Below are positions 1 through 64,000 of a stretch of DNA of 64,000 nt, one piece after another. Source of the stretch: Mesorhizobium sp. ZC-5 (GTDB lineage Bacteria; Pseudomonadota; Alphaproteobacteria; Rhizobiales; Rhizobiaceae); contig NZ_JAOWPT010000015.1 of assembly GCF_025753855.1 (NCBI RefSeq), positions 62,001 through 126,000 on the forward strand. Direction: 5' to 3'. The notes beneath the pieces are model-generated. The model made no database searches and was not told the origin of the DNA. It worked only from the letters and a program-made list of their open reading frames with translations. The first letter of the stretch is position 1, and each line of letters starts with the position of its first letter. A program made the translations under genes and the position numbers.

Positions 1-1
1 T

Positions 2-1066
2 GGAACCATCATCGTGGTCATCGGCGCCTCGCTGATGCGCGTGGGCATCAACTGGATTTTTGGCACGCCGGTCGGCCCGACCGCGCCGCGGCTGGTAGCG
101 CCCGAACATGCGGAGTGGCTGAAGCAGGTTACCGAAATGGCCGGCGCTGCCGGCTCCACCATTCCCGCCATTCCGGCAAAACTGGCGCTGGCGCCGACGG
201 TGGAGAACGCCGCTTATGCGCCGCTCTCCAACATCGCGGTATCGGCGGTGGTGCTCGCCTCGATCCTGCTGATTGCCAGGTTCGGCAAGGGTTTTGTCGC
301 CAACATCGCGGTCCTGCTCGGCATTATCATCGGCGGTGTCCTGACGGCCGCACTCGGCATGATGCATTTCGACAAGGTCGCCGACGCGCACTGGTTCGCG
401 CTGATCACGCCGTTCCGCTTCGGCATGCCGATCTTCGATCCGGTGCTCATCCTCACCATGACTTTGGTGATGATCGTCATATTGATCGAATCGACCGGCA
501 TGTTCCTGGCGCTCTCCGACCTCACCGGCCGCAAGATCACCCAGCCGAACCTGTCGGCGGGGCTCAGGACCGACGGTCTCGGCACCGTCATCGGCGGCAT
601 CTTCAACACCTTCCCCTATACCAGCTTCTCGCAGAACGTCGGCCTGGTCGGCGTCACCGGCATCAAGAGCCGCTTCGTCTGCGTGGCCGGCGGCGTCATC
701 CTGGTCATTTTCGGCCTGGTGCCCAAGATGGGCGCGCTGGTCGAAGCCTTGCCGACCTTCGTCCTCGGCGGGGCAGGGCTGGTGATGTTCGGCATGGTCG
801 CCGCCACCGGCATCCGCATCCTGTCCAATGTCGACTTCAAGACGCAGCGCAACAACATGTTCGTCGTCGCCGTATCGGTCGGCCTCGGCATGATCCCGCT
901 GGTCGCGCCCGACTTCAAGATGTGGCTGCCGCACGCCATCCACCCGCTGGTCGAATCCGGCATCCTTCTGGCGACCATCTCGGCGGTCTTGCTCAATGCC
1001 TTCTTCAACGGGACGCGCGTCGAGGAAGCCGAAGTGCGCGAAGCGGCGATGGCAGCAGAGGCGTGA
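2..1066 (+). CDS. NCS2-family purine/xanthine permease, C-terminal part (cut by window edge)
   Basis: The reading frame is already open at the first bases of the window, so the start lies upstream. It encodes a hydrophobic multi-pass membrane protein. The nucleobase-ascorbate transporter signature (Q-N-x-G-x4-T) is visible as QNVGLVGVTG, preceded by the TSFS stretch usual in xanthine/urate-type members (XanQ, PbuX, PucJ). The family imports nucleobases by H+ or Na+ symport across the inner membrane; the exact substrate cannot be told from this part alone. Several further helices follow and a short charged tail (EEAEVREAAM) ends the protein. A strong hairpin lies just after the stop. Confidence 0.85.
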   Translation, partial: GTIIVVIGASLMRVGINWIFGTPVGPTAPRLVAPEHAEWLKQVTEMAGAAGSTIPAIPAKLALAPTVENAAYAPLSNIAVSAVVLASILLIARFGKGFVANIAVLLGIIIGGVLTAALGMMHFDKVADAHWFALITPFRFGMPIFDPVLILTMTLVMIVILIESTGMFLALSDLTGRKITQPNLSAGLRTDGLGTVIGGIFNTFPYTSFSQNVGLVGVTGIKSRFVCVAGGVILVIFGLVPKMGALVEALPTFVLGGAGLVMFGMVAATGIRILSNVDFKTQRNNMFVVAVSVGLGMIPLVAPDFKMWLPHAIHPLVESGILLATISAVLLNAFFNGTRVEEAEVREAAMAAEA

Positions 1067-1075
1067 TAGATTGAC

Positions 1076-1115
1076 GCCAGCACGGATTGCTCAAACCCAG
1101 GTAATCCGTGCTGGC
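1076..1115 (+). terminator. Hairpin after the permease gene, probable terminator
   Basis: A perfect 13-bp inverted repeat (GCCAGCACGGATT and its complement) encloses a 14-nt loop and begins 10 nt after the permease stop. It is followed by CTCTTAA, so the U-tract is weak and termination efficiency is uncertain. Confidence 0.45.
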
Positions 1116-1208
1116 CTCTTAACGCATGGAGCAGCGTGAATTGCAAAGCATGGCCTTTGCAGCCATACCTCCCGTTGTAGTAGTCGAAATAGACGGAGGA
1201 AACACGGA

Positions 1209-1565
1209 ATGCGTGTTTTGGTCTTCATGCCTTTCTTGGTGCTCGTTGGGTTTTTGATGGGCTGCACGACAGGCAACGGGAATGCCGGTCAAACGCAAAC
1301 TGCCGAAAACAAGGCGCAGTGTGCCGGCTTTGGCTTTGAAGAGGGCACGGATGCTTTCGCCAACTGTTTGATGAAGCTTTCATTGCGGCAGCAGGGCCAA
1401 CTGCCCCCCGATCACGATACAGTCGTTCGCCAGTATAAGTCCCTTAGTATGGCTCGGCAGGGCGATGATCGCTATCCCGTATGCTCCGCCGCTGACATGG
1501 ACAATGAACTTGATACCTCGGCCAACAAGTGGGTAGGCCCCAATTGCCAGATGGCATCGGATTAA
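1209..1565 (+). CDS. Small hypothetical lipoprotein (118 aa)
   Basis: The N-terminus (MRVLVFMPFLVLVGFLMGC) is a lipoprotein signal peptide with lipobox LMGC, so the mature protein should start at Cys19 and be membrane anchored. A GGAGGA ribosome site stands 8 nt before the ATG. The rest is polar, with scattered cysteines (CAGF, ANC, CSAA, NCQ) and no domain I recognise. Its stop overlaps by 4 nt the stop of the convergent EamA gene. GC content looks slightly lower than in the neighbours. Function unknown. Confidence 0.75.
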   Translation: MRVLVFMPFLVLVGFLMGCTTGNGNAGQTQTAENKAQCAGFGFEEGTDAFANCLMKLSLRQQGQLPPDHDTVVRQYKSLSMARQGDDRYPVCSAADMDNELDTSANKWVGPNCQMASD

Positions 1566-2467
1566 TTCAATAATGCCACTCGCTTCCTGCTTGGCATCGT
1601 CATGGCAACCACCCCGGCGATGACGCTGACCAGCCCGATGCCGGCGGTGGTGGTCACCGTCTCGCCGAGGAAGACGACGCCGATCGCCACGCCGACCGGC
1701 ACCCTGAGATAGGCCTGTGCAGTGGCGCCGACCGAACCCAGCGTGTGGATCAGCCGGAAATAGATGGCAAAGGCGAGCGCCGTCGAGAACACCGAAAGCG
1801 CCGCGAGCGCCAGCATGGAGTCCAGGGACGGGCTGAGCGTCCATGGCCGGTCGATGACGAGGCTCAGCGGAATGAGGATGACGGCGCCGCATATCAGCGA
1901 ACCCGCCGCCGGCATCATCGGGTCGAGGCCCTTGAAGCTCTTGCCGAAGATCGCCGCGCCGGCGTAGCAGATTGTCGCCGCGATGACGGCGAGCTGCGCC
2001 CACAATTGCGCGCCGAGGCCGTCCAGCGCCTGCATGCCGATGATCAGGCAGACGCCGGCCAGCCCCGCCGTCACGCCGAACAGCTTTCGCGCCGTTACGG
2101 ATTCGTGCCGGGTGATCAGTACGGTCAGCAGGAAGGCGAAGATCGGCGTCATCGAGTTGAGGATCGCGGCCAGCCCGGCATCGATCGAACGTTCGGCCCA
2201 GGCGATCAGCGTGAAGGGAATGGCACTGTTCAGGCACGCCTGGAACAGGAATTTTCCCCAGGTCGCGGCATCGAGCGGCAGTTTCAGCCCGCGCCAGCGC
2301 AGCACCGCCAGTAGAAGAATCCCGGCGATCAGCGTGCGCACCGCGATCAGGGTTATGGGCGGTATGGTTTCGACCCCGATCTTGATGAAGGTGTAGGAGG
2401 CACCCCACAGGCTCGCCAACGCGACAAGCAGCGCAAGTTCAGTCGTCTGGTTGGTCTTGGCAGGCAT
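1562..2467 (-). CDS. EamA/DMT-family transporter (RhaT/YdcZ-like exporter)
   Basis: A 301-residue protein with about ten hydrophobic helices in two repeated EamA halves. The opening ALLVALASLWGASYTFIKIG is the usual EamA first helix, and proline and glycine placements recur in the second half (from about residue 150). Members of this drug/metabolite superfamily export amino acids or other small metabolites at the inner membrane; the substrate cannot be assigned here. The gene stands alone, with a convergent lipoprotein gene at its 3' end. Confidence 0.85.
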   Translation of the reverse strand: MPAKTNQTTELALLVALASLWGASYTFIKIGVETIPPITLIAVRTLIAGILLLAVLRWRGLKLPLDAATWGKFLFQACLNSAIPFTLIAWAERSIDAGLAAILNSMTPIFAFLLTVLITRHESVTARKLFGVTAGLAGVCLIIGMQALDGLGAQLWAQLAVIAATICYAGAAIFGKSFKGLDPMMPAAGSLICGAVILIPLSLVIDRPWTLSPSLDSMLALAALSVFSTALAFAIYFRLIHTLGSVGATAQAYLRVPVGVAIGVVFLGETVTTTAGIGLVSVIAGVVAMTMPSRKRVALLN

Positions 2468-2625
2468 CGCGGCGCATCCCCGTGGCGTTTCGATGCGCAG
2501 TGTCTAGCGCGCCACCGCGGGGTGATGTTTCGATGCCGGCCGAAGTGTCGTGCAGCGACGTCCAGGCCTTGCGACAGCAAAAGCGGCACCAGGCGCCGCT
2601 TCAAATCAGGTAAGTGGAAAAAGAA

Positions 2626-2973
2626 TCAGACGGAAAAGCTCGTCCCGCAGCCGCAGGAGGCAACCGCGTTCGGGTTCCTGATCTGGAACGACTGGCCCAT
2701 CAGGTCGTCGACAAAGTCGATCACCGAGCCGCCCATGTAGATCAGCGACAGATCGTCGATCAGCACGGTGGCGTCGTCCTTTTCGATGGCGACGTCGTCG
2801 TCGTTGCGGGTGTCGACTAGGTCGAACTTGTAGGAAAAGCCGGAGCAGCCGCCGCCTTCGACGGAAACGCGCAGGGCCGTCTTGCCCGGTTCGCCGGCAA
2901 CGATCTTTGCGATGCGCATCGCTGCGGCATCGGTCATGTCGACTTTCATGGCGGTCTTGGCATCCGCGCCCAT
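2626..2973 (-). CDS. erpA: Iron-sulfur cluster insertion protein ErpA (A-type carrier)
   Basis: A 115-residue HesB/IscA-family protein with the three conserved cysteines: GGGCSGFSY in the middle and SCGCGTSF at the C-terminus. A-type carriers receive Fe-S clusters from the scaffold and pass them to apo-proteins. The start at 2973 (MGADAKTAMKV) is chosen because an AAGGTGA ribosome site lies 4 nt before it. The frame stays open back to 3201, but that would run through the divergent dgt start at 3049, so the long form is unlikely. MKVDMTD at 2949 is the alternative start. A single-copy ErpA facing dgt is the usual rhizobial arrangement. Confidence 0.9.
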   Translation of the reverse strand: MGADAKTAMKVDMTDAAAMRIAKIVAGEPGKTALRVSVEGGGCSGFSYKFDLVDTRNDDDVAIEKDDATVLIDDLSLIYMGGSVIDFVDDLMGQSFQIRNPNAVASCGCGTSFSV

Positions 2974-3048
2974 CGGCGTCACCTTGCTTTCGTCTCTGTA
3001 CCATAGGTATGAACGGGCGAGGGGCAAGTCAACCGGCGGCATTGGCGG

Positions 3049-4266
3049 ATGGAATCGGCAAAGCTTGGCGATATCGGCTTCGGCTACCGGCCGCGCGCGC
3101 CCTATGCCTGCGATCCGGCGGCCTCGCGCGGGCGTTTCACCGACGAGGTCGAGAGCCCGACCCGCACGCCGTTCCAGCGCGACCGCGACCGCATCATCCA
3201 TTCAACCGCGTTCCGCCGGCTGAAGCACAAGACGCAGGTCTTCGTCGCCCACGAGGGCGACCATTACCGGACCAGGCTTACCCACACCATCGAGGTGGCG
3301 CAGATTGCCCGCGCTCTGGCGCGCGCGCTCCGCTGCGACGAGGATCTGGCCGAGGCCGTGGCGCTGGTCCACGATTTCGGCCACACGCCGTTCGGCCACA
3401 CCGGCGAGGATGCGCTCAACGACAAGATGGCGGCGTGGGGCGGCTTCGACCACAACGCCCAGTCGCTGCGCGTGGTGACCAGGCTCGAGCGCCGCTACGC
3501 CGAGTTCGACGGCCTGAACCTCACCTGGGAGACGCTGGAAGGTCTGGTCAAGCACAACGGCCCGCTGACCGACGCCAGGGGCAAGGCGCTGAAGGGCCCG
3601 GTGCCGAAGACCATCATCGACTATTCGATGCTGCACGACCTCGAGCTCGACCGTTTCGCCAGCCTGGAGGCGCAGTGCGCTGCGATCGCCGACGACATCG
3701 CCTACAACACCCACGATATCGACGACGGTCTCAGGGCAGGGCTGCTGACGCTGGAGATGCTGGAGGACGTGCCGCTGTCGGGTGAAATCCTGAAGGGTGT
3801 GCGCGAGCGTTACCCGGCGCTCGACCCGGTCCGGACCGGCCACGAGCTGATGCGCCGGCAGATTACCTACATGGTCGAGGACGTCATCGCCACCGCCGCA
3901 CAGAACATCGCCGCGATCGACCCGCAAAGCGTTGCCGACGTGCATGGTGCCGGCCGTACCATGGTGACGTTCTCGCCGGAGATGGCGGCGGCGGAGAAGA
4001 CGCTGAAGGCGTTTCTCTACAAGAACCTCTACCGCGCCGACGAGGTGATGCGGGTGCGCGCCGACGCCGAACAGGTGGTGCGCGACCTCTTCGACGCCTA
4101 TTTCGCCGACCCCGCGGTCATGCCGGAAGGCTGGCGCGAAATCCTCGGCCGCGCCGAGGATCGCATCAAGGCGCGCCATGTCGCCGACTTCCTCGCCGGC
4201 ATGACGGACACCTATGCGCTCAAGGAACACCGGCGCTTGTTTGACCACACGCCCGATTTGAGTTAG
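3049..4266 (+). CDS. dgt: Deoxyguanosinetriphosphate triphosphohydrolase-like protein (HD superfamily)
   Basis: A 405-residue dNTP triphosphohydrolase, converting dNTP to deoxynucleoside plus tripolyphosphate. The N-terminal [19 protein letters not shown] is the family signature. The HD metal ligands appear as [10 protein letters not shown] and [11 protein letters not shown], and the later Asp is in [11 protein letters not shown]. Length fits the dGTPase-like type 2 family used in alphaproteobacteria. It is divergent from erpA and lies 61 nt ahead of argS, probably in one transcript; erpA-dgt-argS is a common rhizobial order. Confidence 0.93.
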
Positions 4267-4327
4267 GCCGAGCCCAGTTTTCCGGGCCTTTCGCCCGGTA
4301 CATTCCGAAATTTTCTGGGCCTTGATG

Positions 4328-6085
4328 ATGAATATTTTCGCCGATTTCAATGAGCGGATCAAAAAAATCGTCCAAACGCTTGATCTGCAAGCCAAAGATG
4401 GCGGTGCGCTCGATCTGTCGCGTATCGCCGTCGAGCCGCCGCGCGACGCCTCGCACGGCGATCTGGCGATCAATGCCGCGATGGTGCTGGCCAAGCAGGT
4501 CGGCGAGAACCCGCGCGCGCTTGCCGAACGCATCGCGGCGGAACTGAAGAACGACGCCGATGTCGCATCGGTCGATGTCGCCGGCCCGGGCTTCGTCAAT
4601 CTGCGCCTCGCCGACGGTTTCTGGCAGGCGCAGCTCGCCGGCATGCTCGATGCCGGCACCGATTACGGCCGCTCGACCATCGGCAACGGCCGCAAGGTCA
4701 ACGTCGAATATGTTTCCGCCAATCCGACCGGCCCGCTGCATGTCGGCCATTGCCGCGGCGCCGTCGTTGGCGACGCATTGGCCAACATATTGGCCTTCGC
4801 CGGCCACGACGTGACCAAGGAATATTACATCAACGATGCCGGCGTGCAGATCGGCGTGCTGGCGCAGTCGGTGTTCCTGCGCTACCGCGAGGCGCTCGGC
4901 GACAACATCGGCGAGATCCCGTCCGGCCTCTATCCCGGCGACTACCTCGTCCCCGTCGGCCAGGCGCTGGCGCAGGAATATGGCCGCAACCTGCTGCAGA
5001 AGCCGGAAGACGAGGCGCTGTCGCTGATTGCCGACCGCACCATCGACGCCATGATGACGATGATCCGCGAGGATCTGGCGCTGCTCGACGTGACACAGGA
5101 GGTGTTCTTCTCCGAGCGCAAGCTGCACGCCGACAACGCCAGGGCGATCCGCTCGGCGATCACCGACCTGACCATGAAGGGCCATGTCTACAAGGGCAAG
5201 CTGCCGCCGCCCAAGGGCGAGAAGAACGACGACTGGGAGGACCGCGAGCAGACCCTGTTCCGCTCCACCGATGTCGGCGACGATATAGACCGCCCGCTGG
5301 TCAAGTCCGACGGCAGCTACACCTATTTCGCCGCCGACGTCGCCTACATCAAGGACAAGCTCGACCGCGGCTTCGACGACCTGATCTTCGTGCTCGGCGC
5401 CGACCACAGCGGCTACGTCAAGCGCATGGAGGCGCTGGCCAAGGCGGTGTCGGGCGGTTCGGCTTCGCTCACCATCCTGATCTGCCAGCTCGTAAAACTC
5501 TACCGCGACGGCGAGCCGGTCCGCATGTCGAAGCGGGCGGGCGAGTTCGTCACGTTGCGCGACGTGGTCGAGGAGGTCGGCCGCGACGCGATCCGCTTCA
5601 TGATGCTCTACCGCAAGAACGACGCCTCGCTCGACTTTGACTTCGCCAAGGTGACGGAGCAGTCGAAGGACAACCCTGTCTTCTACGTCCAGTACGCCTC
5701 GGCGCGGACGCATTCGGTGTTCCGGCAGGCGAGGGAGCAGCTCGGCGACCTGCCGTTCGACCGCGCTTCGCTGAAGGCCGAGGCTCACCGGCTGACGGAC
5801 GAGGGCGAGATCGCGCTGATCAAGAAACTCGCCGAGTATCCGCGCCTTATCGAGAGCGCGGCGCTCGCGCACGAGCCGCACCGGCTGGCATTTTACCTCT
5901 ACGATCTGGCCAGTACTTTCCACGCGCACTGGAATCGCGGCACCGAAAATGTCGACTTACGTTTTGTTAAGGTTAACGACCCACAATTGACCCTTGCCAG
6001 ACTAGGGCTGGTGCAGGCCGTTTCGGATGTCTTGACGTCCGGCCTGGCGCTTGTCGGTGCCGATGCGCCGATTGAAATGCGCTAG
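4328..6085 (+). CDS. argS: Arginyl-tRNA synthetase
   Basis: A 585-residue class I aminoacyl-tRNA synthetase. The N-terminal additional domain ([13 protein letters not shown] onward) binds the tRNA D-loop. The HIGH motif appears as HVGH in [14 protein letters not shown] near residue 137, and the KMSKS loop as [10 protein letters not shown]. The C-terminal all-alpha anticodon-binding domain follows. Two in-frame candidates (TTG 4322, ATG 4325) lie directly upstream; 4328 fits the usual N-terminus of the family. No strong ribosome site is visible. The SPOR-domain gene follows about 100 nt downstream. Confidence 0.95.
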
Positions 6086-6188
6086 GAAAACCGCGGGTTT
6101 CCTGTCACCATTTCCCCACATTGCGCTGGTAGGGCCAACCCCAAGTGACGTCGCCGGCGTCCGACTGAGTGTGAGTGCGGAAAAGACC

Positions 6189-9100
6189 ATGGCAGACAGA
6201 AACCAGCTGAAAAAAGCCGTTGATTCCCATATTTCCGATGACGATCCGTTCGCTGAACTGACGCGCATCATGGGGTTCGACCCACGCGAGCCCGTCGCGC
6301 CGAGAAAGCCGGCCGCGGTTGAAAAACTCGCCGCGTTGCATGCGGAAGAGGTCGATCTCTCGCTCGATCTCGAAAAGGAATTGATGGGCGAGTTCGCTGG
6401 CTTGGACGAAGATGTTCAAGCGACGGTTCAGGAGGCGGCCCAGGCGGCGCCAAAGCCGGCGGCCGTATCGCAGCCGGCGCCCGAAGCGGCGGCCGACGAT
6501 ACGCTGACCGAAGATTTCGATTTCGTCTTCGACGCCGACCTTGTTGCCCAGGAGCACGACCCGGCGCTTGTCGCTGCCGCCGACAAGGCGCTGGCCGACG
6601 AGCTTCATGCCGCGTTCGCGGACGATGCGGCTGACGAATCAGTTGCCGCTGAAACCGTTGCAACCGGCTTTGCCGGCGAAATTCCGGCGGACGACACTGT
6701 CGAAGCTGTGGATGACGCCGCCGTCACTGGTGAGGTTATCGCGCAGGAAGCGCCCGCCGAAGAAGATGAAATTGTCGCCCAGGAAGCGCTGGCCGAAGAG
6801 TTTGAAACAGCCTTCGTCGACGAAATGGTGGCGGAGGAGCCCGAAATGGTGGCCGTGCAACCCGTTGCGGTTGCCGAAGCCGTCGACAGTCTCGAAGACC
6901 AGGCGCCGCTCGGCGAACTGGAGGTTGCTGAGGACTTCGTCCAGGCGGCCGAAACCGCCGAAGAGCCGGTCCTGGTGGACCAGCCCGACGACACCTTTGC
7001 CGCGCATTTCGACGATCACCTGGCGGCGGAAGTCATTGCGGAGCCTGTCGCCGCCGCGCCGGAGCCGGTATTCGAGCCCGAATTTGCCGCCGAAACGGAA
7101 CTTGAAGCCGAGCTTGAAGTCTCCGAACCGGAGGCTGGGCCTGTCGCGCAAAGCCAGGAATCCGAGGACGATGGCGACGTGCCGCTGATCCCGCTCGGCG
7201 CCGCGCGTGATTTCGCCAGTGCCGACGATAACTTCGCGCCGGTCGATATCGATTTCGACGCCGAACTCGACAAGGAGCTGGCGCAAACGCTCGATGCCGG
7301 CGCCGCACAGCCCGTCGAGCATGACGATGATTACGACCTCGAGGCCGAACTGAGCGCGCTGCTCGGCAAGAGCACGTCGGTTGCGACGCAGGTCGCCGCG
7401 CCGCTGATTGTCCAGCCTTCCGTTGCAGAACAGGAGACGGCCTTCGCGGATGAGGAAACCGCCGACGAGCCGTTGGTGTCGCTCGACGACGACTGGTCGG
7501 TCGACGGCGACGATCCCTTGCCGATGGTCGCCGAGGCCCATGAAAGCGAAGTGCTCTCCGCGCAGCAGTACGACGAAGCGGCTATTGAGCAGCAGGATTT
7601 CGAGCCGGAAGCTCCGGTTCTTTACTCCGGGCCACAGGCCGATGTGCCGGCCATGGCGGACGATGAAGGCGAAGCCGGGCAGGGCGGCTACGACCAGCCG
7701 GAATATGACGCGCCTGCCTATGCCTCGTCCGAGCAGGAGCCGCATCTGGAGGCGGCTTCCGACGATGACGAAATCGATCCATTGAGCGAATTCGTCGTCG
7801 AGCAGGAACTCCAGGCCGAGCTTGCCGAACTGGATGGCGACCTTGATCTCGCCCTCGATGACCTGGTCCTGGACGATGAGCCCGCACACGCCGCCGAAGC
7901 ACAGGTTCATGCGCCCGAGCCAGCGGCCCCGGCAGCCGAAGTTCAGGCTGCCCCGGTTGAAATAGCCCGGCCGGTCGTGGCGAAAGCCCCGTTCGTGCCA
8001 GTTCCGGCCCCGAAGGCGCCGGAACCGCGCGCCGCCGAGGAAGAAGAAGATCCTTTTGCGATGCTTGCCGCCATGGTGCGCGAGACGCACCCGGTCGCAC
8101 CGCCGACAAACTTTGCGCCGCCGGCAAGCTTTGCGCCGGCCAGCATGAACCATCAGGATCCATCGCGGAGCAATGCTCCCACAGCGAGCGAGAGCCCAGC
8201 AGTGCCGACCACCGAGTATCAGTACCAGAACCATTCCTACACCGGCGCCGCCCGTACGCCCGCGGCCGCCCCGGACATCGACACCATGGACGTGCCGGAG
8301 AAGGCCGTTGCGCTGGCCGACGATCTCGACATTCCGGATATCGCCTTTGAGGACGACCAGCCGCTTGCCGCCGACTTCGACGATTTCGAAGCCGAACTGG
8401 CGAGCGCGTTCCACCAGTCGCCGCCCATGTCGGCGCAGCCGGCACCGGAACCGGTCCGCGAAGCTGCGCGCGACACCTATCAGCACGACTATGCGCAATA
8501 TCAGCAGCCAGCCGCGCAGCCGAACTACTATGACAGTGCAGCCGCGGCGACAGCGGCAGCCGCCTACGCCGCGACGCGGCCGGCCACGGCCGACAACTAT
8601 GCCGACGAACGCTATGGCGATTTCGACAACACTGCTTTGCCGGGCAGCCAGGCGTCCGGCCAGTATCAGGCCGTGGCCGACGACGACGATCTCGCCTACG
8701 ACCCGGAGCTCAACGAGGACATGTCGATCGCGGCCTATCAGGACGTTGCCGAAGGCCGTTCGTCGGGCAACCGCCGCAACCTGATGATCGCCGCGATCGT
8801 CGGCGGCGTCGTGCTGATCGGCGGCATCGGTGCTTATGCGCTGTCCGGCGGCAACGGTTCGGGTACGCCGGCGCTTGTCCGCGCCGACACCGATCCGGTC
8901 AAGGTCAGGCCTGAAAACCCGGGCGGCACCAGCGTGCCGAACCAGGACAACAAGGTCTTCCAGACCATGAACGGCAAGGACACGACGGGTGCTCCGACCC
9001 AGGAGAAGCTGATCTCGGGCATGGAAGAGCCGGTCGACATGGCCGCCCGCGCCGAACCGCGTGTCGTCACTCCGCAGCCAGCGAACGAAGACGGCGAGGA

Positions 9101-9842
9101 TCTTGCCGAGGATGCGCCGCTGATGGCCGACGACGAGGCGATGGCGAACGATCCGGTCGCCGCCGAGATCGCTGCGGCGCCGAAAGGCGAAGATCGCGTC
9201 GCCCCGTCCGCTGAAGAGCCTGCCACCAACAGCGAAACTCTGGCGGTCACGCCACGCAAGGTGCGCACCATGGTGGTCCGCTCCGACGGCACGCTGGTTC
9301 CGAGCGAGGAGCCGGCGCCCCAGCCGCAGCAGGCCGAGGAAACCACGGCTTCGGCGCTCGAGCCGGATGATCCGGCAACGAGCCTGAGCGACCCGATTGC
9401 CCCGGAATCGACCGGATCGCTGACGCCTTCGGCCGCCGCGCCCGCAACCCCGGCACCTGCCGCGGCCGCTCCGGCTGCCCAGTCCGGCATGCCGGCTTCC
9501 GGCCCGGTCGCCCCGTCGCGTCCGGCCGACCAGCCGGTGGATGTCGTCGGCGAAGTGAAGCCGCAGCAGGTCGCTGCAGCCAGCGGTGCGGCCGCGGCCG
9601 GCGCCTGGTCGGTGCAGATCGCCTCGCAGCCGAGCGAAGCCGCCGCCCAGTCGAGCTACCAGGATCTCTCCCGCCGCTACGGCAGCGTGATCGGCGACAA
9701 GGGCGTCAACATCGTCAAGGCCGAGATCGCGGGCAAGGGCACCTTCTGGCGGGTCCGCGTGCCTGCCGGCTCACGCAACGATGCCATCTCGCTCTGCGAA
9801 AGCTACAAGGCGGCCGGCGGCAACTGCTTCGTCTCGAAGTAA
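6189..9842 (+). CDS. Very large acidic SPOR-domain membrane protein (1217 aa)
   Basis: The start MADRNQLKKAVDSHISDDD is preferred over the open frame back to 6051. Residues about 60-860 are a low-complexity, very acidic Ala/Glu/Asp/Pro-rich region, predicted cytoplasmic and disordered. A single transmembrane helix (LMIAAIVGGVVLIGGIGAYA) lies near 863-885. A periplasmic Pro/Ala-rich linker leads to a SPOR domain at about 1137-1217 (GAWSVQIASQ to the end NCFVSK). SPOR domains bind glycan strands stripped of stem peptides at the division septum, so a role in septal peptidoglycan is inferred. It sits between argS and nagZ as in other rhizobia. The last 37 codons exist a second time at 15797-15907. 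Confidence 0.88.
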   Translation: MADRNQLKKAVDSHISDDDPFAELTRIMGFDPREPVAPRKPAAVEKLAALHAEEVDLSLDLEKELMGEFAGLDEDVQATVQEAAQAAPKPAAVSQPAPEAAADDTLTEDFDFVFDADLVAQEHDPALVAAADKALADELHAAFADDAADESVAAETVATGFAGEIPADDTVEAVDDAAVTGEVIAQEAPAEEDEIVAQEALAEEFETAFVDEMVAEEPEMVAVQPVAVAEAVDSLEDQAPLGELEVAEDFVQAAETAEEPVLVDQPDDTFAAHFDDHLAAEVIAEPVAAAPEPVFEPEFAAETELEAELEVSEPEAGPVAQSQESEDDGDVPLIPLGAARDFASADDNFAPVDIDFDAELDKELAQTLDAGAAQPVEHDDDYDLEAELSALLGKSTSVATQVAAPLIVQPSVAEQETAFADEETADEPLVSLDDDWSVDGDDPLPMVAEAHESEVLSAQQYDEAAIEQQDFEPEAPVLYSGPQADVPAMADDEGEAGQGGYDQPEYDAPAYASSEQEPHLEAASDDDEIDPLSEFVVEQELQAELAELDGDLDLALDDLVLDDEPAHAAEAQVHAPEPAAPAAEVQAAPVEIARPVVAKAPFVPVPAPKAPEPRAAEEEEDPFAMLAAMVRETHPVAPPTNFAPPASFAPASMNHQDPSRSNAPTASESPAVPTTEYQYQNHSYTGAARTPAAAPDIDTMDVPEKAVALADDLDIPDIAFEDDQPLAADFDDFEAELASAFHQSPPMSAQPAPEPVREAARDTYQHDYAQYQQPAAQPNYYDSAAAATAAAAYAATRPATADNYADERYGDFDNTALPGSQASGQYQAVADDDDLAYDPELNEDMSIAAYQDVAEGRSSGNRRNLMIAAIVGGVVLIGGIGAYALSGGNGSGTPALVRADTDPVKVRPENPGGTSVPNQDNKVFQTMNGKDTTGAPTQEKLISGMEEPVDMAARAEPRVVTPQPANEDGEDLAEDAPLMADDEAMANDPVAAEIAAAPKGEDRVAPSAEEPATNSETLAVTPRKVRTMVVRSDGTLVPSEEPAPQPQQAEETTASALEPDDPATSLSDPIAPESTGSLTPSAAAPATPAPAAAAPAAQSGMPASGPVAPSRPADQPVDVVGEVKPQQVAAASGAAAAGAWSVQIASQPSEAAAQSSYQDLSRRYGSVIGDKGVNIVKAEIAGKGTFWRVRVPAGSRNDAISLCESYKAAGGNCFVSK
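9732..9842 (+). repeat. SPOR 3'-end direct repeat, intact copy
   Basis: These 111 nt, the last 37 codons of the SPOR gene including the stop, recur at 15797-15907 with 9 mismatches (about 92% identity by hand count). Some similarity continues past the stop into the terminator region. The repeat brackets about 6 kb of accessory genes. Confidence 0.85.
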
Positions 9843-9860
9843 CCGGAGCCAATCGTTTTA

Positions 9861-9898
9861 GAAGGGCGCGGCTTTGGCCGCGCCCTTCTTCTTTTTTG
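9861..9898 (+). terminator. Rho-independent terminator of the SPOR gene
   Basis: A perfect 12-bp GC-rich stem (GAAGGGCGCGGC with its complement, loop TTTG) is followed by TTCTTTTTT. It begins 19 nt after the SPOR stop and is one of the clearest intrinsic terminators in the window. Confidence 0.85.
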
Positions 9899-9940
9899 GC
9901 GCCAGGCAAGCACCAGCTCTGACAGTGGACCGTAAATCCG

Positions 9941-10540
9941 CTACTGCTCCTTCTTGAACAAATCCTGGAAGATCAACTGACCCCAGGTGCGACCGCGCGC
10001 GTGCACCAGCGCGCCACCCTCGTTGAGCTTTCCCAGCCTGACGGGTGCGAACCCGAGTTGTTTGGCCAAGGTCGCCACGGGAGCGATCGCGTCCTCGTCG
10101 TCACCAGACAGAAAGACGACCCGGTGGCCGCCCTCGACGATCGGATCGGCAGCAAGCGTGGCCGCAATCAGGTGATTGAACCCTTTGACGAATTTCGCGC
10201 CGGTGAACGCCTTCGCGACGAAGGCGGAGGACAGGAGGCCGTCCATCTCCTCAAGGGGAATCAACGCGTTCATCGCGTCGATGACCGTCTTGCCTTTCCA
10301 GTTCGGGAGGGCCTTCGCAACCTCGCGATGCTCCCCGAACGGGACCGCTAGGATGATCGTGTCGGCCTCGAGTGCATCGCGCAGCGACTTGGCGACGACC
10401 TTGGGTCCGATCGCCCGAGCCTGCGGCGCCAACGCCTCGGGCGGCCGGCGGCTCGCGATGGCCACCTCGATGTTCTTACGGGCAAAGGCCTTGGCAAGAG
10501 CTTGGCCTATTTTGCCGAAGCCGATGATTGCGTAGCTCAT
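9941..10540 (-). CDS. NADPH-dependent F420 reductase-like / NAD(P)-binding oxidoreductase
   Basis: A 199-residue Rossmann protein beginning MSYAIIGFGKIGQALAKAF, the glycine-rich GxGxIG nucleotide-binding loop of the F420-oxidoreductase (NADP-binding) family. IASRR after the second strand suggests an NADP preference. Other family-like blocks are AVPFGEH, DAMNAL and KGFNHL. Such proteins in bacteria without F420 are mostly uncharacterised NADPH-linked reductases. A GGAGAA ribosome site precedes the ATG. It is the last gene of a leftward group behind two SDR genes and belongs to the accessory island. Confidence 0.8.
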   Translation of the reverse strand: MSYAIIGFGKIGQALAKAFARKNIEVAIASRRPPEALAPQARAIGPKVVAKSLRDALEADTIILAVPFGEHREVAKALPNWKGKTVIDAMNALIPLEEMDGLLSSAFVAKAFTGAKFVKGFNHLIAATLAADPIVEGGHRVVFLSGDDEDAIAPVATLAKQLGFAPVRLGKLNEGGALVHARGRTWGQLIFQDLFKKEQ

Positions 10541-10566
10541 GATATTCTCCTTGGTTTTTCGCGCGG

Positions 10567-11334
10567 TCAGAGTTTGTAGCCGCCGCTCGCCTCAATCGTC
10601 TGGCCGGTCACCCAGTGGCCTTGATCAGAAGCCAGGAACGCCACGACGGCGGCAATTTCCGAAGGCTCGCCAAAGCGCCCCAGTGCGATTTCGGCCTCGA
10701 CCGCCTTTACGAGTTCGGGATTCTCCCGGAAGACGGCGTTCGCGTCCGTTCGCGTGTAGCCCGGCGCGACGGCGTTCGCGGTAATTCCGCGCGGCCCCAG
10801 TTCGGATGCGAGCGCATGGGTCAGGTTGTTGATGGCCGCTTTGGCCATCGAGTAAATGGGCGCGGCTGTCACGGGCTTCGTGGCGGCGGCGGAAGAGATG
10901 TTGATGATGCGTCCGCCGTCGGCGAGACGATCCAGAGCGGCCTGAACGATGAAGAAGGGCGCGCGGGCGTAGACCGCGATCAGGGTGTCCCAACTGTCCG
11001 GCGTCGCGTCTTTAAAGCCAACAAAGCCAGAATTGCCGGCGTTGTTGACCAGAATGTCGAGGGACTTGCTTCCGTTGCGCTTGGTGAACTCGTCGCCGAG
11101 TCTCTCGAACAAGGTCGGGACGGTCGCCGGATCGACGAGGTCCGCGTGGATCGCGAACGCAGCGCCTCCAGCTTTCTCGATAGCCGCGACCACCTCGTCT
11201 GCGCCGGATTTGCTGGCGTTGTAGGTCAGCGCGACCGTCGCTCCATCCTTTGCAAGACGTTCGGCGATGGCGCGGCCAATGCCCCGCGATGCCCCGGTAA
11301 CGAGAGCAGTTTTTCCTTTAAGAGGTCGTTCCAT
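10567..11334 (-). CDS. Short-chain dehydrogenase/reductase (SDR)
   Basis: A 255-residue classical SDR. Visible are the cofactor loop TGASRGIG, the NNAG motif (LVNNAGNSGF), a catalytic Ser in NISSAAA, and the catalytic pair in YSMAK. The end (SDQGHWVTGQTIEASGGYKL) is typical of FabG-like SDRs. Arg after the glycine loop and Asn-Ala in YNASK favour NADPH. The substrate is unknown. A ribosome site AGGAAG stands upstream of the start. It lies between another SDR and the NAD(P)-binding oxidoreductase, all leftward, probably one operon. Confidence 0.87.
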   Translation of the reverse strand: MERPLKGKTALVTGASRGIGRAIAERLAKDGATVALTYNASKSGADEVVAAIEKAGGAAFAIHADLVDPATVPTLFERLGDEFTKRNGSKSLDILVNNAGNSGFVGFKDATPDSWDTLIAVYARAPFFIVQAALDRLADGGRIINISSAAATKPVTAAPIYSMAKAAINNLTHALASELGPRGITANAVAPGYTRTDANAVFRENPELVKAVEAEIALGRFGEPSEIAAVVAFLASDQGHWVTGQTIEASGGYKL

Positions 11335-11397
11335 CTGATTTTCTTCCTGGATGTGTGCTTGATCGGGTTACTGGAGTAACCGGCCGGGCGTTGGCCG

Positions 11398-12132
11398 TCA
11401 GAGTTGCGCCAGGCCGCCGTCGACGGCGACTTCGCTGGCGGTCATGAAGCTGCTGTCCGGTGACGCGAGAAAGGCGGCCACCGCTCCGATCTCCGCCGGA
11501 TCAGCCATGCGCTGGAGCGGATTCATCGAGGCGAAGACCTTCATGCCCTCCTCGCCCACTGCTTCCTTCGCGAGTTCCGTCGCCGTCGGTCCGGGCGACA
11601 GCACGTTTACCCGGATGCCGGTGCCTTTCAGGTCCTCCGCCCAGGTCCGCGCGAGGTTGCGCACTGCCGCCTTGCTCGCGCTGTAGGTGCCGAATGCCGG
11701 CGCGCCCGTGGTGCCGGCGCTCGATCCGGTCAGGATGATCGAACCGCCCTGGCCCATCAGCGGCAGCGCCTTCTGGACTGTGAAGATCGTACCCTTCACA
11801 TTGGTGTCGAAGGTTTCGTCAATGTGCTCGGCGGTGATCTCGCCGAGCGGAAGCAAGCTCCCCGTCCCGGCATTGGCGAAGACGATGTCGAGGGTTCCGT
11901 GCTTGGCCTTCACCGCCGCGTAGAGTCGGTCGAGGTCGTCGAGATCGGAGACCGAGCCCTTCACCGCGCGGGCATTGGGCCCGAGTTCGGCCACAGCGGC
12001 ATCGAGCGCTTCCTGGCGGCGACCGAAGATGAAGACGAAGGCGCCCTCTTCGATGAAGCGCTTTGCTGCGGCGAGACCGATGCCGGTGGCGCCGCCTGTG
12101 ATGACTGCAACCTTACCTTCTAGCTTTCCCAT
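11398..12132 (-). CDS. Short-chain dehydrogenase/reductase (SDR)
   Basis: A 244-residue classical SDR: cofactor loop TGGATGIG, NAG motif (FANAGTGSLL), Ser in LTGSSAG and the catalytic YSASK. FGRRQEAL after beta-2 again suggests NADP(H). AAGGAGAAG lies just before the ATG. It is the first gene of the leftward SDR group and is divergent from the LysR gene at 12403; the 270-nt spacer probably holds the shared control region. It is distinct in sequence from the SDR next to it, so this is not a recent tandem duplication. Confidence 0.87.
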   Translation of the reverse strand: MGKLEGKVAVITGGATGIGLAAAKRFIEEGAFVFIFGRRQEALDAAVAELGPNARAVKGSVSDLDDLDRLYAAVKAKHGTLDIVFANAGTGSLLPLGEITAEHIDETFDTNVKGTIFTVQKALPLMGQGGSIILTGSSAGTTGAPAFGTYSASKAAVRNLARTWAEDLKGTGIRVNVLSPGPTATELAKEAVGEEGMKVFASMNPLQRMADPAEIGAVAAFLASPDSSFMTASEVAVDGGLAQL

Positions 12133-12402
12133 GACTTCTCCTTTTCGTGGTGTCGGGACAGCATCTGCCTCCGAGGACCTCGAAATGGGTCCGCGGGCGT
12201 CAGGTGTTCAGTGCGGAAGCGCGCACATCGGTGGTGCGAAATCGATCCGGCCGGACGACTGGCGCCTGCCGCGACGATCGGTGTCCGCCGTTCGGAACTG
12301 GGCGGCGCTCGTCGACATAGGCTATGGATGACCGCCCGTACTGCTGTTCGATGTGCTAGATACGGGCTTTGAAAGGCGCACCCCATGGTGCGGGATTGCA
12401 CC

Positions 12403-13299
12403 ATGATCGACTGGGATGACGTTCGTTACTTTCTTGCCGTCGCGCGTGGTGGCTCGGTCCGCTCCGCCGCCGAGCGCCTCGGAGTGAACCACTCGACCGT
12501 GCTGCGGCGGATCGCTCAACTCGAGGAACGCCTCGGGGCGCAGATGTTCGAAAAGCTACCCTCGGGCTACCGCCTGACGGCTGCGGGCGAGGAGGTCCTC
12601 GAGTTCGCGGAGCAGATGGAGGCGTCGTCGAACCGGCTGGAGACGCGAATCTTCGGGCGCGACCAGGGCGTACGCGGACCCTTGCGGGTGACACTGGCGC
12701 CGACCCTCGCGACGCATTTGCTCATGCCCGACTTCGCCGAGTTTGCGCGTCAGCATCCGGAAATCGAGATGGAAATCTTGTCGTCCGGCGAGCTGGCAAA
12801 TCTGACCAACCGAGAGGCCGACGTGGCGATCCGCGTCGTTTACGATCGCAAAACACTGCCGCTCAATCTTCACGGACTGAAGGGACCGGAGCTGTTCGGC
12901 GGCGTCTACATGTCCCGCGATCGACTGGCCGCGTGGCGTGCGGGTGCGCCTGATCCCGTCCGGTGGATCGTCATAAGCATTCATGGCATCCCGGACTGGG
13001 CCCGCGAGGGTGAGGTTCGTACAACGGGGGTTCCGTTCAGGACCACGGACGGCGAGGCGCAGATCGCAGCGGTACGGCAAGGGCTCGGGATGACGACACT
13101 GTCGTGCTTCGTCGGAGATGCCGACCCCCTCCTGGTGAGGGTGCCGGGCACCGACCTGCACATGCATGGAACGCTCTGGCTTCTGACGCAGGGGGAGACA
13201 CGCAAGACGAAGCGCGTGCGGCTCTTCACCGAGTTCATATCCCGCAGGCTCGCCGCGTACGCGCCGCTTCTCGCGGGGCTGTCTGTATCGGGCGAGTGA
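12403..13299 (+). CDS. LysR-family transcriptional regulator
   Basis: A 298-residue LysR protein. The N-terminal winged HTH runs over about residues 1-60 (WDDVRYFLAVARGGSVRSAA, then HSTVLRRIAQLEERLG). The effector-binding domain follows from about residue 90 (RGPLRVTLAPTLATHLL). ATG 12403 is chosen since LysR proteins start just before the first helix; an upstream ATG at 12385 is also in frame. Being divergent from the SDR group, it most likely controls those genes. The inducer is unknown. Confidence 0.88.
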   Translation: MIDWDDVRYFLAVARGGSVRSAAERLGVNHSTVLRRIAQLEERLGAQMFEKLPSGYRLTAAGEEVLEFAEQMEASSNRLETRIFGRDQGVRGPLRVTLAPTLATHLLMPDFAEFARQHPEIEMEILSSGELANLTNREADVAIRVVYDRKTLPLNLHGLKGPELFGGVYMSRDRLAAWRAGAPDPVRWIVISIHGIPDWAREGEVRTTGVPFRTTDGEAQIAAVRQGLGMTTLSCFVGDADPLLVRVPGTDLHMHGTLWLLTQGETRKTKRVRLFTEFISRRLAAYAPLLAGLSVSGE

Positions 13300-13386
13300 C
13301 GCACAGCAGGTCGCCGGCGACGCATGCAGGAGCGTGATCGGGCAGGCGAAGGGTCCTTACCTGTCTCGACTCTATTGGCGGATGGT

Positions 13387-13962
13387 TCAGCTTGGCAGTC
13401 TGGCACCGCTTTGCTCGACAACAGACGGCGATTCGATGCCTCCATCGAGCGCAAAACGCTCGCAGTGCTCGCCGTCGGACTCATCGATGAAGCTCTCGAT
13501 ATGTTTGAAGCCGAGCTTCGCCAATATCCGCAGCGACGCGAAATTGCGCGCCACCGCCTCGGCCGTCACCTGTTCAAGCGCCAGGGTTTCAAAGGCATAG
13601 CGGACGACTTCGCGCGCCGCCTCGCTGCCCAGTCCGTTCCCCCAAAGCGCACGCGCCAGCACAAATCCCAGTGCGGCTGCCTTGGCGTCGGTTGCGTCGA
13701 AGGACAGGGTTACCGTCCCGATCGCGTCCGCTACTCCTGCCTGGTCTATGGACCACTTGATCGCCTTGCCGTCAGCGAACCGCTGACGCGAACGGGCGAT
13801 CCATCGCTCGCCTGCGCTTATGTCGTCGGGAACAGGATCGCCGGCAAGCGAGGCGGATTCGACATCCGTCGTGCGCGCAAACCATGCCGGGATATCCCGT
13901 TCGCTCGGCGCCCGAAGCACGAGCCTTGGTGTCGTGAGCCTGGGAAATCGGACTGCTTCCAT
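13387..13962 (-). CDS. GNAT-family N-acetyltransferase (RimJ/RimL-like)
   Basis: A 191-residue acetyltransferase of the RimJ/RimL type, beginning MEAVRFPRLTTPRLVLRAP. The acetyl-CoA binding loop is RALWGNGLGSEAAREVV. The following NFASLRILAKLGFKHIES is the usual motif B region (N-x-S-x-R-x-L-x-K-x-G-F). These enzymes acetylate protein N-termini or small amines; the substrate is not predictable. A TTG-started form from 13992 would add ten residues. The gene stands between two regulators and has a 34-bp repeat just upstream. Confidence 0.83.
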   Translation of the reverse strand: MEAVRFPRLTTPRLVLRAPSERDIPAWFARTTDVESASLAGDPVPDDISAGERWIARSRQRFADGKAIKWSIDQAGVADAIGTVTLSFDATDAKAAALGFVLARALWGNGLGSEAAREVVRYAFETLALEQVTAEAVARNFASLRILAKLGFKHIESFIDESDGEHCERFALDGGIESPSVVEQSGARLPS

Positions 13963-14022
13963 GGGAGCATTTTCGACCTGAGGCGGCGCCAATGCAACGG
14001 CGCTGGCAGGCCGCGTCTGCCA

Positions 14023-14056
14023 CCACCCTTTCCGGAAATTCGAGCTGACCCGCCGC
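14023..14056 (+). repeat. 34-bp direct repeat, copy 1
   Basis: This stretch contains the 10-bp palindrome TTTCCGGAAA followed by a CTGACCCGCCGC tail. It recurs in the same orientation at 18040-18073 with 2 mismatches. It lies between the GNAT and LysR genes. It may be a solo end of a mobile element or a dispersed intergenic repeat. Confidence 0.75.
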
Positions 14057-14079
14057 TTATTCCATGGCGTCGCATCACT

Positions 14080-14973
14080 TTAGCGACCGGCACCCTCAAG
14101 GCGTGGATCCTGTTCCAGGCACTCGATCAGCAATTCGGTGAGGACCTGTATTTTCCGTGCGGGGTACTGGCCCGGCGGGCGCACGACATAGACGCCCGCT
14201 GGCGGTGGTGGATGGCGTGTCATGACTGCAACCAGCGCGCCGGAGGCCACATAGTCGTCGGTGAGGCAATCGGGCAGCCAGGCGATGCCGAGTCCCGCTG
14301 CCGCGGCGACGGCGAGAGCTGTGCCGTTGTCGGCCTTGAAGCGCCCCTGCGGCTGAACCGTGGCGATCCTGTCGCCATTGGTGACCTGCCAGGATTCGGT
14401 TCCCTGCATGAGGGCTTCATGTGCGACCAGTTCCTCCGGTGTCTCAGGGGAACCATGCCCTTCGATATAGTGGGGGCTTGCGACGAACTTCCCGTGGAGC
14501 GGCCCGACGCGTCTCGCGATCAGGTTGGAGTCCGGCAGGTAGCCAACCCTGATTGAGCAATCGAACCCCTCCGCGATGAGATCGACGAAGCGATCGCTGT
14601 AGGAGGTATGGACGTGGAGCAGGGGGTGGCGTCGCGCCATTTCCGCGAGCACGGGAGCGAATTGGGTTGGGCCGAAGGAGAGCGGCACGGCAATTCGCAA
14701 GCGGCCGCGAAGGTCACCGGCGGGCAGGATCGTTTCCCTGGCCACTTCGATCTCCGCGACGACCTTGGCTGCATGGTCTCGAAACGTGACGCCGGCTTCC
14801 GTGAGAGCGGCGCCGCGGGTGGTTCGTGCAACAAGCTGGACGCCCAGTTCCGCTTCGAGCCGGGCGAGCCGCCGGCTGACGATCGACTTGGAGACGCCGA
14901 GCCGGCGGGCGGCGGGCGAGACGCCGCCCGCATCGGCAACTTCCACGAACGTCTCCAGTTCTTCGATGTCCAT
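14080..14973 (-). CDS. LysR-family transcriptional regulator
   Basis: A 297-residue LysR regulator starting MDIEELETFVEVADAGGVSP, with the HTH over about residues 15-40 (AARRLGVSKSIVSRRLARLE) and a C-terminal substrate domain. The frame is open to 15060, but the extra N-terminal residues do not resemble the family. It is divergent from the isochorismatase-like gene at 15130, with a 156-nt spacer: the classic arrangement for a LysR regulator and its target. It resembles the CrgA/AaeR-type subgroup used for small oxidoreductases and hydrolases. Confidence 0.88.
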   Translation of the reverse strand: MDIEELETFVEVADAGGVSPAARRLGVSKSIVSRRLARLEAELGVQLVARTTRGAALTEAGVTFRDHAAKVVAEIEVARETILPAGDLRGRLRIAVPLSFGPTQFAPVLAEMARRHPLLHVHTSYSDRFVDLIAEGFDCSIRVGYLPDSNLIARRVGPLHGKFVASPHYIEGHGSPETPEELVAHEALMQGTESWQVTNGDRIATVQPQGRFKADNGTALAVAAAAGLGIAWLPDCLTDDYVASGALVAVMTRHPPPPAGVYVVRPPGQYPARKIQVLTELLIECLEQDPRLEGAGR

Positions 14974-15129
14974 TCCAGCGTTCCCCGTTTGGCGACACAG
15001 TTTGCCATGGAAGGGCACTATCGCATCATGAGAGGGAACGGCAATGTCCGTTTCAGGCAACGTCGCCCCTGGCGCATGTCTCCCCTGAAAAACCAGTGCC
15101 GCTCACAAACGGCAGCAAAGGATGCAACA

Positions 15130-15783
15130 ATGACCTTTCGCAACGGCCTCGATTCGCTTCTTCGTCCAGAAGACTCGGTCCTCGTCCTGATTGACCACCA
15201 GCCCTACCAGCTCGCGAACCTGAACAGCCACGATCCGCAAGCCGTGGTCAACCTCACGACCGCGCTGGCGAAGCTGGCAAAAGCCTTCGATGTTCCGACC
15301 ATTCTCACCAGCGTGATCGCGGCGCGCGGTGGACTTCTCTTTAAGCAGATCACCGACGTATTTCCGGACCAGGAAGTCATTGATCGCACGTGGGTGAACA
15401 CCTGGCAGGACGAGAATGTGGTGAACGTCGTCAAGGCGACCGGCCGCAAGCAGCTGATCATCGCCGGCCTGTGGACCGAGGTCTGCGTCGCAATGCCTGT
15501 GATCCAGGCCGCCGGCGAAGGCTGGGACGTGACCGTGATCACCGACGCGTCGGGCGGCATTTCGAAGGAGTCTCACGAAGTTGCCATCCAGCGAATGATC
15601 GCGGCCGGCGCGAACGTGATGACCGTGATGGCGCTCGCTGGCGAATGGCAACGCGATTGGGCGCGCACCGAGCATGTTGAGGAGCTGACCGAGATTCTCA
15701 TCCAGCACTTCGGCGGCAGCGGCATCGCGTATCTTTGGGAGCAGCAGCTGCTCAACACGCCGGTGCCGAGCAGCGCAGGCTGA
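15130..15783 (+). CDS. Isochorismatase-family cysteine hydrolase (YcaC-like)
   Basis: A 217-residue cysteine hydrolase. Catalytic Asp22 is in VLIDHQPYQ and nucleophile Cys119 in TEVCVAMP, preceded by the family's ALWTE-like loop (IIAGLWTEVC). Length and C-terminal WQRDWAR resemble YcaC-type hydrolases rather than true isochorismatases. Substrate unknown, possibly an amide or hydroxamate. The open frame extends back to 14608, but that part is antisense to the LysR gene and is not protein-like; ATG 15130 gives the normal family N-terminus. The gene ends abutting the SPOR-gene remnant. Confidence 0.87.
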   Translation: MTFRNGLDSLLRPEDSVLVLIDHQPYQLANLNSHDPQAVVNLTTALAKLAKAFDVPTILTSVIAARGGLLFKQITDVFPDQEVIDRTWVNTWQDENVVNVVKATGRKQLIIAGLWTEVCVAMPVIQAAGEGWDVTVITDASGGISKESHEVAIQRMIAAGANVMTVMALAGEWQRDWARTEHVEELTEILIQHFGGSGIAYLWEQQLLNTPVPSSAG

Positions 15784-15907
15784 TCTGAAGTCCGCCGGCA
15801 AGGGCGCCTTCTGGCGCGTCCGCGTGCCGACCGGCTCGCGCAACGACGCCATCTCGCTCGGCGAAAGCGACAAGGCCGCCGGCGGCAACTGCTTCGTCTC
15901 GAAGTAA
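15784..15907 (+). pseudogene. Remnant of SPOR-domain gene (3' end only)
   Basis: From 15797 to 15907 the sequence reads GKGAFWRVRVPTGSRND and on to NCFVSK-stop, matching the last 37 codons of the gene at 6189-9842 with 9 nucleotide differences. Four residues differ (T to A, A to T, C to G, Y to D). There is no start or upstream part, so it cannot be a functional gene. A hairpin like the SPOR terminator follows. It looks like the far end of an insertion that used, or copied, the SPOR 3' end. Confidence 0.85.
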
Positions 15908-15926
15908 CTGGCAGCAGATCGTTTTT

Positions 15927-15958
15927 AGTCGGGGCGCGGCGCAAGCCGCGCCCCGACT
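15927..15958 (+). terminator. GC-rich hairpin after the SPOR remnant
   Basis: A perfect 14-bp stem (AGTCGGGGCGCGGC and complement, loop GCAA) sits where the intact SPOR gene has its terminator, and the ATCGTTTT run before it is shared with the intact copy. The 3' side has only ATAGTTTC, so termination may be weak. It can also separate the convergent LysR gene at 15995. Confidence 0.6.
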
Positions 15959-15994
15959 ATAGTTTCGATGTGCCACTGACATGCCCTACGGAAT

Positions 15995-16870
15995 TCACGA
16001 CCACCCGTAACGCTCGATGAGCACGCGGAGCTGTCGCAGCGCCGCCGCCGTTCCCGACCCCGAGATCGACTGGAATGCGACCGTGCGCGACAAATCCAGC
16101 GTATCGACCGGGCGCAATGTCAGGCCGTCCACGATTGCCGAGCGCTCGGGTAGCATGCAAACGCCGGCGCCCTCCGCCACGGCCTGCTGAATCAAATCCT
16201 CCCGTTCGGATCTGAGCCGTGGGATCATGATGATCGCGCGCTCATGCAAATGGTTTTGCACGCGCGTGCGGAATTCGCATTGGAGCCGATCGAGGTAAGG
16301 CTGTTCCGACAGGTCCGAAAGCGAAACCGAGCCCTGGCTTGCTAGGTTGTGACCTTGCGCCATCGCCAGCAACAGTCGCTCGCCAAACATTTCGACGGTG
16401 GCGATTTTGGCGCTTCCGGCTGTCGGATCCGTGCAGAAGCACCCATCAATTTGGCCGCTGAGGAGGCGCTCCATGCCCTCGTCGCGCGTGATCGGCTGGA
16501 GAACCAGTTCGAGCATCGGCATCTGTCGAAGGGCGTGCGAGACGAACCCGGTGATCAGCGCCGGCGCGATGGTGTTCACGATGCCCAGCGTCAGATTTTC
16601 ACGCCGGCCGCGAACCCGGTTGAGGGATATCGCCCGAACCCGCTGCTCGCGGTCCGCGATCGCAGCGAATTCGGATCGTATGTCGCGGCCAAGTGCTGTC
16701 AGGCGACTATCTTTTCCATCGCGATAGACCAGCGTTCCGCCCAGCTCTCGTTCGAGCCGCTGTATCGCTCGGGTGAGCGTTGGCTGGGACACTCCGCTCC
16801 GCATGGCCGCTTCGGTGAAGTTGAGGGTGTCCGCCAGGTTCAGGAAATATCGAATCTGGTTGAGTTCCAT
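15995..16870 (-). CDS. LysR-family transcriptional regulator
   Basis: A 291-residue LysR regulator: MELNQIRYFLNLADTLNFTE starts the winged HTH, with SQPTLTRAIQRLERELGG as recognition and linker helices. The effector domain follows. GAAGGAAG precedes the ATG. It is divergent from the MDR dehydrogenase gene at 17091, which is its likely target. It is the third LysR gene in 4.5 kb, and its sequence is clearly different from the other two. Confidence 0.88.
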   Translation of the reverse strand: MELNQIRYFLNLADTLNFTEAAMRSGVSQPTLTRAIQRLERELGGTLVYRDGKDSRLTALGRDIRSEFAAIADREQRVRAISLNRVRGRRENLTLGIVNTIAPALITGFVSHALRQMPMLELVLQPITRDEGMERLLSGQIDGCFCTDPTAGSAKIATVEMFGERLLLAMAQGHNLASQGSVSLSDLSEQPYLDRLQCEFRTRVQNHLHERAIIMIPRLRSEREDLIQQAVAEGAGVCMLPERSAIVDGLTLRPVDTLDLSRTVAFQSISGSGTAAALRQLRVLIERYGWS

Positions 16871-17090
16871 CGTTCTTCCTTCACCGCTCCTCGAGCGCTG
16901 CCTTCAGGCCCGGCAGGCGCTTCGCCCGCAGCATTACCGACCCGTATTGAAACTATACAAGCCAGCTATTGGAAATTTTCGTTCCGCGCTGCGACAACTG
17001 AGATCGTCGACGAACGCTCCGGTTCGCTGCCCGTACCCGCCAGCAACCGGCGGTCCACCAAAGCGACAAACGGTCGAGGAGGCAATTCCG

Positions 17091-18008
17091 ATGAAAGCAA
17101 TCGTGGTAACGGATCAGGCCGCAGGTACGGCCGGGATGAAACTGGTGGAGCGGCCTGAGCCGCAGGCGGCGATAAACGACGTCGTGGTTCAGGTTTATGC
17201 GGCGGGATTTGTCAACACCGAACTGGAGTGGCCGTCGACCTGGGCCGATCGCCGCGACCATGACCGAACACCGTCGATCCCTGGGCACGAAGTCGCCGGC
17301 GTCGTCACCGCGCTCGGCTATGGCACCACGGGGCTGTCGGTGGGACAGCGGGTGTTCGGCCTCGCAGACTGGCATCGCGACGGCACACTGGCGGAGTATG
17401 TAGCCATGGAGGCCCGCAACCTCGCGCCGCTGCCGGGCGATGTCGACTTCACGGTGGGCGCGAGCCTGCCGATCTCGGGCCTGACCGCGTGGCAGGGACT
17501 GTTTCAGCACGGTCGCCTTCAGGCGGGGCAGAGCGTGCTTGCGCACGGCGCGGCCGGCGCAGTCGGTTCTATGGTGGCGCAGCTCGCACGAGAGGCCGGC
17601 GCCTATGTCATCGGCACCGGACGCGCCGCCGACCGTCAGAAGGCGCTCGACTTCGGCGCGAATGAATTCGTCGACCTTGAAACCGACGCCTTGGAAGACG
17701 TCGGCGGAGTCGATCTGGTGTTCGATGTCATAGGCGGCGACATCCAGAAGCGGTCCGCGGCTCTGATCCGAGCCGGAGGTATGCTGGTGACCGTCGTCGG
17801 ACCGGCCGAGTCGCGGCCCACGGACGGCCTGGCGGTTGACTTCGTCGTCGAGTCCGATCGTGCCCAACTGAGCGAGATCGTCCAGCGGGTGCGGGACGGG
17901 CGACTGCGGACGAACATCGGCAAAGTCTCCGCCCTCGACGATGCCGTCGCCACCTTCAACTCGACCGAGCGACGCGCCGGGAAGGCGGTCATCCGCGTTC
18001 GGCCGTGA
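17091..18008 (+). CDS. MDR-family NADPH:quinone oxidoreductase / zinc-less alcohol dehydrogenase
   Basis: A 305-residue medium-chain dehydrogenase. The N-terminal GroES-like domain holds IPGHEVAGVV and LSVGQRVFG. The Rossmann part has LAHGAAGAVGSMVAQLA, the AAGAVG nucleotide-binding loop of quinone-oxidoreductase-type members. The zinc cysteines of classical alcohol dehydrogenases are missing, so it is probably a zinc-less NADPH-linked reductase. A strong AGGAGG site lies 8 nt before ATG 17091; the open frame upstream is antisense to the LysR gene. Last gene of the island. Confidence 0.87.
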   Translation: MKAIVVTDQAAGTAGMKLVERPEPQAAINDVVVQVYAAGFVNTELEWPSTWADRRDHDRTPSIPGHEVAGVVTALGYGTTGLSVGQRVFGLADWHRDGTLAEYVAMEARNLAPLPGDVDFTVGASLPISGLTAWQGLFQHGRLQAGQSVLAHGAAGAVGSMVAQLAREAGAYVIGTGRAADRQKALDFGANEFVDLETDALEDVGGVDLVFDVIGGDIQKRSAALIRAGGMLVTVVGPAESRPTDGLAVDFVVESDRAQLSEIVQRVRDGRLRTNIGKVSALDDAVATFNSTERRAGKAVIRVRP

Positions 18009-18039
18009 GTACTCGGCGACTGAATAGGGGATTGGCTAC

Positions 18040-18073
18040 CCACCCTTTCCGGAAATTCAACCTGACCCGCCGC
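18040..18073 (+). repeat. 34-bp direct repeat, copy 2
   Basis: This is the partner of 14023-14056 (32 of 34 positions identical, same orientation). It lies between the end of the accessory island and nagZ, so it is close to the right island boundary. Confidence 0.75.
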
Positions 18074-18125
18074 CCATTTCCCGTAACAGGTGCGCAAATC
18101 CGCGCTTCGCGCTAGAATCGGCGTC

Positions 18126-19145
18126 ATGACCGAATCAAAATCCATGATCCTGGGTTGTTCCGGGAAAGTTTTGACCCCTGATGAAATCCGCTTCTACCGC
18201 GGCGAGCGGCCGTGGGGCTTCATTCTGTTCGCCCGCAACATCGGCGAGCCGGAACAGATCAGGGATCTCGTTCTGTCCCTGCGCGAAAGCGTCGGTCGTC
18301 CCGATGCGCCGGTGTTCATCGACCAGGAGGGCGGCCGCGTGCAGCGGCTGCGCCCGCCGCTGGCGCCGAATTATCCGGCGGGCGCCGCCGTCGGCGCGCT
18401 CTACAGGCAGGACCGCGAGGCCGGCCTGCGCTCCGCCTGGCTTTTGGCGCGGCTGCATGCCTTCGACCTCACCCGCTTCGGCATCACCGCCGACTGCCTG
18501 CCGGTGCTCGATGTGCCGATCGAAGGCGCCAGCGATGTCATCGGCGCGCGCGCCTACGGCAAGCAGCCGGAGATCGTCGCCGAACTCGGCCGTGCGGCGG
18601 CGCAAGGGTTGATGGACGGCGGCATGCTGCCGGTCATGAAGCATATTCCCGGCCACGGCCGCGCCTTTTCGGACACGCATTTCGAGTTGCCGGTCGTCGA
18701 TGCGCCGCTTGCCGAGTTGAGAAGCCATGATTTCGCGCCGTTCAAGGCGCTAAACCATCTGCCGGCGGCGATGACCGCGCATGTCGTCTACAGCGCCATC
18801 GATCCGGACAACCCGGCGACCACGTCCGGCAAGGTGGTGCAGGAAATCATCCGCGGCGAGATCGGCTTCGATGGCCTGTTGATGAGCGACGACACCTCGA
18901 TGAAAGCACTTTCTGGGGATTTCCCGGAGAAAGCCGCCGGCATCCTTGCGGCGGGCGTCGATCTGGTTCTTCACTGCAACGGCGTGATGGAGGAGATGGC
19001 GGGAATTGCGTCGCGCACCGGGGTCCTTGCCGGAAAATCGCTGCAACGCGCCGACCGCGCCTTGAGCTACATCAAGGCCGGCGACGCGAAGAATGAAACA
19101 GAAGTCCGCGCGGAGTTCGCCGGATATTTCGATGCGGTGGCCTGA
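18126..19145 (+). CDS. nagZ: Beta-N-acetylhexosaminidase NagZ
   Basis: A 339-residue glycoside hydrolase family 3 enzyme that removes N-acetylglucosamine from anhydromuropeptides during cytoplasmic peptidoglycan recycling. Visible blocks are IDQEGGRVQRLRPP, DCLPVLDVP, and the catalytic loop KHIPGHGRAFSDTHFE with the His/Asp pair typical of NagZ. MSDDTSMKAL carries the nucleophile Asp. ATG 18126 gives the common MTESKSM start. It begins the nagZ-scpA-scpB run, and recycling plus septal SPOR protein plus chromosome condensation genes fits a cell-cycle neighbourhood. Confidence 0.93.
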   Translation: MTESKSMILGCSGKVLTPDEIRFYRGERPWGFILFARNIGEPEQIRDLVLSLRESVGRPDAPVFIDQEGGRVQRLRPPLAPNYPAGAAVGALYRQDREAGLRSAWLLARLHAFDLTRFGITADCLPVLDVPIEGASDVIGARAYGKQPEIVAELGRAAAQGLMDGGMLPVMKHIPGHGRAFSDTHFELPVVDAPLAELRSHDFAPFKALNHLPAAMTAHVVYSAIDPDNPATTSGKVVQEIIRGEIGFDGLLMSDDTSMKALSGDFPEKAAGILAAGVDLVLHCNGVMEEMAGIASRTGVLAGKSLQRADRALSYIKAGDAKNETEVRAEFAGYFDAVA

Positions 19146-19167
19146 CCTCCGCATTTAGGAGAAGGAC

Positions 19168-20013
19168 GTGGCCGAGACGGTCGACAGCAAAGGCGGCAGC
19201 AAGGCCGCGCCGATGGATCGTCTCTGGGCCGAGAACGACGATTCGCGCGGTGTCAGCGAGCCGTCGCTGGTTGTCGATGTCGCTGGCTTCGAAGGCCCGC
19301 TCGACCTGCTCCTGCATCTCGCGCGCAACCAGAAGGTCGACCTGGCGCGCATTTCCATTCTGGCGCTCGCCGAGCAATATCTGGTCTTCGTCGAGCAGGC
19401 GCGGGCGTTGCGGCTCGAACTCGCCGCCGACTACCTCGTCATGGCGGCGTGGCTCGCCTACCTCAAATCCAGGCTGCTCATTCCCAAGCAGCCCGGCGAC
19501 GACGGCGAGAGCGGCGAGGAAATGGCCGCCGTGCTGCAGTTCCGGCTGAAGCGGCTGGAGGCGATGCGCGATGCCGCCGCACGCCTCGTCAACCGCAACC
19601 GGCTCGGCCGCGACGTGTTCGCCCGCGGCATGCCGGAACTGGTCATCATCGAGAAGCGCAACGAATATTCGGCCTCGCTCTACGACCTGCTCACCGCCTA
19701 TGCCTCGCAGCGGCAGCGCCAGGCGATCACCAACGTGCAGATCGCCAAGCGCGGCGTGTGGTCGTTGAAGCAGGCGCGCGATATCCTGACCCGCATGGTT
19801 GGCGAGTTCCGCGACTGGACCGCGCTCGACAGTTTCCTGGTCAAATATCTGGTCAGCCCCGAGGACCGGGCGACCGCGCTTGCCAGTTCCTTCGCGGCGT
19901 CGCTGGAAATGGTGCGCGAAGGCCGGATCGAAGTCCGCCAGCATGAGGCGTTCGCGCCGCTTTACATGCGCAACCGGCAGCAATCGCCGAAGGCCATCGA
20001 GGTGACGACATGA
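19168..20013 (+). CDS. scpA: Segregation and condensation protein A
   Basis: A 281-residue kleisin that bridges the Smc dimer together with ScpB. The signature VAGFEGPLDLLLHLARNQKV lies near residues 35-55, followed by DLARISILALAEQYL and the helical YLVMAAWLAYLKSRLLIPK. The C-terminal winged helix (AITNVQIAKRGVW) contacts the Smc head. GTG start, 3 nt after an AGGAGAAGG ribosome site. The stop overlaps the scpB start by 4 nt (ATGA), so the two are translationally coupled. Confidence 0.93.
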   Translation: MAETVDSKGGSKAAPMDRLWAENDDSRGVSEPSLVVDVAGFEGPLDLLLHLARNQKVDLARISILALAEQYLVFVEQARALRLELAADYLVMAAWLAYLKSRLLIPKQPGDDGESGEEMAAVLQFRLKRLEAMRDAAARLVNRNRLGRDVFARGMPELVIIEKRNEYSASLYDLLTAYASQRQRQAITNVQIAKRGVWSLKQARDILTRMVGEFRDWTALDSFLVKYLVSPEDRATALASSFAASLEMVREGRIEVRQHEAFAPLYMRNRQQSPKAIEVTT

Positions 20014-20753
20014 GCGACAGCCGGAATGCGGCGATCATCCCCTTCGTTATCGACGAGGAGGCAGACGGCGACATGCATGACGACAATCCCGCCGGGCGGC
20101 TGTTCCTGTCCGAGGCAATGCGCATGGCCGAGGCGCTGGTGTTCGCCAGCGCCGAGCCGGTCTCCGAAAAGCAGCTCGTCGGCCGCCTGCCGGAAGGCGT
20201 CGACATTGCCGCCGTCATGGCGGAGCTGCGGAAGGTCTACGAGAAGCGCGGCGTCAACCTCGTCCATGTCGGCGACGGCTGGGCCTTCCGCACCGCCGGC
20301 GACCTTGCCTTCCTGATGAGCCGCGACGCCGTACAGCAGAAGAAGCTGTCGCGCGCCGCCCTCGAAGTTTTGGCGATAATCGCCTACCACCAGCCGGTCA
20401 CCCGCGCCGAGATCGAGGACATCCGCGGTGTCGAGACCTCCAAGGGCACGCTCGACACGCTGCTGGAGACCGAATGGGTGAGGATGCGCGGCCGCCGCCG
20501 CACGCCGGGCCGCCCGGTCACCTACGGCACCACGGAAAAATTCCTCGACCATTTCCAGCTCGAGGAGATCCGCGACTTGCCCGGCATGGAAGAGCTGAAG
20601 GGGGCAGGGCTCTTGTCCACCCGCATGCCGTCCAACTTCTCGATGCCGGTGCCGCCGTCCGATCCCGACATGCTCACCGAGGACGAGGATCCGCTGACCG
20701 ACATCGACCTCGAGGAACTCGGCCTGTTGACACCCCGCGTCGAGGATGATTGA
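20010..20753 (+). CDS. scpB: Segregation and condensation protein B
   Basis: A 247-residue protein with two winged-helix domains: RMAEALVFASAEPVSEKQL in the first and the hallmark LEVLAIIAYHQPVTRAEIED in the second, then RGRRRTPGRPVTYGTTEKFL. It dimerises and binds ScpA in the Smc condensin complex. The C-terminal tail (LTEDEDPLTDIDLEEL) is acidic, as in other rhizobial ScpB proteins. It overlaps scpA by ATGA. Confidence 0.93.
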   Translation: MSDSRNAAIIPFVIDEEADGDMHDDNPAGRLFLSEAMRMAEALVFASAEPVSEKQLVGRLPEGVDIAAVMAELRKVYEKRGVNLVHVGDGWAFRTAGDLAFLMSRDAVQQKKLSRAALEVLAIIAYHQPVTRAEIEDIRGVETSKGTLDTLLETEWVRMRGRRRTPGRPVTYGTTEKFLDHFQLEEIRDLPGMEELKGAGLLSTRMPSNFSMPVPPSDPDMLTEDEDPLTDIDLEELGLLTPRVEDD

Positions 20754-20786
20754 CCGTAAACTGGTCAGGCATCCGAAGGTTTTTCG

Positions 20787-21893
20787 TTGGCAACGCAGGA
20801 ACAGCACCCGGCATCGCGCGTCACCGCCGGCGTCACCTTCGCCGCGCGCCTGTCCTTCGAGAACATCAGCCACGCCTTCAATTCGCACAGCGAAACGCTG
20901 CACGACCTCACCCTGTCGGCTGAGCCTGGCGAGGTGCTGTGCCTACTTGGGCCTTCCGGCTCGGGCAAGACGACGCTGCTCCGTATCGCCGCCGGCATCG
21001 AGAGCCAGGCCACCGGCCGCGTGCTGATGAACGATCGCGAAATCGCCGGCCCGTCGGTGTTCCTGCCGCCGGAAAAGCGCTCCATCGGCCTGGTTTTCCA
21101 AGATTTCGCACTATTTCCGCATCTGACCATCCTCGACAATGTGCGTTTCGGCCTGACTGCGCTGTCGCGCGAGGAATCGAAGCGTGAGGCGATGATCGCG
21201 CTGTCGCGGGTCGGCCTTGAACACTACGCCGCGTCCTATCCGCATGTGCTGTCCGGCGGCGAGCAGCAGCGCGTCGCGCTCGCCCGCGCACTCGCCCCGC
21301 GACCCTCCGTGCTTTTGATGGACGAGCCGTTTTCCGGCCTGGATTCGCGGCTGAAGGATAGCGTGCGCGCCGAAACGCTCGACATATTGCGCCACAGCCG
21401 CGCCACGGCCATCGTCGTCACCCACGATGCCGAGGAAGCGATGCGCATGGGCGACCGCATCGCGCTGCTGAAGAACGGCCGCCTCGTGCAGGTCGGCAAG
21501 GCCGAGGAACTTTACCAGCGGCCTGTCGATCTCTTCGCCGCCGGTTTCTTCTCCGAACTCAATGTCTTCGACGCAAAAGTGCGCGGCGGAATGGCGGATA
21601 CCCCGCTCGGCAGCATCGCCGCACCCGGCCTGGACGAGGGCGCCCCGGCGACGGTTGCCGTGCGCATGGCGGGTTTCGACGTCAGCGAAGACGCCGGCGA
21701 GGTCGCCGCCCGCGTCCTTTCGCGCCGTTATCTTGGTGTTGTCGAGCTGCTCGATCTGGCAGTACAGGGGTCGGAAACGCCGGTCAGGGCGCGCGTCAGG
21801 TGCGGCGCTTTGTCCGCCGGCGCACGCGATATTTACCTGTCGCTGAGAAAGTCCGATGTGCTTGTGTTTGAAAGACAGACCGAAAGCGCATAA
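20787..21893 (+). CDS. ABC transporter ATP-binding protein (FbpC/PotA-type), without partner genes nearby
   Basis: A 368-residue ATPase: Walker A GPSGSGKTT, Q-loop LVFQDFALFP, signature LSGGEQQRVALARAL, Walker B VLLMDEPFSGLD, and H-loop VVTHDAEEAMR. The C-terminal third is a TOBE-like regulatory domain, as in iron(III), spermidine or thiosulfate importers (CUT1/FbpC group). It starts at TTG 20787 just after scpB. No permease or binding protein gene is near, so it must work with components encoded elsewhere or have another role. Presence between scpB and tatA appears to be a rhizobial gene-order feature. Confidence 0.88.
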   Translation: MATQEQHPASRVTAGVTFAARLSFENISHAFNSHSETLHDLTLSAEPGEVLCLLGPSGSGKTTLLRIAAGIESQATGRVLMNDREIAGPSVFLPPEKRSIGLVFQDFALFPHLTILDNVRFGLTALSREESKREAMIALSRVGLEHYAASYPHVLSGGEQQRVALARALAPRPSVLLMDEPFSGLDSRLKDSVRAETLDILRHSRATAIVVTHDAEEAMRMGDRIALLKNGRLVQVGKAEELYQRPVDLFAAGFFSELNVFDAKVRGGMADTPLGSIAAPGLDEGAPATVAVRMAGFDVSEDAGEVAARVLSRRYLGVVELLDLAVQGSETPVRARVRCGALSAGARDIYLSLRKSDVLVFERQTESA

Positions 21894-21994
21894 ATCAGTA
21901 TGGAATAAAGGAAGCTTCAGGTCAGCCGAGCCGAAAAATAATAGCCGGCATCACCTGAAGGTCTAGGGAAACGGTCGAAAGAGAGACAAAAACA

Positions 21995-22216
21995 ATGGGT
22001 TCCTTTTCAATCTGGCACTGGCTCATCGTGCTTGTGGTCGTGCTGCTCCTGTTCGGACGCGGCAAGATCCCCGAACTGATGGGCGACATGGCCAAGGGCA
22101 TCAAGAGCTTCAAGAAGGGCATGACGGACGAGGACGAGGCGGAAAACGCCAAGACCGTCGAGCACCGCAACGACGAGACTGTCAACGCGGCCAAGCAAAA
22201 GGCGACGAAGTCCTGA
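21995..22216 (+). CDS. tatA: Sec-independent translocase protein TatA
   Basis: A 73-residue protein: one transmembrane helix ([20 protein letters not shown]) followed by the FGRGK hinge and an amphipathic helix ([17 protein letters not shown]), then an acidic and polar tail. TatA multimers form the pore for folded proteins carrying twin-arginine signals. It is the first gene of tatABC. An inverted repeat (CTTCAGGT at 21915-21922 and ACCTGAAG at 21953-21960) lies in its leader; its role is unknown. Confidence 0.95.
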
Positions 22217-22263
22217 TTGCCGGGTCCTGGTGACCCGCGCGCTCTTTAGCCGGAACGAGACGT

Positions 22264-22959
22264 ATGTTTGACATCGGCTGGACCGAAATGCTGGTCATCG
22301 CGATTGTGATGATCGTCGTCGTCGGACCGAAGGATTTGCCGCGCATGCTGCGCACCTTCGGCAAGACGACGGCGAAACTCAGGTCGATGGCTGGCGATTT
22401 CCAGAAACAGTTCAACGAGGCGTTGAAGGAGGCCGAGCTTGACGATGTCAAGAAGTCGGTCGACCAGCTGCGCAGCCTCGATCCGCGCAGCGAGATCAAG
22501 AAGCAGCTCAACCCGTTCGAAAAGGCGGCGCAGGACGTGCGGGCCGGCCTCGACTCGTTGAAACAGCCGGGCGGCAAGCCTGCCGAGCCGGCAAAGCCCG
22601 AGGTTCATGCCGCCGAGCCGCTGAAGAACGGCGCCACCGTGATGCCGGGCGTCGAGGGGCCGGCTGCAATGCCGGCGGCACCCGCGTTCCCGGTCATGGC
22701 TGATCCGGCGCCCGCCACGGCAGCCGATGGTCTGGTCAAGGCGCCTGCCGCCAAGGCAAAGGCCGCCCCGGTGAAAGCCGCCTCGGCGAAAGCCTCGCCG
22801 AAATCGGCGGCGGCAAAGCCTGCCGTTAAGCCGGCCGCAAAAGCTGCGCCGGCAAAGCCCGCCGCGAAAGCCGCTCCGGCCAAGAAGATTGCCTCCCGGG
22901 CGCCGGCGAAAGCCAAGGCGCCGGCTACGGCCAGGAAAAAAGCGGGAACCGCCTCGTGA
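22264..22959 (+). CDS. tatB: Sec-independent translocase protein TatB
   Basis: A 231-residue protein starting MFDIGWTEMLVIAIVMIVVV, the TatB transmembrane helix, with the GPKDLPRMLRTFGK hinge. TatB and TatC form the twin-arginine signal receptor. After the amphipathic and coiled region the last 80 residues are an Ala/Lys/Pro-rich low-complexity tail with repeated PAKAAPAK-like units, longer than in E. coli TatB (171 aa). The stop overlaps the GTG start of tatC by 4 nt. Confidence 0.94.
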   Translation: MFDIGWTEMLVIAIVMIVVVGPKDLPRMLRTFGKTTAKLRSMAGDFQKQFNEALKEAELDDVKKSVDQLRSLDPRSEIKKQLNPFEKAAQDVRAGLDSLKQPGGKPAEPAKPEVHAAEPLKNGATVMPGVEGPAAMPAAPAFPVMADPAPATAADGLVKAPAAKAKAAPVKAASAKASPKSAAAKPAVKPAAKAAPAKPAAKAAPAKKIASRAPAKAKAPATARKKAGTAS

Positions 22960-23801
22960 GCGCCGAAGACGAAGACATCGACAAATCGTCGGCGCCGCTG
23001 ATCGAGCACCTGATCGAGCTGCGCTCGCGCCTGATGTGGGCGCTTGGCGGCTTTTTCGTCGCCTTCCTGGTCTGCTTCTATTTTGCCAAGCAGCTTTTCA
23101 ACCTTCTGGTCATCCCGTTCAAATGGGCGACCGATTGGGCCGGCCTCGATTCGCACAATGTCGAGCTCATCTACACGGCGCCGCAGGAATTTTTCTTCAC
23201 CCAGGTCAAGCTGGCGATGTTCGGCGGGCTGGTCATTGCCTTTCCGCTGATCGCCGCGCAGATCTACAAATTCGTCGCGCCCGGCCTCTACAAGAACGAG
23301 CGCGGCGCCTTCCTGCCGTTCCTCATCGCCTCGCCGATCCTGTTCCTCATGGGCGCCTCGCTGGTCTATTTCTTCTTCACGCCGATGGTCATGTGGTTCT
23401 TCCTCGCCATGCAGCAGACCGGCCCCGGCAACGACGTGCAGATCTCGCTTTTGCCGAAAGTGTCGGAATATCTCAGCCTCATCATGACGCTGATCTTCTC
23501 CTTCGGCCTGGTCTTCCAACTGCCGGTGGTGACGACGCTGATGGCGCGTGTCGGCCTCCTGAGTTCCGAAGGCCTGCGCGAAAAGCGCAAATGGGCGATC
23601 GTCATCGCCTTCGTCGTCGCCGCTGTGCTGACGCCGCCCGATCCGGTCAGCCAGATCGGCCTGGCGATCCCGACCATCCTCCTCTACGAGATTTCCATCT
23701 GGACCGCCCGCATGGTCGAAAAGAAGCGCGAGGAAGAAAAGCTCGCCGCCGAGAAGCAGGAAGCGGCCGCGGAAACCACGACAACCCCGGCGGCTTCGTA
23801 A
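22956..23801 (+). CDS. tatC: Sec-independent translocase protein TatC
   Basis: A 281-residue six-helix membrane protein. The N-terminal SAPLIEHLIELRSRLMWAL is the conserved TatC signature just before helix 1. ELIYTAPQEFFFTQVKLAMF and FGLVFQLPVV are further family blocks. TatC recognises the twin-arginine signal peptide. It starts at GTG overlapping tatB. The C-terminal tail is charged (KKREEEKLAAEKQEAAAET). No clear terminator follows; the downstream gap begins with a palindromic repeat at 23813. Confidence 0.95.
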   Translation: MSAEDEDIDKSSAPLIEHLIELRSRLMWALGGFFVAFLVCFYFAKQLFNLLVIPFKWATDWAGLDSHNVELIYTAPQEFFFTQVKLAMFGGLVIAFPLIAAQIYKFVAPGLYKNERGAFLPFLIASPILFLMGASLVYFFFTPMVMWFFLAMQQTGPGNDVQISLLPKVSEYLSLIMTLIFSFGLVFQLPVVTTLMARVGLLSSEGLREKRKWAIVIAFVVAAVLTPPDPVSQIGLAIPTILLYEISIWTARMVEKKREEEKLAAEKQEAAAETTTTPAAS

Positions 23802-23812
23802 GGCTGGCATTA

Positions 23813-23940
23813 TCTCCCCCTTGCGAGGGAGAAGCGGCAAGGTTGTACTCTTCCTTCAGCGTTTGGGATTGGGCGAGGCGGGTGACGCGCCTAATCTCCC
23901 CACCCGTGGGGGAGATGGCCGGCAGGCCAGAGGGGGGCGC
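23813..23940. repeat. RIME-like palindromic intergenic repeat, copy 1 (left arm reduced)
   Basis: The right arm (GTGGGGGAGATGGCCGGCAG and the following GCCAGAGGGGGGC) is shared with the elements at 25456-25616 and 27229-27385, as is the middle block containing GATTGGGCGAGGCGG. The left arm is reduced to CTCCCCC...GAGGGAG. Such mosaic palindromes are known in rhizobia; the exact family name is my inference. Confidence 0.75.
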
Positions 23941-23970
23941 GAAGGAACGCAAGCTCTCGGTACAACCTCT

Positions 23971-24065
23971 ACGTCATCCCAGGTCGAAGCAGACCGAAGG
24001 CCGTCGCGTAGTACTGGGAACCATGCCGTGGACCTTTCGGCAGTGAAGCTGCGGTCCAGATGACG
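23971..24065. repeat. Possible palindromic intergenic repeat
   Basis: The stretch is bounded by ACGTCATCCC and GATGACG and has an inner stem (GTGGACC with GGTCC). It resembles the dispersed CGTCAT...ATGACG palindromes of alphaproteobacteria. Only one copy is in this window, so the call rests on its shape. The whole 23802-24463 gap otherwise holds no gene I can support. Confidence 0.4.
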
Positions 24066-24105
24066 CTCCTCCTTGGTCCGTCCTCTCCTGTCATCGACCT
24101 AACAG

Positions 24106-24316
24106 CATGGATTCCCGACACGCTCCGCTCGTTCCTCGCTCACGCGGTCGGGAATGACGGACTACATTGTACGTCCCGCCAGCCTTCGATGTTGGCGACT
24201 TGCGGAGGCGTAAAGAACTCCTCATTCAATGTTCGCGATTTGCGGAGCCGTTAAAAGAAACGCGTCATTCCCGACCGCGTGAGCGAGGAACGAGCGGAGC
24301 GTGTCGGGAATCCATG
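24106..24316. repeat. Palindromic element with perfect 54-bp inverted repeats
   Basis: Positions 24106-24159 and 24263-24316 are exact reverse complements over 54 nt (beginning CATGGATTCCCGACACGCTC). The 103-nt centre contains two similar stretches (GTTGGCGACTTGCGGAGGCG and GTTCGCGATTTGCGGAGCCG). The arms have no coding potential. The exact match of the arms suggests recent insertion or strong selection for pairing; it may be a miniature inverted-repeat element. Confidence 0.8.
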
Positions 24317-24463
24317 CCGGAACACCGCTGAAGCGTGAGGCGGTGCAGAATGCTTTCATCGTCCATGTCACCATCTGTCAGGAATTTTTTCTCGCATTTG
24401 TCCACTCCCTCTAACCCTCCCGCATAATTCTCCCGTCGGCTGCGGAAAGGAAAACACGGGACG

Positions 24464-25360
24464 ATGGACTGGAACCTGGCGATCGAGCGGAACACGGAGG
24501 CGCTGAAGCGCATCCTGGCCGCGCTCGTCGCCATGGTGGGGCTCCGGGGACAGTTTACTTTCTTTCCGCAGGAAGGCGCGCTGCCTCAAGATTTGGCGCT
24601 GGCGGAAAAAAGTAAACTGTCCCCGGCATCGACCCTTCCCCGCCACCTCCACACCGCCGTGCTCCGACTGCTCAGGCCTGCCGAAGCCGCTACCCGGCGG
24701 CTCATCATCGTGGCGGCGCGTGGCATTGTCGTTCCGCCCCCTCCACCACGCTCCGCGTGGTCCCCCGCTTCGCAGGGGAGGATCAGCGGCGCCGCCGGCA
24801 CGACCTGGATCCTCCCCCGTTCACGGGGGAGGGGGACCGCCGCAGGCGGTGGAGGGGGCATCGCGGAATCCTCCGCCGCCCGCCCGCTGGCACTGCCGCT
24901 TTTCGACCGGCTTCCGCGCTGGAATACCCGTCCCCGGCGTCCCGCTCCCACCAGCGTGCCGCGCATCTCGGTGCCCGGCTACACCACGCTGTCTCCCATC
25001 GCGCCGCGCCGTCCGCCCATGCCCGACGACCCGGTCGGTGCCACACGTCTCGGCCTGCGGTTCGCTGCGCTCGCATCTGCCCTCGACGACCTGCCGCGCC
25101 AGGCAAAACGCTTCGCCCGCTGGCGGGCGCGCCGCGACGCGATCATCGCGCAAGAGAGAAACGGCGACCCCGCCGCGCCAACCGGAGAACCGCGCCGACG
25201 CAGTCGCCTGCACCGCATATGGCCACTGCGCCCCGGCCGTCCACCCGGCCAGCACCCAAGGCAGGGCCGGAAAAAATCCAGGCACGAGATCCACGAAATC
25301 CTGAAAGACCTGCACGGCCTCGCCTTCGACGTCCTGGAGGAGCGCCGCGACACCTCCTGA
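24464..25360 (+). CDS. Rhizobiales-type hypothetical protein carrying two in-frame repeat insertions
   Basis: A 298-residue open frame. The start (MDWNLAIERNTEALKRILA), the block LLRPAEAATRRLIIVAARG, the RFARWRARRDA motif, LRPGRPPG and the end HEIHEILKDLHGLAFDVLEE resemble a conserved Rhizobiales protein of unknown function that I recognise by pattern only. Two palindromic repeats (24544-24626 and 24736-24859) lie inside and are translated as foreign Pro/Gly/Arg/Ser-rich stretches. The frame stays open through both. The protein may still be made, with the inserts as loops, or the gene may be decaying without a stop so far. Confidence 0.6.
   Translation: MDWNLAIERNTEALKRILAALVAMVGLRGQFTFFPQEGALPQDLALAEKSKLSPASTLPRHLHTAVLRLLRPAEAATRRLIIVAARGIVVPPPPPRSAWSPASQGRISGAAGTTWILPRSRGRGTAAGGGGGIAESSAARPLALPLFDRLPRWNTRPRRPAPTSVPRISVPGYTTLSPIAPRRPPMPDDPVGATRLGLRFAALASALDDLPRQAKRFARWRARRDAIIAQERNGDPAAPTGEPRRRSRLHRIWPLRPGRPPGQHPRQGRKKSRHEIHEILKDLHGLAFDVLEERRDTS
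24544..24626. repeat. Palindromic repeat inserted in a coding region (GGGGACAGTTTACTT type)
   Basis: The ends are inverted copies: CCGGGGACAGTTTACTTTCT on the left and AGTAAACTGTCCCCGG on the right, 83 nt in all. This palindrome type is dispersed in many proteobacterial genomes. Here it sits within the gene at 24464-25360 and is translated as about 27 residues. Confidence 0.75.
24736..24859. repeat. Palindromic repeat inserted in a coding region (GCCCCCTCCACC type)
   Basis: The arms GCCCCCTCCACCACGC and GCGGTGGAGGGGGC, with inner inverted segments GGGGAGGATC and GATCCTCCCCC, span 124 nt. It is a second, unrelated palindrome inside the hypothetical gene at 24464-25360 and keeps its reading frame open. 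Confidence 0.75.
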
Positions 25361-25455
25361 TGGCGGCAGCATGGTGATTGTGAAGTTGAGCCAGACCTCG
25401 CCTGATGCCTTGCCGGGCAAGCAGGCGTGGCAATGGAGATGCTTGTGTTCTATGG

Positions 25456-25616
25456 CGCCCCCCTCTGGCCTGCCGGCCATCTCCCCCACAGGTGGGGAGA
25501 TTGGCTGTCATCAACGGTGGCGCTCTTCCTTCGGCGTTTGCGATTGGGCGAAGCGGGCGACGCGACTGATCTCCCCGCTTGTGGGGGAGATGGCCGGCAG
25601 GCCAGAGGGCGGCGCG
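25456..25616. repeat. RIME-like palindromic intergenic repeat, copy 2 (complete)
   Basis: Both arms are present: CCCCCCTCTGGCCTGCCGGC on the left and its near-complement on the right, around a middle with GATTGGGCGAAGCGGGCGAC shared with the other copies. It occupies most of the 25361-25738 gap ahead of serS, in which I see no gene. It could form a long hairpin in the transcript leading into serS. Confidence 0.85.
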
Positions 25617-25738
25617 AAGGATCGCGGCATTGCCATCCAACCGCCCAACCCTTCAAAAAACCGCCGTCCCTGCTCGCCCCGCCTTGCATCGTCCAAGGAT
25701 GCGGTTTACCCCCTCTTCGCCTTGTTTGAGGATGGATC

Positions 25739-27202
25739 ATGCTTGATATCAGATGGATTCGCGACAACCCGAACGCTCTCACCGAAGCGCTTGCCAAGCG
25801 CTCGTGGTCGTCGGACGACGCGCAGTCCACGGTCGACGACCTGATCGCCAGGGACGAGGCGCGCCGCACCCATGTGGCAAAGCTCCAGGCCGCGCAGGAG
25901 CGCCGCAACGCCGCCTCCAAGGAGATCGGCAAGGCGATGGCCGCCAAGGATTCTGAACTCGCCGAAAGGCTGAAGGCCGAGGTCGCCGAGATCAAGGGCT
26001 TTATCCAGTCGGGCGAGGCGACCGAGCGCGAGCTCGACAAGGCGCTTACCGACGCGCTGGCCGTTCTCCCCAACGTGCCACTCAACGACGTGCCGGTCGG
26101 CAAGGACGAAAACGATAATGTCGAACGCCATCGCTTCGGCGACGAGCTGATTGCAAAACGCCAGCCGCGCATGGGCAACAAGCCGAAGGAGCATTTCGAG
26201 ATCGGCGAAAAGCTGGGCATGATGGATTTCGAGCGCGCCGCCAAGCTGTCCGGCTCGCGCTTCACCGTGCTCAGCGGCCAGCTTGCGCGGCTGGAGCGGG
26301 CGATCGGCCAGTTCATGCTCGACCTGCACACCACCGAGCACGGCTACACCGAAGTGCAGCCGCCGCTGATGGTGCGGGATGAGGCGATGTTCGGGACTGG
26401 GCAACTGCCGAAGTTTGCAGAGGATCTTTTCAAAACCACCGATCCCCGATTGGAGGATTTTGTCCGCAAGTTTGCACGCGCCATTCAAGGACCCACAGCG
26501 TCGGAATTACTTGGATTAGGATTCCCAGAGGATGATGCGAAAGCTGTACGTCTGAGTGCTGAGACGGAGGAATTTTTAGAGCGCTTGGGAGCATCGCGTC
26601 TGTGGCTCATCCCCACCGCCGAAGTCCCGCTCACCAATCTCGTGCGCGAGGAAATCACGCCGCACGAAAAACTGCCGCTGCGCTTCACCGCGCTCACCCC
26701 GTGCTTCCGCTCCGAGGCCGGCTCGGCCGGGCGCGACACGCGCGGCATGCTGCGCCAGCACCAGTTCTACAAGGTCGAGCTGGTCTCGATCACCGACCAG
26801 GAATCCTCGCTCGCCGAACACGAGCGCATGACCGAATGCGCCGAGACGGTGCTGAAGAAGCTGGAGCTGCCGTTCCGCACCATGACGCTCTGCACCGGCG
26901 ACATGGGTTTCGGCGCGCAAAAGACCTACGACATCGAGGTCTGGCTGCCCGGCCAGAACGCCTACCGCGAAATCTCGTCCTGCTCGGTCTGCGGCGATTT
27001 CCAGGCCCGCCGCATGGACGCCCGCTACAAGGACAGGGATGGCAAGGGCAACCGCTTCGTCCACACGCTGAACGGCTCCGGCACCGCCGTCGGCCGCGCG
27101 CTGATCGCCGTCATGGAAAATTACCAGGAGGCGGACGGCAGCGTAACCATTCCTGAAGTGCTGCGCCCTTACATGGGCGGACTGGAAAGAATCGGCGCGT
27201 GA
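25739..27202 (+). CDS. serS: Seryl-tRNA synthetase with a 53-residue foreign-looking insert
   Basis: A 487-residue class II synthetase; the family is usually about 425-430. The N-terminal coiled-coil arm that holds tRNA-Ser occupies about residues 30-110. Motif 2 is [20 protein letters not shown] and motif 3 [17 protein letters not shown]. Between LFKTTD (D235) and [12 protein letters not shown] (W289) lie residues 236-288 (nt 26444-26602), which normal bacterial SerRS lacks. The insert is about 50% GC by hand count, with three TTA Leu codons, unlike the rest. The insert precedes the serine-binding TAE motif. All catalytic motifs are intact, so the enzyme is probably active. Confidence 0.92.
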
Positions 27203-27228
27203 TGACTTCAATGACAATGCTCGACGTT

Positions 27229-27385
27229 GCCCCCCTCTGGCCTGCCGGCCATCTCCCCCACAAGGGGGGAGATCAGCTGCCATCAGCGTCGGCATCTTTC
27301 TGTCAACGTTGGCGATTGGGCGGAGCAGGCGACGCGACTAATCTCCCCACCTGTGGGGGAGATGGCCGGCAGGCCAGAGGGGGGC
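27229..27385. repeat. RIME-like palindromic intergenic repeat, copy 3 (complete)
   Basis: This is a complete 157-nt copy with arms GCCCCCCTCTGGCCTGCCGG and its complement, and the shared centre GGCGATTGGGCGGAGCAGGC. It fills the serS-surE gap. The copies at 23813, 25456 and 27229 all lie around serS. Confidence 0.87.
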
Positions 27386-27429
27386 GCGACGGAGCGCTGA
27401 CCTTGTCGCCGAAAGGCAGGATCAACTAG

Positions 27430-28188
27430 ATGCGCATCCTGCTCACCAATGACGACGGCATCCACGCCGAAGGCCTCGCGGTGCTTGAGCGCATCGCTCG
27501 CACCATTTCCGACGACGTCTGGGTCGTCGCGCCGGAGACCGACCAGTCGGGCTTTGCCCACTCGCTGTCCATTTCCGAACCGCTCAGGCTGCGCAAGATC
27601 AGCGACCGGCATTACGCCGTGCGCGGCACGCCGACCGATTGCGTCATCATGGGCGTGCGCAAAATCATGCCGGAGCCGCCGGATCTCATCCTGTCGGGCG
27701 TCAATTCCGGCGCCAACCTCGCCGACGACGTCACCTATTCCGGCACCGTCGCCGGCGCCATGGAAGGCACCATGCTCGGCATCCGCTCGATCGCGCTGAG
27801 CCAGGCCTACAGTGTCGAGGGCAGCGCCCGGCTGGTGCCGTGGGAGACGGTCGAGGCGCTGGCGCCGGCGCTACTGGAGAAGCTGATCGGCATCGACCTG
27901 CCGGCCGGCACGTTCCTCAACGTGAATTTCCCGAACTGCCCGCCGGAGGAGGTCGAGGCCACGCTGGTCACTACCCAGGGCAAGCTGGTTCACAGCCTGT
28001 GGATCGACGAGCGCGCCGACGGCCGCGGCTTTCCGTACTTCTGGCTGCGCTTCGGCCGCGAGCCTCCCGAATTGCGCGAAGGCACCGACGTCCACGCGGT
28101 GAAAAGCAAGTCCGTGTCGGTGACGCCGCTGAAGCTCGACCTCACCGCGCATGAAGTGAAGGACAGTCTGGCGAAGGCGCTTGCATGA
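27430..28188 (+). CDS. surE: 5'/3'-nucleotidase SurE
   Basis: A 252-residue metal-dependent phosphatase of nucleoside monophosphates. [16 protein letters not shown] contains the metal-binding DD at the N-terminus. [20 protein letters not shown] is the family's central loop, followed by [13 protein letters not shown]. The stop overlaps the pcm start by 4 nt. SurE and Pcm together are a widespread pair linked to stationary-phase survival. Confidence 0.94.
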
Positions 28189-28838
28189 ACACGATTGTCG
28201 ACGATCGCGAGGGTTTTGCTGCTTTCCTGCTGCGCTTGCGCGCGCTCGGCACGCCGCCCAGGGATCTGGTCGCGGCAATGGAAGCGACGCCGCGCAAGAC
28301 CTTCGTGCCCACCCCCTGGCAGTCCGTCGCCTGGTCGGACCGCATGGTGCCGATCGAGTGCGGCGAGACGCTGGAGGGTGCTGACCTGCAGGCGGCGGTC
28401 ATCGCGGCGCTGCAGCTCGAACCCGGTCACCGTGTCCTGGAAGTCGGTACCGGGTCGGGGTTCACCGCGGCGGTGATGGCGCGGCTCGCCGCGCGGGTGG
28501 TCACCGTCGACCGCTACAAGACGCTCGCCGAACAGGCGAAGCAGCGCCTCGATGCGCTCGGCCTCGTCAACGCATTCGCACGGCAGGCCGACGGCTACAA
28601 CGGGCTGCCGGGCGAGGGGCCGTTCGACCGCATCGTCGTCTGGGCGGCGTTCGACAACCTGCCGCGCGCTTTCGTCGATCAGCTGTCGACCAACGGCATC
28701 ATGATCGCGCCGATCGGCCCGGCGGAGGAGGAACAGGTCCTCGCCAAGCTCACCAAGATCGGCAGCCGCTTCGAGCGCGAGGACATCGCCAAAGTGCGGT
28801 TGCAGCCGATGGTCAAGGGCTTGGCTGCGGTGATTTGA
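28185..28838 (+). CDS. pcm: Protein-L-isoaspartate O-methyltransferase
   Basis: A 217-residue SAM-dependent enzyme that starts repair of isoaspartyl residues in aged proteins. Motif I is [19 protein letters not shown], and the preceding [20 protein letters not shown] corresponds to the family's substrate region (usually IGxGQTISQP), here somewhat divergent as is common in rhizobia. [12 protein letters not shown] is post-I, and [14 protein letters not shown] contains motif II. It overlaps surE by ATGA. Confidence 0.92.
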
Positions 28839-28885
28839 GCAGCCTTTTGGATTCACAAAGAAATTTCTCGTTTGCGAATCGCGTC

Positions 28886-28901
28886 TTAACCGCCCGGTAA
28901 C
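28886..28901 (+). promoter_or_regulatory. CtrA-like site upstream of the NlpD-like gene
   Basis: TTAACCGCCCGGTAAC matches the alphaproteobacterial CtrA box TTAA-N7-TTAAC with one mismatch, 54 nt before the ATG. An inverted repeat (TACCCA and TGGGTA, 28920-28938) lies between it and the start. Envelope-division LytM genes are plausible CtrA targets, but a single near-match is weak evidence. Confidence 0.3.
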
Positions 28902-28954
28902 ATTAACGCGCTTTAATCATACCCAGTTGTGTTGGGTACGCGCGGGTTAAAGCG

Positions 28955-30502
28955 ATGCGGTTGAGTCAATTGAACAAGAGCCAGCGTATTCTGGCGCGCA
29001 GTGCTGCCATTCTCCTTGTCGGTGGCCTTGCTGCGGGTTGCAGTTCCGGTGCGGCGCGCTTCGGCGGTGTCGACGACATATTCACCTCCACCACGAACCA
29101 GCGCCAGATCATCCCGCCGGCCAGCCAGCCTTATCCGGCCGGGCAGGCTGCGCAGGTCGACACCTCGGCGGCGAACCGCCAGGCGGTGCAGCCGGTCGAT
29201 GTCTCGCGCAGCCCGGTCGGGCGTTCGACGCTTCCGCCGGTGGCCGGAACGCAGGTCGCGAGTTCACAGCAGCCCGTGATGGCCCCCGTCGCGACGCAGC
29301 CGGTTCGTTCCCCGTCTCCAACCCTCGCGCCGGTCGCTTCCGCTCCCGCCGTCGACGACACCGTCACCGGCACCGTCAAGCAGCCCGCCCCGGCGGCGCA
29401 GGCCGCGGGCGAGGATATCAAGGGCTGGTCGCGCGCCGGCGGCAGCCAGGTCACCGCCAAGGAAGGCGAGACGGTCTACAACCTGTCGCGGCGCTTCGGC
29501 GTGCCCGCCGACGTGATCATGAAGGCCAATGGCCTCAACCAGTCCGCTGGGCTGCAGGCCGGCCAGAAGGTCATCATCCCGACCTATGTCTACTCGGACA
29601 AGGCCGGCGTTTCGGCTCCCGACAGCAATCCGAATGTTGCCGAGGCGAAATCCTCGCGCGGCACGAAATATGATGTGCCGGCTCACAAGGTGCCGCTGCC
29701 CAGCGGCGCGCCGACCGACAAGGTCGCCGTGCTGCCGCAGCCGCCCAAGGTCAAGGAAGGCGAAGCGGCGCAGCCTCTCGCCGCGACCGCGCCGACCGCC
29801 AAGAACGCCGATGCTCCGGGAACCTACAAGGTCCAGGAAGGCGATACTCTGTCGCGGATTGCCAGGAAGACCGGCGTCGGCGTTGCCGCGCTGAAACAGG
29901 CCAACGGCCTCCAGGACGGGTTGATCCGGGTCGGCCAGACATTGACCGTGCCGGCTGCCGGCGCGGCACAGGTCGCCGCCGCTGCCCCCGCCAAGGTCGA
30001 CAAGGTCACCACCGGCGCCACCGACCCGAACGCGAAGGCCGAGACCGCCACCTACACGCCGCCGAAAAAGGCCGAGAAGGTGATGGAGCAGGCCGAGCAG
30101 GACACCGCCGCCGCCCCTGATGCCACCGGCATCGGCCGCATGCGCTGGCCGGTTCGCGGCCGTGTCATCTCCGGCTACGGCGCCGGCGGCGGCAAGAACG
30201 GCGACGGCATCGACATCGCGGTGCCGGAAGGCACGCCGGTGAAAGCCGCGGAAAACGGCGTCGTCATCTATGCCGGCGATGGCTTGAAGGAATTCGGCAA
30301 CACGGTGCTGGTGCGCCACGAGAACGGCCTCGTCACCGTCTATGGCCATGCCAGCGCATTGAAGGTGGCGCGCGGCGAGAAGGTCAAGCGCGGCCAGGAA
30401 ATCGCGACATCCGGCATGAGCGGCACCACCGACAGGCCGAAGCTGCATTTCGAGGTGCGCAAGAACTCCGCGCCGGTCGATCCAAAGACCTTCCTCGAAT
30501 AG
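28955..30502 (+). CDS. NlpD/DipM-like lipoprotein with two LysM domains and a degenerate M23 (LytM) domain
   Basis: A 515-residue protein. Signal peptide and lipobox LAAGC place Cys at about residue 29, so it is lipid anchored. LysM domains lie at about 163-212 and 288-333 (GTYKVQEGDTLSRIARKTGV) and bind glycan. The LytM domain occupies about 398-510. The usual HxxxD zinc pair reads NGDGIDIAV, so the first His is missing, while YGHAS and LHFEVR are kept. Loss of zinc ligands is typical of NlpD/EnvC-type amidase activators, so a regulatory role in septal peptidoglycan splitting is inferred. It follows surE-pcm, as nlpD does in many bacteria. Confidence 0.9.
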   Translation: MRLSQLNKSQRILARSAAILLVGGLAAGCSSGAARFGGVDDIFTSTTNQRQIIPPASQPYPAGQAAQVDTSAANRQAVQPVDVSRSPVGRSTLPPVAGTQVASSQQPVMAPVATQPVRSPSPTLAPVASAPAVDDTVTGTVKQPAPAAQAAGEDIKGWSRAGGSQVTAKEGETVYNLSRRFGVPADVIMKANGLNQSAGLQAGQKVIIPTYVYSDKAGVSAPDSNPNVAEAKSSRGTKYDVPAHKVPLPSGAPTDKVAVLPQPPKVKEGEAAQPLAATAPTAKNADAPGTYKVQEGDTLSRIARKTGVGVAALKQANGLQDGLIRVGQTLTVPAAGAAQVAAAAPAKVDKVTTGATDPNAKAETATYTPPKKAEKVMEQAEQDTAAAPDATGIGRMRWPVRGRVISGYGAGGGKNGDGIDIAVPEGTPVKAAENGVVIYAGDGLKEFGNTVLVRHENGLVTVYGHASALKVARGEKVKRGQEIATSGMSGTTDRPKLHFEVRKNSAPVDPKTFLE

Positions 30503-30519
30503 CCGACAACACGGATCGC

Positions 30520-30553
30520 AAAAAACAGGCCGGCATGTCCGGCCTGTTTTTTT
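30520..30553. terminator. Bidirectional intrinsic terminator
   Basis: An 11-bp stem AAACAGGCCGG / CCGGCCTGTTT with loop CATGT has A5 on the left and T7 on the right. It therefore works for the rightward NlpD-like gene and the leftward amide hydrolase gene, whose stop is at 30559. Confidence 0.85.
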
Positions 30554-30558
30554 CCGGC

Positions 30559-31599
30559 TCATTCCCCGCAGATGCTGCCCTCGGCGAATGCCGCCGACTG
30601 GGCGATGGTTTCCTCGCCCGGATTGCCAAGAAACGGCGTTTCTCCAAAACTCTTGCGGATAAGCGCCTCGTGTTCGGCGCGGCTGTAGTCGCGGAAATTC
30701 CCGGCCACGTCCTCGCCGTCGCCGCTCTCGTGAACGTCGAACAATTTCACCGGCGAGCGGCAGGAAAGATCGAAGGCCCCGAGTTTCACGGACCGGAGGG
30801 CTCTGTTCTTGTCGGAGCGCCAGCCCACCGAAAGGTTTTTCGGATCGAAGACGACGCTCCAGCGCGTGTGGTTCGTCTGCGCGACGGAAGCCAGCGTGTC
30901 GAAGGCCTGTTCGACCGGATCGCCGCTGTTTGCCGCGGTGCCTTTGACCCGCGCCGCTGCACGGGCAAAGCGCTGCAGCGACCCGGAGCCGGCCGGCACC
31001 ATCGTCTGGCCGACCTTTTCCACATAGCCGAGGGATTCCGCGTAACTGCTGTTGGCCAGCACGGGATAGGCGAGGTCGCCGCCTTGCCGCACCACGCGCT
31101 TTCCTGCGAGGAACTCGACGACTGCCGCGTTTCCCGAAGCGTCGACCAGCTTGTAGTGCAAGGGAACGCGGCTCTCGATCCGCATCTCGGCTCCCCTGGC
31201 CAGTGCCTCGTCGACATTTGCCGACGTATCGAGCAGGTATTGCATCCACTCGAGCACGCCGACCTGCGGGCGGTCATCCGCGCTCTCGTAGCGGGCTTCG
31301 TCCAGCCACATCTGGCTGACCACCAGTCCGGCTTCGTTCATGCCGGCCATCGGGTTGTCGCGGCCGAACTGCGAAAAGCTGATCGAGCCGTATCTGCTCT
31401 GCCATTTCGCCGCGCTGCCTGGAACTTCCGAGGTTTTGGCCAGGCCGCGCTTGTTGATGAAGATCAGCCCGTAACCGATTGGAAAATCGTAGTTGTAGGC
31501 GACGATCGGCCGGCCCGGATCGAGAAATGCCACGGTCGTGCAGGCTTCGGCTGCGGTCGAGGCCGCGAGGAACGCGGCAAACAGGATGCCTCGGCGCAT
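30559..31599 (-). CDS. Secreted linear-amide C-N hydrolase (choloylglycine hydrolase / penicillin V acylase family)
   Basis: A 346-residue Ntn hydrolase. MRRGILFAAFLAASTAAEAC is a signal peptide ending at the nucleophile: cleavage after Ala exposes Cys20 (CTTVAF) as N-terminal nucleophile. YNYDFPIGYGLIFIN carries the conserved Asp region, and GMNEAGLVVSQMWL is a family block. Periplasmic Gram-negative members hydrolyse penicillin V or N-acyl homoserine lactones; some act on other amides. The substrate here is unknown. ATG 31599 is preferred to 31617 because it starts directly at the signal peptide. A bidirectional terminator lies at the 3' end. Confidence 0.85.
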   Translation of the reverse strand: MRRGILFAAFLAASTAAEACTTVAFLDPGRPIVAYNYDFPIGYGLIFINKRGLAKTSEVPGSAAKWQSRYGSISFSQFGRDNPMAGMNEAGLVVSQMWLDEARYESADDRPQVGVLEWMQYLLDTSANVDEALARGAEMRIESRVPLHYKLVDASGNAAVVEFLAGKRVVRQGGDLAYPVLANSSYAESLGYVEKVGQTMVPAGSGSLQRFARAAARVKGTAANSGDPVEQAFDTLASVAQTNHTRWSVVFDPKNLSVGWRSDKNRALRSVKLGAFDLSCRSPVKLFDVHESGDGEDVAGNFRDYSRAEHEALIRKSFGETPFLGNPGEETIAQSAAFAEGSICGE

Positions 31600-31777
31600 G
31601 GCGGCCTCCGAACTCACGCAGCCGGAACGATAACACAGGCGTCCCGGCCGCAGAATGTCCGGAAGTGCGAAGTTTAATGCATGTCGCCCGAAAGTGTCCT
31701 CGGTTTCGGGATAACGACATGCATCAAATCAAAGAATCTGAAGCGCGGCCGCCGAATCCTTTTCGGCGCGACGCGGT

Positions 31778-32653
31778 TCAGTCCTTCAGGGGCTGGCCGA
31801 GGCGGCCGGCGAGGTCCTGCGTGAATTGCCAGGCGACGCGGCCGGAGCGGCTGCCTCGTGTCGTCGCCCACTCCAGCGCGTCGGCGCGCAATGCTTCGGG
31901 CTCGATCTTCAGGTCGTGATAGCGGACATAACCCTCGATCATGTCCAGGTATTCGTCCTGCGAGCATTTGTGGAAGCCGAGCCAGAGGCCGAAGCGGTCC
32001 GACAGCGAGACCTTTTCCTCGACCGCCTCCGACGGATTGATAGCGGTCGAGCGTTCATTGTCGATCATGTCGCGCGGCAGCAGATGCCGCCGGTTCGAGG
32101 TTGCGTAGAAGATGACATTGGCCGGACGGCCTTCGACGCCGCCCTCGAGTGCGGCCTTCAGCGATTTGTAGGAGGTGTCGTCATGGTCGAAGGAGAGGTC
32201 GTCGCAAAACAGGATGAAGCGATAGGGCGCCGTCTTCAGGATACCCATCAGCTTCGGCAGCGTGTCGATATCCTCGCGATGGATCTCGACCAGCTTCAGC
32301 GGCTCGCCGCCTTTTCGGCCTGCGTTCACCTTGGCATGCACCGCCTTGACCAGCGATGACTTGCCCATGCCGCGCGCGCCCCACAGAAGCACGTTGTTGG
32401 CGGGCAGGCCGGCTGCAAATCGCTCCGTATTGTCGACCAGGATATCGCGCACCCGGTCGACCCCGCGGATCAGGCCGATGTCGACACGATTGACGCGATG
32501 GACGGGTTCCAGATAGCCCGGATCGGCTGCCCAGACGAAGCAGTCCGCCGCTTCGATATCGGCGGCTGGAGCCTCCCGCGGCGCCAGCCGCGAAACGGCG
32601 GCAATCAGCCGGTCGAGTTTGTCTTCGAGGGATTCGTTCGGCTTTTTCGGCAT
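31778..32653 (-). CDS. DUF815-family AAA ATPase
   Basis: A 291-residue ATPase: Walker A GARGMGKSSLVK near residue 93-104, Walker B RFILFCDDLSFD, and arginine-finger-like SNRRHLLPRDM. The N-terminal coiled segment SLEDKLDRLIAAVSRLAP precedes it. The family is widespread in proteobacteria and has no settled function. It is divergent from yajC-secDF across about 180 nt. Confidence 0.88.
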   Translation of the reverse strand: MPKKPNESLEDKLDRLIAAVSRLAPREAPAADIEAADCFVWAADPGYLEPVHRVNRVDIGLIRGVDRVRDILVDNTERFAAGLPANNVLLWGARGMGKSSLVKAVHAKVNAGRKGGEPLKLVEIHREDIDTLPKLMGILKTAPYRFILFCDDLSFDHDDTSYKSLKAALEGGVEGRPANVIFYATSNRRHLLPRDMIDNERSTAINPSEAVEEKVSLSDRFGLWLGFHKCSQDEYLDMIEGYVRYHDLKIEPEALRADALEWATTRGSRSGRVAWQFTQDLAGRLGQPLKD

Positions 32654-32832
32654 CTGACTGAATGCGTTCCATGTGAATGCTGCGGTTAATCCGCTCTAAC
32701 ATGGTGAAACTGGCTGGAAAAGCGCGGCCGGATAGGCCAGTTGCAGTTGCAAAGGTGGCTTTAGCGACTATATTCCGGCCACTTTCGAAGGGGCTCGATC
32801 GCGACCCCGCAATCTCGTCTCAGGAGTCACCG

Positions 32833-33171
32833 ATGTTTGTCACGCCGGCATATGCCCAGGTCCCAGGCACTTCGCCCGATATGCTCATCAGCATTTTGCC
32901 GTTTGTCCTGATTTTCGTGATCATGTATTTTCTGATCATCCGCCCCCAGCGCACCCAGCTGAAGAAGCGCGGCGAGATGCTGGCGGCGATCCGTCGCGGC
33001 GACACGGTGATCACCGGCGGCGGTTTTGTCGGCAAGGTGACGAAGGTGATCGACGACAACGAACTCGAAATCGATCTCGGCGGCGGGAACAAGGTGACCG
33101 CGCTGCGCGCGACGATCGCCGACGTAAGGGTCAAGGGCGAGCCGGTCGCCAACCAGAACGCCAAGAAATAA
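32833..33171 (+). CDS. yajC: Preprotein translocase subunit YajC
   Basis: A 112-residue single-pass membrane protein. The helix ISILPFVLIFVIMYFLIIRP runs into RPQRTQLKKRGEML, the invariant YajC signature, followed by RRGDTVITGGGFVGKVTKV. YajC joins SecDF in the holotranslocon. CAGGAG lies just before ATG 32833; the open frame upstream is not YajC-like. It is 48 nt before secDF, forming one transcript. Confidence 0.94.
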   Translation: MFVTPAYAQVPGTSPDMLISILPFVLIFVIMYFLIIRPQRTQLKKRGEMLAAIRRGDTVITGGGFVGKVTKVIDDNELEIDLGGGNKVTALRATIADVRVKGEPVANQNAKK

Positions 33172-33219
33172 CCGCAATCAAGGCGGAACCGGAACGATCG
33201 GCCCTACTGAAGAGGCACA

Positions 33220-35775
33220 ATGCTTTATTTTTCGCCCTGGAAGACGTTCTCGATCTGGTTCGTCATCATCATCGGCGTCGTTTTCACGCTGCCGAACATG
33301 CTGCCCCAGTCGGTTCTGGATTCGTTGCCGGATTGGGCGCCGAAGAACACGATGACGCTTGGCCTCGACCTGCAGGGCGGCTCACACATTCTGCTGCAAG
33401 TCGACAAGCAGGATCTGATCAACGAGCGTCTGCAGGCGACGCGCGACGATATCCGCACCCAACTGCGTGATGCCAAGATCGGTTACACCGGTCTTTCGGG
33501 CACCGGCCGCTCGGTACAGGTCCGCATTCGCGAAGCCAATGAAGTCGAGCAGGCGAAGACGGCGCTTGCATCGCTGACGCAGCCGGTTTCGTCCGGCGTT
33601 TTCGGCACCGGCTCCACCACCGAACTGGAACTTGACGAACCGGAACCCGGGCTGCTGCGCTTTACGCTGACCGAAGAAGGCGTCACCTACCGCACCAGTT
33701 CGGCCGTTACCCAGTCGATCGAGGTCATCGGCCGTCGCGTCAACGAACTCGGTACGACCGAGCCGATCATCCAGCGTCAGGGCGTCGACCGCATCCTCGT
33801 CCAGGTGCCGGGCCTGCAGGATCCGCAGCGCCTGAAGGATATTCTCGGCCAGACCGCCAAGCTGACCTTCCAGATGGTCGACCAGACAATGCCGGTGCAG
33901 GAGGCCATCGAAGGGCGTCCGCCGGCAGGTTCGAGCGTACTTTATTCGATGGACGATCCGCCGGTTCCCTATCTCATCGAAGGCCGTGTCATCGTATCGG
34001 GCGAAAATCTCGTCGATGCGCAGGCAACCTTCGACCAGCGCACGAACGAGCCCGTGGTGTCATTCCGCTTCGATGCCAAGGGTGCCCAGCGCTTCGGGCA
34101 GGCGACGCAGCAGAACGTCGGCAAGCTTTTTGCGATCATCCTCGACAACCAGGTGATCTCGGCACCCCAGATCCGTGAGCCGATCCTCGGCGGCACTGGC
34201 CAGATTTCCGGCAGCTTCACGGCCGAGAGCGCCAATGACCTTGCCGTGCTCCTGCGCGCCGGCGCGCTGCCGGCCGATCTGACCATCGTCGAGGAACGCA
34301 CCGTAGGCCCGAGCCTCGGCGCCGACTCCATCGCCGCTGGTGAGATCGCCTCGCTGATTGCGGGCATTCTCGTTGTCGGATTCATGATCGTCGCCTATGG
34401 CAAGCTCGGCGTGATCGCCAACATCGCGCTCGCCGCGAACGTCTCGCTCATCATCGCGATTCTTACTGTGCTTGGCGCTACGCTGACGATGCCCGGTATC
34501 GCCGGTATCGTGTTGACCGTCGGCATGGCCGTCGATTCCAACGTCATCATCTACGAACGCGTGCGCGAGGAGCGGCGCCTGGGCCGATCGCTGGTTCAAT
34601 CGCTGGATTCAGGCTTCTCCCGGGCGCTTTCGACGATCGTCGACGCCAACTTCACCACCTTCATCGCCGCCGTCATCTTGTTCTATCTCGGTTCCGGACC
34701 GGTGCGCGGCTTCGCCGTGACGCTGGCCATCGGTATCGTGACGACCGTGTTTACTGCGTTCACGCTCACGCGCTGGCTGATTGCGGTCTGGCTGAAGCGC
34801 TGGAAGCCGAAGGAGCTTCCGAACGGCCTGATCAGGTTCGTGCCTGATGACACCACGCTGCCGTTCATGTCGTGGCGCAGATACGCATTCGGCTTGTCTG
34901 CGGCCCTGTCGATTGCCGCCATGGTGCTCTTCTTCACGATGGAAATGAACTACGGCATCGATTTCCGCGGCGGCTCCAGCATCGAGGTGCAGTCCAAGGC
35001 CGCCGCCGCCGATCCCGGAAACGTGCGCGAACGGTTGAACGAACTCAATCTCGGCGACGTCCAGGTTCAGGAGTTCGGCTCGCCCCGCGACCTGCTCATC
35101 CGCATCGAAGGACAGGGTGGTGGCGACAATGCCGAGCAGAGCGTCGTCGAGAAGGTCCGTTCGGAACTTCAGGAGGATTACGATTTCCGCAAGGTCGAGT
35201 CGGTCGGCCCGACGGTGTCCGGAGAATTGGCCTTCTACGGCACGATGGGCATTCTCGCTTCCATGGTGGCGATGCTCATCTACATCTGGTTCCGCTTCGA
35301 GTGGCAATTCGGCGTTGGCGCCGTCATCGCGACAGTGCACGACGTGACCATGATGGTCGGGCTTTATGTCCTCTCCGGACTGGAGTTCAACCTGACCAGT
35401 ATCGCGGCCATCCTTACCATCGTCGGCTATTCGATCAACGATACGGTGGTCGTTTACGACCGCGTGCGCGAGGATCTCAGGCGATACAAGAAGATGCCGA
35501 TCGAGCAACTGCTCGACCTCTCGATGAACCAGACATTGTCGCGAACGGTGCTGACCGGCGTGACGACGCTTCTGGCCCTTATCGCGCTGTACCTCTTCGG
35601 GGGCGAAGTCATTCGCTCGTTCGTCTTCGCAATGATTTTCGGCATCCTGGTCGGCACCTATTCGTCGATCTTCGTTGCCGGCCCATTGCTGATCCTGTTC
35701 CGGCTGCGGCCTGAAACCTTCGAAGCAGGGGAAAAGACCGGGCTTCCGACGTCTGTCCAGATTTCGAAGTCCTGA
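33220..35775 (+). CDS. secDF: Protein translocase subunit SecDF (fused SecD-SecF)
   Basis: An 851-residue fusion of SecD and SecF, usual in Rhizobiales. The SecD half has TM1, the GLDLQGGSHILLQVD motif, the periplasmic P1 domain and a five-helix bundle with ILTVGMAVDSNVIIYERVRE. The SecF half starts near residue 547 (MSWRRYAFGLSAALS), with NYGIDFRGGSSIEVQ and TIVGYSINDTVVVYDRVRED. It uses proton-motive force to pull secreted proteins out of SecYEG. The fusion has no frameshift. It is followed after 4 nt by the Mth938-like gene. Confidence 0.96.
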   Translation: MLYFSPWKTFSIWFVIIIGVVFTLPNMLPQSVLDSLPDWAPKNTMTLGLDLQGGSHILLQVDKQDLINERLQATRDDIRTQLRDAKIGYTGLSGTGRSVQVRIREANEVEQAKTALASLTQPVSSGVFGTGSTTELELDEPEPGLLRFTLTEEGVTYRTSSAVTQSIEVIGRRVNELGTTEPIIQRQGVDRILVQVPGLQDPQRLKDILGQTAKLTFQMVDQTMPVQEAIEGRPPAGSSVLYSMDDPPVPYLIEGRVIVSGENLVDAQATFDQRTNEPVVSFRFDAKGAQRFGQATQQNVGKLFAIILDNQVISAPQIREPILGGTGQISGSFTAESANDLAVLLRAGALPADLTIVEERTVGPSLGADSIAAGEIASLIAGILVVGFMIVAYGKLGVIANIALAANVSLIIAILTVLGATLTMPGIAGIVLTVGMAVDSNVIIYERVREERRLGRSLVQSLDSGFSRALSTIVDANFTTFIAAVILFYLGSGPVRGFAVTLAIGIVTTVFTAFTLTRWLIAVWLKRWKPKELPNGLIRFVPDDTTLPFMSWRRYAFGLSAALSIAAMVLFFTMEMNYGIDFRGGSSIEVQSKAAAADPGNVRERLNELNLGDVQVQEFGSPRDLLIRIEGQGGGDNAEQSVVEKVRSELQEDYDFRKVESVGPTVSGELAFYGTMGILASMVAMLIYIWFRFEWQFGVGAVIATVHDVTMMVGLYVLSGLEFNLTSIAAILTIVGYSINDTVVVYDRVREDLRRYKKMPIEQLLDLSMNQTLSRTVLTGVTTLLALIALYLFGGEVIRSFVFAMIFGILVGTYSSIFVAGPLLILFRLRPETFEAGEKTGLPTSVQISKS

Positions 35776-35779
35776 CGCC

Positions 35780-36169
35780 ATGGCCGGGGGAATTGTGATG
35801 CGTGAGGCGCATTTCCCCGGCCGTCCGCCCATCGATGCCTATGGCAACGGGGGCTTCCGCTTTGCGGGAATGTCGCATCGCGGATCGATCCTGTGTCTGC
35901 CGTCCGGCGTCTACGGCTGGGAGCCAGCAGACAGGAACGCGCTCGTTGCCGGCGATTTCGCAAAACTTCTGGCCGAAGCCCAGGAGGTGGAGATCCTGCT
36001 CGTCGGCATGGGGCCCGATCTGAAGCCGCTTCCAGCCGAATTGCGCGCCGCACTGAAAGATGTCCGTATCTCGGCCGATCCGATGGCGACAGGCGCCGCC
36101 GTCCGGACCTACAACGTGCTGCTTGCGGAAGACCGTGCCGTCGCCGCCGCGCTGATCGCCGTGGAGTGA
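35780..36169 (+). CDS. Mth938-domain protein (homologue of complex I assembly factor NDUFAF3)
   Basis: A 129-residue DUF498/Mth938 protein. The family blocks are IDAYGNGGFRF, GSILCLPSGVYGW, LLVGMGPDLKPLP and the C-terminal MATGAAVRTYNVLLAEDRAV. The mitochondrial member NDUFAF3 helps assemble respiratory complex I; the bacterial role is not settled. It starts 4 nt after secDF and stops 1 nt before the next gene, so it is in the yajC-secDF operon. Confidence 0.85.
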   Translation: MAGGIVMREAHFPGRPPIDAYGNGGFRFAGMSHRGSILCLPSGVYGWEPADRNALVAGDFAKLLAEAQEVEILLVGMGPDLKPLPAELRAALKDVRISADPMATGAAVRTYNVLLAEDRAVAAALIAVE

Positions 36170-36170
36170 C

Positions 36171-37010
36171 GTGTCTTCCGCTGACGATCATCTGAGCGAG
36201 GCCGTCCGAACGGCAGATCACGGCCGTTATCTCACCGTGCTTTATGCACCGCAGGAGAAGCGCCGCAGTCTCCTGGCGCTCTATGCCTTCAATGTCGAGA
36301 TCGCTTCAGTGCGCGACCGCATCCGCGAGCCGTTGCCAGGCGAGGTGAGGCTGCAATGGTGGCGCGACGTCCTCGACGGGCGCACCGCTGCCGACGGCCA
36401 CCCGGTGGCCGAGGCGTTGCTTGCGGCGATCCGCGAGCATGGCTTGCCGGTCGAAACCTTCCAGAACTATCTCGATGCCCGGATTTTCGACCTTTATGAC
36501 GACCCGATGCCGACGCGCAACGACCTCGAAGGATATTGCGGCGAGACGGCTTCCGCCCTCATCCAACTCGCCGCGATGATCCTCGATGCTTCAGCCGCGC
36601 CGCGCTTTGCCGAACTTGCCGGCCATGCCGGTTGCGCCCAGGCCATTACAGGCATCCTGCGCCTGCTGCCGATCAGCCGCGCCCGCGGCCAGTGCTACGT
36701 GCCGAGGGATATCCTCGCGGCGGCCGGCACTTCGCTTGAGGAATTCCTGGCGGGAGAAGGCGGGGCAGGGGCCACTCATGCGGTTTCGGCGATGGCAGCG
36801 CTTGCCAGGCAGCACCTGGCCGCATTCGAGCGCCAGGCGTCCGGCCTGCCGGAAACGTTGCGCCCAGCCTTCCTGCCGCTGGCGTTGACCGGTGCTTATC
36901 TCGAAGCTATCGAGAGAAATCCCGCGAAAGCCTTGAAGCAGACGAGTGAATTGCCGGTCTGGCGACGTCACTGGCTGATGCTGCGACGGGCGTCGCGCGG
37001 CTGGCGCTAA
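36171..37010 (+). CDS. Squalene/phytoene synthase-like protein (NDUFAF6-type, probably not catalytic)
   Basis: A 279-residue protein with the squalene/phytoene synthase fold signature (LYAFNVEIASVRDRIREP, LQWWRDVLDG, LAGHAGCAQAITGILRLLP, RGQCYVPRDILAAAG). The first Asp-rich motif (DxxxD) that binds farnesyl diphosphate is replaced by NVEIASVRD, as in mitochondrial NDUFAF6 relatives, so prenyl synthase activity is doubtful. Adjacency to the NDUFAF3-like gene supports a complex I assembly role. Start GTG 36171, immediately after the previous stop. Confidence 0.83.
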   Translation: MSSADDHLSEAVRTADHGRYLTVLYAPQEKRRSLLALYAFNVEIASVRDRIREPLPGEVRLQWWRDVLDGRTAADGHPVAEALLAAIREHGLPVETFQNYLDARIFDLYDDPMPTRNDLEGYCGETASALIQLAAMILDASAAPRFAELAGHAGCAQAITGILRLLPISRARGQCYVPRDILAAAGTSLEEFLAGEGGAGATHAVSAMAALARQHLAAFERQASGLPETLRPAFLPLALTGAYLEAIERNPAKALKQTSELPVWRRHWLMLRRASRGWR

Positions 37011-37092
37011 TCCTCCTTTGACGTAAACGTCAACCGTGCTAAATCTCTCGCGCAGCCGCGGGTTTGCGGCGGCGCGGGAGGAAATTTCAACG

Positions 37093-37527
37093 ATGAGCCT
37101 GCCCATCCTGGTTGCGATGGTTGTGATCGGCATCACCGCCGCCGTGCTTGCAGTGCATCTGACGGGCGGCAGCGCGAAAGCCAGGCTTGCCGGGCCTGAT
37201 CAGGCGCGAAACCGCTTCGCTGAGGATTTTCCGGACGAGGCGGTGCTTGCTGTCCGCCTGACCAGCGATGCCGAGACGGCGTTTCTCGAGCTTGGCGATG
37301 AACGGATGGGCATCGTCCAGGTTTTCGGCGACAAGTTCCTGACCCGCATCGTCTCACACAGGGATATCGCACGCATCGCCGCGCCTAGGCAGGCCGTGGT
37401 TTCGATCCGCCTGCATGATTTCACCTGGGGCGGCGGCGAGTTCCGCTTTGACGACGAAGATGCCGCAAGTGCCGTGATGCGGGCGTTGAAGCCGCGCGAA
37501 AAGACGAATGTGGGAGAGCCCGCCTGA
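37093..37527 (+). CDS. Hypothetical single-pass membrane protein (144 aa)
   Basis: The N-terminus MSLPILVAMVVIGITAAVLA is a membrane anchor. It is followed by a soluble part with AVRLTSDAETAFLELGDERM and a C-terminal GGGEFRFDDEDAASAVMRAL. A GGAGGAAATTT ribosome site precedes ATG 37093. I do not recognise a named domain. The stop overlaps the start of the following sterol-desaturase-family gene by one base, so the two are probably co-translated; a PH-like or accessory role to that enzyme would be speculation. Confidence 0.75.
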   Translation: MSLPILVAMVVIGITAAVLAVHLTGGSAKARLAGPDQARNRFAEDFPDEAVLAVRLTSDAETAFLELGDERMGIVQVFGDKFLTRIVSHRDIARIAAPRQAVVSIRLHDFTWGGGEFRFDDEDAASAVMRALKPREKTNVGEPA

Positions 37528-38480
37528 TGGAAACCTACGATTTTCCGAAAGTGACCGAACTGGCGATCCCGTTCTTCGTGATCGCAATCCTGATCGAGCT
37601 TTGGCTGGTTCGTACCGGCCGCGCCAAGGGCGCATTCGAAACCCGCGACACGCTGACCAGCCTGATGATGGGAACCGGCAATGTGGTTGCCGGTATTTTG
37701 CTCGGCATCGTCTCCTACACCACGCTGGTCTGGGTCTGGCAGTTCCGCTTTTTCGATCTGGGGCTTTCGGTCTGGGTCTTCATCGGAGCCTTCCTGCTCG
37801 ATGACCTGCGCTATTATCTCTACCACCGCATAGCCCACCGCGTGCGCTGGGTCTGGGCCGAGCACGTCAACCATCATTCGAGCCAGCACTACAATCTCTC
37901 GACCGCGCTCCGGCAGAGCTGGACGGGGCTGTTCACCGGCATGTTCATCCTGCAGGTGCCGATGGTGCTGCTTGGCCTCCACCCGGCGGTGATCGCCTTC
38001 GTCTTCGGCTTCAATCTCGTCTGGCAATTCTGGATCCACACCGAGGCGATCGGCAAGATGTGGGGATGGTTCGAGTTCATCTTCAACACGCCGTCTCACC
38101 ACCGCGTGCACCACGCCACCAATCCGCGCTACCTCGACGCCAATTATGCCGGCACGCTGATCATCTGGGACCGCATGTTCGGCACATTTGTCGAGGAACT
38201 GGAGGAAGACCGGCCACGCTACGGCATCGTGAAGAACCTCGGTACCTTCAACCCGCTGAAAGTGGCGTTCCATGAATGGATCGGCATGTTCCGGGATGCG
38301 TTCTCGCCGGGCCTGACTTTGGGCCAGCGCCTGAACTATCTGATCAAGCCGCCAGGCTGGAGCCATGACGGATCGCGCGAGACGTCGGAAAGCCTCAAGG
38401 CAGCCTATGTGCGCAGAAATCCGGGCGAGGCGGGGAAGCCGGGATTGCCGTCGGCCGACAATATCCAGGCTGCGGAGTAA
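37527..38480 (+). CDS. Sterol desaturase / fatty acid hydroxylase-family membrane enzyme
   Basis: A 317-residue integral membrane di-iron enzyme. The three histidine motifs are present: HRIAH, HVNHH with a following SSQH, and HHRVHH. Four or so helices surround them. The family hydroxylates or desaturates lipids (sterols, carotenoids, fatty acids, alkylglycerol). The substrate in this bacterium is unknown; ornithine-lipid or fatty-acyl hydroxylation is possible. It overlaps the previous gene by one base and is convergent with trmFO. Confidence 0.87.
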   Translation: METYDFPKVTELAIPFFVIAILIELWLVRTGRAKGAFETRDTLTSLMMGTGNVVAGILLGIVSYTTLVWVWQFRFFDLGLSVWVFIGAFLLDDLRYYLYHRIAHRVRWVWAEHVNHHSSQHYNLSTALRQSWTGLFTGMFILQVPMVLLGLHPAVIAFVFGFNLVWQFWIHTEAIGKMWGWFEFIFNTPSHHRVHHATNPRYLDANYAGTLIIWDRMFGTFVEELEEDRPRYGIVKNLGTFNPLKVAFHEWIGMFRDAFSPGLTLGQRLNYLIKPPGWSHDGSRETSESLKAAYVRRNPGEAGKPGLPSADNIQAAE

Positions 38481-38498
38481 CCTTCAGAAGAATAGGGG

Positions 38499-39923
38499 TT
38501 ATTCCGCCGCTTGCGCGGCTGCGTTCAGCCCAAGCCAAGTCCGGCAATCTGTCAGCGCGCGTCCCGTCATCGCCTTCTTCCGGGCGATGGATTTGTCCTT
38601 GCCGCGGAAGCGGCCTTCGAAACCTTCGGGCCGCAGGTTCGTTCCGGCTTCCAGCGGCGGGAACAGCCCGAAATTGACGTTCATCGGCTGGAACGAACGT
38701 TTGCCCGGTTCGTCGTCGGAAACAATATGGCCGCCGGTGATATGGTTGAGCAGTGCCCCGAAAGCCGTGGTGACGGGCGGCAATGAAGGCGCCCGTCCAA
38801 GCCGCTCGGCCGCGGCGAAGCGGCCGGCCAGCAGGCCGATCGCGGCGCTCTCGACATAGCCTTCGCAGCCGGTGATCTGGCCGGCAAAACGCAGGCCGGG
38901 GCGAGACTTCAGCTGCAGCGAGCCGTCAAGCAGCGTCGGCGAATTGATATAAGTGTTGCGGTGCAGTCCGCCGAGGCGGGCGAATTCGGCGTTCTCGAGT
39001 CCCGGTATCATCCGGAAGATGCGCACCTGCTCGCCGTGTTTCAGCTTCGTCTGAAAGCCGACCATGTTGTAGAGCGTGCCCAGCGCGTTGTCCTGGCGAA
39101 GCTGCACAACAGCATATGCCTTGACCGTCGGATTGTGCGCGTTGGTCAGGCCCATCGGCTTCATCGGGCCATGGCGCAGCGTCTCGACGCCGCGTTCGGC
39201 CATCACCTCGATCGGCAGGCAGCCGTCGAAATACGGCGTGCCTTCCCACTCCTTGAACTCGGTCTTCTGGCCGTCGAGCAAAGCCTGCACGAAGGCTTCG
39301 TACTGAGCCTTGTCCATCGGACAGTTGATATAGTCCTTGCCGGTGCCGCCGGGCCCGACCTTGTCGTAGCGCGACTGGAACCAGCAGGTACCCATGTCGA
39401 TCGTGTCGAAATGCACGATCGGCGCGATCGCGTCGAAGAAGGCGAGCGCGTCGGCGCCGGTGGCCTCGGCGATCGCCTGCGCCAGCGACGGCGCCGTCAG
39501 CGGGCCGGTGGCGATGATCGCCTTGTCCCATTCGGCGGGCGGCAGACCGGGCACTTCTTCACGGGCGATGGAGATCAGCGGGTGCGCTTCGAGTTTCGCG
39601 GTGACGGCTGCCGAGAAACCGTCACGGTCGACGGCCAGCGCACCGCCGGCCGGTACTTGATGAGCGTCGCCGCAAGCCATGATCAGCGAGCCGGCGAGCC
39701 GCATTTCGGCATGCAGCAGCCCGACCGCATTGGTCTCGGCGTCATCGGAGCGAAAGGAATTGGAACAGACGAGCTCGGCCAGGCTGTCGGTCTTGTGAGC
39801 GTCGGTGCCGCGCACCGGGCGCATTTCATGAAGGATCACTGGCACGCCGGCTTGCGCCGCCTGCCATGCGGCTTCGGAGCCGGCCAGGCCGCCGCCGATC
39901 ACGTGGATTGGTTCTGTCGTCAT
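38499..39923 (-). CDS. trmFO: Methylenetetrahydrofolate-tRNA-(uracil-5-)-methyltransferase TrmFO
   Basis: A 474-residue folate/FAD-dependent enzyme forming m5U54 in the tRNA T-loop. [18 protein letters not shown] is the FAD-binding loop. [32 protein letters not shown] and the C-terminal [20 protein letters not shown] are TrmFO (Gid) signatures. ATG 39923 gives [11 protein letters not shown]; the frame is open to 39995 without family similarity. On the minus strand it lies just downstream of the tandem CCUCCUCCC hairpins. Confidence 0.94.
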
Positions 39924-39982
39924 GCCGGGGAAATAGGCCGTTGGCTTGCCGAAAGCAATCGTCGGAAGCTCACGCATGGTCC

Positions 39983-40101
39983 AAAACGACAACACCCGCC
40001 GGGGGAGGAGGTCCGGCGGGTGTCGTTTTGGTGGTCAGCGCCCGGGAGGAGGTGGGAGCTGACCGTATTCGTCATCGCCTGGGAGGAGGTAGGCTTTGAC
40101 G
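39983..40101 (-). ncRNA. Cuckoo/alpha-r14-like anti-Shine-Dalgarno RNA, unit 2 (three hairpins)
   Basis: Read on the minus strand, three stem-loops expose CCUCCUCCC in their loops: motif copies at 40081-40089, 40044-40052 and 40003-40011. Stems include GGTCAGC/GCTGACC and an 11-bp ACACCCGCCGG/CCGGCGGGTGT. The last hairpin is followed by GTCGTTTTGG on the RNA side and can act as the terminator. The motif is complementary to ribosome binding sites, or mimics the 16S tail. It is the second of two tandem units downstream of the DUF1127 genes. Confidence 0.75.
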
Positions 40102-40145
40102 AAATTCTTTTCGCCTTCGAGGCAGCGAAGAGCCTTGATTTAACA

Positions 40146-40255
40146 GCACCCGCCGAGGGAGGAGGTTCGGCGGGTGCCGTTTTGGTGGTCAGCGTCCGGG
40201 AGGAGGTGAACGCTGGCCGTATCCGTCGGAACCTGGGAGGAGGTAGGTTCCGGCG
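40146..40255 (-). ncRNA. Cuckoo/alpha-r14-like anti-Shine-Dalgarno RNA, unit 1 (three hairpins)
   Basis: On the minus strand, three stem-loops carry CCUCCUCCC loops at 40235-40243, 40198-40206 and 40157-40165. The stems are GGAACCT/AGGTTCC, GTCAGCGT/ACGCTGGC and the 11-bp GCACCCGCCGA/TCGGCGGGTGC. The unit begins 12 nt after the stop of the second DUF1127 gene, so it is likely cut from a common transcript. The third stem is nearly the same as in unit 2, showing tandem duplication. Known relatives are the CcsR RNAs of Rhodobacter and the alpha-r14 family of Sinorhizobium. Confidence 0.75.
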
Positions 40256-40267
40256 AAATTCCTGTTA

Positions 40268-40408
40268 TCAGGCCGCCTTGCGAGCGACGTAAGGGATGTC
40301 GCTGCGGCTGATGCCGAGGTCCGAGAGCTCGCGGTTCGACAGGCGGTCCAGCTCGTTTACCGTTTCACGGTAACGGCGCCAGTTGCGGTAATTGCGGATC
40401 AGGTTCAT
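40268..40408 (-). CDS. DUF1127 small Arg-rich protein, copy 2 (46 aa)
   Basis: A 46-residue protein starting MNLIRNYRNWRRYRETVNEL with the conserved RLSNRELSDLGISRSDIP core, ending YVARKAA. It is too short for many gene finders. DUF1127 proteins are small basic RNA-binding-like proteins; the Rhodobacter relative CcaF1 affects maturation of the downstream CCUCCUCCC RNAs. It is 78% or more identical by eye to the copy at 40435 and lies directly upstream of the hairpin RNAs. Confidence 0.9.
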   Translation of the reverse strand: MNLIRNYRNWRRYRETVNELDRLSNRELSDLGISRSDIPYVARKAA

Positions 40409-40434
40409 GGTTCTGCTCGTTTCTTGGTCTTCGA

Positions 40435-40575
40435 TCAGATCGACTTGCGCGCGACGAACGGAATGTCGCTGCGGGTGATGCCGAGATCGGTGAGTTCACG
40501 GTTCGACAGGCGGCTCAGCTCGGAGACGGTGTCCCGGTAGCGGCGCCAGTTGCGGTAGTTGCGGATCAAGTTCAT
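40435..40575 (-). CDS. DUF1127 small Arg-rich protein, copy 1 (46 aa)
   Basis: A 46-residue protein: MNLIRNYRNWRRYRDTVSEL, then RLSNRELTDLGITRSDIP and FVARKSI. GAGAAG lies 4 nt before the ATG. An open frame to 40686 exists, but the DUF1127 family begins at MNLIRNY. It is the first gene of the leftward DUF1127-DUF1127-RNA unit. A heat-shock-sigma-like promoter stands about 60-85 nt upstream of the start codon. Confidence 0.9.
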   Translation of the reverse strand: MNLIRNYRNWRRYRDTVSELSRLSNRELTDLGITRSDIPFVARKSI

Positions 40576-40630
40576 CGTACTTCTCGTTTCGTCTTTGGTT
40601 CGTTTCGTTCGTTCATTTTGTGTGACCCGA

Positions 40631-40659
40631 AAATAGGTGGTGGCATTTCGTTTTTGAAG
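40631..40659 (-). promoter_or_regulatory. Possible RpoH-type promoter of the DUF1127/RNA unit
   Basis: On the minus strand CTTCAA (40659-40654) and CCTATTT (40637-40631) are 16 nt apart, close to the alphaproteobacterial RpoH pattern (CTTGAA and CCATAT-like). This would place the start about 50 nt before the first DUF1127 gene. In Rhodobacter the equivalent locus is under RpoHI/RpoHII. Not proven. Confidence 0.4.
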
Positions 40660-40677
40660 CGCCAATGATGCATGGCA

Positions 40678-40697
40678 GCAATGCAATTGTGCATTGC
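40678..40697. promoter_or_regulatory. Palindrome upstream of the DUF1127 promoter
   Basis: GCAATGCA and TGCATTGC form perfect 8-bp arms around ATTG. It lies 19 nt upstream of the proposed -35 box and is a possible operator. The remaining stretch up to the tRNA-Leu gene at 40974 shows no gene or RNA that I can support. Confidence 0.35.
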
Positions 40698-40973
40698 AAC
40701 ATTAATCGATTTTAGCGACTGCGGCGAAACCAAGGCCGAAACGGAAAACTGCCGTTAGGTGAATGGCTTGGATGGGCTCGTTGAAACGGATTGGAGTCTG
40801 GGCTGTTAGAGGGCAGTCTGGGTGGGGACGGCCACGGACAGGCTCTTATGCAACGAAAGTAAAAGAAGGTCTGGCCGGGCTCAAAGCCAACTTCATGGTG
40901 GCGTGAAGGATCGAAACGTGATGCGGAAGGGATGGCCGCCGGTCGTCGGGCTCTGGGTTAATCCAAGGATGGC

Positions 40974-41058
40974 TGGTGCGGATGATAGGAGTCGAACCTA
41001 CACGCCTTTCGGCACTGGAACCTAAATCCAGGGCGTCTACCAGTTCCGCCACATCCGC
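40974..41058 (-). tRNA. tRNA-Leu (anticodon UAG)
   Basis: On the minus strand, acceptor GCGGATG (41058-41052) pairs with CATCCGC, followed by A and an encoded CCA (to 40974). The anticodon stem CTGGA/TCCAG encloses TTTAGGT, giving UAG. A long variable arm (GTGCCGAAAGGCG region) marks a class II tRNA, and the T-loop is GGTTCGACTCC. The length is 85 nt with CCA. Confidence 0.95.
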
Positions 41059-41409
41059 TTGCGTTCCGGCAATCACATACGGCCATTGTTCTGTCAATGT
41101 TCGGCGTCAACCATGCCTGCTGCCTAATATGCGAAGATAGTTGAAAATAAGGGCGGTGTGTGACAGAAGGCGTGTCGAATATGACGGGTTGAGACGCCCC
41201 GCTCTCGACTGTCGCGGCAAGACGACGAAAGAACAAAGACTTTTGCCGGCAGTTGGAGGGACAAGGGCGGACCGGGATTCTATGCAGCGAAGGCTGCAGG
41301 CGTCAAAGTCCCTCCACCCGCATGAAGCCATCTCCGGCACGAAATTCCGGCAGGCTGAACGGTAAGACGCCGTTTGAGCTGCGGCATTCGTGAAAACAAA
41401 GGTTTGATT
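41059..41409. other. Gene-free stretch between tRNA-Leu and tig
   Basis: These 351 nt contain the upstream regions of tRNA-Leu (leftward) and of trigger factor (rightward). A TTGACA sequence lies on the minus strand ahead of the tRNA, but no well-spaced -10 box could be assigned. No small gene or RNA is supported. Confidence 0.5.
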
Positions 41410-42888
41410 ATGCAGGTTACTGAAACACTCAATTCCGGCCTGAAGCGCGAAATCAAGGTCACCGTGCCTGCCGGCGATCTCGAAGCCAAGCTTCTGGCAC
41501 GGCTTTCCGACGCCAAGAACAAGGTGCGGATCAACGGCTTCCGCCCTGGCAAGGTGCCGGTTCAACACCTGCGCAAGGTCTATGGCAAGTCGTTCATGGC
41601 AGAAGTGGTCAACGAGATCCTTTCCAATTCGACCCGCGAAATCCTCTCGGACCGCGGCGAAAAGGCTGCCATGCAGCCGGAAGTCGTGATGACCGAGGAC
41701 GAGAAGGAAGCCGAGAAGATCCTCGCGGGCGGCGCCGACTTCGAGTTCAAGCTCAACTACGAAGTCATTCCGGCGATCGAGATCCAGGATTTTTCCGGTA
41801 TCAAGGTGACCCGCCAGGTCTATGACGTCCCGGAAGCCGACATCGAGGAGCAGGTCCGCAAGGTCACCGCCGACGCGCGCGAATACGAAGTGAAGAAGGG
41901 CAAGGCCGAACTCTGGGACAAGGTCACGATCGACTACCTCGGCAAGGTCGACGGCGAGCCGTTCGATGGCGGCACGGCGGAAGATTCCGGCCTCGTGCTG
42001 GGCTCCGGCCAGTTCATTCCGGGCTTCGAGGAACAGCTGGTCGGTGTGAAGGCGGGTGACGAGAAGGTCGTTTCGCTGACCTTCCCCGAGACCTACCAGG
42101 CAACCCATCTCGCCGGCAAGGACGCCACCTTCGACGTCAAGGTCAAGGAAGTTTCCAAGCCCGACAGCACGGAGATCAACGACGAAGTCGCCAAGAAGCT
42201 CGGCCTGGAGTCGGCCGACCGCCTGCGCGAGATCATCCGCGGCCAGATTGAAAGCCAGTTCGGCCAGATGACCCGCCAGAAGGTGAAGCGCGAACTGCTC
42301 GACGCGCTCGACGGCAGCTACAGCTTCGAAGCCCCGTCGAACCTGGTCGATGCCGAGTTCAACAACATCTGGAGCCAGGTGAACCGCGATCTCGAGGCGG
42401 CCGGCCGTAGCTTCGCCGATGAAGAGACGACTGAAGAAGAGGCGCGCGCCGAATATCAGCGCCTTGCCGAACGCCGCGTTCGCCTTGGCCTCGTGCTTGC
42501 CGAGATCGGCGAGAAGGCCGGGGTTCAGGTCACCGACGAGGAAATGCAGCGCGCTCTGTTCGAGACGGTTCGCCGTTTCCCGGGCAACCAGCAGCAGGAA
42601 ATCTATGATTTCTACCGCAACAATCCGGCGGCCCTCACCAACATCCGGGCGCCTTTGTTCGAGGAGAAGGTCGTCGATCATCTGCTGTCCCAGATTGCCG
42701 TGACCGACAAGAAGGTTTCGAGGGAAGAACTGCTCGCCGACGATGAAGTCGCCGAAGGCGGCGCTAAGCCGGAAAAGAAGAAGGCTGCTCCGAAGAAGAA
42801 GGCGGAAGCCAAGAAGGCCGATACCGACGAGCCGGCCGAGCCCAAGAAAGCCGCGCCGAAGAAAAAGGCTGCCGCCAAGAGCGAATGA
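41410..42888 (+). CDS. tig: Trigger factor (ribosome-associated chaperone, peptidyl-prolyl isomerase)
   Basis: A 492-residue protein beginning [20 protein letters not shown]. The ribosome-docking signature is [20 protein letters not shown]. The FKBP-like domain lies at about 160-245 ([20 protein letters not shown]), followed by the C-terminal chaperone arms. The last 50 residues are a Lys/Ala-rich tail ([15 protein letters not shown]), an addition seen in rhizobial trigger factors. ATG 41410 is preferred over 41374 from family N-termini. A terminator follows. Confidence 0.95.
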
Positions 42889-42912
42889 TTTTCGCCTCGG
42901 ATCGATCGAACC

Positions 42913-42942
42913 AAAGGGCTGCCGCGAGGCGGCCCTTTTCTT
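42913..42942 (+). terminator. Rho-independent terminator of tig
   Basis: An 11-bp stem AAAGGGCTGCC / GGCGGCCCTTT with one G-U pair and GCGA loop is followed by TCTTTT. It starts 25 nt after the tig stop. Confidence 0.8.
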
Positions 42943-43068
42943 TTGTGGCGACGCCGTTGATCGGAAGGCTCTTCGATCGGCGATGCCGTACGGACCTAAG
43001 GGTGGTGGAATGCCCGTCTGCTTTTTGCTTTCATGCACGCCGTTGCAAACGAGAATCGAAGGAAGCCG

Positions 43069-43578
43069 ATGTCGTGCGCTCGACTGGAATTCTTGATCTG
43101 TCTGCTGACGATGCTCGGTTTTGCCGCGGCGGCACAGGCAGATACCGGACGTTGGCGGTGGAGCCGGGGCATGGATGGCGGGGCGGCTGTGACGCTGCGC
43201 AGCACCAACACCTTGAGCACCGGCAACCGTTCGATCGAGTACCACCCGCTGCTGACAATCGGCTGTAAGCCCGGAAAGGTGTCTAGCTGGACGCAGTCGG
43301 TGCGGATACGCGAGGCCACATCCGGCAGCGGCACCGTCCAAGTCTCGGTGCGGGTGGATGGAGCCGGACGATCGGAGGCATGGCGGCTGGGCCGCGCCAA
43401 CAGCAGCCTATCGCTCGACGGACGCGAAGGCGTCGCTCGTCTGCTCGATGCTCGGCAGCTTAATCTCGATTGGCGGATGGGCTATTTCTCGGGCAGGGGA
43501 CAGGCTGTCTTCAGCCTGGCTGGAATCAGGGATGCGGTGGCGAGGATCGCCGCTGCTTGCGGCATCGATCCGCCCTGA
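43069..43578 (+). CDS. Hypothetical secreted protein (169 aa)
   Basis: ATG 43069 is supported by GAAGGAA 4 nt upstream; the frame is open to 43033. The N-terminus LEFLICLLTMLGFAAAAQA is a signal peptide, probably cleaved after AQA. The mature part begins DTGRWRWSRGMDGGAAVTL, has two cysteines (IGC and AAC) and no transmembrane segment. The domain is not recognised. It is convergent with radC, the two stops being adjacent (43578 and 43579). Confidence 0.7.
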   Translation: MSCARLEFLICLLTMLGFAAAAQADTGRWRWSRGMDGGAAVTLRSTNTLSTGNRSIEYHPLLTIGCKPGKVSSWTQSVRIREATSGSGTVQVSVRVDGAGRSEAWRLGRANSSLSLDGREGVARLLDARQLNLDWRMGYFSGRGQAVFSLAGIRDAVARIAAACGIDPP

Positions 43579-44334
43579 TCAGATCAGCAGCAGGCCCTTC
43601 ATGCTGGCATGGCCGTTCTTGCCGATGATGATGTGATCGTGGACGGCAATGCCGAGCGGCTTGGCCGTATTGACGATCGTCTTGGTCATCTCGATATCGG
43701 CGCGCGACGGCGTCGGGTCGCCCGACGGATGGTTGTGGACGAGGATGATCGCCGTGGACGAGAGCTCCAGCGCGCGCCGTACCACTTCGCGCGGGTAGAC
43801 GGGCGTATGGTCGACGGTGCCGGTCTGCTGCACCTCGTCGGCGATCAGCGCATTCTTCTTGTCGAGAAACAGGATGCGGAACTGTTCGCGCTGCTCAAAG
43901 GCCATCGAGGCGCGGCAGTAATCCAGCACCTGCGTCCACGACGCGAGAATCTCCGACCCTTGGATGGCACTGCGTGCCATCCTCTGGGCAGCCGCAGCGA
44001 CGACCTTGAGGTCGAGTGCCGCCGCCTCGCCGATATCCGGTACCTCGCGGATCAGGTGTTCGGGAGCACCGAGCACTTCGGCGAGCGACCCGAAGCGTTT
44101 CAGCAGCGCCTTGGCACGCTCCTTCGTGTCGGCCCGCGGGATCGAGCGGAAGAGCAGCATTTCGAGCACTTCATAGTCGGAAAGCGCACCCGGTCCCGAC
44201 GCGCGAAACCGCTCGCGCAATCTCTGCCGGTGGCCGGAGTAATGCGGTTTTTCTTCGGAAGCTTTTGTTTTCCGCAGAGGTTTCAGTGGCCGTTCGGCCA
44301 GGAAACCACGCTCGTCCCCGCCTTCTTCTTCCAT
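43579..44334 (-). CDS. radC: RadC-family JAB/JAMM-domain protein
   Basis: A 251-residue protein. The N-terminal helix-hairpin-helix part ([20 protein letters not shown]) is followed by the JAMM metalloprotease-like core with Glu in [12 protein letters not shown] and [18 protein letters not shown], then [11 protein letters not shown]. Despite the name, the family has no proven repair role and is often linked to mobile DNA. It lies 55 nt downstream of map on the same strand. Confidence 0.9.
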
Positions 44335-44389
44335 CTACCTGGCAACCCCGGTATTCCCCTGGCTGCTTGTTCCGCAACCTTCGGAAATA

Positions 44390-45217
44390 CTAGGACGGCA
44401 GGCCGGGCCGGTCGAGCCCTTTCGGCGAGAGCGTGAAGATTTCGCAGCCGGTCGAAGTGACGCCGATCGTATGTTCGTATTGCGCCGACAGAGAGCGGTC
44501 GCGGGTGACTGCCGTCCAGCCATCGGACAGCACCTTCACATGCGGGCGGCCGAGATTGATCATCGGCTCGATGGTGAAGATCATGCCAGGGCGCATCTCG
44601 ACGCCTTCGCTGGCGCTGCCGTAGTGAAGGATGTTCGGCGCGTCATGGAAAAGCTGGCCGACCCCGTGGCCGCAGAAGTCGCGCACCACCGAGCAGCGTT
44701 CAGCCTCGGCGAAAGCCTGTATGGCGGCGCCGATGACGCCCGTGCGGGCACCGGGACGCACGGCGGCGATACCACGCATCAGGCACTCATGGGTGACTTC
44801 GAGCAGGCGTTCGGCGGCGCGCTTGATCTGGCCGACCGGGTACATGCGGCTGGAATCGCCGTGCCAGCCGTCGAGGATATAGGTGACGTCGATGTTGACG
44901 ATGTCGCCGTCCTTCAACGGTTTCTGGTCGGGAATGCCGTGGCAGACGACATGGTTGATCGAGGTGCAGGACGACTTGGTGTAGCCGCGGTAGTTCAGTG
45001 TGGCGGGTAGGGCGCCGTGATCCATGCCGAATTCGAAGACGAACCGGTCGATCGCATCGGTGGTCGTGCCGGGTTCGACCATGGCGGCCAGTTCGTCGAG
45101 GCAGCGTGCCGTGAGGTCGCAGGCTTTGCGCATGCCGGCAAACGCCTCTTCGCCGTAGAGACGGATCTGCCCGGTATTGCGAAGCGGTGCGGTGGCGGCG
45201 TCGAGGTAGGTGACCAT
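44390..45217 (-). CDS. map: Methionine aminopeptidase, type I
   Basis: A 275-residue cobalt/iron-dependent peptidase removing the initiator Met. The metal ligands can be seen: D in NIDVTYILDGWHGDSSRM (two Asp), H in RDFCGHGVGQLFHD, E in MIFTIEPMI, and the last Glu in QYEHTIGVTS. His in NHVVCHGIPD is the substrate-side residue. ATG 45217 gives the normal start; the frame is open further upstream. Confidence 0.94.
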   Translation of the reverse strand: MVTYLDAATAPLRNTGQIRLYGEEAFAGMRKACDLTARCLDELAAMVEPGTTTDAIDRFVFEFGMDHGALPATLNYRGYTKSSCTSINHVVCHGIPDQKPLKDGDIVNIDVTYILDGWHGDSSRMYPVGQIKRAAERLLEVTHECLMRGIAAVRPGARTGVIGAAIQAFAEAERCSVVRDFCGHGVGQLFHDAPNILHYGSASEGVEMRPGMIFTIEPMINLGRPHVKVLSDGWTAVTRDRSLSAQYEHTIGVTSTGCEIFTLSPKGLDRPGLPS

Positions 45218-45377
45218 GTCGGTGTCCAGAAATAGGGCGGTGCGGCTTCCATCGCGACCGCATCCGCCATGATTTGGCACCGGATCGCCGCCGCTTCAAC
45301 CCTTAAGTGATTTTGGTCAGGCTCGGTCGGCGTTTTCGCGGCATTCGAGCCGAAGAATCCAACAATCTCGCGGAATA

Positions 45378-46136
45378 TCAGAGGTAACACTGCTCGTTTG
45401 CACGTCCGCGCATGACATAGGCGCTGCGGTCGCCGCATTGCTTGCCGTTGATCATCAGGTCGTACGGACACTGGCAGTCGCCGCGTTGCGCTTCACGGGC
45501 CGGACGTTTCGACTGCAACAGGCCGGCCAGCGGCAGGCTCGAGGTGGGGGCGGCCGGTTCCCGTGCCCTGGAGGCAGGGACGGGTTCTTTCGCCCTTGTG
45601 GCGACGGTCTTCGCAACCGGCTCCGGCGGCCGTGGCGCGTTCGGGTCCGGCAGGCGCAGATAATCGCCGTGCACCCATCCCTTGCGGCCGGCGACGACGA
45701 CGCGTCGCCATTTGCCCGACGATTCCAGGACGGTCGCCTTCTGGCCATGCTCGAGCCAGGTAATGAACCGCGACGACGTGCTGGCATCCTCGCGCAGACG
45801 CACGCGCTCGGAGGTGTAGAAAGCCCGTGTGTCGACGGGTTTGTCCGGCCGCTTGATCGAACTGGTGGTGAGTTTCGATGGGCGTGGCTCAGGTATGCTC
45901 GCTTGCGGCCGGTCCGCCGCCGACGTCGGTTGGATTGCCCGCTGCGGCTGTTTTTGGGAACGTTGCGGCTCAGCTTGGACGCGCTGCGCCGGCTTCGACA
46001 CGTTCCGCGTCACCGCGGGCCGCTCGGCGGCGCGCTGCTCACGCTTGCTGACCGGCTCCTGGGTTATCGCCCAGCCGCCGGCGGCCACCGCGCCGATCAC
46101 CAGCCATCTGAGCTTCGGGAGAACGAATCCAGCCAT
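45378..46136 (-). CDS. SH3-domain (SH3b) envelope protein
   Basis: A 252-residue protein with an N-terminal membrane anchor (LRWLVIGAVAAGGWAI), a polar Gln/Arg/Pro-rich linker, and a bacterial SH3 domain at about 108-162 (RLREDASTSSRFITWLEHGQ, then GWVHGDYL). The C-terminal 35 residues are a small Cys-rich motif (CQCPYD, KQCGDRSAY, EQCYL) shared by several alphaproteobacterial envelope proteins. SH3b domains bind peptidoglycan peptides; a specific role is not known. Confidence 0.8.
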   Translation of the reverse strand: MAGFVLPKLRWLVIGAVAAGGWAITQEPVSKREQRAAERPAVTRNVSKPAQRVQAEPQRSQKQPQRAIQPTSAADRPQASIPEPRPSKLTTSSIKRPDKPVDTRAFYTSERVRLREDASTSSRFITWLEHGQKATVLESSGKWRRVVVAGRKGWVHGDYLRLPDPNAPRPPEPVAKTVATRAKEPVPASRAREPAAPTSSLPLAGLLQSKRPAREAQRGDCQCPYDLMINGKQCGDRSAYVMRGRANEQCYL

Positions 46137-46197
46137 GCGGCAATTGTGACCGCGAAGGCTTAAAACCCGGTTGACGTTCCGACGATCCCGTCTGGCG

Positions 46198-46944
46198 TCA
46201 TTTCTGAGTCAGGGTGGTGATGAACCGCTTGGTTCTTTCGCGCTGTGGATTGCCGAACACCTCCGCGGCAGGCCCGGTTTCGACCACCACGCCGGCTTCC
46301 AGGAACACGACTTCGCTGGCGATCTTCGATGCAAGGCGCAAATCATGCGTCGCCATCACCATCGTCGTGCCTTCCCGGGCAAGTTGGCTGAGTACATCGA
46401 CGACTTCGCCGGAAAGCTCCGGGTCGAGCGCCGACGTCGGCTCGTCGCACAAGAGCACGCGCGGCGAGGGCGCCAGTGCGCGGGCGATCGCCACCCGCTG
46501 CTGCTGGCCGCCTGACAGCGTCGCCGGCCAGGCATCGGCCTTGTGCGCCAGCCCGACCTTTTCGAGCAGGGAAAGCGCCCGTTCGCGGGCTCTTTCCTGC
46601 GGCCATTTCAAAACGGTCGTCAGCCCTTCCATGATGTTCTCGATCGCGGTGCGGTGCGGGAAGAGCTGGAAATTCTGGAACACCATGCCGGTCTGGCGGC
46701 GCAGCTTCTGCACCGAGGCCCAACCGACCTTTTGCCCAGGATGGAAGGTCAGCGCCTCGTCGCCAATCCGCACCATGCCCGAAGTCGGGATCTCCAACAG
46801 GTTGATGCAGCGCAGCAGCGTGCTCTTGCCGCCGCCCGACGGGCCGACCAGTGCGGTCACCCCGCCCTCGGCGATGCGGACGCTGACGCCCTGTAGCACG
46901 AGGTTGTCGCCGAAGCGCTTCTCGATGTCGGTGAGCTCGATCAT
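46198..46944 (-). CDS. Amino-acid (probably cystine) ABC importer, ATP-binding subunit
   Basis: A 248-residue ATPase of the polar amino acid group (GlnQ/TcyN type). Walker A GPSGGGKSTLL, Q-loop MVFQNFQLFPH, signature LSGGQQQRVAIARAL, Walker B VLLCDEPTSALDPE and H-loop MATHDLRLA. The ATG overlaps the permease stop by 4 nt. With the permease and the FliY-like binding protein it forms a complete importer. Confidence 0.9.
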   Translation of the reverse strand: MIELTDIEKRFGDNLVLQGVSVRIAEGGVTALVGPSGGGKSTLLRCINLLEIPTSGMVRIGDEALTFHPGQKVGWASVQKLRRQTGMVFQNFQLFPHRTAIENIMEGLTTVLKWPQERARERALSLLEKVGLAHKADAWPATLSGGQQQRVAIARALAPSPRVLLCDEPTSALDPELSGEVVDVLSQLAREGTTMVMATHDLRLASKIASEVVFLEAGVVVETGPAAEVFGNPQRERTKRFITTLTQK

Positions 46945-47624
46945 GACCGCGCCTCCAGGAACCCACCATAGCGGTTGAGGCGTTCTTCCAGCCGCACCTG
47001 CAGCGTGGAAAGAATGGAGCTGAGCGCGAGATAGATCAGCGCCGCCTCGATATAGAGGATCAGCGGTTCATAGGTGGTGGCGACGATGCGCTGCGCGGCC
47101 TGGAACATCTCCGGCACGGTTATGGCGGCGGCAAGCGACGTGTCTTTGACCAGCGAGATGAACGTATTGGAGAGCGGCGGCACCGCGACGCGAGCCGCCT
47201 GCGGCAGGATCGTGCGGCGCATCGCCTGCGGCCAGTTCATGCCGATCGAATAGGCGGCCTCCCACTGGCCCTTCGGCACCGAGGCGATGACCGCGCGGAT
47301 GATTTCGGACGAATAGGCCCCGACATTCAGCGTGAAGCCGATCAGCGCCGCCGGAAAGGCGTCGAGCACGATGCCGACGCTGGGCAGCCCGTAGAAGATC
47401 AGGAACAGTTGCACGAGCAGCGGTGTGCCGCGGATGATCCAGACGTAGAAACGCACGATCGCCGTGAACGGCCAGGCGGCGAACAACCGGATCAGCGCCA
47501 CCACCAGGCCGAGCGTCAGGCCGAGCACGAACGAAAGCAGGGTGAGGGGCGCCGTAAAGACTAGCGCGGCCCATAGCAGCGGGCCGAGCGAGTCCAGCAT
47601 CAATTGCAGCCAGTGGGGCAACAC
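46941..47624 (-). CDS. Amino-acid (probably cystine) ABC importer, permease subunit
   Basis: A 227-residue permease with five or so helices. The HisMQ-type motif is GAYSSEIIRAVIASVPKGQW, followed by EAAYSIGMNWPQAMRRTILP (EAA loop). NTFISLVKDTSLAAAI is conserved in TcyL/YecS. The start is taken as GTG 47624 with GGAG 7 nt upstream; TTG 47621 is also possible. A hairpin separates it from the binding-protein gene upstream. Confidence 0.88.
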   Translation of the reverse strand: MLPHWLQLMLDSLGPLLWAALVFTAPLTLLSFVLGLTLGLVVALIRLFAAWPFTAIVRFYVWIIRGTPLLVQLFLIFYGLPSVGIVLDAFPAALIGFTLNVGAYSSEIIRAVIASVPKGQWEAAYSIGMNWPQAMRRTILPQAARVAVPPLSNTFISLVKDTSLAAAITVPEMFQAAQRIVATTYEPLILYIEAALIYLALSSILSTLQVRLEERLNRYGGFLEARS

Positions 47625-47672
47625 GGTCGATCTCCAGAAGCAGTGAGCCGTGCGGCTCATGCGCAAAACAGA

Positions 47673-47703
47673 AAGCGGACCGACCCGTCGGGTCGATCCG
47701 CTT
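47673..47703 (-). terminator. Intra-operon hairpin between binding-protein and permease genes
   Basis: AAGCGGA-x-CGACCC pairs with GGGTCG-x-TCCGCTT around GTC; on the minus strand it is followed by TCTGTTTTG. Such partial terminators commonly raise the binding protein level over that of the membrane subunits. Confidence 0.6.
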
Positions 47704-47722
47704 GTTCGTCCCGGCAGCTATC

Positions 47723-48496
47723 TTACTGCGAAACGTCTTGGCCGAAATATTTGTCGGAGATTTTCTGGTAGGTGCCGTCGGCCTTGATCTCGGCCAGCAC
47801 CTTGTTGATCGCCTCGAGCAGTTCCGGCTCGCCCTTGCGGATGATGACGCCCGAATAGTCGGCGTTTTCTTCCTGCGCGGCGATTTTCACGTTGGCGTCC
47901 GGCTTGTGCTTCTTGAAGTCGAGGAACGACAGGCTGTCGTTGATGGTGGCGTCGGCGCGGCCGTTGAGCACGAGCTGGATCGACTGGTCGAAACCATCGG
48001 TGCCGACCAGTTCGGCGCCGTTCGTTTCGGCGATCTTGCCGAAATTGCTGGTGAGCGACTGGGCCGACTTCTTGCCCTTGAGGTCGGCGAAGCCTTTGAC
48101 CTCTTCGTTGTCGCCGCGCACGATCAGCACCGCCTTGGAGGCGATATACGGATCGGAGAAATCGTATTTCTGCTTGCGCTGCTCGGTGATGCCCACCTGG
48201 TTGATCACCGCGTCGTAACGTTTGGCGTCAAGCCCGGCGATCAGGCCGTCCCACTTGCCCTCGAGGAACTCCGCCTTGACGCCGAGCCGCTTGGCGATCT
48301 CCTGGCCGATCTCCACATCGAAGCCGACCAGGGCGCCGTTGGCGTCGTGAAAGGTGAATGGCGCATAGGTGCCTTCGGTGCCGATCTTGAATGCGCCTGC
48401 CGCCTTGATTTGCTCGAGGTTTTCTCCGGCATAGGCCGAGGTAATGGCGAGAACCTGTATGGTTCCTGCCACGAGCAGCGATTTCAACCAGTTCAT
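47723..48496 (-). CDS. Periplasmic cystine/amino-acid-binding protein (TcyJ/FliY-like)
   Basis: A 257-residue solute-binding protein. The signal peptide ends at SAYA. The mature part has IGTEGTYAPFTFHDANGAL, GFDVEIGQEIAKRLGV, KWDGLIAGLDAKRYDAVINQ and ITEQRKQKYDFSDPY, closely following E. coli FliY (TcyJ), so cystine or a related amino acid is the likely ligand. It is the promoter-proximal gene of the leftward importer operon. Confidence 0.88.
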   Translation of the reverse strand: MNWLKSLLVAGTIQVLAITSAYAGENLEQIKAAGAFKIGTEGTYAPFTFHDANGALVGFDVEIGQEIAKRLGVKAEFLEGKWDGLIAGLDAKRYDAVINQVGITEQRKQKYDFSDPYIASKAVLIVRGDNEEVKGFADLKGKKSAQSLTSNFGKIAETNGAELVGTDGFDQSIQLVLNGRADATINDSLSFLDFKKHKPDANVKIAAQEENADYSGVIIRKGEPELLEAINKVLAEIKADGTYQKISDKYFGQDVSQ

Positions 48497-48863
48497 TGTC
48501 TTGAATCCCGAATTTTCCGGCCTTCAAGCCGGTATGGTGATGAGGCGGCAATGTCGCAGATACGGGGTGGAAGCGCTAAGCAAAAAATTTTCGGAGAAGT
48601 TACATTTCTGGAATGACGTTCTCGGTTTGCGCCCCATTCGCGCTGTTTGATCTCAGGCACGGAACGCCGCGACTGGCTTGTCACGACGCAACCAGGTCCG
48701 GCTTCATTTCGTTTTGGGGACGAAACCGGCGACGGCAGACGTTTGCCGGGAACGGACTTTATCATGATAGGAATACCAGCAAGTGCGCCTAGCGGATCGG
48801 CGCGGGCACGGCACTGGATCGGCATCGGCATGCAACGCCCAAGGGCAGATCGGGAAGCGCGCT
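48497..48863. other. Divergent control region between cystine-binding protein and type III PKS genes
   Basis: These 367 nt hold the leaders of two divergent operons. I see no small gene and no confident promoter box or riboswitch. Confidence 0.45.
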
Positions 48864-49940
48864 ATGGCGTCGGACGCCTATCTCAATCGTGTCGCGACGG
48901 CCTTGCCGCCTCACGACGTGCATCGCTTCTTCCTCGACTTCGCCGCCTCGCTGCTGATGAACGATCCGCGGCGGCGTTCGATCTTCAGCCGCATGGCCGA
49001 CAAGGCTGGCATCGAACACCGCTATTCCTGCTTCGAGCCGGCGGGTGATCCCGAGGGCGCGACGCTAGATGCGGACGGCGTTTTCAGGCGAGGTGCGTTT
49101 CCCGGCACCGGAAAGCGCATGGAGATGTTCGAAGGCGCCGCCCCCCGGCTGGCCCAGCACGCCGTCGACCGGCTTCTGCAGGGCGAGGACCGCAGCCGCG
49201 TCACCCATCTCATCGTCACCACATGCACCGGGTTCTCCGCCCCGGGCATCGATCTGGAACTCGTTGCGCAATGCGGGCTTGCAACATCGGTCGAGCGCAC
49301 GATCATCGGTTTCATGGGCTGCTACGCGGCAATCAACGCATTGAAACTCGCGCGACACATCGTCCGGTCGGATCCCGAGGCGCGCGTGCTTGTCGTCAAT
49401 GTTGAGATCTGCACGCTGCACCTCAAGGAGACCGACAACCTGGAAAAACTGCTGTCGTTCTGCTTGTGGGGCGACGGCTGCGCCGCCTCGCTCGTCACCG
49501 CCGAGCCGCATGGCTTGTTGCTTGACGGCTTCCATGCCGTCGTCGCTCCCGAAGGGCGGCAACTGATGACCTGGAGCATTCACGACGACGGTTTCGACAT
49601 GGTGCTGTCCGGGCAGGTGCCGGCGGCAATCCAGGAAGCGCTCACGACGGAGATCGCCGGCATCCTGAAAGGCGTGCCGGTCCGCGATGTCGACCTTTGG
49701 GCCGTCCATCCGGGCGGGCGCTCGGTGCTCGATGCGGTTGAACGGGCATTGCATCTCGACGCCCAGGCATTGCAGGCGTCGCGCGACGTGCTGCGCGACT
49801 ATGGCAACATGTCGTCGGCGACCGTGATGTTCGTCCTCGAAAAGATGCTGAAGTCGAGCCGTCCCGGTCTGCTCGGCTGCGCGATGGCCTTCGGACCGGG
49901 GCTGACCGCCGAGACGATGATGTTCCGGACCGCAGGCTGA
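48864..49940 (+). CDS. Type III polyketide synthase (chalcone/stilbene synthase superfamily)
   Basis: A 358-residue ketosynthase homodimer-type enzyme. The catalytic triad is complete: Cys153 in GFMGCYAAIN, His282 in WAVHPGGRS and Asn315 in DYGNMSSATVMFVL. TTCTGFSAPGIDLELV and the C-terminal MAFGPGLTAE are family blocks. It condenses acyl-CoA or acyl-ACP starters with malonyl-CoA to give pyrones or resorcinols. ATG 48864 gives MASDAYLNRVATALP. It is followed after 7 nt by a methyltransferase and then an FAD oxidoreductase, similar in order to the Streptomyces srsABC phenolic-lipid genes. The product is not predictable from sequence. Confidence 0.9.
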   Translation: MASDAYLNRVATALPPHDVHRFFLDFAASLLMNDPRRRSIFSRMADKAGIEHRYSCFEPAGDPEGATLDADGVFRRGAFPGTGKRMEMFEGAAPRLAQHAVDRLLQGEDRSRVTHLIVTTCTGFSAPGIDLELVAQCGLATSVERTIIGFMGCYAAINALKLARHIVRSDPEARVLVVNVEICTLHLKETDNLEKLLSFCLWGDGCAASLVTAEPHGLLLDGFHAVVAPEGRQLMTWSIHDDGFDMVLSGQVPAAIQEALTTEIAGILKGVPVRDVDLWAVHPGGRSVLDAVERALHLDAQALQASRDVLRDYGNMSSATVMFVLEKMLKSSRPGLLGCAMAFGPGLTAETMMFRTAG

Positions 49941-49947
49941 TCCGACG

Positions 49948-50658
49948 ATGCCCGGCCAACTCGCTCTTCGACGTGTCGAACCCGAGATCCTCGACGGGCT
50001 TTCTGCCGGCGATCCGCGCGCACAGGCGTCGCGCCGCGATTTGCGGCGCATCAATGCGTTGATGATCCAGGCCGGCATCATGGCGCGCCTGCTGCGGCGC
50101 CGCGTCGCCCGGCCGCCGCGCCGGATCCTGGAGATCGGCGCCGGCGACGGCGCTTTCATGCTGGCGGTGGCGCGCAGGATGGCGAAACGCTGGCCTCGGG
50201 TCGAGCTGACATTGCTCGACCGTGCCGACCTGATCACCGGCCTGCGCATCGACGAATTCGCCGCACTCGGCTGGCGTGCCGAGGCGGTCACGGCCGACGT
50301 GTTCGAATGGCTCACGCGAGCCGGCCACCAACGCGTCGACGTCATTGCGGCCAATCTTTTCCTGCACCATTTCGACGATGCCGGGTTGGCCAGCCTGTTT
50401 GCAGGGCTGCGGCCGCTGACTGCCGTTTTCATCGCTACCGAACCGCGCCGCGGCGCGGTCGCACTGGCGGCATCGCGGCTGCTTTGGGCAATCGGCGCCA
50501 ATGACGTGACCTTGCACGACGCGCCGGCAAGCGTGCGCGCCGGGTTCGTCGGCGCCGAACTGTCCGGTCTCTGGCCGCGCGGTGACGGCGCTTTCATCGA
50601 AGAGCGCGATATCGGCCCGTTCACCCACACTTTCGTGGCCACGGACGACCCTCGATGA
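49948..50658 (+). CDS. SAM-dependent class I methyltransferase in the PKS operon
   Basis: A 236-residue protein. SAM-binding motif I is ILEIGAGDGAFMLAVARRMA, preceded by the MIQAGIMARLLRRRVAR helix; post-I is ELTLLDRADL, and VIANLFLHHFDDAGLASLF is motif II/III. It most likely methylates the polyketide (O- or C-methyl). The stop overlaps the start of the oxidoreductase by 4 nt (ATGA), so the two are coupled. Confidence 0.87.
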   Translation: MPGQLALRRVEPEILDGLSAGDPRAQASRRDLRRINALMIQAGIMARLLRRRVARPPRRILEIGAGDGAFMLAVARRMAKRWPRVELTLLDRADLITGLRIDEFAALGWRAEAVTADVFEWLTRAGHQRVDVIAANLFLHHFDDAGLASLFAGLRPLTAVFIATEPRRGAVALAASRLLWAIGANDVTLHDAPASVRAGFVGAELSGLWPRGDGAFIEERDIGPFTHTFVATDDPR

Positions 50659-51863
50659 ATTACGACGTGATCGTCATCGGCGCCGGGCCGGCGGGGAGTT
50701 CCACCGCGCTGGCGCTGGCGCGGCAGGGTTGGAAGGTGGCGATCGTCGAAAAGGCCGCATTCCCGCGTCGTAAAGTGTGCGGCGAATTCATGTCCGCGAC
50801 CAATCTGGCGCTGCTGGACAAATTCGGCCTGGGTGACGCCTGGCGCACCGAGGCCGGTCCTGAGGTGCGGCGGGTCGGTCTTTTTGCCGGAAATCGGAAC
50901 ATCGAAGCGCGTATGCCGCCGGCGCCCGGGGGAGGATATGGACGGGCGCTTGGCCGCGACCTGCTCGACACCCTGTTTCTCGCCGCCGCGCGGGAAGCCG
51001 GCGCCGAGGTTTTCCAGCCCTGGCATGCCGTCGACATTGCCGGCGAGGGCACCGCGCAGGCGGTCAGAATCGCTACGGGAGAAGAGGAGCGTCTGCTCAG
51101 CGCGCCGGTGATCGTTGCCGCCCACGGCTCCTGGGAGCAGGGGAAGCTGCCCAGCCAGTTGCAGAAGACCAGCCGTCCGTCGGACCTGTTCGGCTTCAAG
51201 GCGCATTTCAGTGACGCGCACCTCACGGCCGATCTGATGCCGCTGTTCATTTTCCCCGGCGGCTACGGGGGCATGGTGTGGTCCGATCATGGCAGGCTGT
51301 CGATCTCCTGCTGCATAAGGCGCGATGTTCTGGCGGCGGTGCGCGGCAGCCACGGCGGCTTGCCTGCCGGCGAGGCAGTTTTCCGCCACATCGCCGCAAG
51401 CTGTCGGGGCGTGGCCGAGGCAATTCGGGACGATGTGGTGGCCGACGGCGGCTGGCTCGCGGCCGGACCGATCCGGCCGGGCGTCCGGCCGGGCTATGCG
51501 GACGACATCTTTCGCGTCGGCAATCTCGCCGGCGAATCGCATCCGCTCATCGCCGAAGGCATTTCCATGGCCATCCAGTCCGGCTGGCTGCTCGCCGCCG
51601 AATTGTCCGGTGTCGATCTTGGCGCGAGAAGCGCGCGTGCAAATGCCGGTCGCCGCTATTCGGCTGCCTGGCGGCGGCAGTTTTGGTTGCGCATCGTCGC
51701 CGCCGAAAGTTTTGCGCGCGCCGCCGCGTTTCCCGGGGCGGCGAGGATCGCCTGGCCGCTTGTTGGCGCCGTGCCGGGATTGCTGACACTGGGGGCGAGA
51801 TTGAGCGGCAAGACCAGGACCCCTGCCGGATTGGGTGTGAACGAACGGCCCGAACCGTACTGA
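50655..51863 (+). CDS. FAD-dependent oxidoreductase (geranylgeranyl-reductase/hydroxylase type) in the PKS operon
   Basis: A 402-residue flavoprotein. The FAD loop is YDVIVIGAGPAGSSTALALA, then KVCGEFMSATNLALL, and the GD-type motif is reflected in IFRVGNLAGESHPLIAEGI. It belongs to the group-A monooxygenase / geranylgeranyl reductase superfamily. In this context it may hydroxylate the methylated polyketide (towards a quinone) or reduce it. It overlaps the methyltransferase gene and ends the operon. Confidence 0.87.
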   Translation: MNYDVIVIGAGPAGSSTALALARQGWKVAIVEKAAFPRRKVCGEFMSATNLALLDKFGLGDAWRTEAGPEVRRVGLFAGNRNIEARMPPAPGGGYGRALGRDLLDTLFLAAAREAGAEVFQPWHAVDIAGEGTAQAVRIATGEEERLLSAPVIVAAHGSWEQGKLPSQLQKTSRPSDLFGFKAHFSDAHLTADLMPLFIFPGGYGGMVWSDHGRLSISCCIRRDVLAAVRGSHGGLPAGEAVFRHIAASCRGVAEAIRDDVVADGGWLAAGPIRPGVRPGYADDIFRVGNLAGESHPLIAEGISMAIQSGWLLAAELSGVDLGARSARANAGRRYSAAWRRQFWLRIVAAESFARAAAFPGAARIAWPLVGAVPGLLTLGARLSGKTRTPAGLGVNERPEPY

Positions 51864-52005
51864 GGCGAAAAAGGGAACAACGGAATCACAAATTGTTTCC
51901 GCCGCGCCGATCCAATGTCTATAAAATTAGTAGACTAAGTTGACTTTTCTCCGGAATGCGCCATCCTTTCATTGTCGCGGCAGGCGGGTAACCTCAGGAG
52001 GATCC

Positions 52006-52197
52006 ATGTCGGACTGGAAGGATTCCCTTTACCAACTGGTTCCGCAACGCTGGCGCAGCGCCGGAAAACAACGGAACCGGCGCTCGAATGCCGATACCCG
52101 GGGAGACAGCCGCGTTGTCGTGACCGATGCGGAAAAGCGCCTGCCGGAGCGCGAGGAAAGCCTCTACTGGGCCTGGCAATATCCGGGCAGCTGGTAG
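52006..52197 (+). CDS. Small hypothetical protein (63 aa)
   Basis: MSDWKDSLYQLVPQRWRSAG starts after a strong AGGAGG site with 4-nt spacing, which decides the start against the upstream in-frame ATG at 51940. The protein is basic and polar, ending ESLYWAWQYPGSW, a Trp/Tyr-rich tail. No transmembrane helix or known domain. The leader is AT-rich (51915-51945). Probably a real gene; function unknown. Confidence 0.6.
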   Translation: MSDWKDSLYQLVPQRWRSAGKQRNRRSNADTRGDSRVVVTDAEKRLPEREESLYWAWQYPGSW

Positions 52198-52429
52198 TTC
52201 CGGGACAGTGCTTTTCGACCTCAAACGGCCACGCATTGTTTGATGGCAAAACCCAAAGCGGAGGTTGCGTCGCGGCGCGAAAGTTGTCCATAATGTGGCA
52301 TCGGCAGTTTCGCCGACCCATTCCAGCAGCATGAAGAGGGTGTGTTTGCGGCCAGGAGGTCGAGTTCAGCTTTCAAGAGGGGCGGGGATATCCTTCGGTT
52401 GAAAACAACAAAAGAACGAGGAAACAGAG

Positions 52430-52753
52430 ATGCGACATGTGCTTCCGCCACTTCATGAAGGCCACGCGCCGGTTTTTCTCCACTATGCCTTCGAGGATGC
52501 GCTTAACGCCTATGAGGCGTGGCAGCAGGGGACGCCCGAACCGATTGTCGAATGCGACGGCAAGCCTACCGCCATCAGTGCCGTCTTCGGGCGCATGCGC
52601 ACCTGCACCGATATTCTCCCGGTTCGCGTGCTCGACGAGGTGCAGGCCCTGCTCGACGATCCGTCGCTCGAGCGCTTCACCGCCAACCAGACGACCTATG
52701 CTGAGGCAGCCCTTGTGCTGCGCGCGCTTTGCGTGGAGCGCCTGAAGGGTTGA
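52430..52753 (+). CDS. Hypothetical protein (107 aa)
   Basis: MRHVLPPLHEGHAPVFLHYA starts 8 nt after a GAGGAAA ribosome site. The protein is soluble and mixed alpha-helical by eye, with two short motifs (AVFGRMRTCTDILPVRV and QTTYAEAALVLRALCVERL). I recognise no domain. The preceding 232-nt gap has no gene I can support. Function unknown. Confidence 0.65.
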   Translation: MRHVLPPLHEGHAPVFLHYAFEDALNAYEAWQQGTPEPIVECDGKPTAISAVFGRMRTCTDILPVRVLDEVQALLDDPSLERFTANQTTYAEAALVLRALCVERLKG

Positions 52754-52850
52754 ATATCTAGGACACGCATCGAGGCTGTTAAGCGACCTTTATACACGCG
52801 GCGCCACCACACGGTTGGCGCCGTGTGTGTTGTTTGAGAACGGAGATCTG

Positions 52851-53300
52851 TCAGTTCAGCAGCAGGATCGCCAGGTTGAGCGCTGTCGCGAACGCCACCC
52901 AGGCCGCGTAGGGCAGGAACAAGACTGCCACAGTGCGATCGACCGGCCAAGTCTTCCAGATGAATAGCGCAATGGCGGCGAGCAGCGCGACAATCACAAT
53001 CAGGGCAAGCGTCACTGACTGTGCTCCGAAGAAAACCGGTGACCACAGGAAATTCAGCGCCATCTGCGTGAGCCACAGGCCTTTGAGGGAACCGAGATCA
53101 TCTGACCAGATGCGCCACCCCGCCACGGCGACCATGACGTAGAGGATAGTCCAGACCGGGCCGAACAGCCAGTTCGGCGGATTGAACCATGGCTTTTGCA
53201 GTCCCGCGTACCATTCGCCGGGTGCCGTCAGCCAGCCGATGAGCAGTCCAATACCCACGACTGCAATAATGAAGATAGTTAGCGGGATCCTTGAGCGCAT
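52851..53300 (-). CDS. tspO: TspO/MBR-family tryptophan-rich sensory protein
   Basis: A 149-residue five-helix membrane protein. WYAGLQKPWFNPPNWLFGPV and WTILYVMVAVAGWRIW are the TspO signatures, then NFLWSPVFFG and the C-terminal YAAWVAFATALNLAI. TspO binds and degrades porphyrins and modulates pigment or stress responses in alphaproteobacteria. It lies downstream of tRNA-Glu on the same strand. Confidence 0.92.
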   Translation of the reverse strand: MRSRIPLTIFIIAVVGIGLLIGWLTAPGEWYAGLQKPWFNPPNWLFGPVWTILYVMVAVAGWRIWSDDLGSLKGLWLTQMALNFLWSPVFFGAQSVTLALIVIVALLAAIALFIWKTWPVDRTVAVLFLPYAAWVAFATALNLAILLLN

Positions 53301-53385
53301 TCACCGAAACGCGGCAATCGCTTTTTGGTTCGTTGCCGGAAACATGGTTCGGGCGGAATGAAAGCGAAGGGTGTGGGGAAAAGTC

Positions 53386-53460
53386 TGGTACGCCCAAGGG
53401 GAATCGAACCCCTGTTACCGCCGTGAAAGGGCGGTGTCCTGACCGCTAGACGATGGGCGC
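53386..53460 (-). tRNA. tRNA-Glu (anticodon UUC)
   Basis: On the minus strand GCGCCCA (53460-53454) pairs with TGGGCGT, followed by A and an encoded CCA. The anticodon stem CCGCC/GGCGG encloses CTTTCAC, giving UUC. The D-arm CGTCTAGCGGTCAGGAC and T-arm AGGGGTTCGATTCCCCT are canonical. 75 nt with CCA. Confidence 0.95.
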
Positions 53461-53647
53461 GCGCAGACGACCGGGTTATAATTAGGTTGCGACCGGCGGG
53501 CAACCCGTGCGGGCGGCGGAAATCAAACTTTTTTGTGCTGGTGCGCGCGCTTTGGCTTTTCGCCCGAAGTCCTTGCAGGAAAACAAGTTTTTGGGCCGTC
53601 GCTGCGTCGGCGGAGCAGAGTGGGGCGTCAGGTCGCAGTGGATGGCG

Positions 53648-54886
53648 TTATTTGCGGCGACGGCAGCGCCAGTTCCAGTCGCGCTCGGGGCCGACGTCGA
53701 TGTGCACCGAGTTCGTATGGCAATAGGTGCCGACGCCGCCGCGGCCCGGCATGTTGCGCGCATAGCTCGCCAGTTCCCATTTGCTGACGCCTTCGACCTG
53801 AACGTCGGCGGCGGCGCAATACATGTGCAGAGAATTCTTGGCGCCGCGGGCACGGCGATTGTGCGTCGGGCTGCGGTAGCCGGAGGTCACGACGATCTTG
53901 CGGCCGTAATGCTTCTCGACCGTCTTGAGCACGCGCACCAGCGAAGGCTTCAGGCAGGCCACATCGACCCGCTCCGTCTGGGTGAGCAGGCCGTTGGGCG
54001 CCAGCCGGGCAAGGCCGGCCGCCGAAGCAAGCTGGATGGAACCGCCGTCTTCATCTTCGTGCAGGTCGACGTCGCTGTCGTCGTCGATGCCGGACTTCCG
54101 CTTGATCTCGAACAGTGCGGTCTGGCGCACACCAGGCAGCGGGTCCAGGTCGCCACCGCCCAGCGAAGCGCGAACCGCGGTCGGCTTGGCGTCATCTTCG
54201 GAGGCGGAAGCGAGTTGCACCAGTGGCTGGGCTTTTTCCGCCTTGGCCGGCGCAGCGGATGTGATCTGGGCGAAGGGCTTCGGTTTTGCCGGTGCGGCCG
54301 CGGCCGGCGAACTGCCGAAAAAGGCGGAAAGGAAACCGCGCTTCTTGGGTTCGATCGGCGCCGTCGCTGCGGCAGGGTCGGTGGCGGTAACGATGACTTG
54401 CTTGTCGTCGAGAGCCGCGTCCTTGGCGGTCGGAACAGGCGCTGTCGCGGTGGTGGCCTCCGCTTCCGCCTTCGGCGCTTCGGCGGTTTTGGCCGCCTCG
54501 GCTGCAGGCTGCGCTGTAGGAGTTTGCTCGGCTGCCGCCGTCTGCTGGTCCGTGGCCGCTTGTGCGGCAGCGGCTGCCGGGGCGGGGTTCGCAACTGCGT
54601 CAGGCGCTACGGCGGCAACTTCAGCGCCGCCGGGTTTCGTCACCGGGCGATAGGCGATCTGGTCGGGCAGGGCGGTGTCGCCCTCGCTCGACATGACAAG
54701 ACCGGAAGCTGGCGAAGTGTTGCCGATCGAATCAGCGGCAATATCGGTGCCGGCCATGTTGAAGCCGGGCGAAGCCATGTCCATTCCCTGGTCGGCGGTC
54801 GTGCAGGACGCCAGCAGCACGGCAAGGAGCGCGGCCAGAACGGCACGGCCTTCCCCGCCTGCTTTGCGCGGTCGTTCTGCTTTCAA
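53648..54886 (-). CDS. Lipoprotein with C-terminal M15/DUF882 (YcbK-like) peptidase domain
   Basis: A 412-residue protein from a TTG start (GAGGGGGAAG upstream). The signal and lipobox LLASC anchor it by Cys at about residue 28. A long Ala/Pro/Lys-rich low-complexity region covers about 80-250. The last 120 residues are an M15-type LD/DD-peptidase fold with YRSPTHNRRARGAKNSLHMY, CAAADVQVEGVS and NSVHIDVG, which supply the zinc ligands H, D and H. It probably trims peptidoglycan cross-links in the periplasm. Confidence 0.85.
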   Translation of the reverse strand: MKAERPRKAGGEGRAVLAALLAVLLASCTTADQGMDMASPGFNMAGTDIAADSIGNTSPASGLVMSSEGDTALPDQIAYRPVTKPGGAEVAAVAPDAVANPAPAAAAAQAATDQQTAAAEQTPTAQPAAEAAKTAEAPKAEAEATTATAPVPTAKDAALDDKQVIVTATDPAAATAPIEPKKRGFLSAFFGSSPAAAAPAKPKPFAQITSAAPAKAEKAQPLVQLASASEDDAKPTAVRASLGGGDLDPLPGVRQTALFEIKRKSGIDDDSDVDLHEDEDGGSIQLASAAGLARLAPNGLLTQTERVDVACLKPSLVRVLKTVEKHYGRKIVVTSGYRSPTHNRRARGAKNSLHMYCAAADVQVEGVSKWELASYARNMPGRGGVGTYCHTNSVHIDVGPERDWNWRCRRRK

Positions 54887-55100
54887 ACCGCTTCCCCCTC
54901 AGCTTTCCGAGCCGCCACGCAATCGAAGGACGACAATTCTGACTTGAACTAGGACTGCGTTACCTTACTCGGAAACCAGTCCTAACGATTCTCGGGTTCT
55001 CCGCAATTTCTTGCGCCATGGAGAATTAGGACAGCGAACATGCCTGCCACCATTTCGCCGGTTTTGAGCCGGAGGTCAATTCACCGCAGATTACAGACTG

Positions 55101-56996
55101 TTACACTCTTACTTTTACGTAACTACCCGGCGCATCGCCCAACGTCTTGGCTTTGCCGCCCGGCTTTCGCGCCGCGACCTTTGCATCGTCTCTGGCTTCG
55201 ATCCATTTTTGCCAGTGCGGCCACCACGAACCTGGCGTTTCCGTAGCTTTTTCAATCCATTGCTGGAAGTCGCCGACCGGCTTGCCGCCGGTCCAGTGCT
55301 GGTATTTGCCAAGCGATGGCGGGTTGACCACGCCGGCGATGTGGCCGGAGCCGGCCATCACGTATTCGACCTCGCCGCCGAAATATCTGCAGCCGAGGAA
55401 GACCGACTTTGCCGGTGCGATATGGTCTTCGCGCGACGCGAGATTGTAGACGGGAATCGTTATGTCCGACAATGAAACGGTGCGCCCGGCAAGTTGCATG
55501 TGGCCTTGCGAAAGATTGTTCTCCAGATAGCAGTTCCGCAGGTAGTAGGAGTGGTTCGCGGCCGCCATGCGCGTCGAATCGGCGTTCCAGTACAACAGGT
55601 CGAAAGGCAGCGGCTCCTTGCCCCGCATGTAGTTGTTGACGACATAGGGCCAGATCAGGTCGCCCGATCGCAGCATGTTGAAGGCTGTCGCCATCTTGGT
55701 CCCGTCGAGATAACCCTTGCCGCTCATCGACAGCTCGACCGCCGCGATCTGATCCTCGTCGACGAACACTTTCAGGTCGCCGGCATAAGTGAAGTCGACC
55801 TGGGTGGTGAAGAAGGTCACTGAGCGCACCCGCTCGTCGCCTTCCTGCGCCATCAGCGCAAGGGCTGCCGCAAGCAGCGTGCCGCCGACGCAATAGCCGA
55901 TCGCGTTGACTTCCTTCTCGCCGGTGGCGTTCTCGATCGTGTCGAGGCCGTATTGCAGGCCTTCGCGGATATAGGCCTCCCAGCCCTTGCTGCCGTGCCG
56001 CTCGTCCGGATTGATCCAGGAGATGACGAAAACGGTATGGCCTTGCGCGACGGCCCAGCGGATGAAGGATTTCTCCGGGTTGAGATCGAGGATATAGAAC
56101 TTGTTGATCCATGGCGGGCAGATCAGCAGCGGCCGTTTCAGCACCTTGTCGGTCGACGGCTCGTACTGGATGATTTCGGCGACATCGCTGCGCCCCACTA
56201 CTTTTCCGGGCGTCACCGCGATGTTCCTGCCTATCTCGAAGCGCGAATAATCGGCTTGCCTGAGTTTCAGGTCGCCCTTGCCGGCGGTGATGTCCTCGGC
56301 CAGCATCTTCATGCCGCGCACCAGGTTCTCGCCGCTCGAAGCGACGGTCTCGCGAAACAGTTCCGGGTTGGTCAGGATGAAATTCGACGGTGAGATCGCG
56401 TTGGAGATCTGCTTCACGTAGAAGCCGGCCTTGTGTTTGGTGTGTTCGTCGAGTCCGTCGGCGTGTTCGACGAGATCGCCGGCCCAGCGCGACGTCACCA
56501 GATAGGCCTGTTTGAGGAAATCGAAGAACGCGTTCCTGCCCCATTCGGGATCCTGGAAGCGCTTGTCGCCACGGTCCGGCTTGACGGCATCGTCACCATC
56601 TTCGTCACCACCGACCCGGCGGATGGCGTTCGCCCACACATTCATGTAGCCCGAAAACAGCCTGGTTTGGGCTTCGAGCGCCCGTTGCGGATCGGAAAGC
56701 CAATATTCCGACAGCTTGGAGAAGGTCTTGACCATGTCGGTCATCGGTTCGGCGACGCTGTCGCGCACCTCTCCTTTCTCGCGCGGCGTTACCCAGGCTG
56801 AAGCCGCCTTGCCGGCTTCCTCGACCATGCGCGCCAGGTTGAGGGCGAAGCGCTCCGGATCCTTGACCAGGTACTGCTCGACCGAAGCGGCGGAATCGCT
56901 TTCAGTGCCGGAGTCGCGGGCGGCGTCCTTCGTTTCCTTGTCGGCTGCCTTCGGCATGTTTCCGCTTGCCTCCCCAGGCGCTCTTTTATTTGACAT
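55101..56996 (-). CDS. phaC: Class I poly(3-hydroxyalkanoate) synthase PhaC
   Basis: A 631-residue polymerase making PHB-type storage granules from hydroxyacyl-CoA. The lipase-like box is [12 protein letters not shown] with nucleophile Cys369; the Asp is in [14 protein letters not shown] and the His in [32 protein letters not shown] is a class I block. Start ATG 56996 ([10 protein letters not shown]); ATG 56957 with GGGAGGC upstream is an alternative. It is divergent from the small lipoprotein gene. No phaA/phaB is nearby. Confidence 0.93.
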
Positions 56997-57068
56997 ATTA
57001 CCATGGGACGTCCATTGGGGTCCAATTGAGGACGTCCTCTGCTTTATAAAGCCTGCCGGGACAAGACT

Positions 57069-57425
57069 ATGACATATCGCATTGGCGGACATGTTTTTTT
57101 TGGCGTGCGGCTTTTGGCTGCGCCGGCCTCGGTGGCGGTGGCGCTCCTGCTTGCCGGTTGCGCCTCTTCCGTCGACGACGCGGTGCCCGCCGGCGCCAGG
57201 GGGCCGGTCAACACCGGCACGTTCCCCAACCTCAACGTCCCGCCGCAGCAGGCGGCCGAGCAGATGACGCCTGCACAAAGGAGCGCGGATATGGCCGCGC
57301 TGAGCGCGGCGCATAAGCAGAACGCGGCAACCGCTGCGGTACCTGCCGGTCAGACCGACCCGGCTGTACTGCGCAAGCTCGCCGACACCCATGCGGCCGA
57401 CACGCTGAAGGAAATCGAGCAGTAG
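57069..57425 (+). CDS. Small hypothetical lipoprotein (118 aa)
   Basis: The signal segment [19 protein letters not shown] carries the lipobox LLAGC with Cys at about residue 31. The mature part is Ala/Pro-rich, with [20 protein letters not shown] and a helical end [17 protein letters not shown]. It stands between phaC (divergent) and the aminotransferase gene. A related short lipoprotein is common at this place in rhizobia; function unknown. Confidence 0.75.
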
Positions 57426-57525
57426 CCTTCCGGTGGCCGAAAGGTGGTCCCTGCGGCTATCGACCCATGCCTGAATTGCGTGTATATCGCGCCACCGAAA
57501 GCCCCTCGTGTCGTCTGGAACGGAA

Positions 57526-58743
57526 ATGGAAGAATTTCACAAGGTCCGCAGGCTTCCGCCCTATGTTTTCGAACAGGTCAACCGGCTGAAGGCCACTGCC
57601 CGTTCCAACGGCGCCGATATCATCGACCTCGGCATGGGCAATCCGGACCTGCCGACGCCCAAGGCGATCGTCGACAAGCTCTGCGAAGTGGTCCGCGATC
57701 CGCGCACCCACCGTTATTCGTCGTCGCGCGGCATCCCCGGCCTGCGCCGCGCCCAAGCCAATTATTATGCCCGCCGTTTCGGCGTGAAGCTCAATCCGGA
57801 TACCCAGGTCGTCGCCACCCTCGGCTCCAAGGAAGGCTTCGCCAACATGGCGCAGGCGATCACCGCACCTGGCGACGTGATCCTCTGCCCGAACCCGACC
57901 TATCCAATCCACGCCTTCGGTTTCATCATGTCCGGCGGCGTCATCCGCTCGCTGCAGGCGGAGCCGGATGACGGTTTCATCCCGGCGCTGGAGCGCGGTA
58001 TCCGTCACTCGATCCCGAAGCCGCTGGCGTTGATCCTGAACTATCCGTCCAACCCGACGGCGCTGGTGGCTTCGCTCGACTTCTACAAGGACGTCGTCGC
58101 CTTCGCCCGCAAGAACGACATCATCATCCTGTCCGACCTCGCCTATTCGGAGATCTACTTCGACGGCAACCCGCCGCCGTCGGTGCTGCAGGTGCCGGGC
58201 GCCATCGATGTCGCGGTCGAGTTCACCTCGATGTCGAAGACATTTTCCATGCCGGGCTGGCGCATGGGGTTCGCGGTTGGCAACGAGCGGCTGATTTCGG
58301 CGCTGACCCGCGTGAAATCCTATCTCGACTACGGCGCCTTCACGCCTATCCAGGTGGCGGCCGCGCATGCGCTCAACGGCGACGGAGCCGATATCGCCGA
58401 AGTCCGCGAGGTCTATCACCGGCGCCGCGACGTGATGGTCGATTCGTTCGGCCGCGCCGGCTGGGATATTCCCGCGCCCGCCGCATCGATGTTCGCCTGG
58501 GCGCCGATCCCCGAGCCGTTCAAGCATCTCGGCTCGCTGGAATTCTCCAAGCTCCTGATCGAGCACGCCGATGTCGCTGTGGCGCCGGGCGTCGGTTTCG
58601 GCGAACACGGCGACGATTTCGTGCGGCTGGCTTTCGTCGAGAACGAACACCGCATCCGCCAGGCAGCGCGCAACATCAAGCGCTTCCTGTCGTCGTCCGC
58701 AAAGCAGCCCAACAACGTGGTTTCGCTTACCGCGCGGCGTTGA
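57526..58743 (+). CDS. alaC: Class I aminotransferase, AlaC-type (alanine/glutamate-pyruvate)
   Basis: A 405-residue PLP enzyme. [20 protein letters not shown] is the AlaC-type opening. [34 protein letters not shown] and the PLP lysine in [15 protein letters not shown] are visible. The family also includes LL-diaminopimelate aminotransferase-like proteins; AlaC (pyruvate/alanine) is preferred given position before hom. GTG 57508 is an alternative start. The gap to hom is 38 nt, so the two are probably one operon. Confidence 0.88.
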
Positions 58744-58781
58744 TTTTTCGATTTCTGATACATTGAGGGGCGTTGCCGCGA

Positions 58782-60095
58782 ATGGCCGAAGCATTGCGTG
58801 TTGGAATAGCCGGTCTTGGCACGGTCGGAGCATCGGTGGTCCGCGTCATCACCGGCAAGGCTGCCGAACTCACTCGTCAGTGCGGGCGCGAGCTCGCGGT
58901 GGCGGCTGTTTCGGCACGAGACCGCAACAAGGACCGCGGCATCGATTTCGGCAACGCCAACTGGTTCGACGATCCGGTCGAAATGGCGAAATCCGCCGAC
59001 ATCGATGTTTTCGTCGAACTGATCGGCGGCGACGAGGGCGCGGCCCACGCTTGCGTCAAGGCGGCGCTGGAGGCTGGCCGGCACGTCGTCACCGCCAACA
59101 AGGCGCTGCTTGCCAAGCATGGCGTGTCTCTGGCCGAGATTGCCGAGAAGAAGGGAGTACTGCTGAATTATGAAGCCGCGGTCGCCGGCGGCATCCCGGT
59201 CATCAAAACGATGCGCGAGGCGATGGCCGGCAACAGCGTTACCCGCGTTTTCGGCATCCTGAACGGCACCTGCAATTACATCCTCACCCGCATGGAGGCC
59301 GAAGGCCTGTCCTTCGACGCCTGCCTCGAGGATGCGCAGCGCCTCGGCTATGCCGAGGCCGACCCGACATTCGACATCGAGGGTCACGACACCGCGCACA
59401 AGCTGTCCATCCTGACCAGCCTTGCCTTCGGTACCAAAATCGCCGCCGACGACATCTACATGGAAGGCATTTCCAACATCAGCCAGGCCGACATCCGCGC
59501 CGCCGGCGAACTCGGTTACCGCATCAAGCTTCTCGGTGTCGCCCAGAAGACCGAAAGCGGCATCGAGCAGCGCGTGCACCCAACCATGGTGCCGACCGCT
59601 TCGGTGATCGCGCAGGTGCATGGCGTGACGAATGCCGTCGCCATCGAGACCGATATTCTCGGTGAATTGCTGCTTTCAGGCCCGGGTGCCGGCGGCAACG
59701 CCACTGCATCGGCCGTCGTCGGCGACATCGCCGACATTGCAAAAAGCCGTCCCGGCTTCCAGCACGGCCCGGTCTTCGGCCGCCCCGCCAGGGAATTGCG
59801 GCCTTACAAGAAAGCCAGGATGCGCAGCCATGAAGGCGGTTATTTCATACGCCTGACCGTGCATGACCGTGTCGGCGTCTTCGCCGCGGTCGCCAAACGC
59901 ATGGCCGACAACGAGATTTCGCTGGAATCGATCGTCCAGCACGCGGCGGGGCAGGAGGCCGATGCCCAAAAAACCGTCATCCTGGTCACCCACGAAACCA
60001 CCGAAGCGGCGGTCCGCAAGGCGGTCGAGGGCATTACCAAGGATGGTCACCTGACCGACAAGCCGCAGGTCATCCGCATCGAGCGCGCTGGATAA
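58782..60095 (+). CDS. hom: Homoserine dehydrogenase
   Basis: A 437-residue NAD(P)-dependent enzyme of the threonine/methionine pathway. The cofactor loop is VGIAGLGTVGASVVRVI. TANKALLAKHG, ILNGTCNYILTRM and GYAEADPTFDIEGHDTAHKL are catalytic-domain signatures. A C-terminal ACT domain (FIRLTVHDRVGVFAAVAKRM) suggests feedback control by threonine. The stop region GCTGGATAAAACGC is repeated 14/14 at 60755-60768, on the far side of the toxin-antitoxin pair. Confidence 0.95.
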   Translation: MAEALRVGIAGLGTVGASVVRVITGKAAELTRQCGRELAVAAVSARDRNKDRGIDFGNANWFDDPVEMAKSADIDVFVELIGGDEGAAHACVKAALEAGRHVVTANKALLAKHGVSLAEIAEKKGVLLNYEAAVAGGIPVIKTMREAMAGNSVTRVFGILNGTCNYILTRMEAEGLSFDACLEDAQRLGYAEADPTFDIEGHDTAHKLSILTSLAFGTKIAADDIYMEGISNISQADIRAAGELGYRIKLLGVAQKTESGIEQRVHPTMVPTASVIAQVHGVTNAVAIETDILGELLLSGPGAGGNATASAVVGDIADIAKSRPGFQHGPVFGRPARELRPYKKARMRSHEGGYFIRLTVHDRVGVFAAVAKRMADNEISLESIVQHAAGQEADAQKTVILVTHETTEAAVRKAVEGITKDGHLTDKPQVIRIERAG

Positions 60096-60100
60096 AACGC
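60087..60100 (+). repeat. 14-bp direct repeat at the hom stop, left copy
   Basis: GCTGGATAAAACGC covers the last two codons and stop of hom and is repeated exactly at 60755-60768. It marks the left edge of the toxin-antitoxin insertion. Confidence 0.75.
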
Positions 60101-60116
60101 TCCGCGATTGATCTCC

Positions 60117-60148
60117 CGATCATTGTGAACTACAATTCACAATGATCG
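60117..60148. promoter_or_regulatory. Operator-like palindrome over the toxin start codon
   Basis: Two perfect 13-bp arms, CGATCATTGTGAA and TTCACAATGATCG, with a 6-nt centre CTACAA. The toxin ATG (60142) lies in the right arm. This fits autorepression by the HTH antitoxin or toxin-antitoxin complex. Confidence 0.75.
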
Positions 60149-60429
60149 AAGTTCGGCAGACGCCTTTCTTTCTCGAATGGCTTCGAACGCTGAAAGACGC
60201 GCGGGTGGCTGAACGAATTGCCCAGCGGATAACGCGTCTGCAATTCGGACTACTCGGCGACGTCAAGTTCTTCGACGGCATCGGTGAACTGCGCATCGAT
60301 ACTGGCCCAGGTTATCGGGTCTATTTTGTGCAGCGCGGCAAGGTGCTCATCATCCTTCTTTGCGGAGGCGACAAGAGTTCGCAAAAGAAAGATATAAAAC
60401 GCGCCATCGATATGGCGAAGGAGGTCTGA
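60142..60429 (+). CDS. RelE/HigB-type toxin (addiction module killer protein)
   Basis: A 95-residue protein of the COG3657/TIGR02683-like killer family within the RelE/ParE superfamily. IEVRQTPFFLEWLRTLKDAR opens it, then RIAQRITRLQFGLLGDVKFF, GELRIDTGPGYRVYFVQRG and the C-terminal DKSSQKKDIKRAIDMAKEV. Such toxins cut mRNA on the ribosome. It precedes its antitoxin by 2 nt (toxin-first order). No ribosome site is evident because the operator palindrome occupies that place. Confidence 0.87.
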   Translation: MIEVRQTPFFLEWLRTLKDARVAERIAQRITRLQFGLLGDVKFFDGIGELRIDTGPGYRVYFVQRGKVLIILLCGGDKSSQKKDIKRAIDMAKEV

Positions 60430-60431
60430 CA

Positions 60432-60734
60432 ATGGCCATTGAAACCGTTCCTTTTGACGCTTCCGAGTTCCTGGGAAGTGTTGAATCCCAAGCTGAGCTT
60501 CTTGCCGATGCATTCGAGTCGGGCGACGCTGGTTACATCACCCACACGCTCGGTGTCGTAGCTCGTGCCCGCGGCATGACCGGCATCGCCAAAGAAGCCG
60601 GAGTCACTCGCGAAGCGCTTTACAAGGCGCTGAGTGGCGACGGTGACCCCAAGCTCACGACGCTTTTGGGAGTGTTACGCGCGCTAGATATGAAAATTAC
60701 AACGAAACCTGCGAAAACGAGACTGATCGCCTAG
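60432..60734 (+). CDS. HTH antitoxin of the addiction module
   Basis: A 100-residue protein of the COG3636 antidote family. An N-terminal arm (DASEFLGSVESQAELLADAF) is followed by an XRE-like HTH (GMTGIAKEAGVTREALYKAL) and the conserved SGDGDPKLTTLLGVLRALD. It should bind both the toxin and the palindrome at 60117-60148. GAAGGAGG lies just before the ATG. Confidence 0.88.
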   Translation: MAIETVPFDASEFLGSVESQAELLADAFESGDAGYITHTLGVVARARGMTGIAKEAGVTREALYKALSGDGDPKLTTLLGVLRALDMKITTKPAKTRLIA

Positions 60735-60754
60735 CCGTACAAAAGATAGAACGT

Positions 60755-60768
60755 GCTGGATAAAACGC
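60755..60768 (+). repeat. 14-bp direct repeat, right copy
   Basis: An exact second copy of the hom stop-codon sequence (GCTGGATAAAACGC), directly after the antitoxin gene. It marks the right edge of the insertion. Confidence 0.75.
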
Positions 60769-60916
60769 GCGGAAGCACTTCAATCGATTGATATTTTCCA
60801 TCGGGCACGGAAACGTGTCTGCGGGTCTTGCCGTTGTCATGGTGCTTTGACAAAAGGAGCGCGCCCGTGCCCGTCCGGCACGGCGTCCGCATATTTGTAT
60901 TGGCAGGAAAGTGACG

Positions 60917-61894
60917 ATGGCGAAGAACGCGACGGCAGGCCTCGACCGGATTCTCACCCTTGAACTCGTGCGTGTCACCGAACGTGCCGCGGTCGCCGCG
61001 GCGCGCTTGCGCGGCCGGGGTGACGAGAAGGCCGCCGATCAGGTGGCGGTCGACGCCATGCGCTCCGAACTCAACCGGCTGCCGATCAGGGGTACTGTCG
61101 TCATCGGCGAAGGCGAACGCGACGAGGCGCCGATGCTCTACATCGGCGAGGAGGTCGGCAGCGGCGACGGCCCCAAGGTCGACATCGCGCTCGACCCGCT
61201 GGAGGGCACCACGATCTGTGCCAAGAATCTCCCCAACTCGCTGGCCGTCATCGCCATCGCCGAAAAGGGCAGCCTGCTCTACGCGCCAGACGTCTACATG
61301 GAAAAGATCGCCGTCGGCCCGGGCTACCCGGCAGGCGTCGTCGATATCGACGCCCCGGCGATCGAGAACATCGAAAACCTGGCCAGGGCGAAGGGCGTTC
61401 CCGTCAACGAGATCACCGCCTGCATCCTCGACCGTCCGCGCCATGCGCGCCTGATCGAGGCCGTGCGCGCCACGGGCGCGTCGATCAGGCTGATCGGCGA
61501 CGGCGACGTTGCCGGCGTCATCCACACGACCGATCCGGACGAGACCGGCATCGACATCTATCTCGGCACCGGCGGCGCGCCGGAAGGCGTTCTGGCGGCG
61601 GCAGCACTGCGCTGCATCGGCGGCCAGATGCAGGGCCGTCTGCAGCTCAACACCGAAGAAAAGGTCGTCAGGGCCGCCAAGATGGGCATTTCCGATCCGA
61701 ACAAGATCTACCGGATCGAGGAAATGGCGAAGGGCGACGTGCTTTTCGCCGCCACCGGCGTAACCGACGGCAATTTGCTGGCCGGCGTCAAGTTCAACCG
61801 CGATTCGGTCCAGACGCATACCATCGTCATGCGTTCCTCCTCGAAAACGGTTCGCGAGATCAAGGCGCGGCATCAGGATCTCGAAAAATTCTGA
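60917..61894 (+). CDS. glpX: Class II fructose-1,6-bisphosphatase
   Basis: A 325-residue GlpX-type gluconeogenic phosphatase. GTVVIGEGERDEAPMLYIGE, VDIALDPLEGTTICA (metal-binding DPLEGT) and LGTGGAPEGVLAAAALRCIG are the family motifs. AGGAAAG lies upstream; ATG 60917 is preferred over GTG 60911. It is part of the hom-glpX-recJ order of rhizobia, interrupted here by the toxin-antitoxin pair. Confidence 0.95.
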   Translation: MAKNATAGLDRILTLELVRVTERAAVAAARLRGRGDEKAADQVAVDAMRSELNRLPIRGTVVIGEGERDEAPMLYIGEEVGSGDGPKVDIALDPLEGTTICAKNLPNSLAVIAIAEKGSLLYAPDVYMEKIAVGPGYPAGVVDIDAPAIENIENLARAKGVPVNEITACILDRPRHARLIEAVRATGASIRLIGDGDVAGVIHTTDPDETGIDIYLGTGGAPEGVLAAAALRCIGGQMQGRLQLNTEEKVVRAAKMGISDPNKIYRIEEMAKGDVLFAATGVTDGNLLAGVKFNRDSVQTHTIVMRSSSKTVREIKARHQDLEKF

Positions 61895-61952
61895 TCGCGC
61901 TTATTTTGCGCTACGCTAATACGACTTACGATCGACCGACAGATTCGGGCGG

Positions 61953-63746
61953 ATGGACAAGCGTATGAGTGCGGACAGGCGCTTCTTTCTTGGCGTGAAG
62001 GAATCGGCGACAGGGCTTTCCTGGGAGCATCGCCTGACGGAGCGTCAGGAGGTTGCCGCGCTCGCCATTGCGCAGGGACATGGCGTTTCCGATCTGGTCG
62101 CCCGCGTTCTCGCCGGCCGCGGCATCAGTGCGGAGGAAACCGAGCGCTTTCTCGATCCGACGATCCGCGATCTCCTGCCCAATCCGGTCTCGCTGACCGA
62201 CATGGATGCCGCCGCTGCGCGCATCGCCGATGCTGTGATCCGGCGCGAGAAGGTCGCCATATTCGGCGACTACGATGTCGATGGCGCGGCTTCCTCCGCC
62301 CTGTTGAAGCGGTTCCTGGCGCATTTCGGCCTGACGTCGGAAATCTACATCCCGGATCGCATCTTCGAGGGCTACGGCCCCAATCCGGATGCCATGCGCG
62401 AACTCGTCTCGCGCGGAGCCAGATTGATCGTCACCGTCGATTGCGGAACCAACAGCGCGGCGTCCATCGATGCGGCGCGTGCAGCCGGTGCCGATGTCGT
62501 CGTGCTCGATCATCACCAGGTCGGCGCCGCGTTGCCGGAAGGCGTGCCGGTCGTCAATCCGAACCGCGAGGACGATCTGTCGGGGCAGGGGCATCTGTGC
62601 GCCGCCGGCGTCGTGTTCCTGACGCTTGTCCAGGTCGCCAAGCTGCTGCGCGAGAAGAATTTCGGCACGCCCTTCGACCTGCTCACCTTGCTCGATCTCG
62701 TCGCGCTGGCGACCGTTTGCGATGTCGTGCCGCTGACCGGCGTCAACCGTGCCTTCGTCATCAAGGGTTTGCAGATGCTGCGCCAGCAGCGCAATCCGGG
62801 GCTGGCGGCACTCGCCCGCGTGTCGCGGATCGGCGAGCCGATCAACACCTTTCATCTGGCTTTTCTGATCGGGCCGCGCATCAACGCCGGCGGCCGCATC
62901 GGCGATGCCGGTCTCGGCAGCCGCATGCTTGCCACCGACGATCCGGTCGAGGCGGACAAGATCGCCGAAACGCTCGACCGGCTGAACCAGGAGCGCCAAC
63001 TCATGGAACAGGAGATGCTTGCCGAGGCGCGCGCCGAAGCCGATGCGGAAATGCTTGGCGGTGCTGGTCCCGCCGTCGTGGTGACGGCCAGCGAGACCTG
63101 GCATCCGGGCATTGTCGGCCTGCTCGCCTCGCGGCTGAAGGACCATGCGCGCCGGCCTGCCTTCGCCGTCGCCTTCAATCCGAATGGCACCGGCACCGGC
63201 TCCGGACGCTCGGTTTCGGGTTTCGATCTCGGGCGGCTGGTGCGCGAGGCGGCCGACAAGGGGCTGATCGTCAAGGGAGGCGGCCACGCGATGGCTGCCG
63301 GCATCACTGTCGAGCGGGCTAATCTCGGCGCTTTGCGGGCGTTTTTCGAGGAGCGTGCCGCCGCCGACGTCTTTCGCTTGCGCAACGAGGAAAGCCTGAA
63401 GGTCGACGCCGCGCTTGCGGCGGAAGGCGCAACGCAGGACATGCTCGACGCGTTGGAGAAGGTGGGTCCGTTCGGCCAGGGTTACCCCCCGCCGGTGCTT
63501 GTCTTGCCGCGCCATCATCTCGTCGACGCGCGCCCGGTCGGCGCCGGTCACGTCCGCGCCGACCTGAGGAGCGATTCCGGCGGCCGCATTCAGGCGATCG
63601 CCTTCCGCGCCGCCGAAAGTCCGCTCGGAGAGTTTCTTTTCAAGAGGAGAGGAAGCAGCGTTCATGTTGCCGGAGCCCTGTCCGGCAATTACTGGAATGG
63701 CGCCCGCAGTGTACAATTCCGCATCATCGACGCGGCGGCGGCCTGA
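61953..63746 (+). CDS. recJ: Single-stranded-DNA-specific exonuclease RecJ
   Basis: A 597-residue DHH-family 5'-3' exonuclease used in recombination and mismatch repair. Motifs: FGDYDVDGAASSALL (motif I), VTVDCGTNS (II), VVLDHHQVG (III DHH), and LVALATVCDVVPLTGVNR (IV). The DHHA1 part has VVVTASETWHPGIVGLLASR and KGGGHAMAAGITVE. ATG 61953 is used, ATG 61965 is possible. Confidence 0.95.
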   Translation: MDKRMSADRRFFLGVKESATGLSWEHRLTERQEVAALAIAQGHGVSDLVARVLAGRGISAEETERFLDPTIRDLLPNPVSLTDMDAAAARIADAVIRREKVAIFGDYDVDGAASSALLKRFLAHFGLTSEIYIPDRIFEGYGPNPDAMRELVSRGARLIVTVDCGTNSAASIDAARAAGADVVVLDHHQVGAALPEGVPVVNPNREDDLSGQGHLCAAGVVFLTLVQVAKLLREKNFGTPFDLLTLLDLVALATVCDVVPLTGVNRAFVIKGLQMLRQQRNPGLAALARVSRIGEPINTFHLAFLIGPRINAGGRIGDAGLGSRMLATDDPVEADKIAETLDRLNQERQLMEQEMLAEARAEADAEMLGGAGPAVVVTASETWHPGIVGLLASRLKDHARRPAFAVAFNPNGTGTGSGRSVSGFDLGRLVREAADKGLIVKGGGHAMAAGITVERANLGALRAFFEERAAADVFRLRNEESLKVDAALAAEGATQDMLDALEKVGPFGQGYPPPVLVLPRHHLVDARPVGAGHVRADLRSDSGGRIQAIAFRAAESPLGEFLFKRRGSSVHVAGALSGNYWNGARSVQFRIIDAAAA

Positions 63747-63756
63747 CGAAGCCGGC

Positions 63757-64000
63757 TTACGCCAGCACGCTCTGCAGGCGGGTCAGTTCGCCGATCTGCG
63801 CCTTGGTCGCTTCGTAGCCGAGCTTGATCGCCTCGTCGGCGCGATGGAATTCCGACAGCCCGACATGGCCGAGCTTCGGCTGCAGCGACAGGTCTGGCGG
63901 ATCGCCGGCCAGCCGGGCGCGCGAGATGCGGTCCTGGATGATGTTGAACGCCTCGACCATGACCCCGGTGATGCCGAGGCGCGTGCCTTGCGCGGTGGCA
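63757..64000 (-). CDS. Probable patatin-like phospholipase, C-terminal end (cut by window edge)
   Basis: The frame is open to the window edge on the minus strand, so the 5' part lies outside. The visible 81 residues contain GITGVMVEAFNIIQDRISRA, PKLGHVGLSEFHRADEAIKL and end TRLQSVLA. The GLSEFHRADEAIxLG ending resembles rhizobial patatin-like (RssA/NTE-type) phospholipases, but the catalytic GxSxG is not in view. It is convergent with recJ, 10 nt apart. Confidence 0.6.
   Translation of the reverse strand, partial: ATAQGTRLGITGVMVEAFNIIQDRISRARLAGDPPDLSLQPKLGHVGLSEFHRADEAIKLGYEATKAQIGELTRLQSVLA

Follow-up and report, generated by a model that had tools for sequence, protein, structure and literature searches.

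A CcsR (cuckoo) RNA unit consists of two hairpins. According to a citing paper (PMC10253847), alphaproteobacteria commonly have DUF1127 genes next to CcsR-like RNAs, an arrangement that has been named CIN1, and the association of such genes with related RNAs is thus already in print; CcsR processing involves RNase E with CcaF1, one reported RNA-binding member of the DUF1127 family (PMC10253847). The alpha-r14 (ar14) RNAs are described as having three hairpins with CCUCCUCCC in each, and in NfeR1 of Sinorhizobium meliloti any of three redundant loops pairs with the ribosome binding site and silences mRNAs (PMC10746234). NfeR1 is activated by LsrB in S. meliloti, and its authors leave open which RNA chaperone, if any, serves it (PMC10746234). 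Six copies exist in S. meliloti, and under the conditions tested northern blotting reliably detected only one of them (PMC7143759). VtlR and LsrB are orthologues, LsrB is tied to oxidative stress, and VtlR/LsrB circuits have diverged between species (PMC7486931); for AbcR of S. meliloti, an effect of LsrB is absent in that Agrobacterium paper and present in a later one (PMC8844928).

Here we consider a locus in a 64,000-nucleotide stretch of Mesorhizobium DNA (the whole stretch analysed, referred to below as the window). From its sequence, we think it probable that the locus is a DUF1127-DUF1127-ar14-ar14 operon, controlled by VtlR/LsrB and releasing two anti-Shine-Dalgarno RNAs that silence many mRNAs. 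The find is genuine yet mostly ordinary, being a further example of a common RNA family; what is new lies in comparative details, namely the pattern of T-runs in arrays, the 5-nt spacing between gene and unit, and the conserved LysR-type box. Among the matches listed for literature naming NfeR1, Smr14 or DUF1127, a scope that leaves aside the primary cuckoo and CcaF1 papers, none names NfeR1 and DUF1127 together.

Two complete ar14 units behind two DUF1127 genes

A motif scan of the whole window found GGGAGGAGG six times on the plus strand, at 40003, 40044, 40081, 40157, 40198 and 40235, exactly as the first-pass annotation had reported, and nowhere else; shuffled versions of the window contained a mean of 0.60 sites, and none of 100 reached six. 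On the minus strand, folding gave six stable hairpins with every copy of CCUCCUCCC unpaired in a 10-nt loop, which bears out the earlier claim that each copy sits in the loop of a stem. The fold z-score was -9.3 for the 308-nt stretch spanning both units, -6.6 for unit 1 alone and -8.9 for unit 2 with 12 nt extra. The covariance search that had been proposed as a check returned two complete matches to RF02344 (ar14), both exceeding the Rfam gathering cut-off of 58.8 bits over the whole model (Table 1), so the annotation was right to see alpha-r14/cuckoo-type anti-Shine-Dalgarno RNAs on the minus strand. It was mistaken in taking two loops as usual and three as unusual: three are the ar14 standard (by the Rfam match and PMC10746234), and with this its main reason for surprise is gone. 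The two DUF1127 mini-genes that it had placed upstream are indeed there, both matching PF06568.

Table 1. Features of the locus, with positions in the window
Feature	Position	Strand	Basis and remarks
LysR-type (VtlR/LsrB-like) box CATTGCTGCCATGCA	40669..40683	-	13/15 to Brucella VtlR box; aligned across 19 promoters, with a conserved block extending further upstream
Putative core promoter CTTCAA-N17-CTATTT	40631..40659	-	Predicted from sequence; CT and CTAT columns are conserved across an alignment of 19 promoters
DUF1127 gene 1, 46 aa	40435..40575	-	PF06568, E 2e-17; ATG at 40575, within a longer TTG ORF
DUF1127 gene 2, 46 aa	40268..40408	-	PF06568, E 1e-17; 26 nt after gene 1
ar14 unit 1	40141..40262	-	RF02344, 99.1 bits, model 1-123; three hairpins, CCUCCUCCC in each loop
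Spacer, 32 nt, between the two Rfam matches	40109..40140	-	Sequence; no promoter recognised
ar14 unit 2	39987..40108	-	RF02344, 93.3 bits, model 1-123; three hairpins, same loops
trmFO (GidA family)	38499..39923	-	PF01134, E 4.2e-100; downstream neighbour, starts 63 nt past unit 2

The two units share a pairwise identity of 0.81, and unit 2 is closer to the end unit in another genome of the same genus (0.92) and to Mesorhizobium end units (up to 0.87); our view of positional orthology is based on such pairwise identities among units of 85 bits or more. In an alignment of 18 units the loops are invariant and the stems covary: both sides change in 18 of 26 pairs, a level reached by none of 500 shuffles. 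Of all cells 90.8% pair (76.7% when shuffled), with a covariation score of 0.454 compared with 0.200 for shuffled alignments. The structure used was derived from the same 18-unit alignment, which favours these values; Rfam's own ar14 model has the same three hairpins. The downstream trmFO gene is probably outside the sRNA system.

Array ends and processing

Defining an array as units at most 120 nt apart, we found 14 arrays of two to six units each. A run of at least four T in the 20-nt stretch around the unit end was present at none of 24 internal units and at 47 of the 60 units that stand last in an array or alone, counts that are non-independent, as many of the species are closely related. 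Twelve of the 14 array ends have such a run, the exceptions (L027 and L062) having three T. The presence of T-runs at the ends of arrays, and never internally, suggests a single transcript that is cut into units. Beyond the Mesorhizobium-like group, it is supported by a single Aurantimonas array, that of L066. In the window, unit 1 lacks a T-run after hairpin 3, and hairpin 3 of unit 2 continues into GTCGTTTT, to about 39983, making a possible end terminator.

Two Aurantimonas loci carry longer series of ar14-like units after one DUF1127 gene, six in tandem at L062:3087-3897 and four at L066:2192-2691; in both, the third loop is shorter and of the TCCTCCCCC type.

The stop codon of DUF1127 gene 2 lies 5 nt from the start of unit 1, and both window units start with the A/U-rich GAAUUUCG. 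The two are most likely cut from a longer transcript, and a site of cutting near GAATTTCG is suggested by the processing of CcsR (PMC10253847). The exact GAATTTCG is present at only 9 of 18 aligned unit starts, both window units among them, which counts against the operon reading, as does the reliable appearance of just one of the six S. meliloti copies on northern blots (PMC7143759).

The alternative that retains most force is that each ar14 unit has a promoter of its own, within DUF1127 gene 2 or unit 1, and that the DUF1127 neighbours are incidental. NfeR1 does have its own sigma70 promoter (PMC10746234), and neighbouring units in Rhizobiaceae are at least 144 nt apart; but the gaps here are only those of 5 nt and 32 nt, no internal unit among the 24 has a T-run of four or more, and a scan of 39880-40800 found no promoter-like site, although its consensus was of the E. 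coli type. We therefore regard individual promoters as unlikely. The same scanning bears on the preferred operon too, in that it called neither a promoter nor, in the window, a minus-strand terminator; the 10-nt loop may exceed the 8-nt limit of the terminator scan. On the plus strand there are two terminator-like sites with a CGTTTTGG tail (39992-40023 and 40146-40177, at the third hairpins; 1.3 expected), and the array might also stop transcription coming from the other side.

A conserved LysR-type box upstream

Ahead of DUF1127 gene 1 comes TGCAATGCACAATTGCATTGCTGCCATGCA, and then the putative core promoter. Searching both strands with the Brucella VtlR box (sequence from PMC12595884) and allowing at most three mismatches, we located a box ahead of DUF1127 in 23 of 25 promoters hand-picked from loci with DUF1127, the two misses being L028 and L094. 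When the corresponding 300 nt from the window were shuffled base by base, 13 of 2000 shuffles had a match at this level. In the whole window there are six such sites against 2.1 expected, of which that in the promoter is the best and a second overlaps it. Across the 6.3-Mb genome, 26 sites have at most two mismatches to the window form of the box (one for the reversed pattern), and its exact copy occurs solely at the DUF1127 promoter. At some, but not all, of 23 further loci, mostly from Rhizobiaceae, a weaker box stands ahead of an ar14 unit or a DUF1127 gene.

The genome has four ar15 matches, and the LysR gene adjoining an ar15/AbcR RNA matches 9HH1, the structure of A. tumefaciens LsrB, with an E value of 7.8e-139. 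Both features of a VtlR/LsrB regulon, the box in the promoter and the orthologous gene in the genome, are thus present, and binding of the regulator is predicted. Three of the four ar15 loci were examined, and in two of them (L130 and L132) a similar box starts 62 nt upstream; these boxes have two and three mismatches, and one of the two ar15/AbcR RNAs that they precede adjoins the LsrB/VtlR orthologue. That VtlR/LsrB circuits differ between species (PMC7486931) is a further point against extending such control to the present operon.

This promoter region also bears on the proposal of the first-pass annotation that the locus is a CcsR-like stress cluster under RpoH sigma factors. The gene order does match that of ccaF1-CcsR1-4, which closes with a single terminator (PMC10253847), and the core CTTCAA-N17-CTATTT does not tell which sigma factor would be used, but the strongly conserved element is a LysR box of the VtlR/LsrB type and the three-loop unit is ar14, so that heat or RpoH-type control is not supported, although some RpoH input may exist; we rate this proposal a little below that of individual promoters. 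A candidate NtrC-like site, TGC-N11-GCA, was noticed upstream of the window box; the spacing is 12 in Mesorhizobium promoters, and it is therefore not claimed.

Occurrence in relatives

Conservation of the hairpins in related genomes, on which the earlier reading had been made to depend, is extensive: ar14 is found in 146 of 151 genomes and 105 of 109 genera of the family to which the window's genome belongs, mostly as two or more matches, and in none of 14 control genomes. The window's own genome has five ar14 matches at E <= 0.001, three of which exceed the cut-off and some of which are on other contigs; in two further genomes of the genus the counts are nine and three. That the hairpins act chiefly in cis, as a leader or attenuator of the trmFO RNA or as a plus-strand terminator, is suggested by the co-oriented trmFO, 63 nt downstream, and by the terminator-like sites of the plus strand, but is very improbable in view of the ar14 matches on other contigs and throughout the family, and of invariant loops with covarying stems.

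For the immediate context we compared 80 named loci around trmFO, 71 of them longer than 9 kb, using a model built from 18 units that gave 99 matches over 86 sources; same-strand matches of at least 33 bits were kept, opposite-strand or weaker ones were dropped, and the cut-off match of L023 was used for presence only. ar14 occurs at 46 of the 80 loci and DUF1127 at 65, with both at 44 and neither at 13; exact CCTCCTCCC sites in these loci are all on the trmFO strand. The first unit begins at most 60 nt after a DUF1127 match at 26 of the 45 loci with scored units and at 217 nt at one further locus, and at the other 18 no DUF1127 match ends before the first unit. Fourteen of these 18 we take, from their genus names, to belong to Rhizobiaceae; in L083 the ar14 and DUF1127 matches overlap, and the two may truly be adjacent. 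At most Rhizobiaceae loci ar14 is separate from, and upstream of, the DUF1127 genes, and 21 of the 80 loci have DUF1127 without ar14, both of which count against the operon reading.

A weaker ar14 match of 57.4 bits, under the cut-off, lies elsewhere (L004, on contig C26 of genome G000), and the open frame about 0.6 kb downstream of it resembles a type III effector of rhizobia, which may point to a symbiosis region.

Proposed mechanism and targets

In the operon that we favour, the VtlR/LsrB orthologue would activate a single promoter located about 50-60 nt ahead of DUF1127 gene 1, and one transcript would cover both DUF1127 genes and both ar14 units, its end lying at the final hairpin of unit 2. 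Cutting near GAAUUUCG by an endonuclease, probably RNase E and perhaps with help from DUF1127 (as for CcaF1 in Rhodobacter), would free two RNAs, each some 122 nt long. Through its three CCUCCUCCC loops, each RNA would base-pair with purine-rich Shine-Dalgarno stretches and prevent many mRNAs from being translated, in the manner of NfeR1; the main effect of the second unit would be a higher dose.

The genome contains 369 instances of GGGAGG-N4-10-ATG (62 of the reversed pattern), so there are hundreds of possible partners for the loops. Since GGAGG is absent from the 25 nt before both DUF1127 genes and trmFO, the operon's own genes should escape silencing; the DUF1127 gene of Aurantimonas L062 has GGAGG, so such escape is not general.

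Genes with GGGAGG before ATG had transport domains in 7 of 12 cases (called with a crude ORF caller; G000 contig C1:1-400000, L184-L203), against a control of at least about 9 in 60 by the families listed (25 of 85), these being the first 60 of 110 genes drawn from 295; this is in line with the targets of NfeR1 and AbcR. Two other candidates were set aside. The genome shows no enrichment of the full GGGAGGAGG (49 sites against 61 for the reversed pattern, 12 of the 49 being within ar14 or ar15 matches), and conserved targeting of ntrB, a known target, was dropped, only a GGGA core being present before the likely ntrB start, which was placed from its position before ntrC.

What might the DUF1127 proteins do? 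Rather speculatively, they could be the missing partner of the Hfq-independent ar14 RNAs, binding the co-transcribed array, guiding its cutting and perhaps aiding the anti-Shine-Dalgarno loops, with the number of units (one to six per array, or up to 18 C-rich loops) an evolved dose control under VtlR/LsrB. We are inclined to doubt this: the reports that DUF1127 proteins of A. tumefaciens bind PhoR, a kinase, and that no RNA binding was seen for Salmonella YjiS (PMC12501420) both count against a role as RNA partner. The proteins may serve another purpose; in S. meliloti, a DUF1127 gene is under attenuation control (PMC12218461). As ar14 shares an apparent operon with two small DUF1127 proteins, relatives of the reported RNA binder CcaF1, the idea is directly testable.

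Comparison with known systems

Each window unit has three hairpins and each CcsR unit two; the DUF1127 proteins are of 46 aa in the window and of 71 aa in CIN1, and the conserved promoter element seen in the window is a LysR-type box, where CIN1 is marked by an RpoHI/RpoHII promoter. The likeness to that locus (ccaF1-CcsR1-4 of Rhodobacter sphaeroides) lies in a DUF1127 gene followed by related RNAs, with a terminator at the end (PMC10253847), and the DUF1127 gene directly upstream on the same strand is present here. The AbcR/ar15 RNAs (RF02345) resemble the window units in having anti-Shine-Dalgarno seeds and, in relatives, VtlR/LsrB control; they form a separate Rfam family, however, and S. 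meliloti AbcR1/2 are reported to bind Hfq, whereas NfeR1 is reported not to (PMC8844928). Closest of all is the founding member of ar14, NfeR1 of S. meliloti, which shares with the window units the three hairpins, the CCUCCUCCC loops, a length of about 122 nt and a LysR-type box in the promoter region. It differs in being transcribed from its own promoter (PMC10746234), whereas the window has tandem units behind two DUF1127 genes, with gaps that leave no room for a promoter at the level of the unit.
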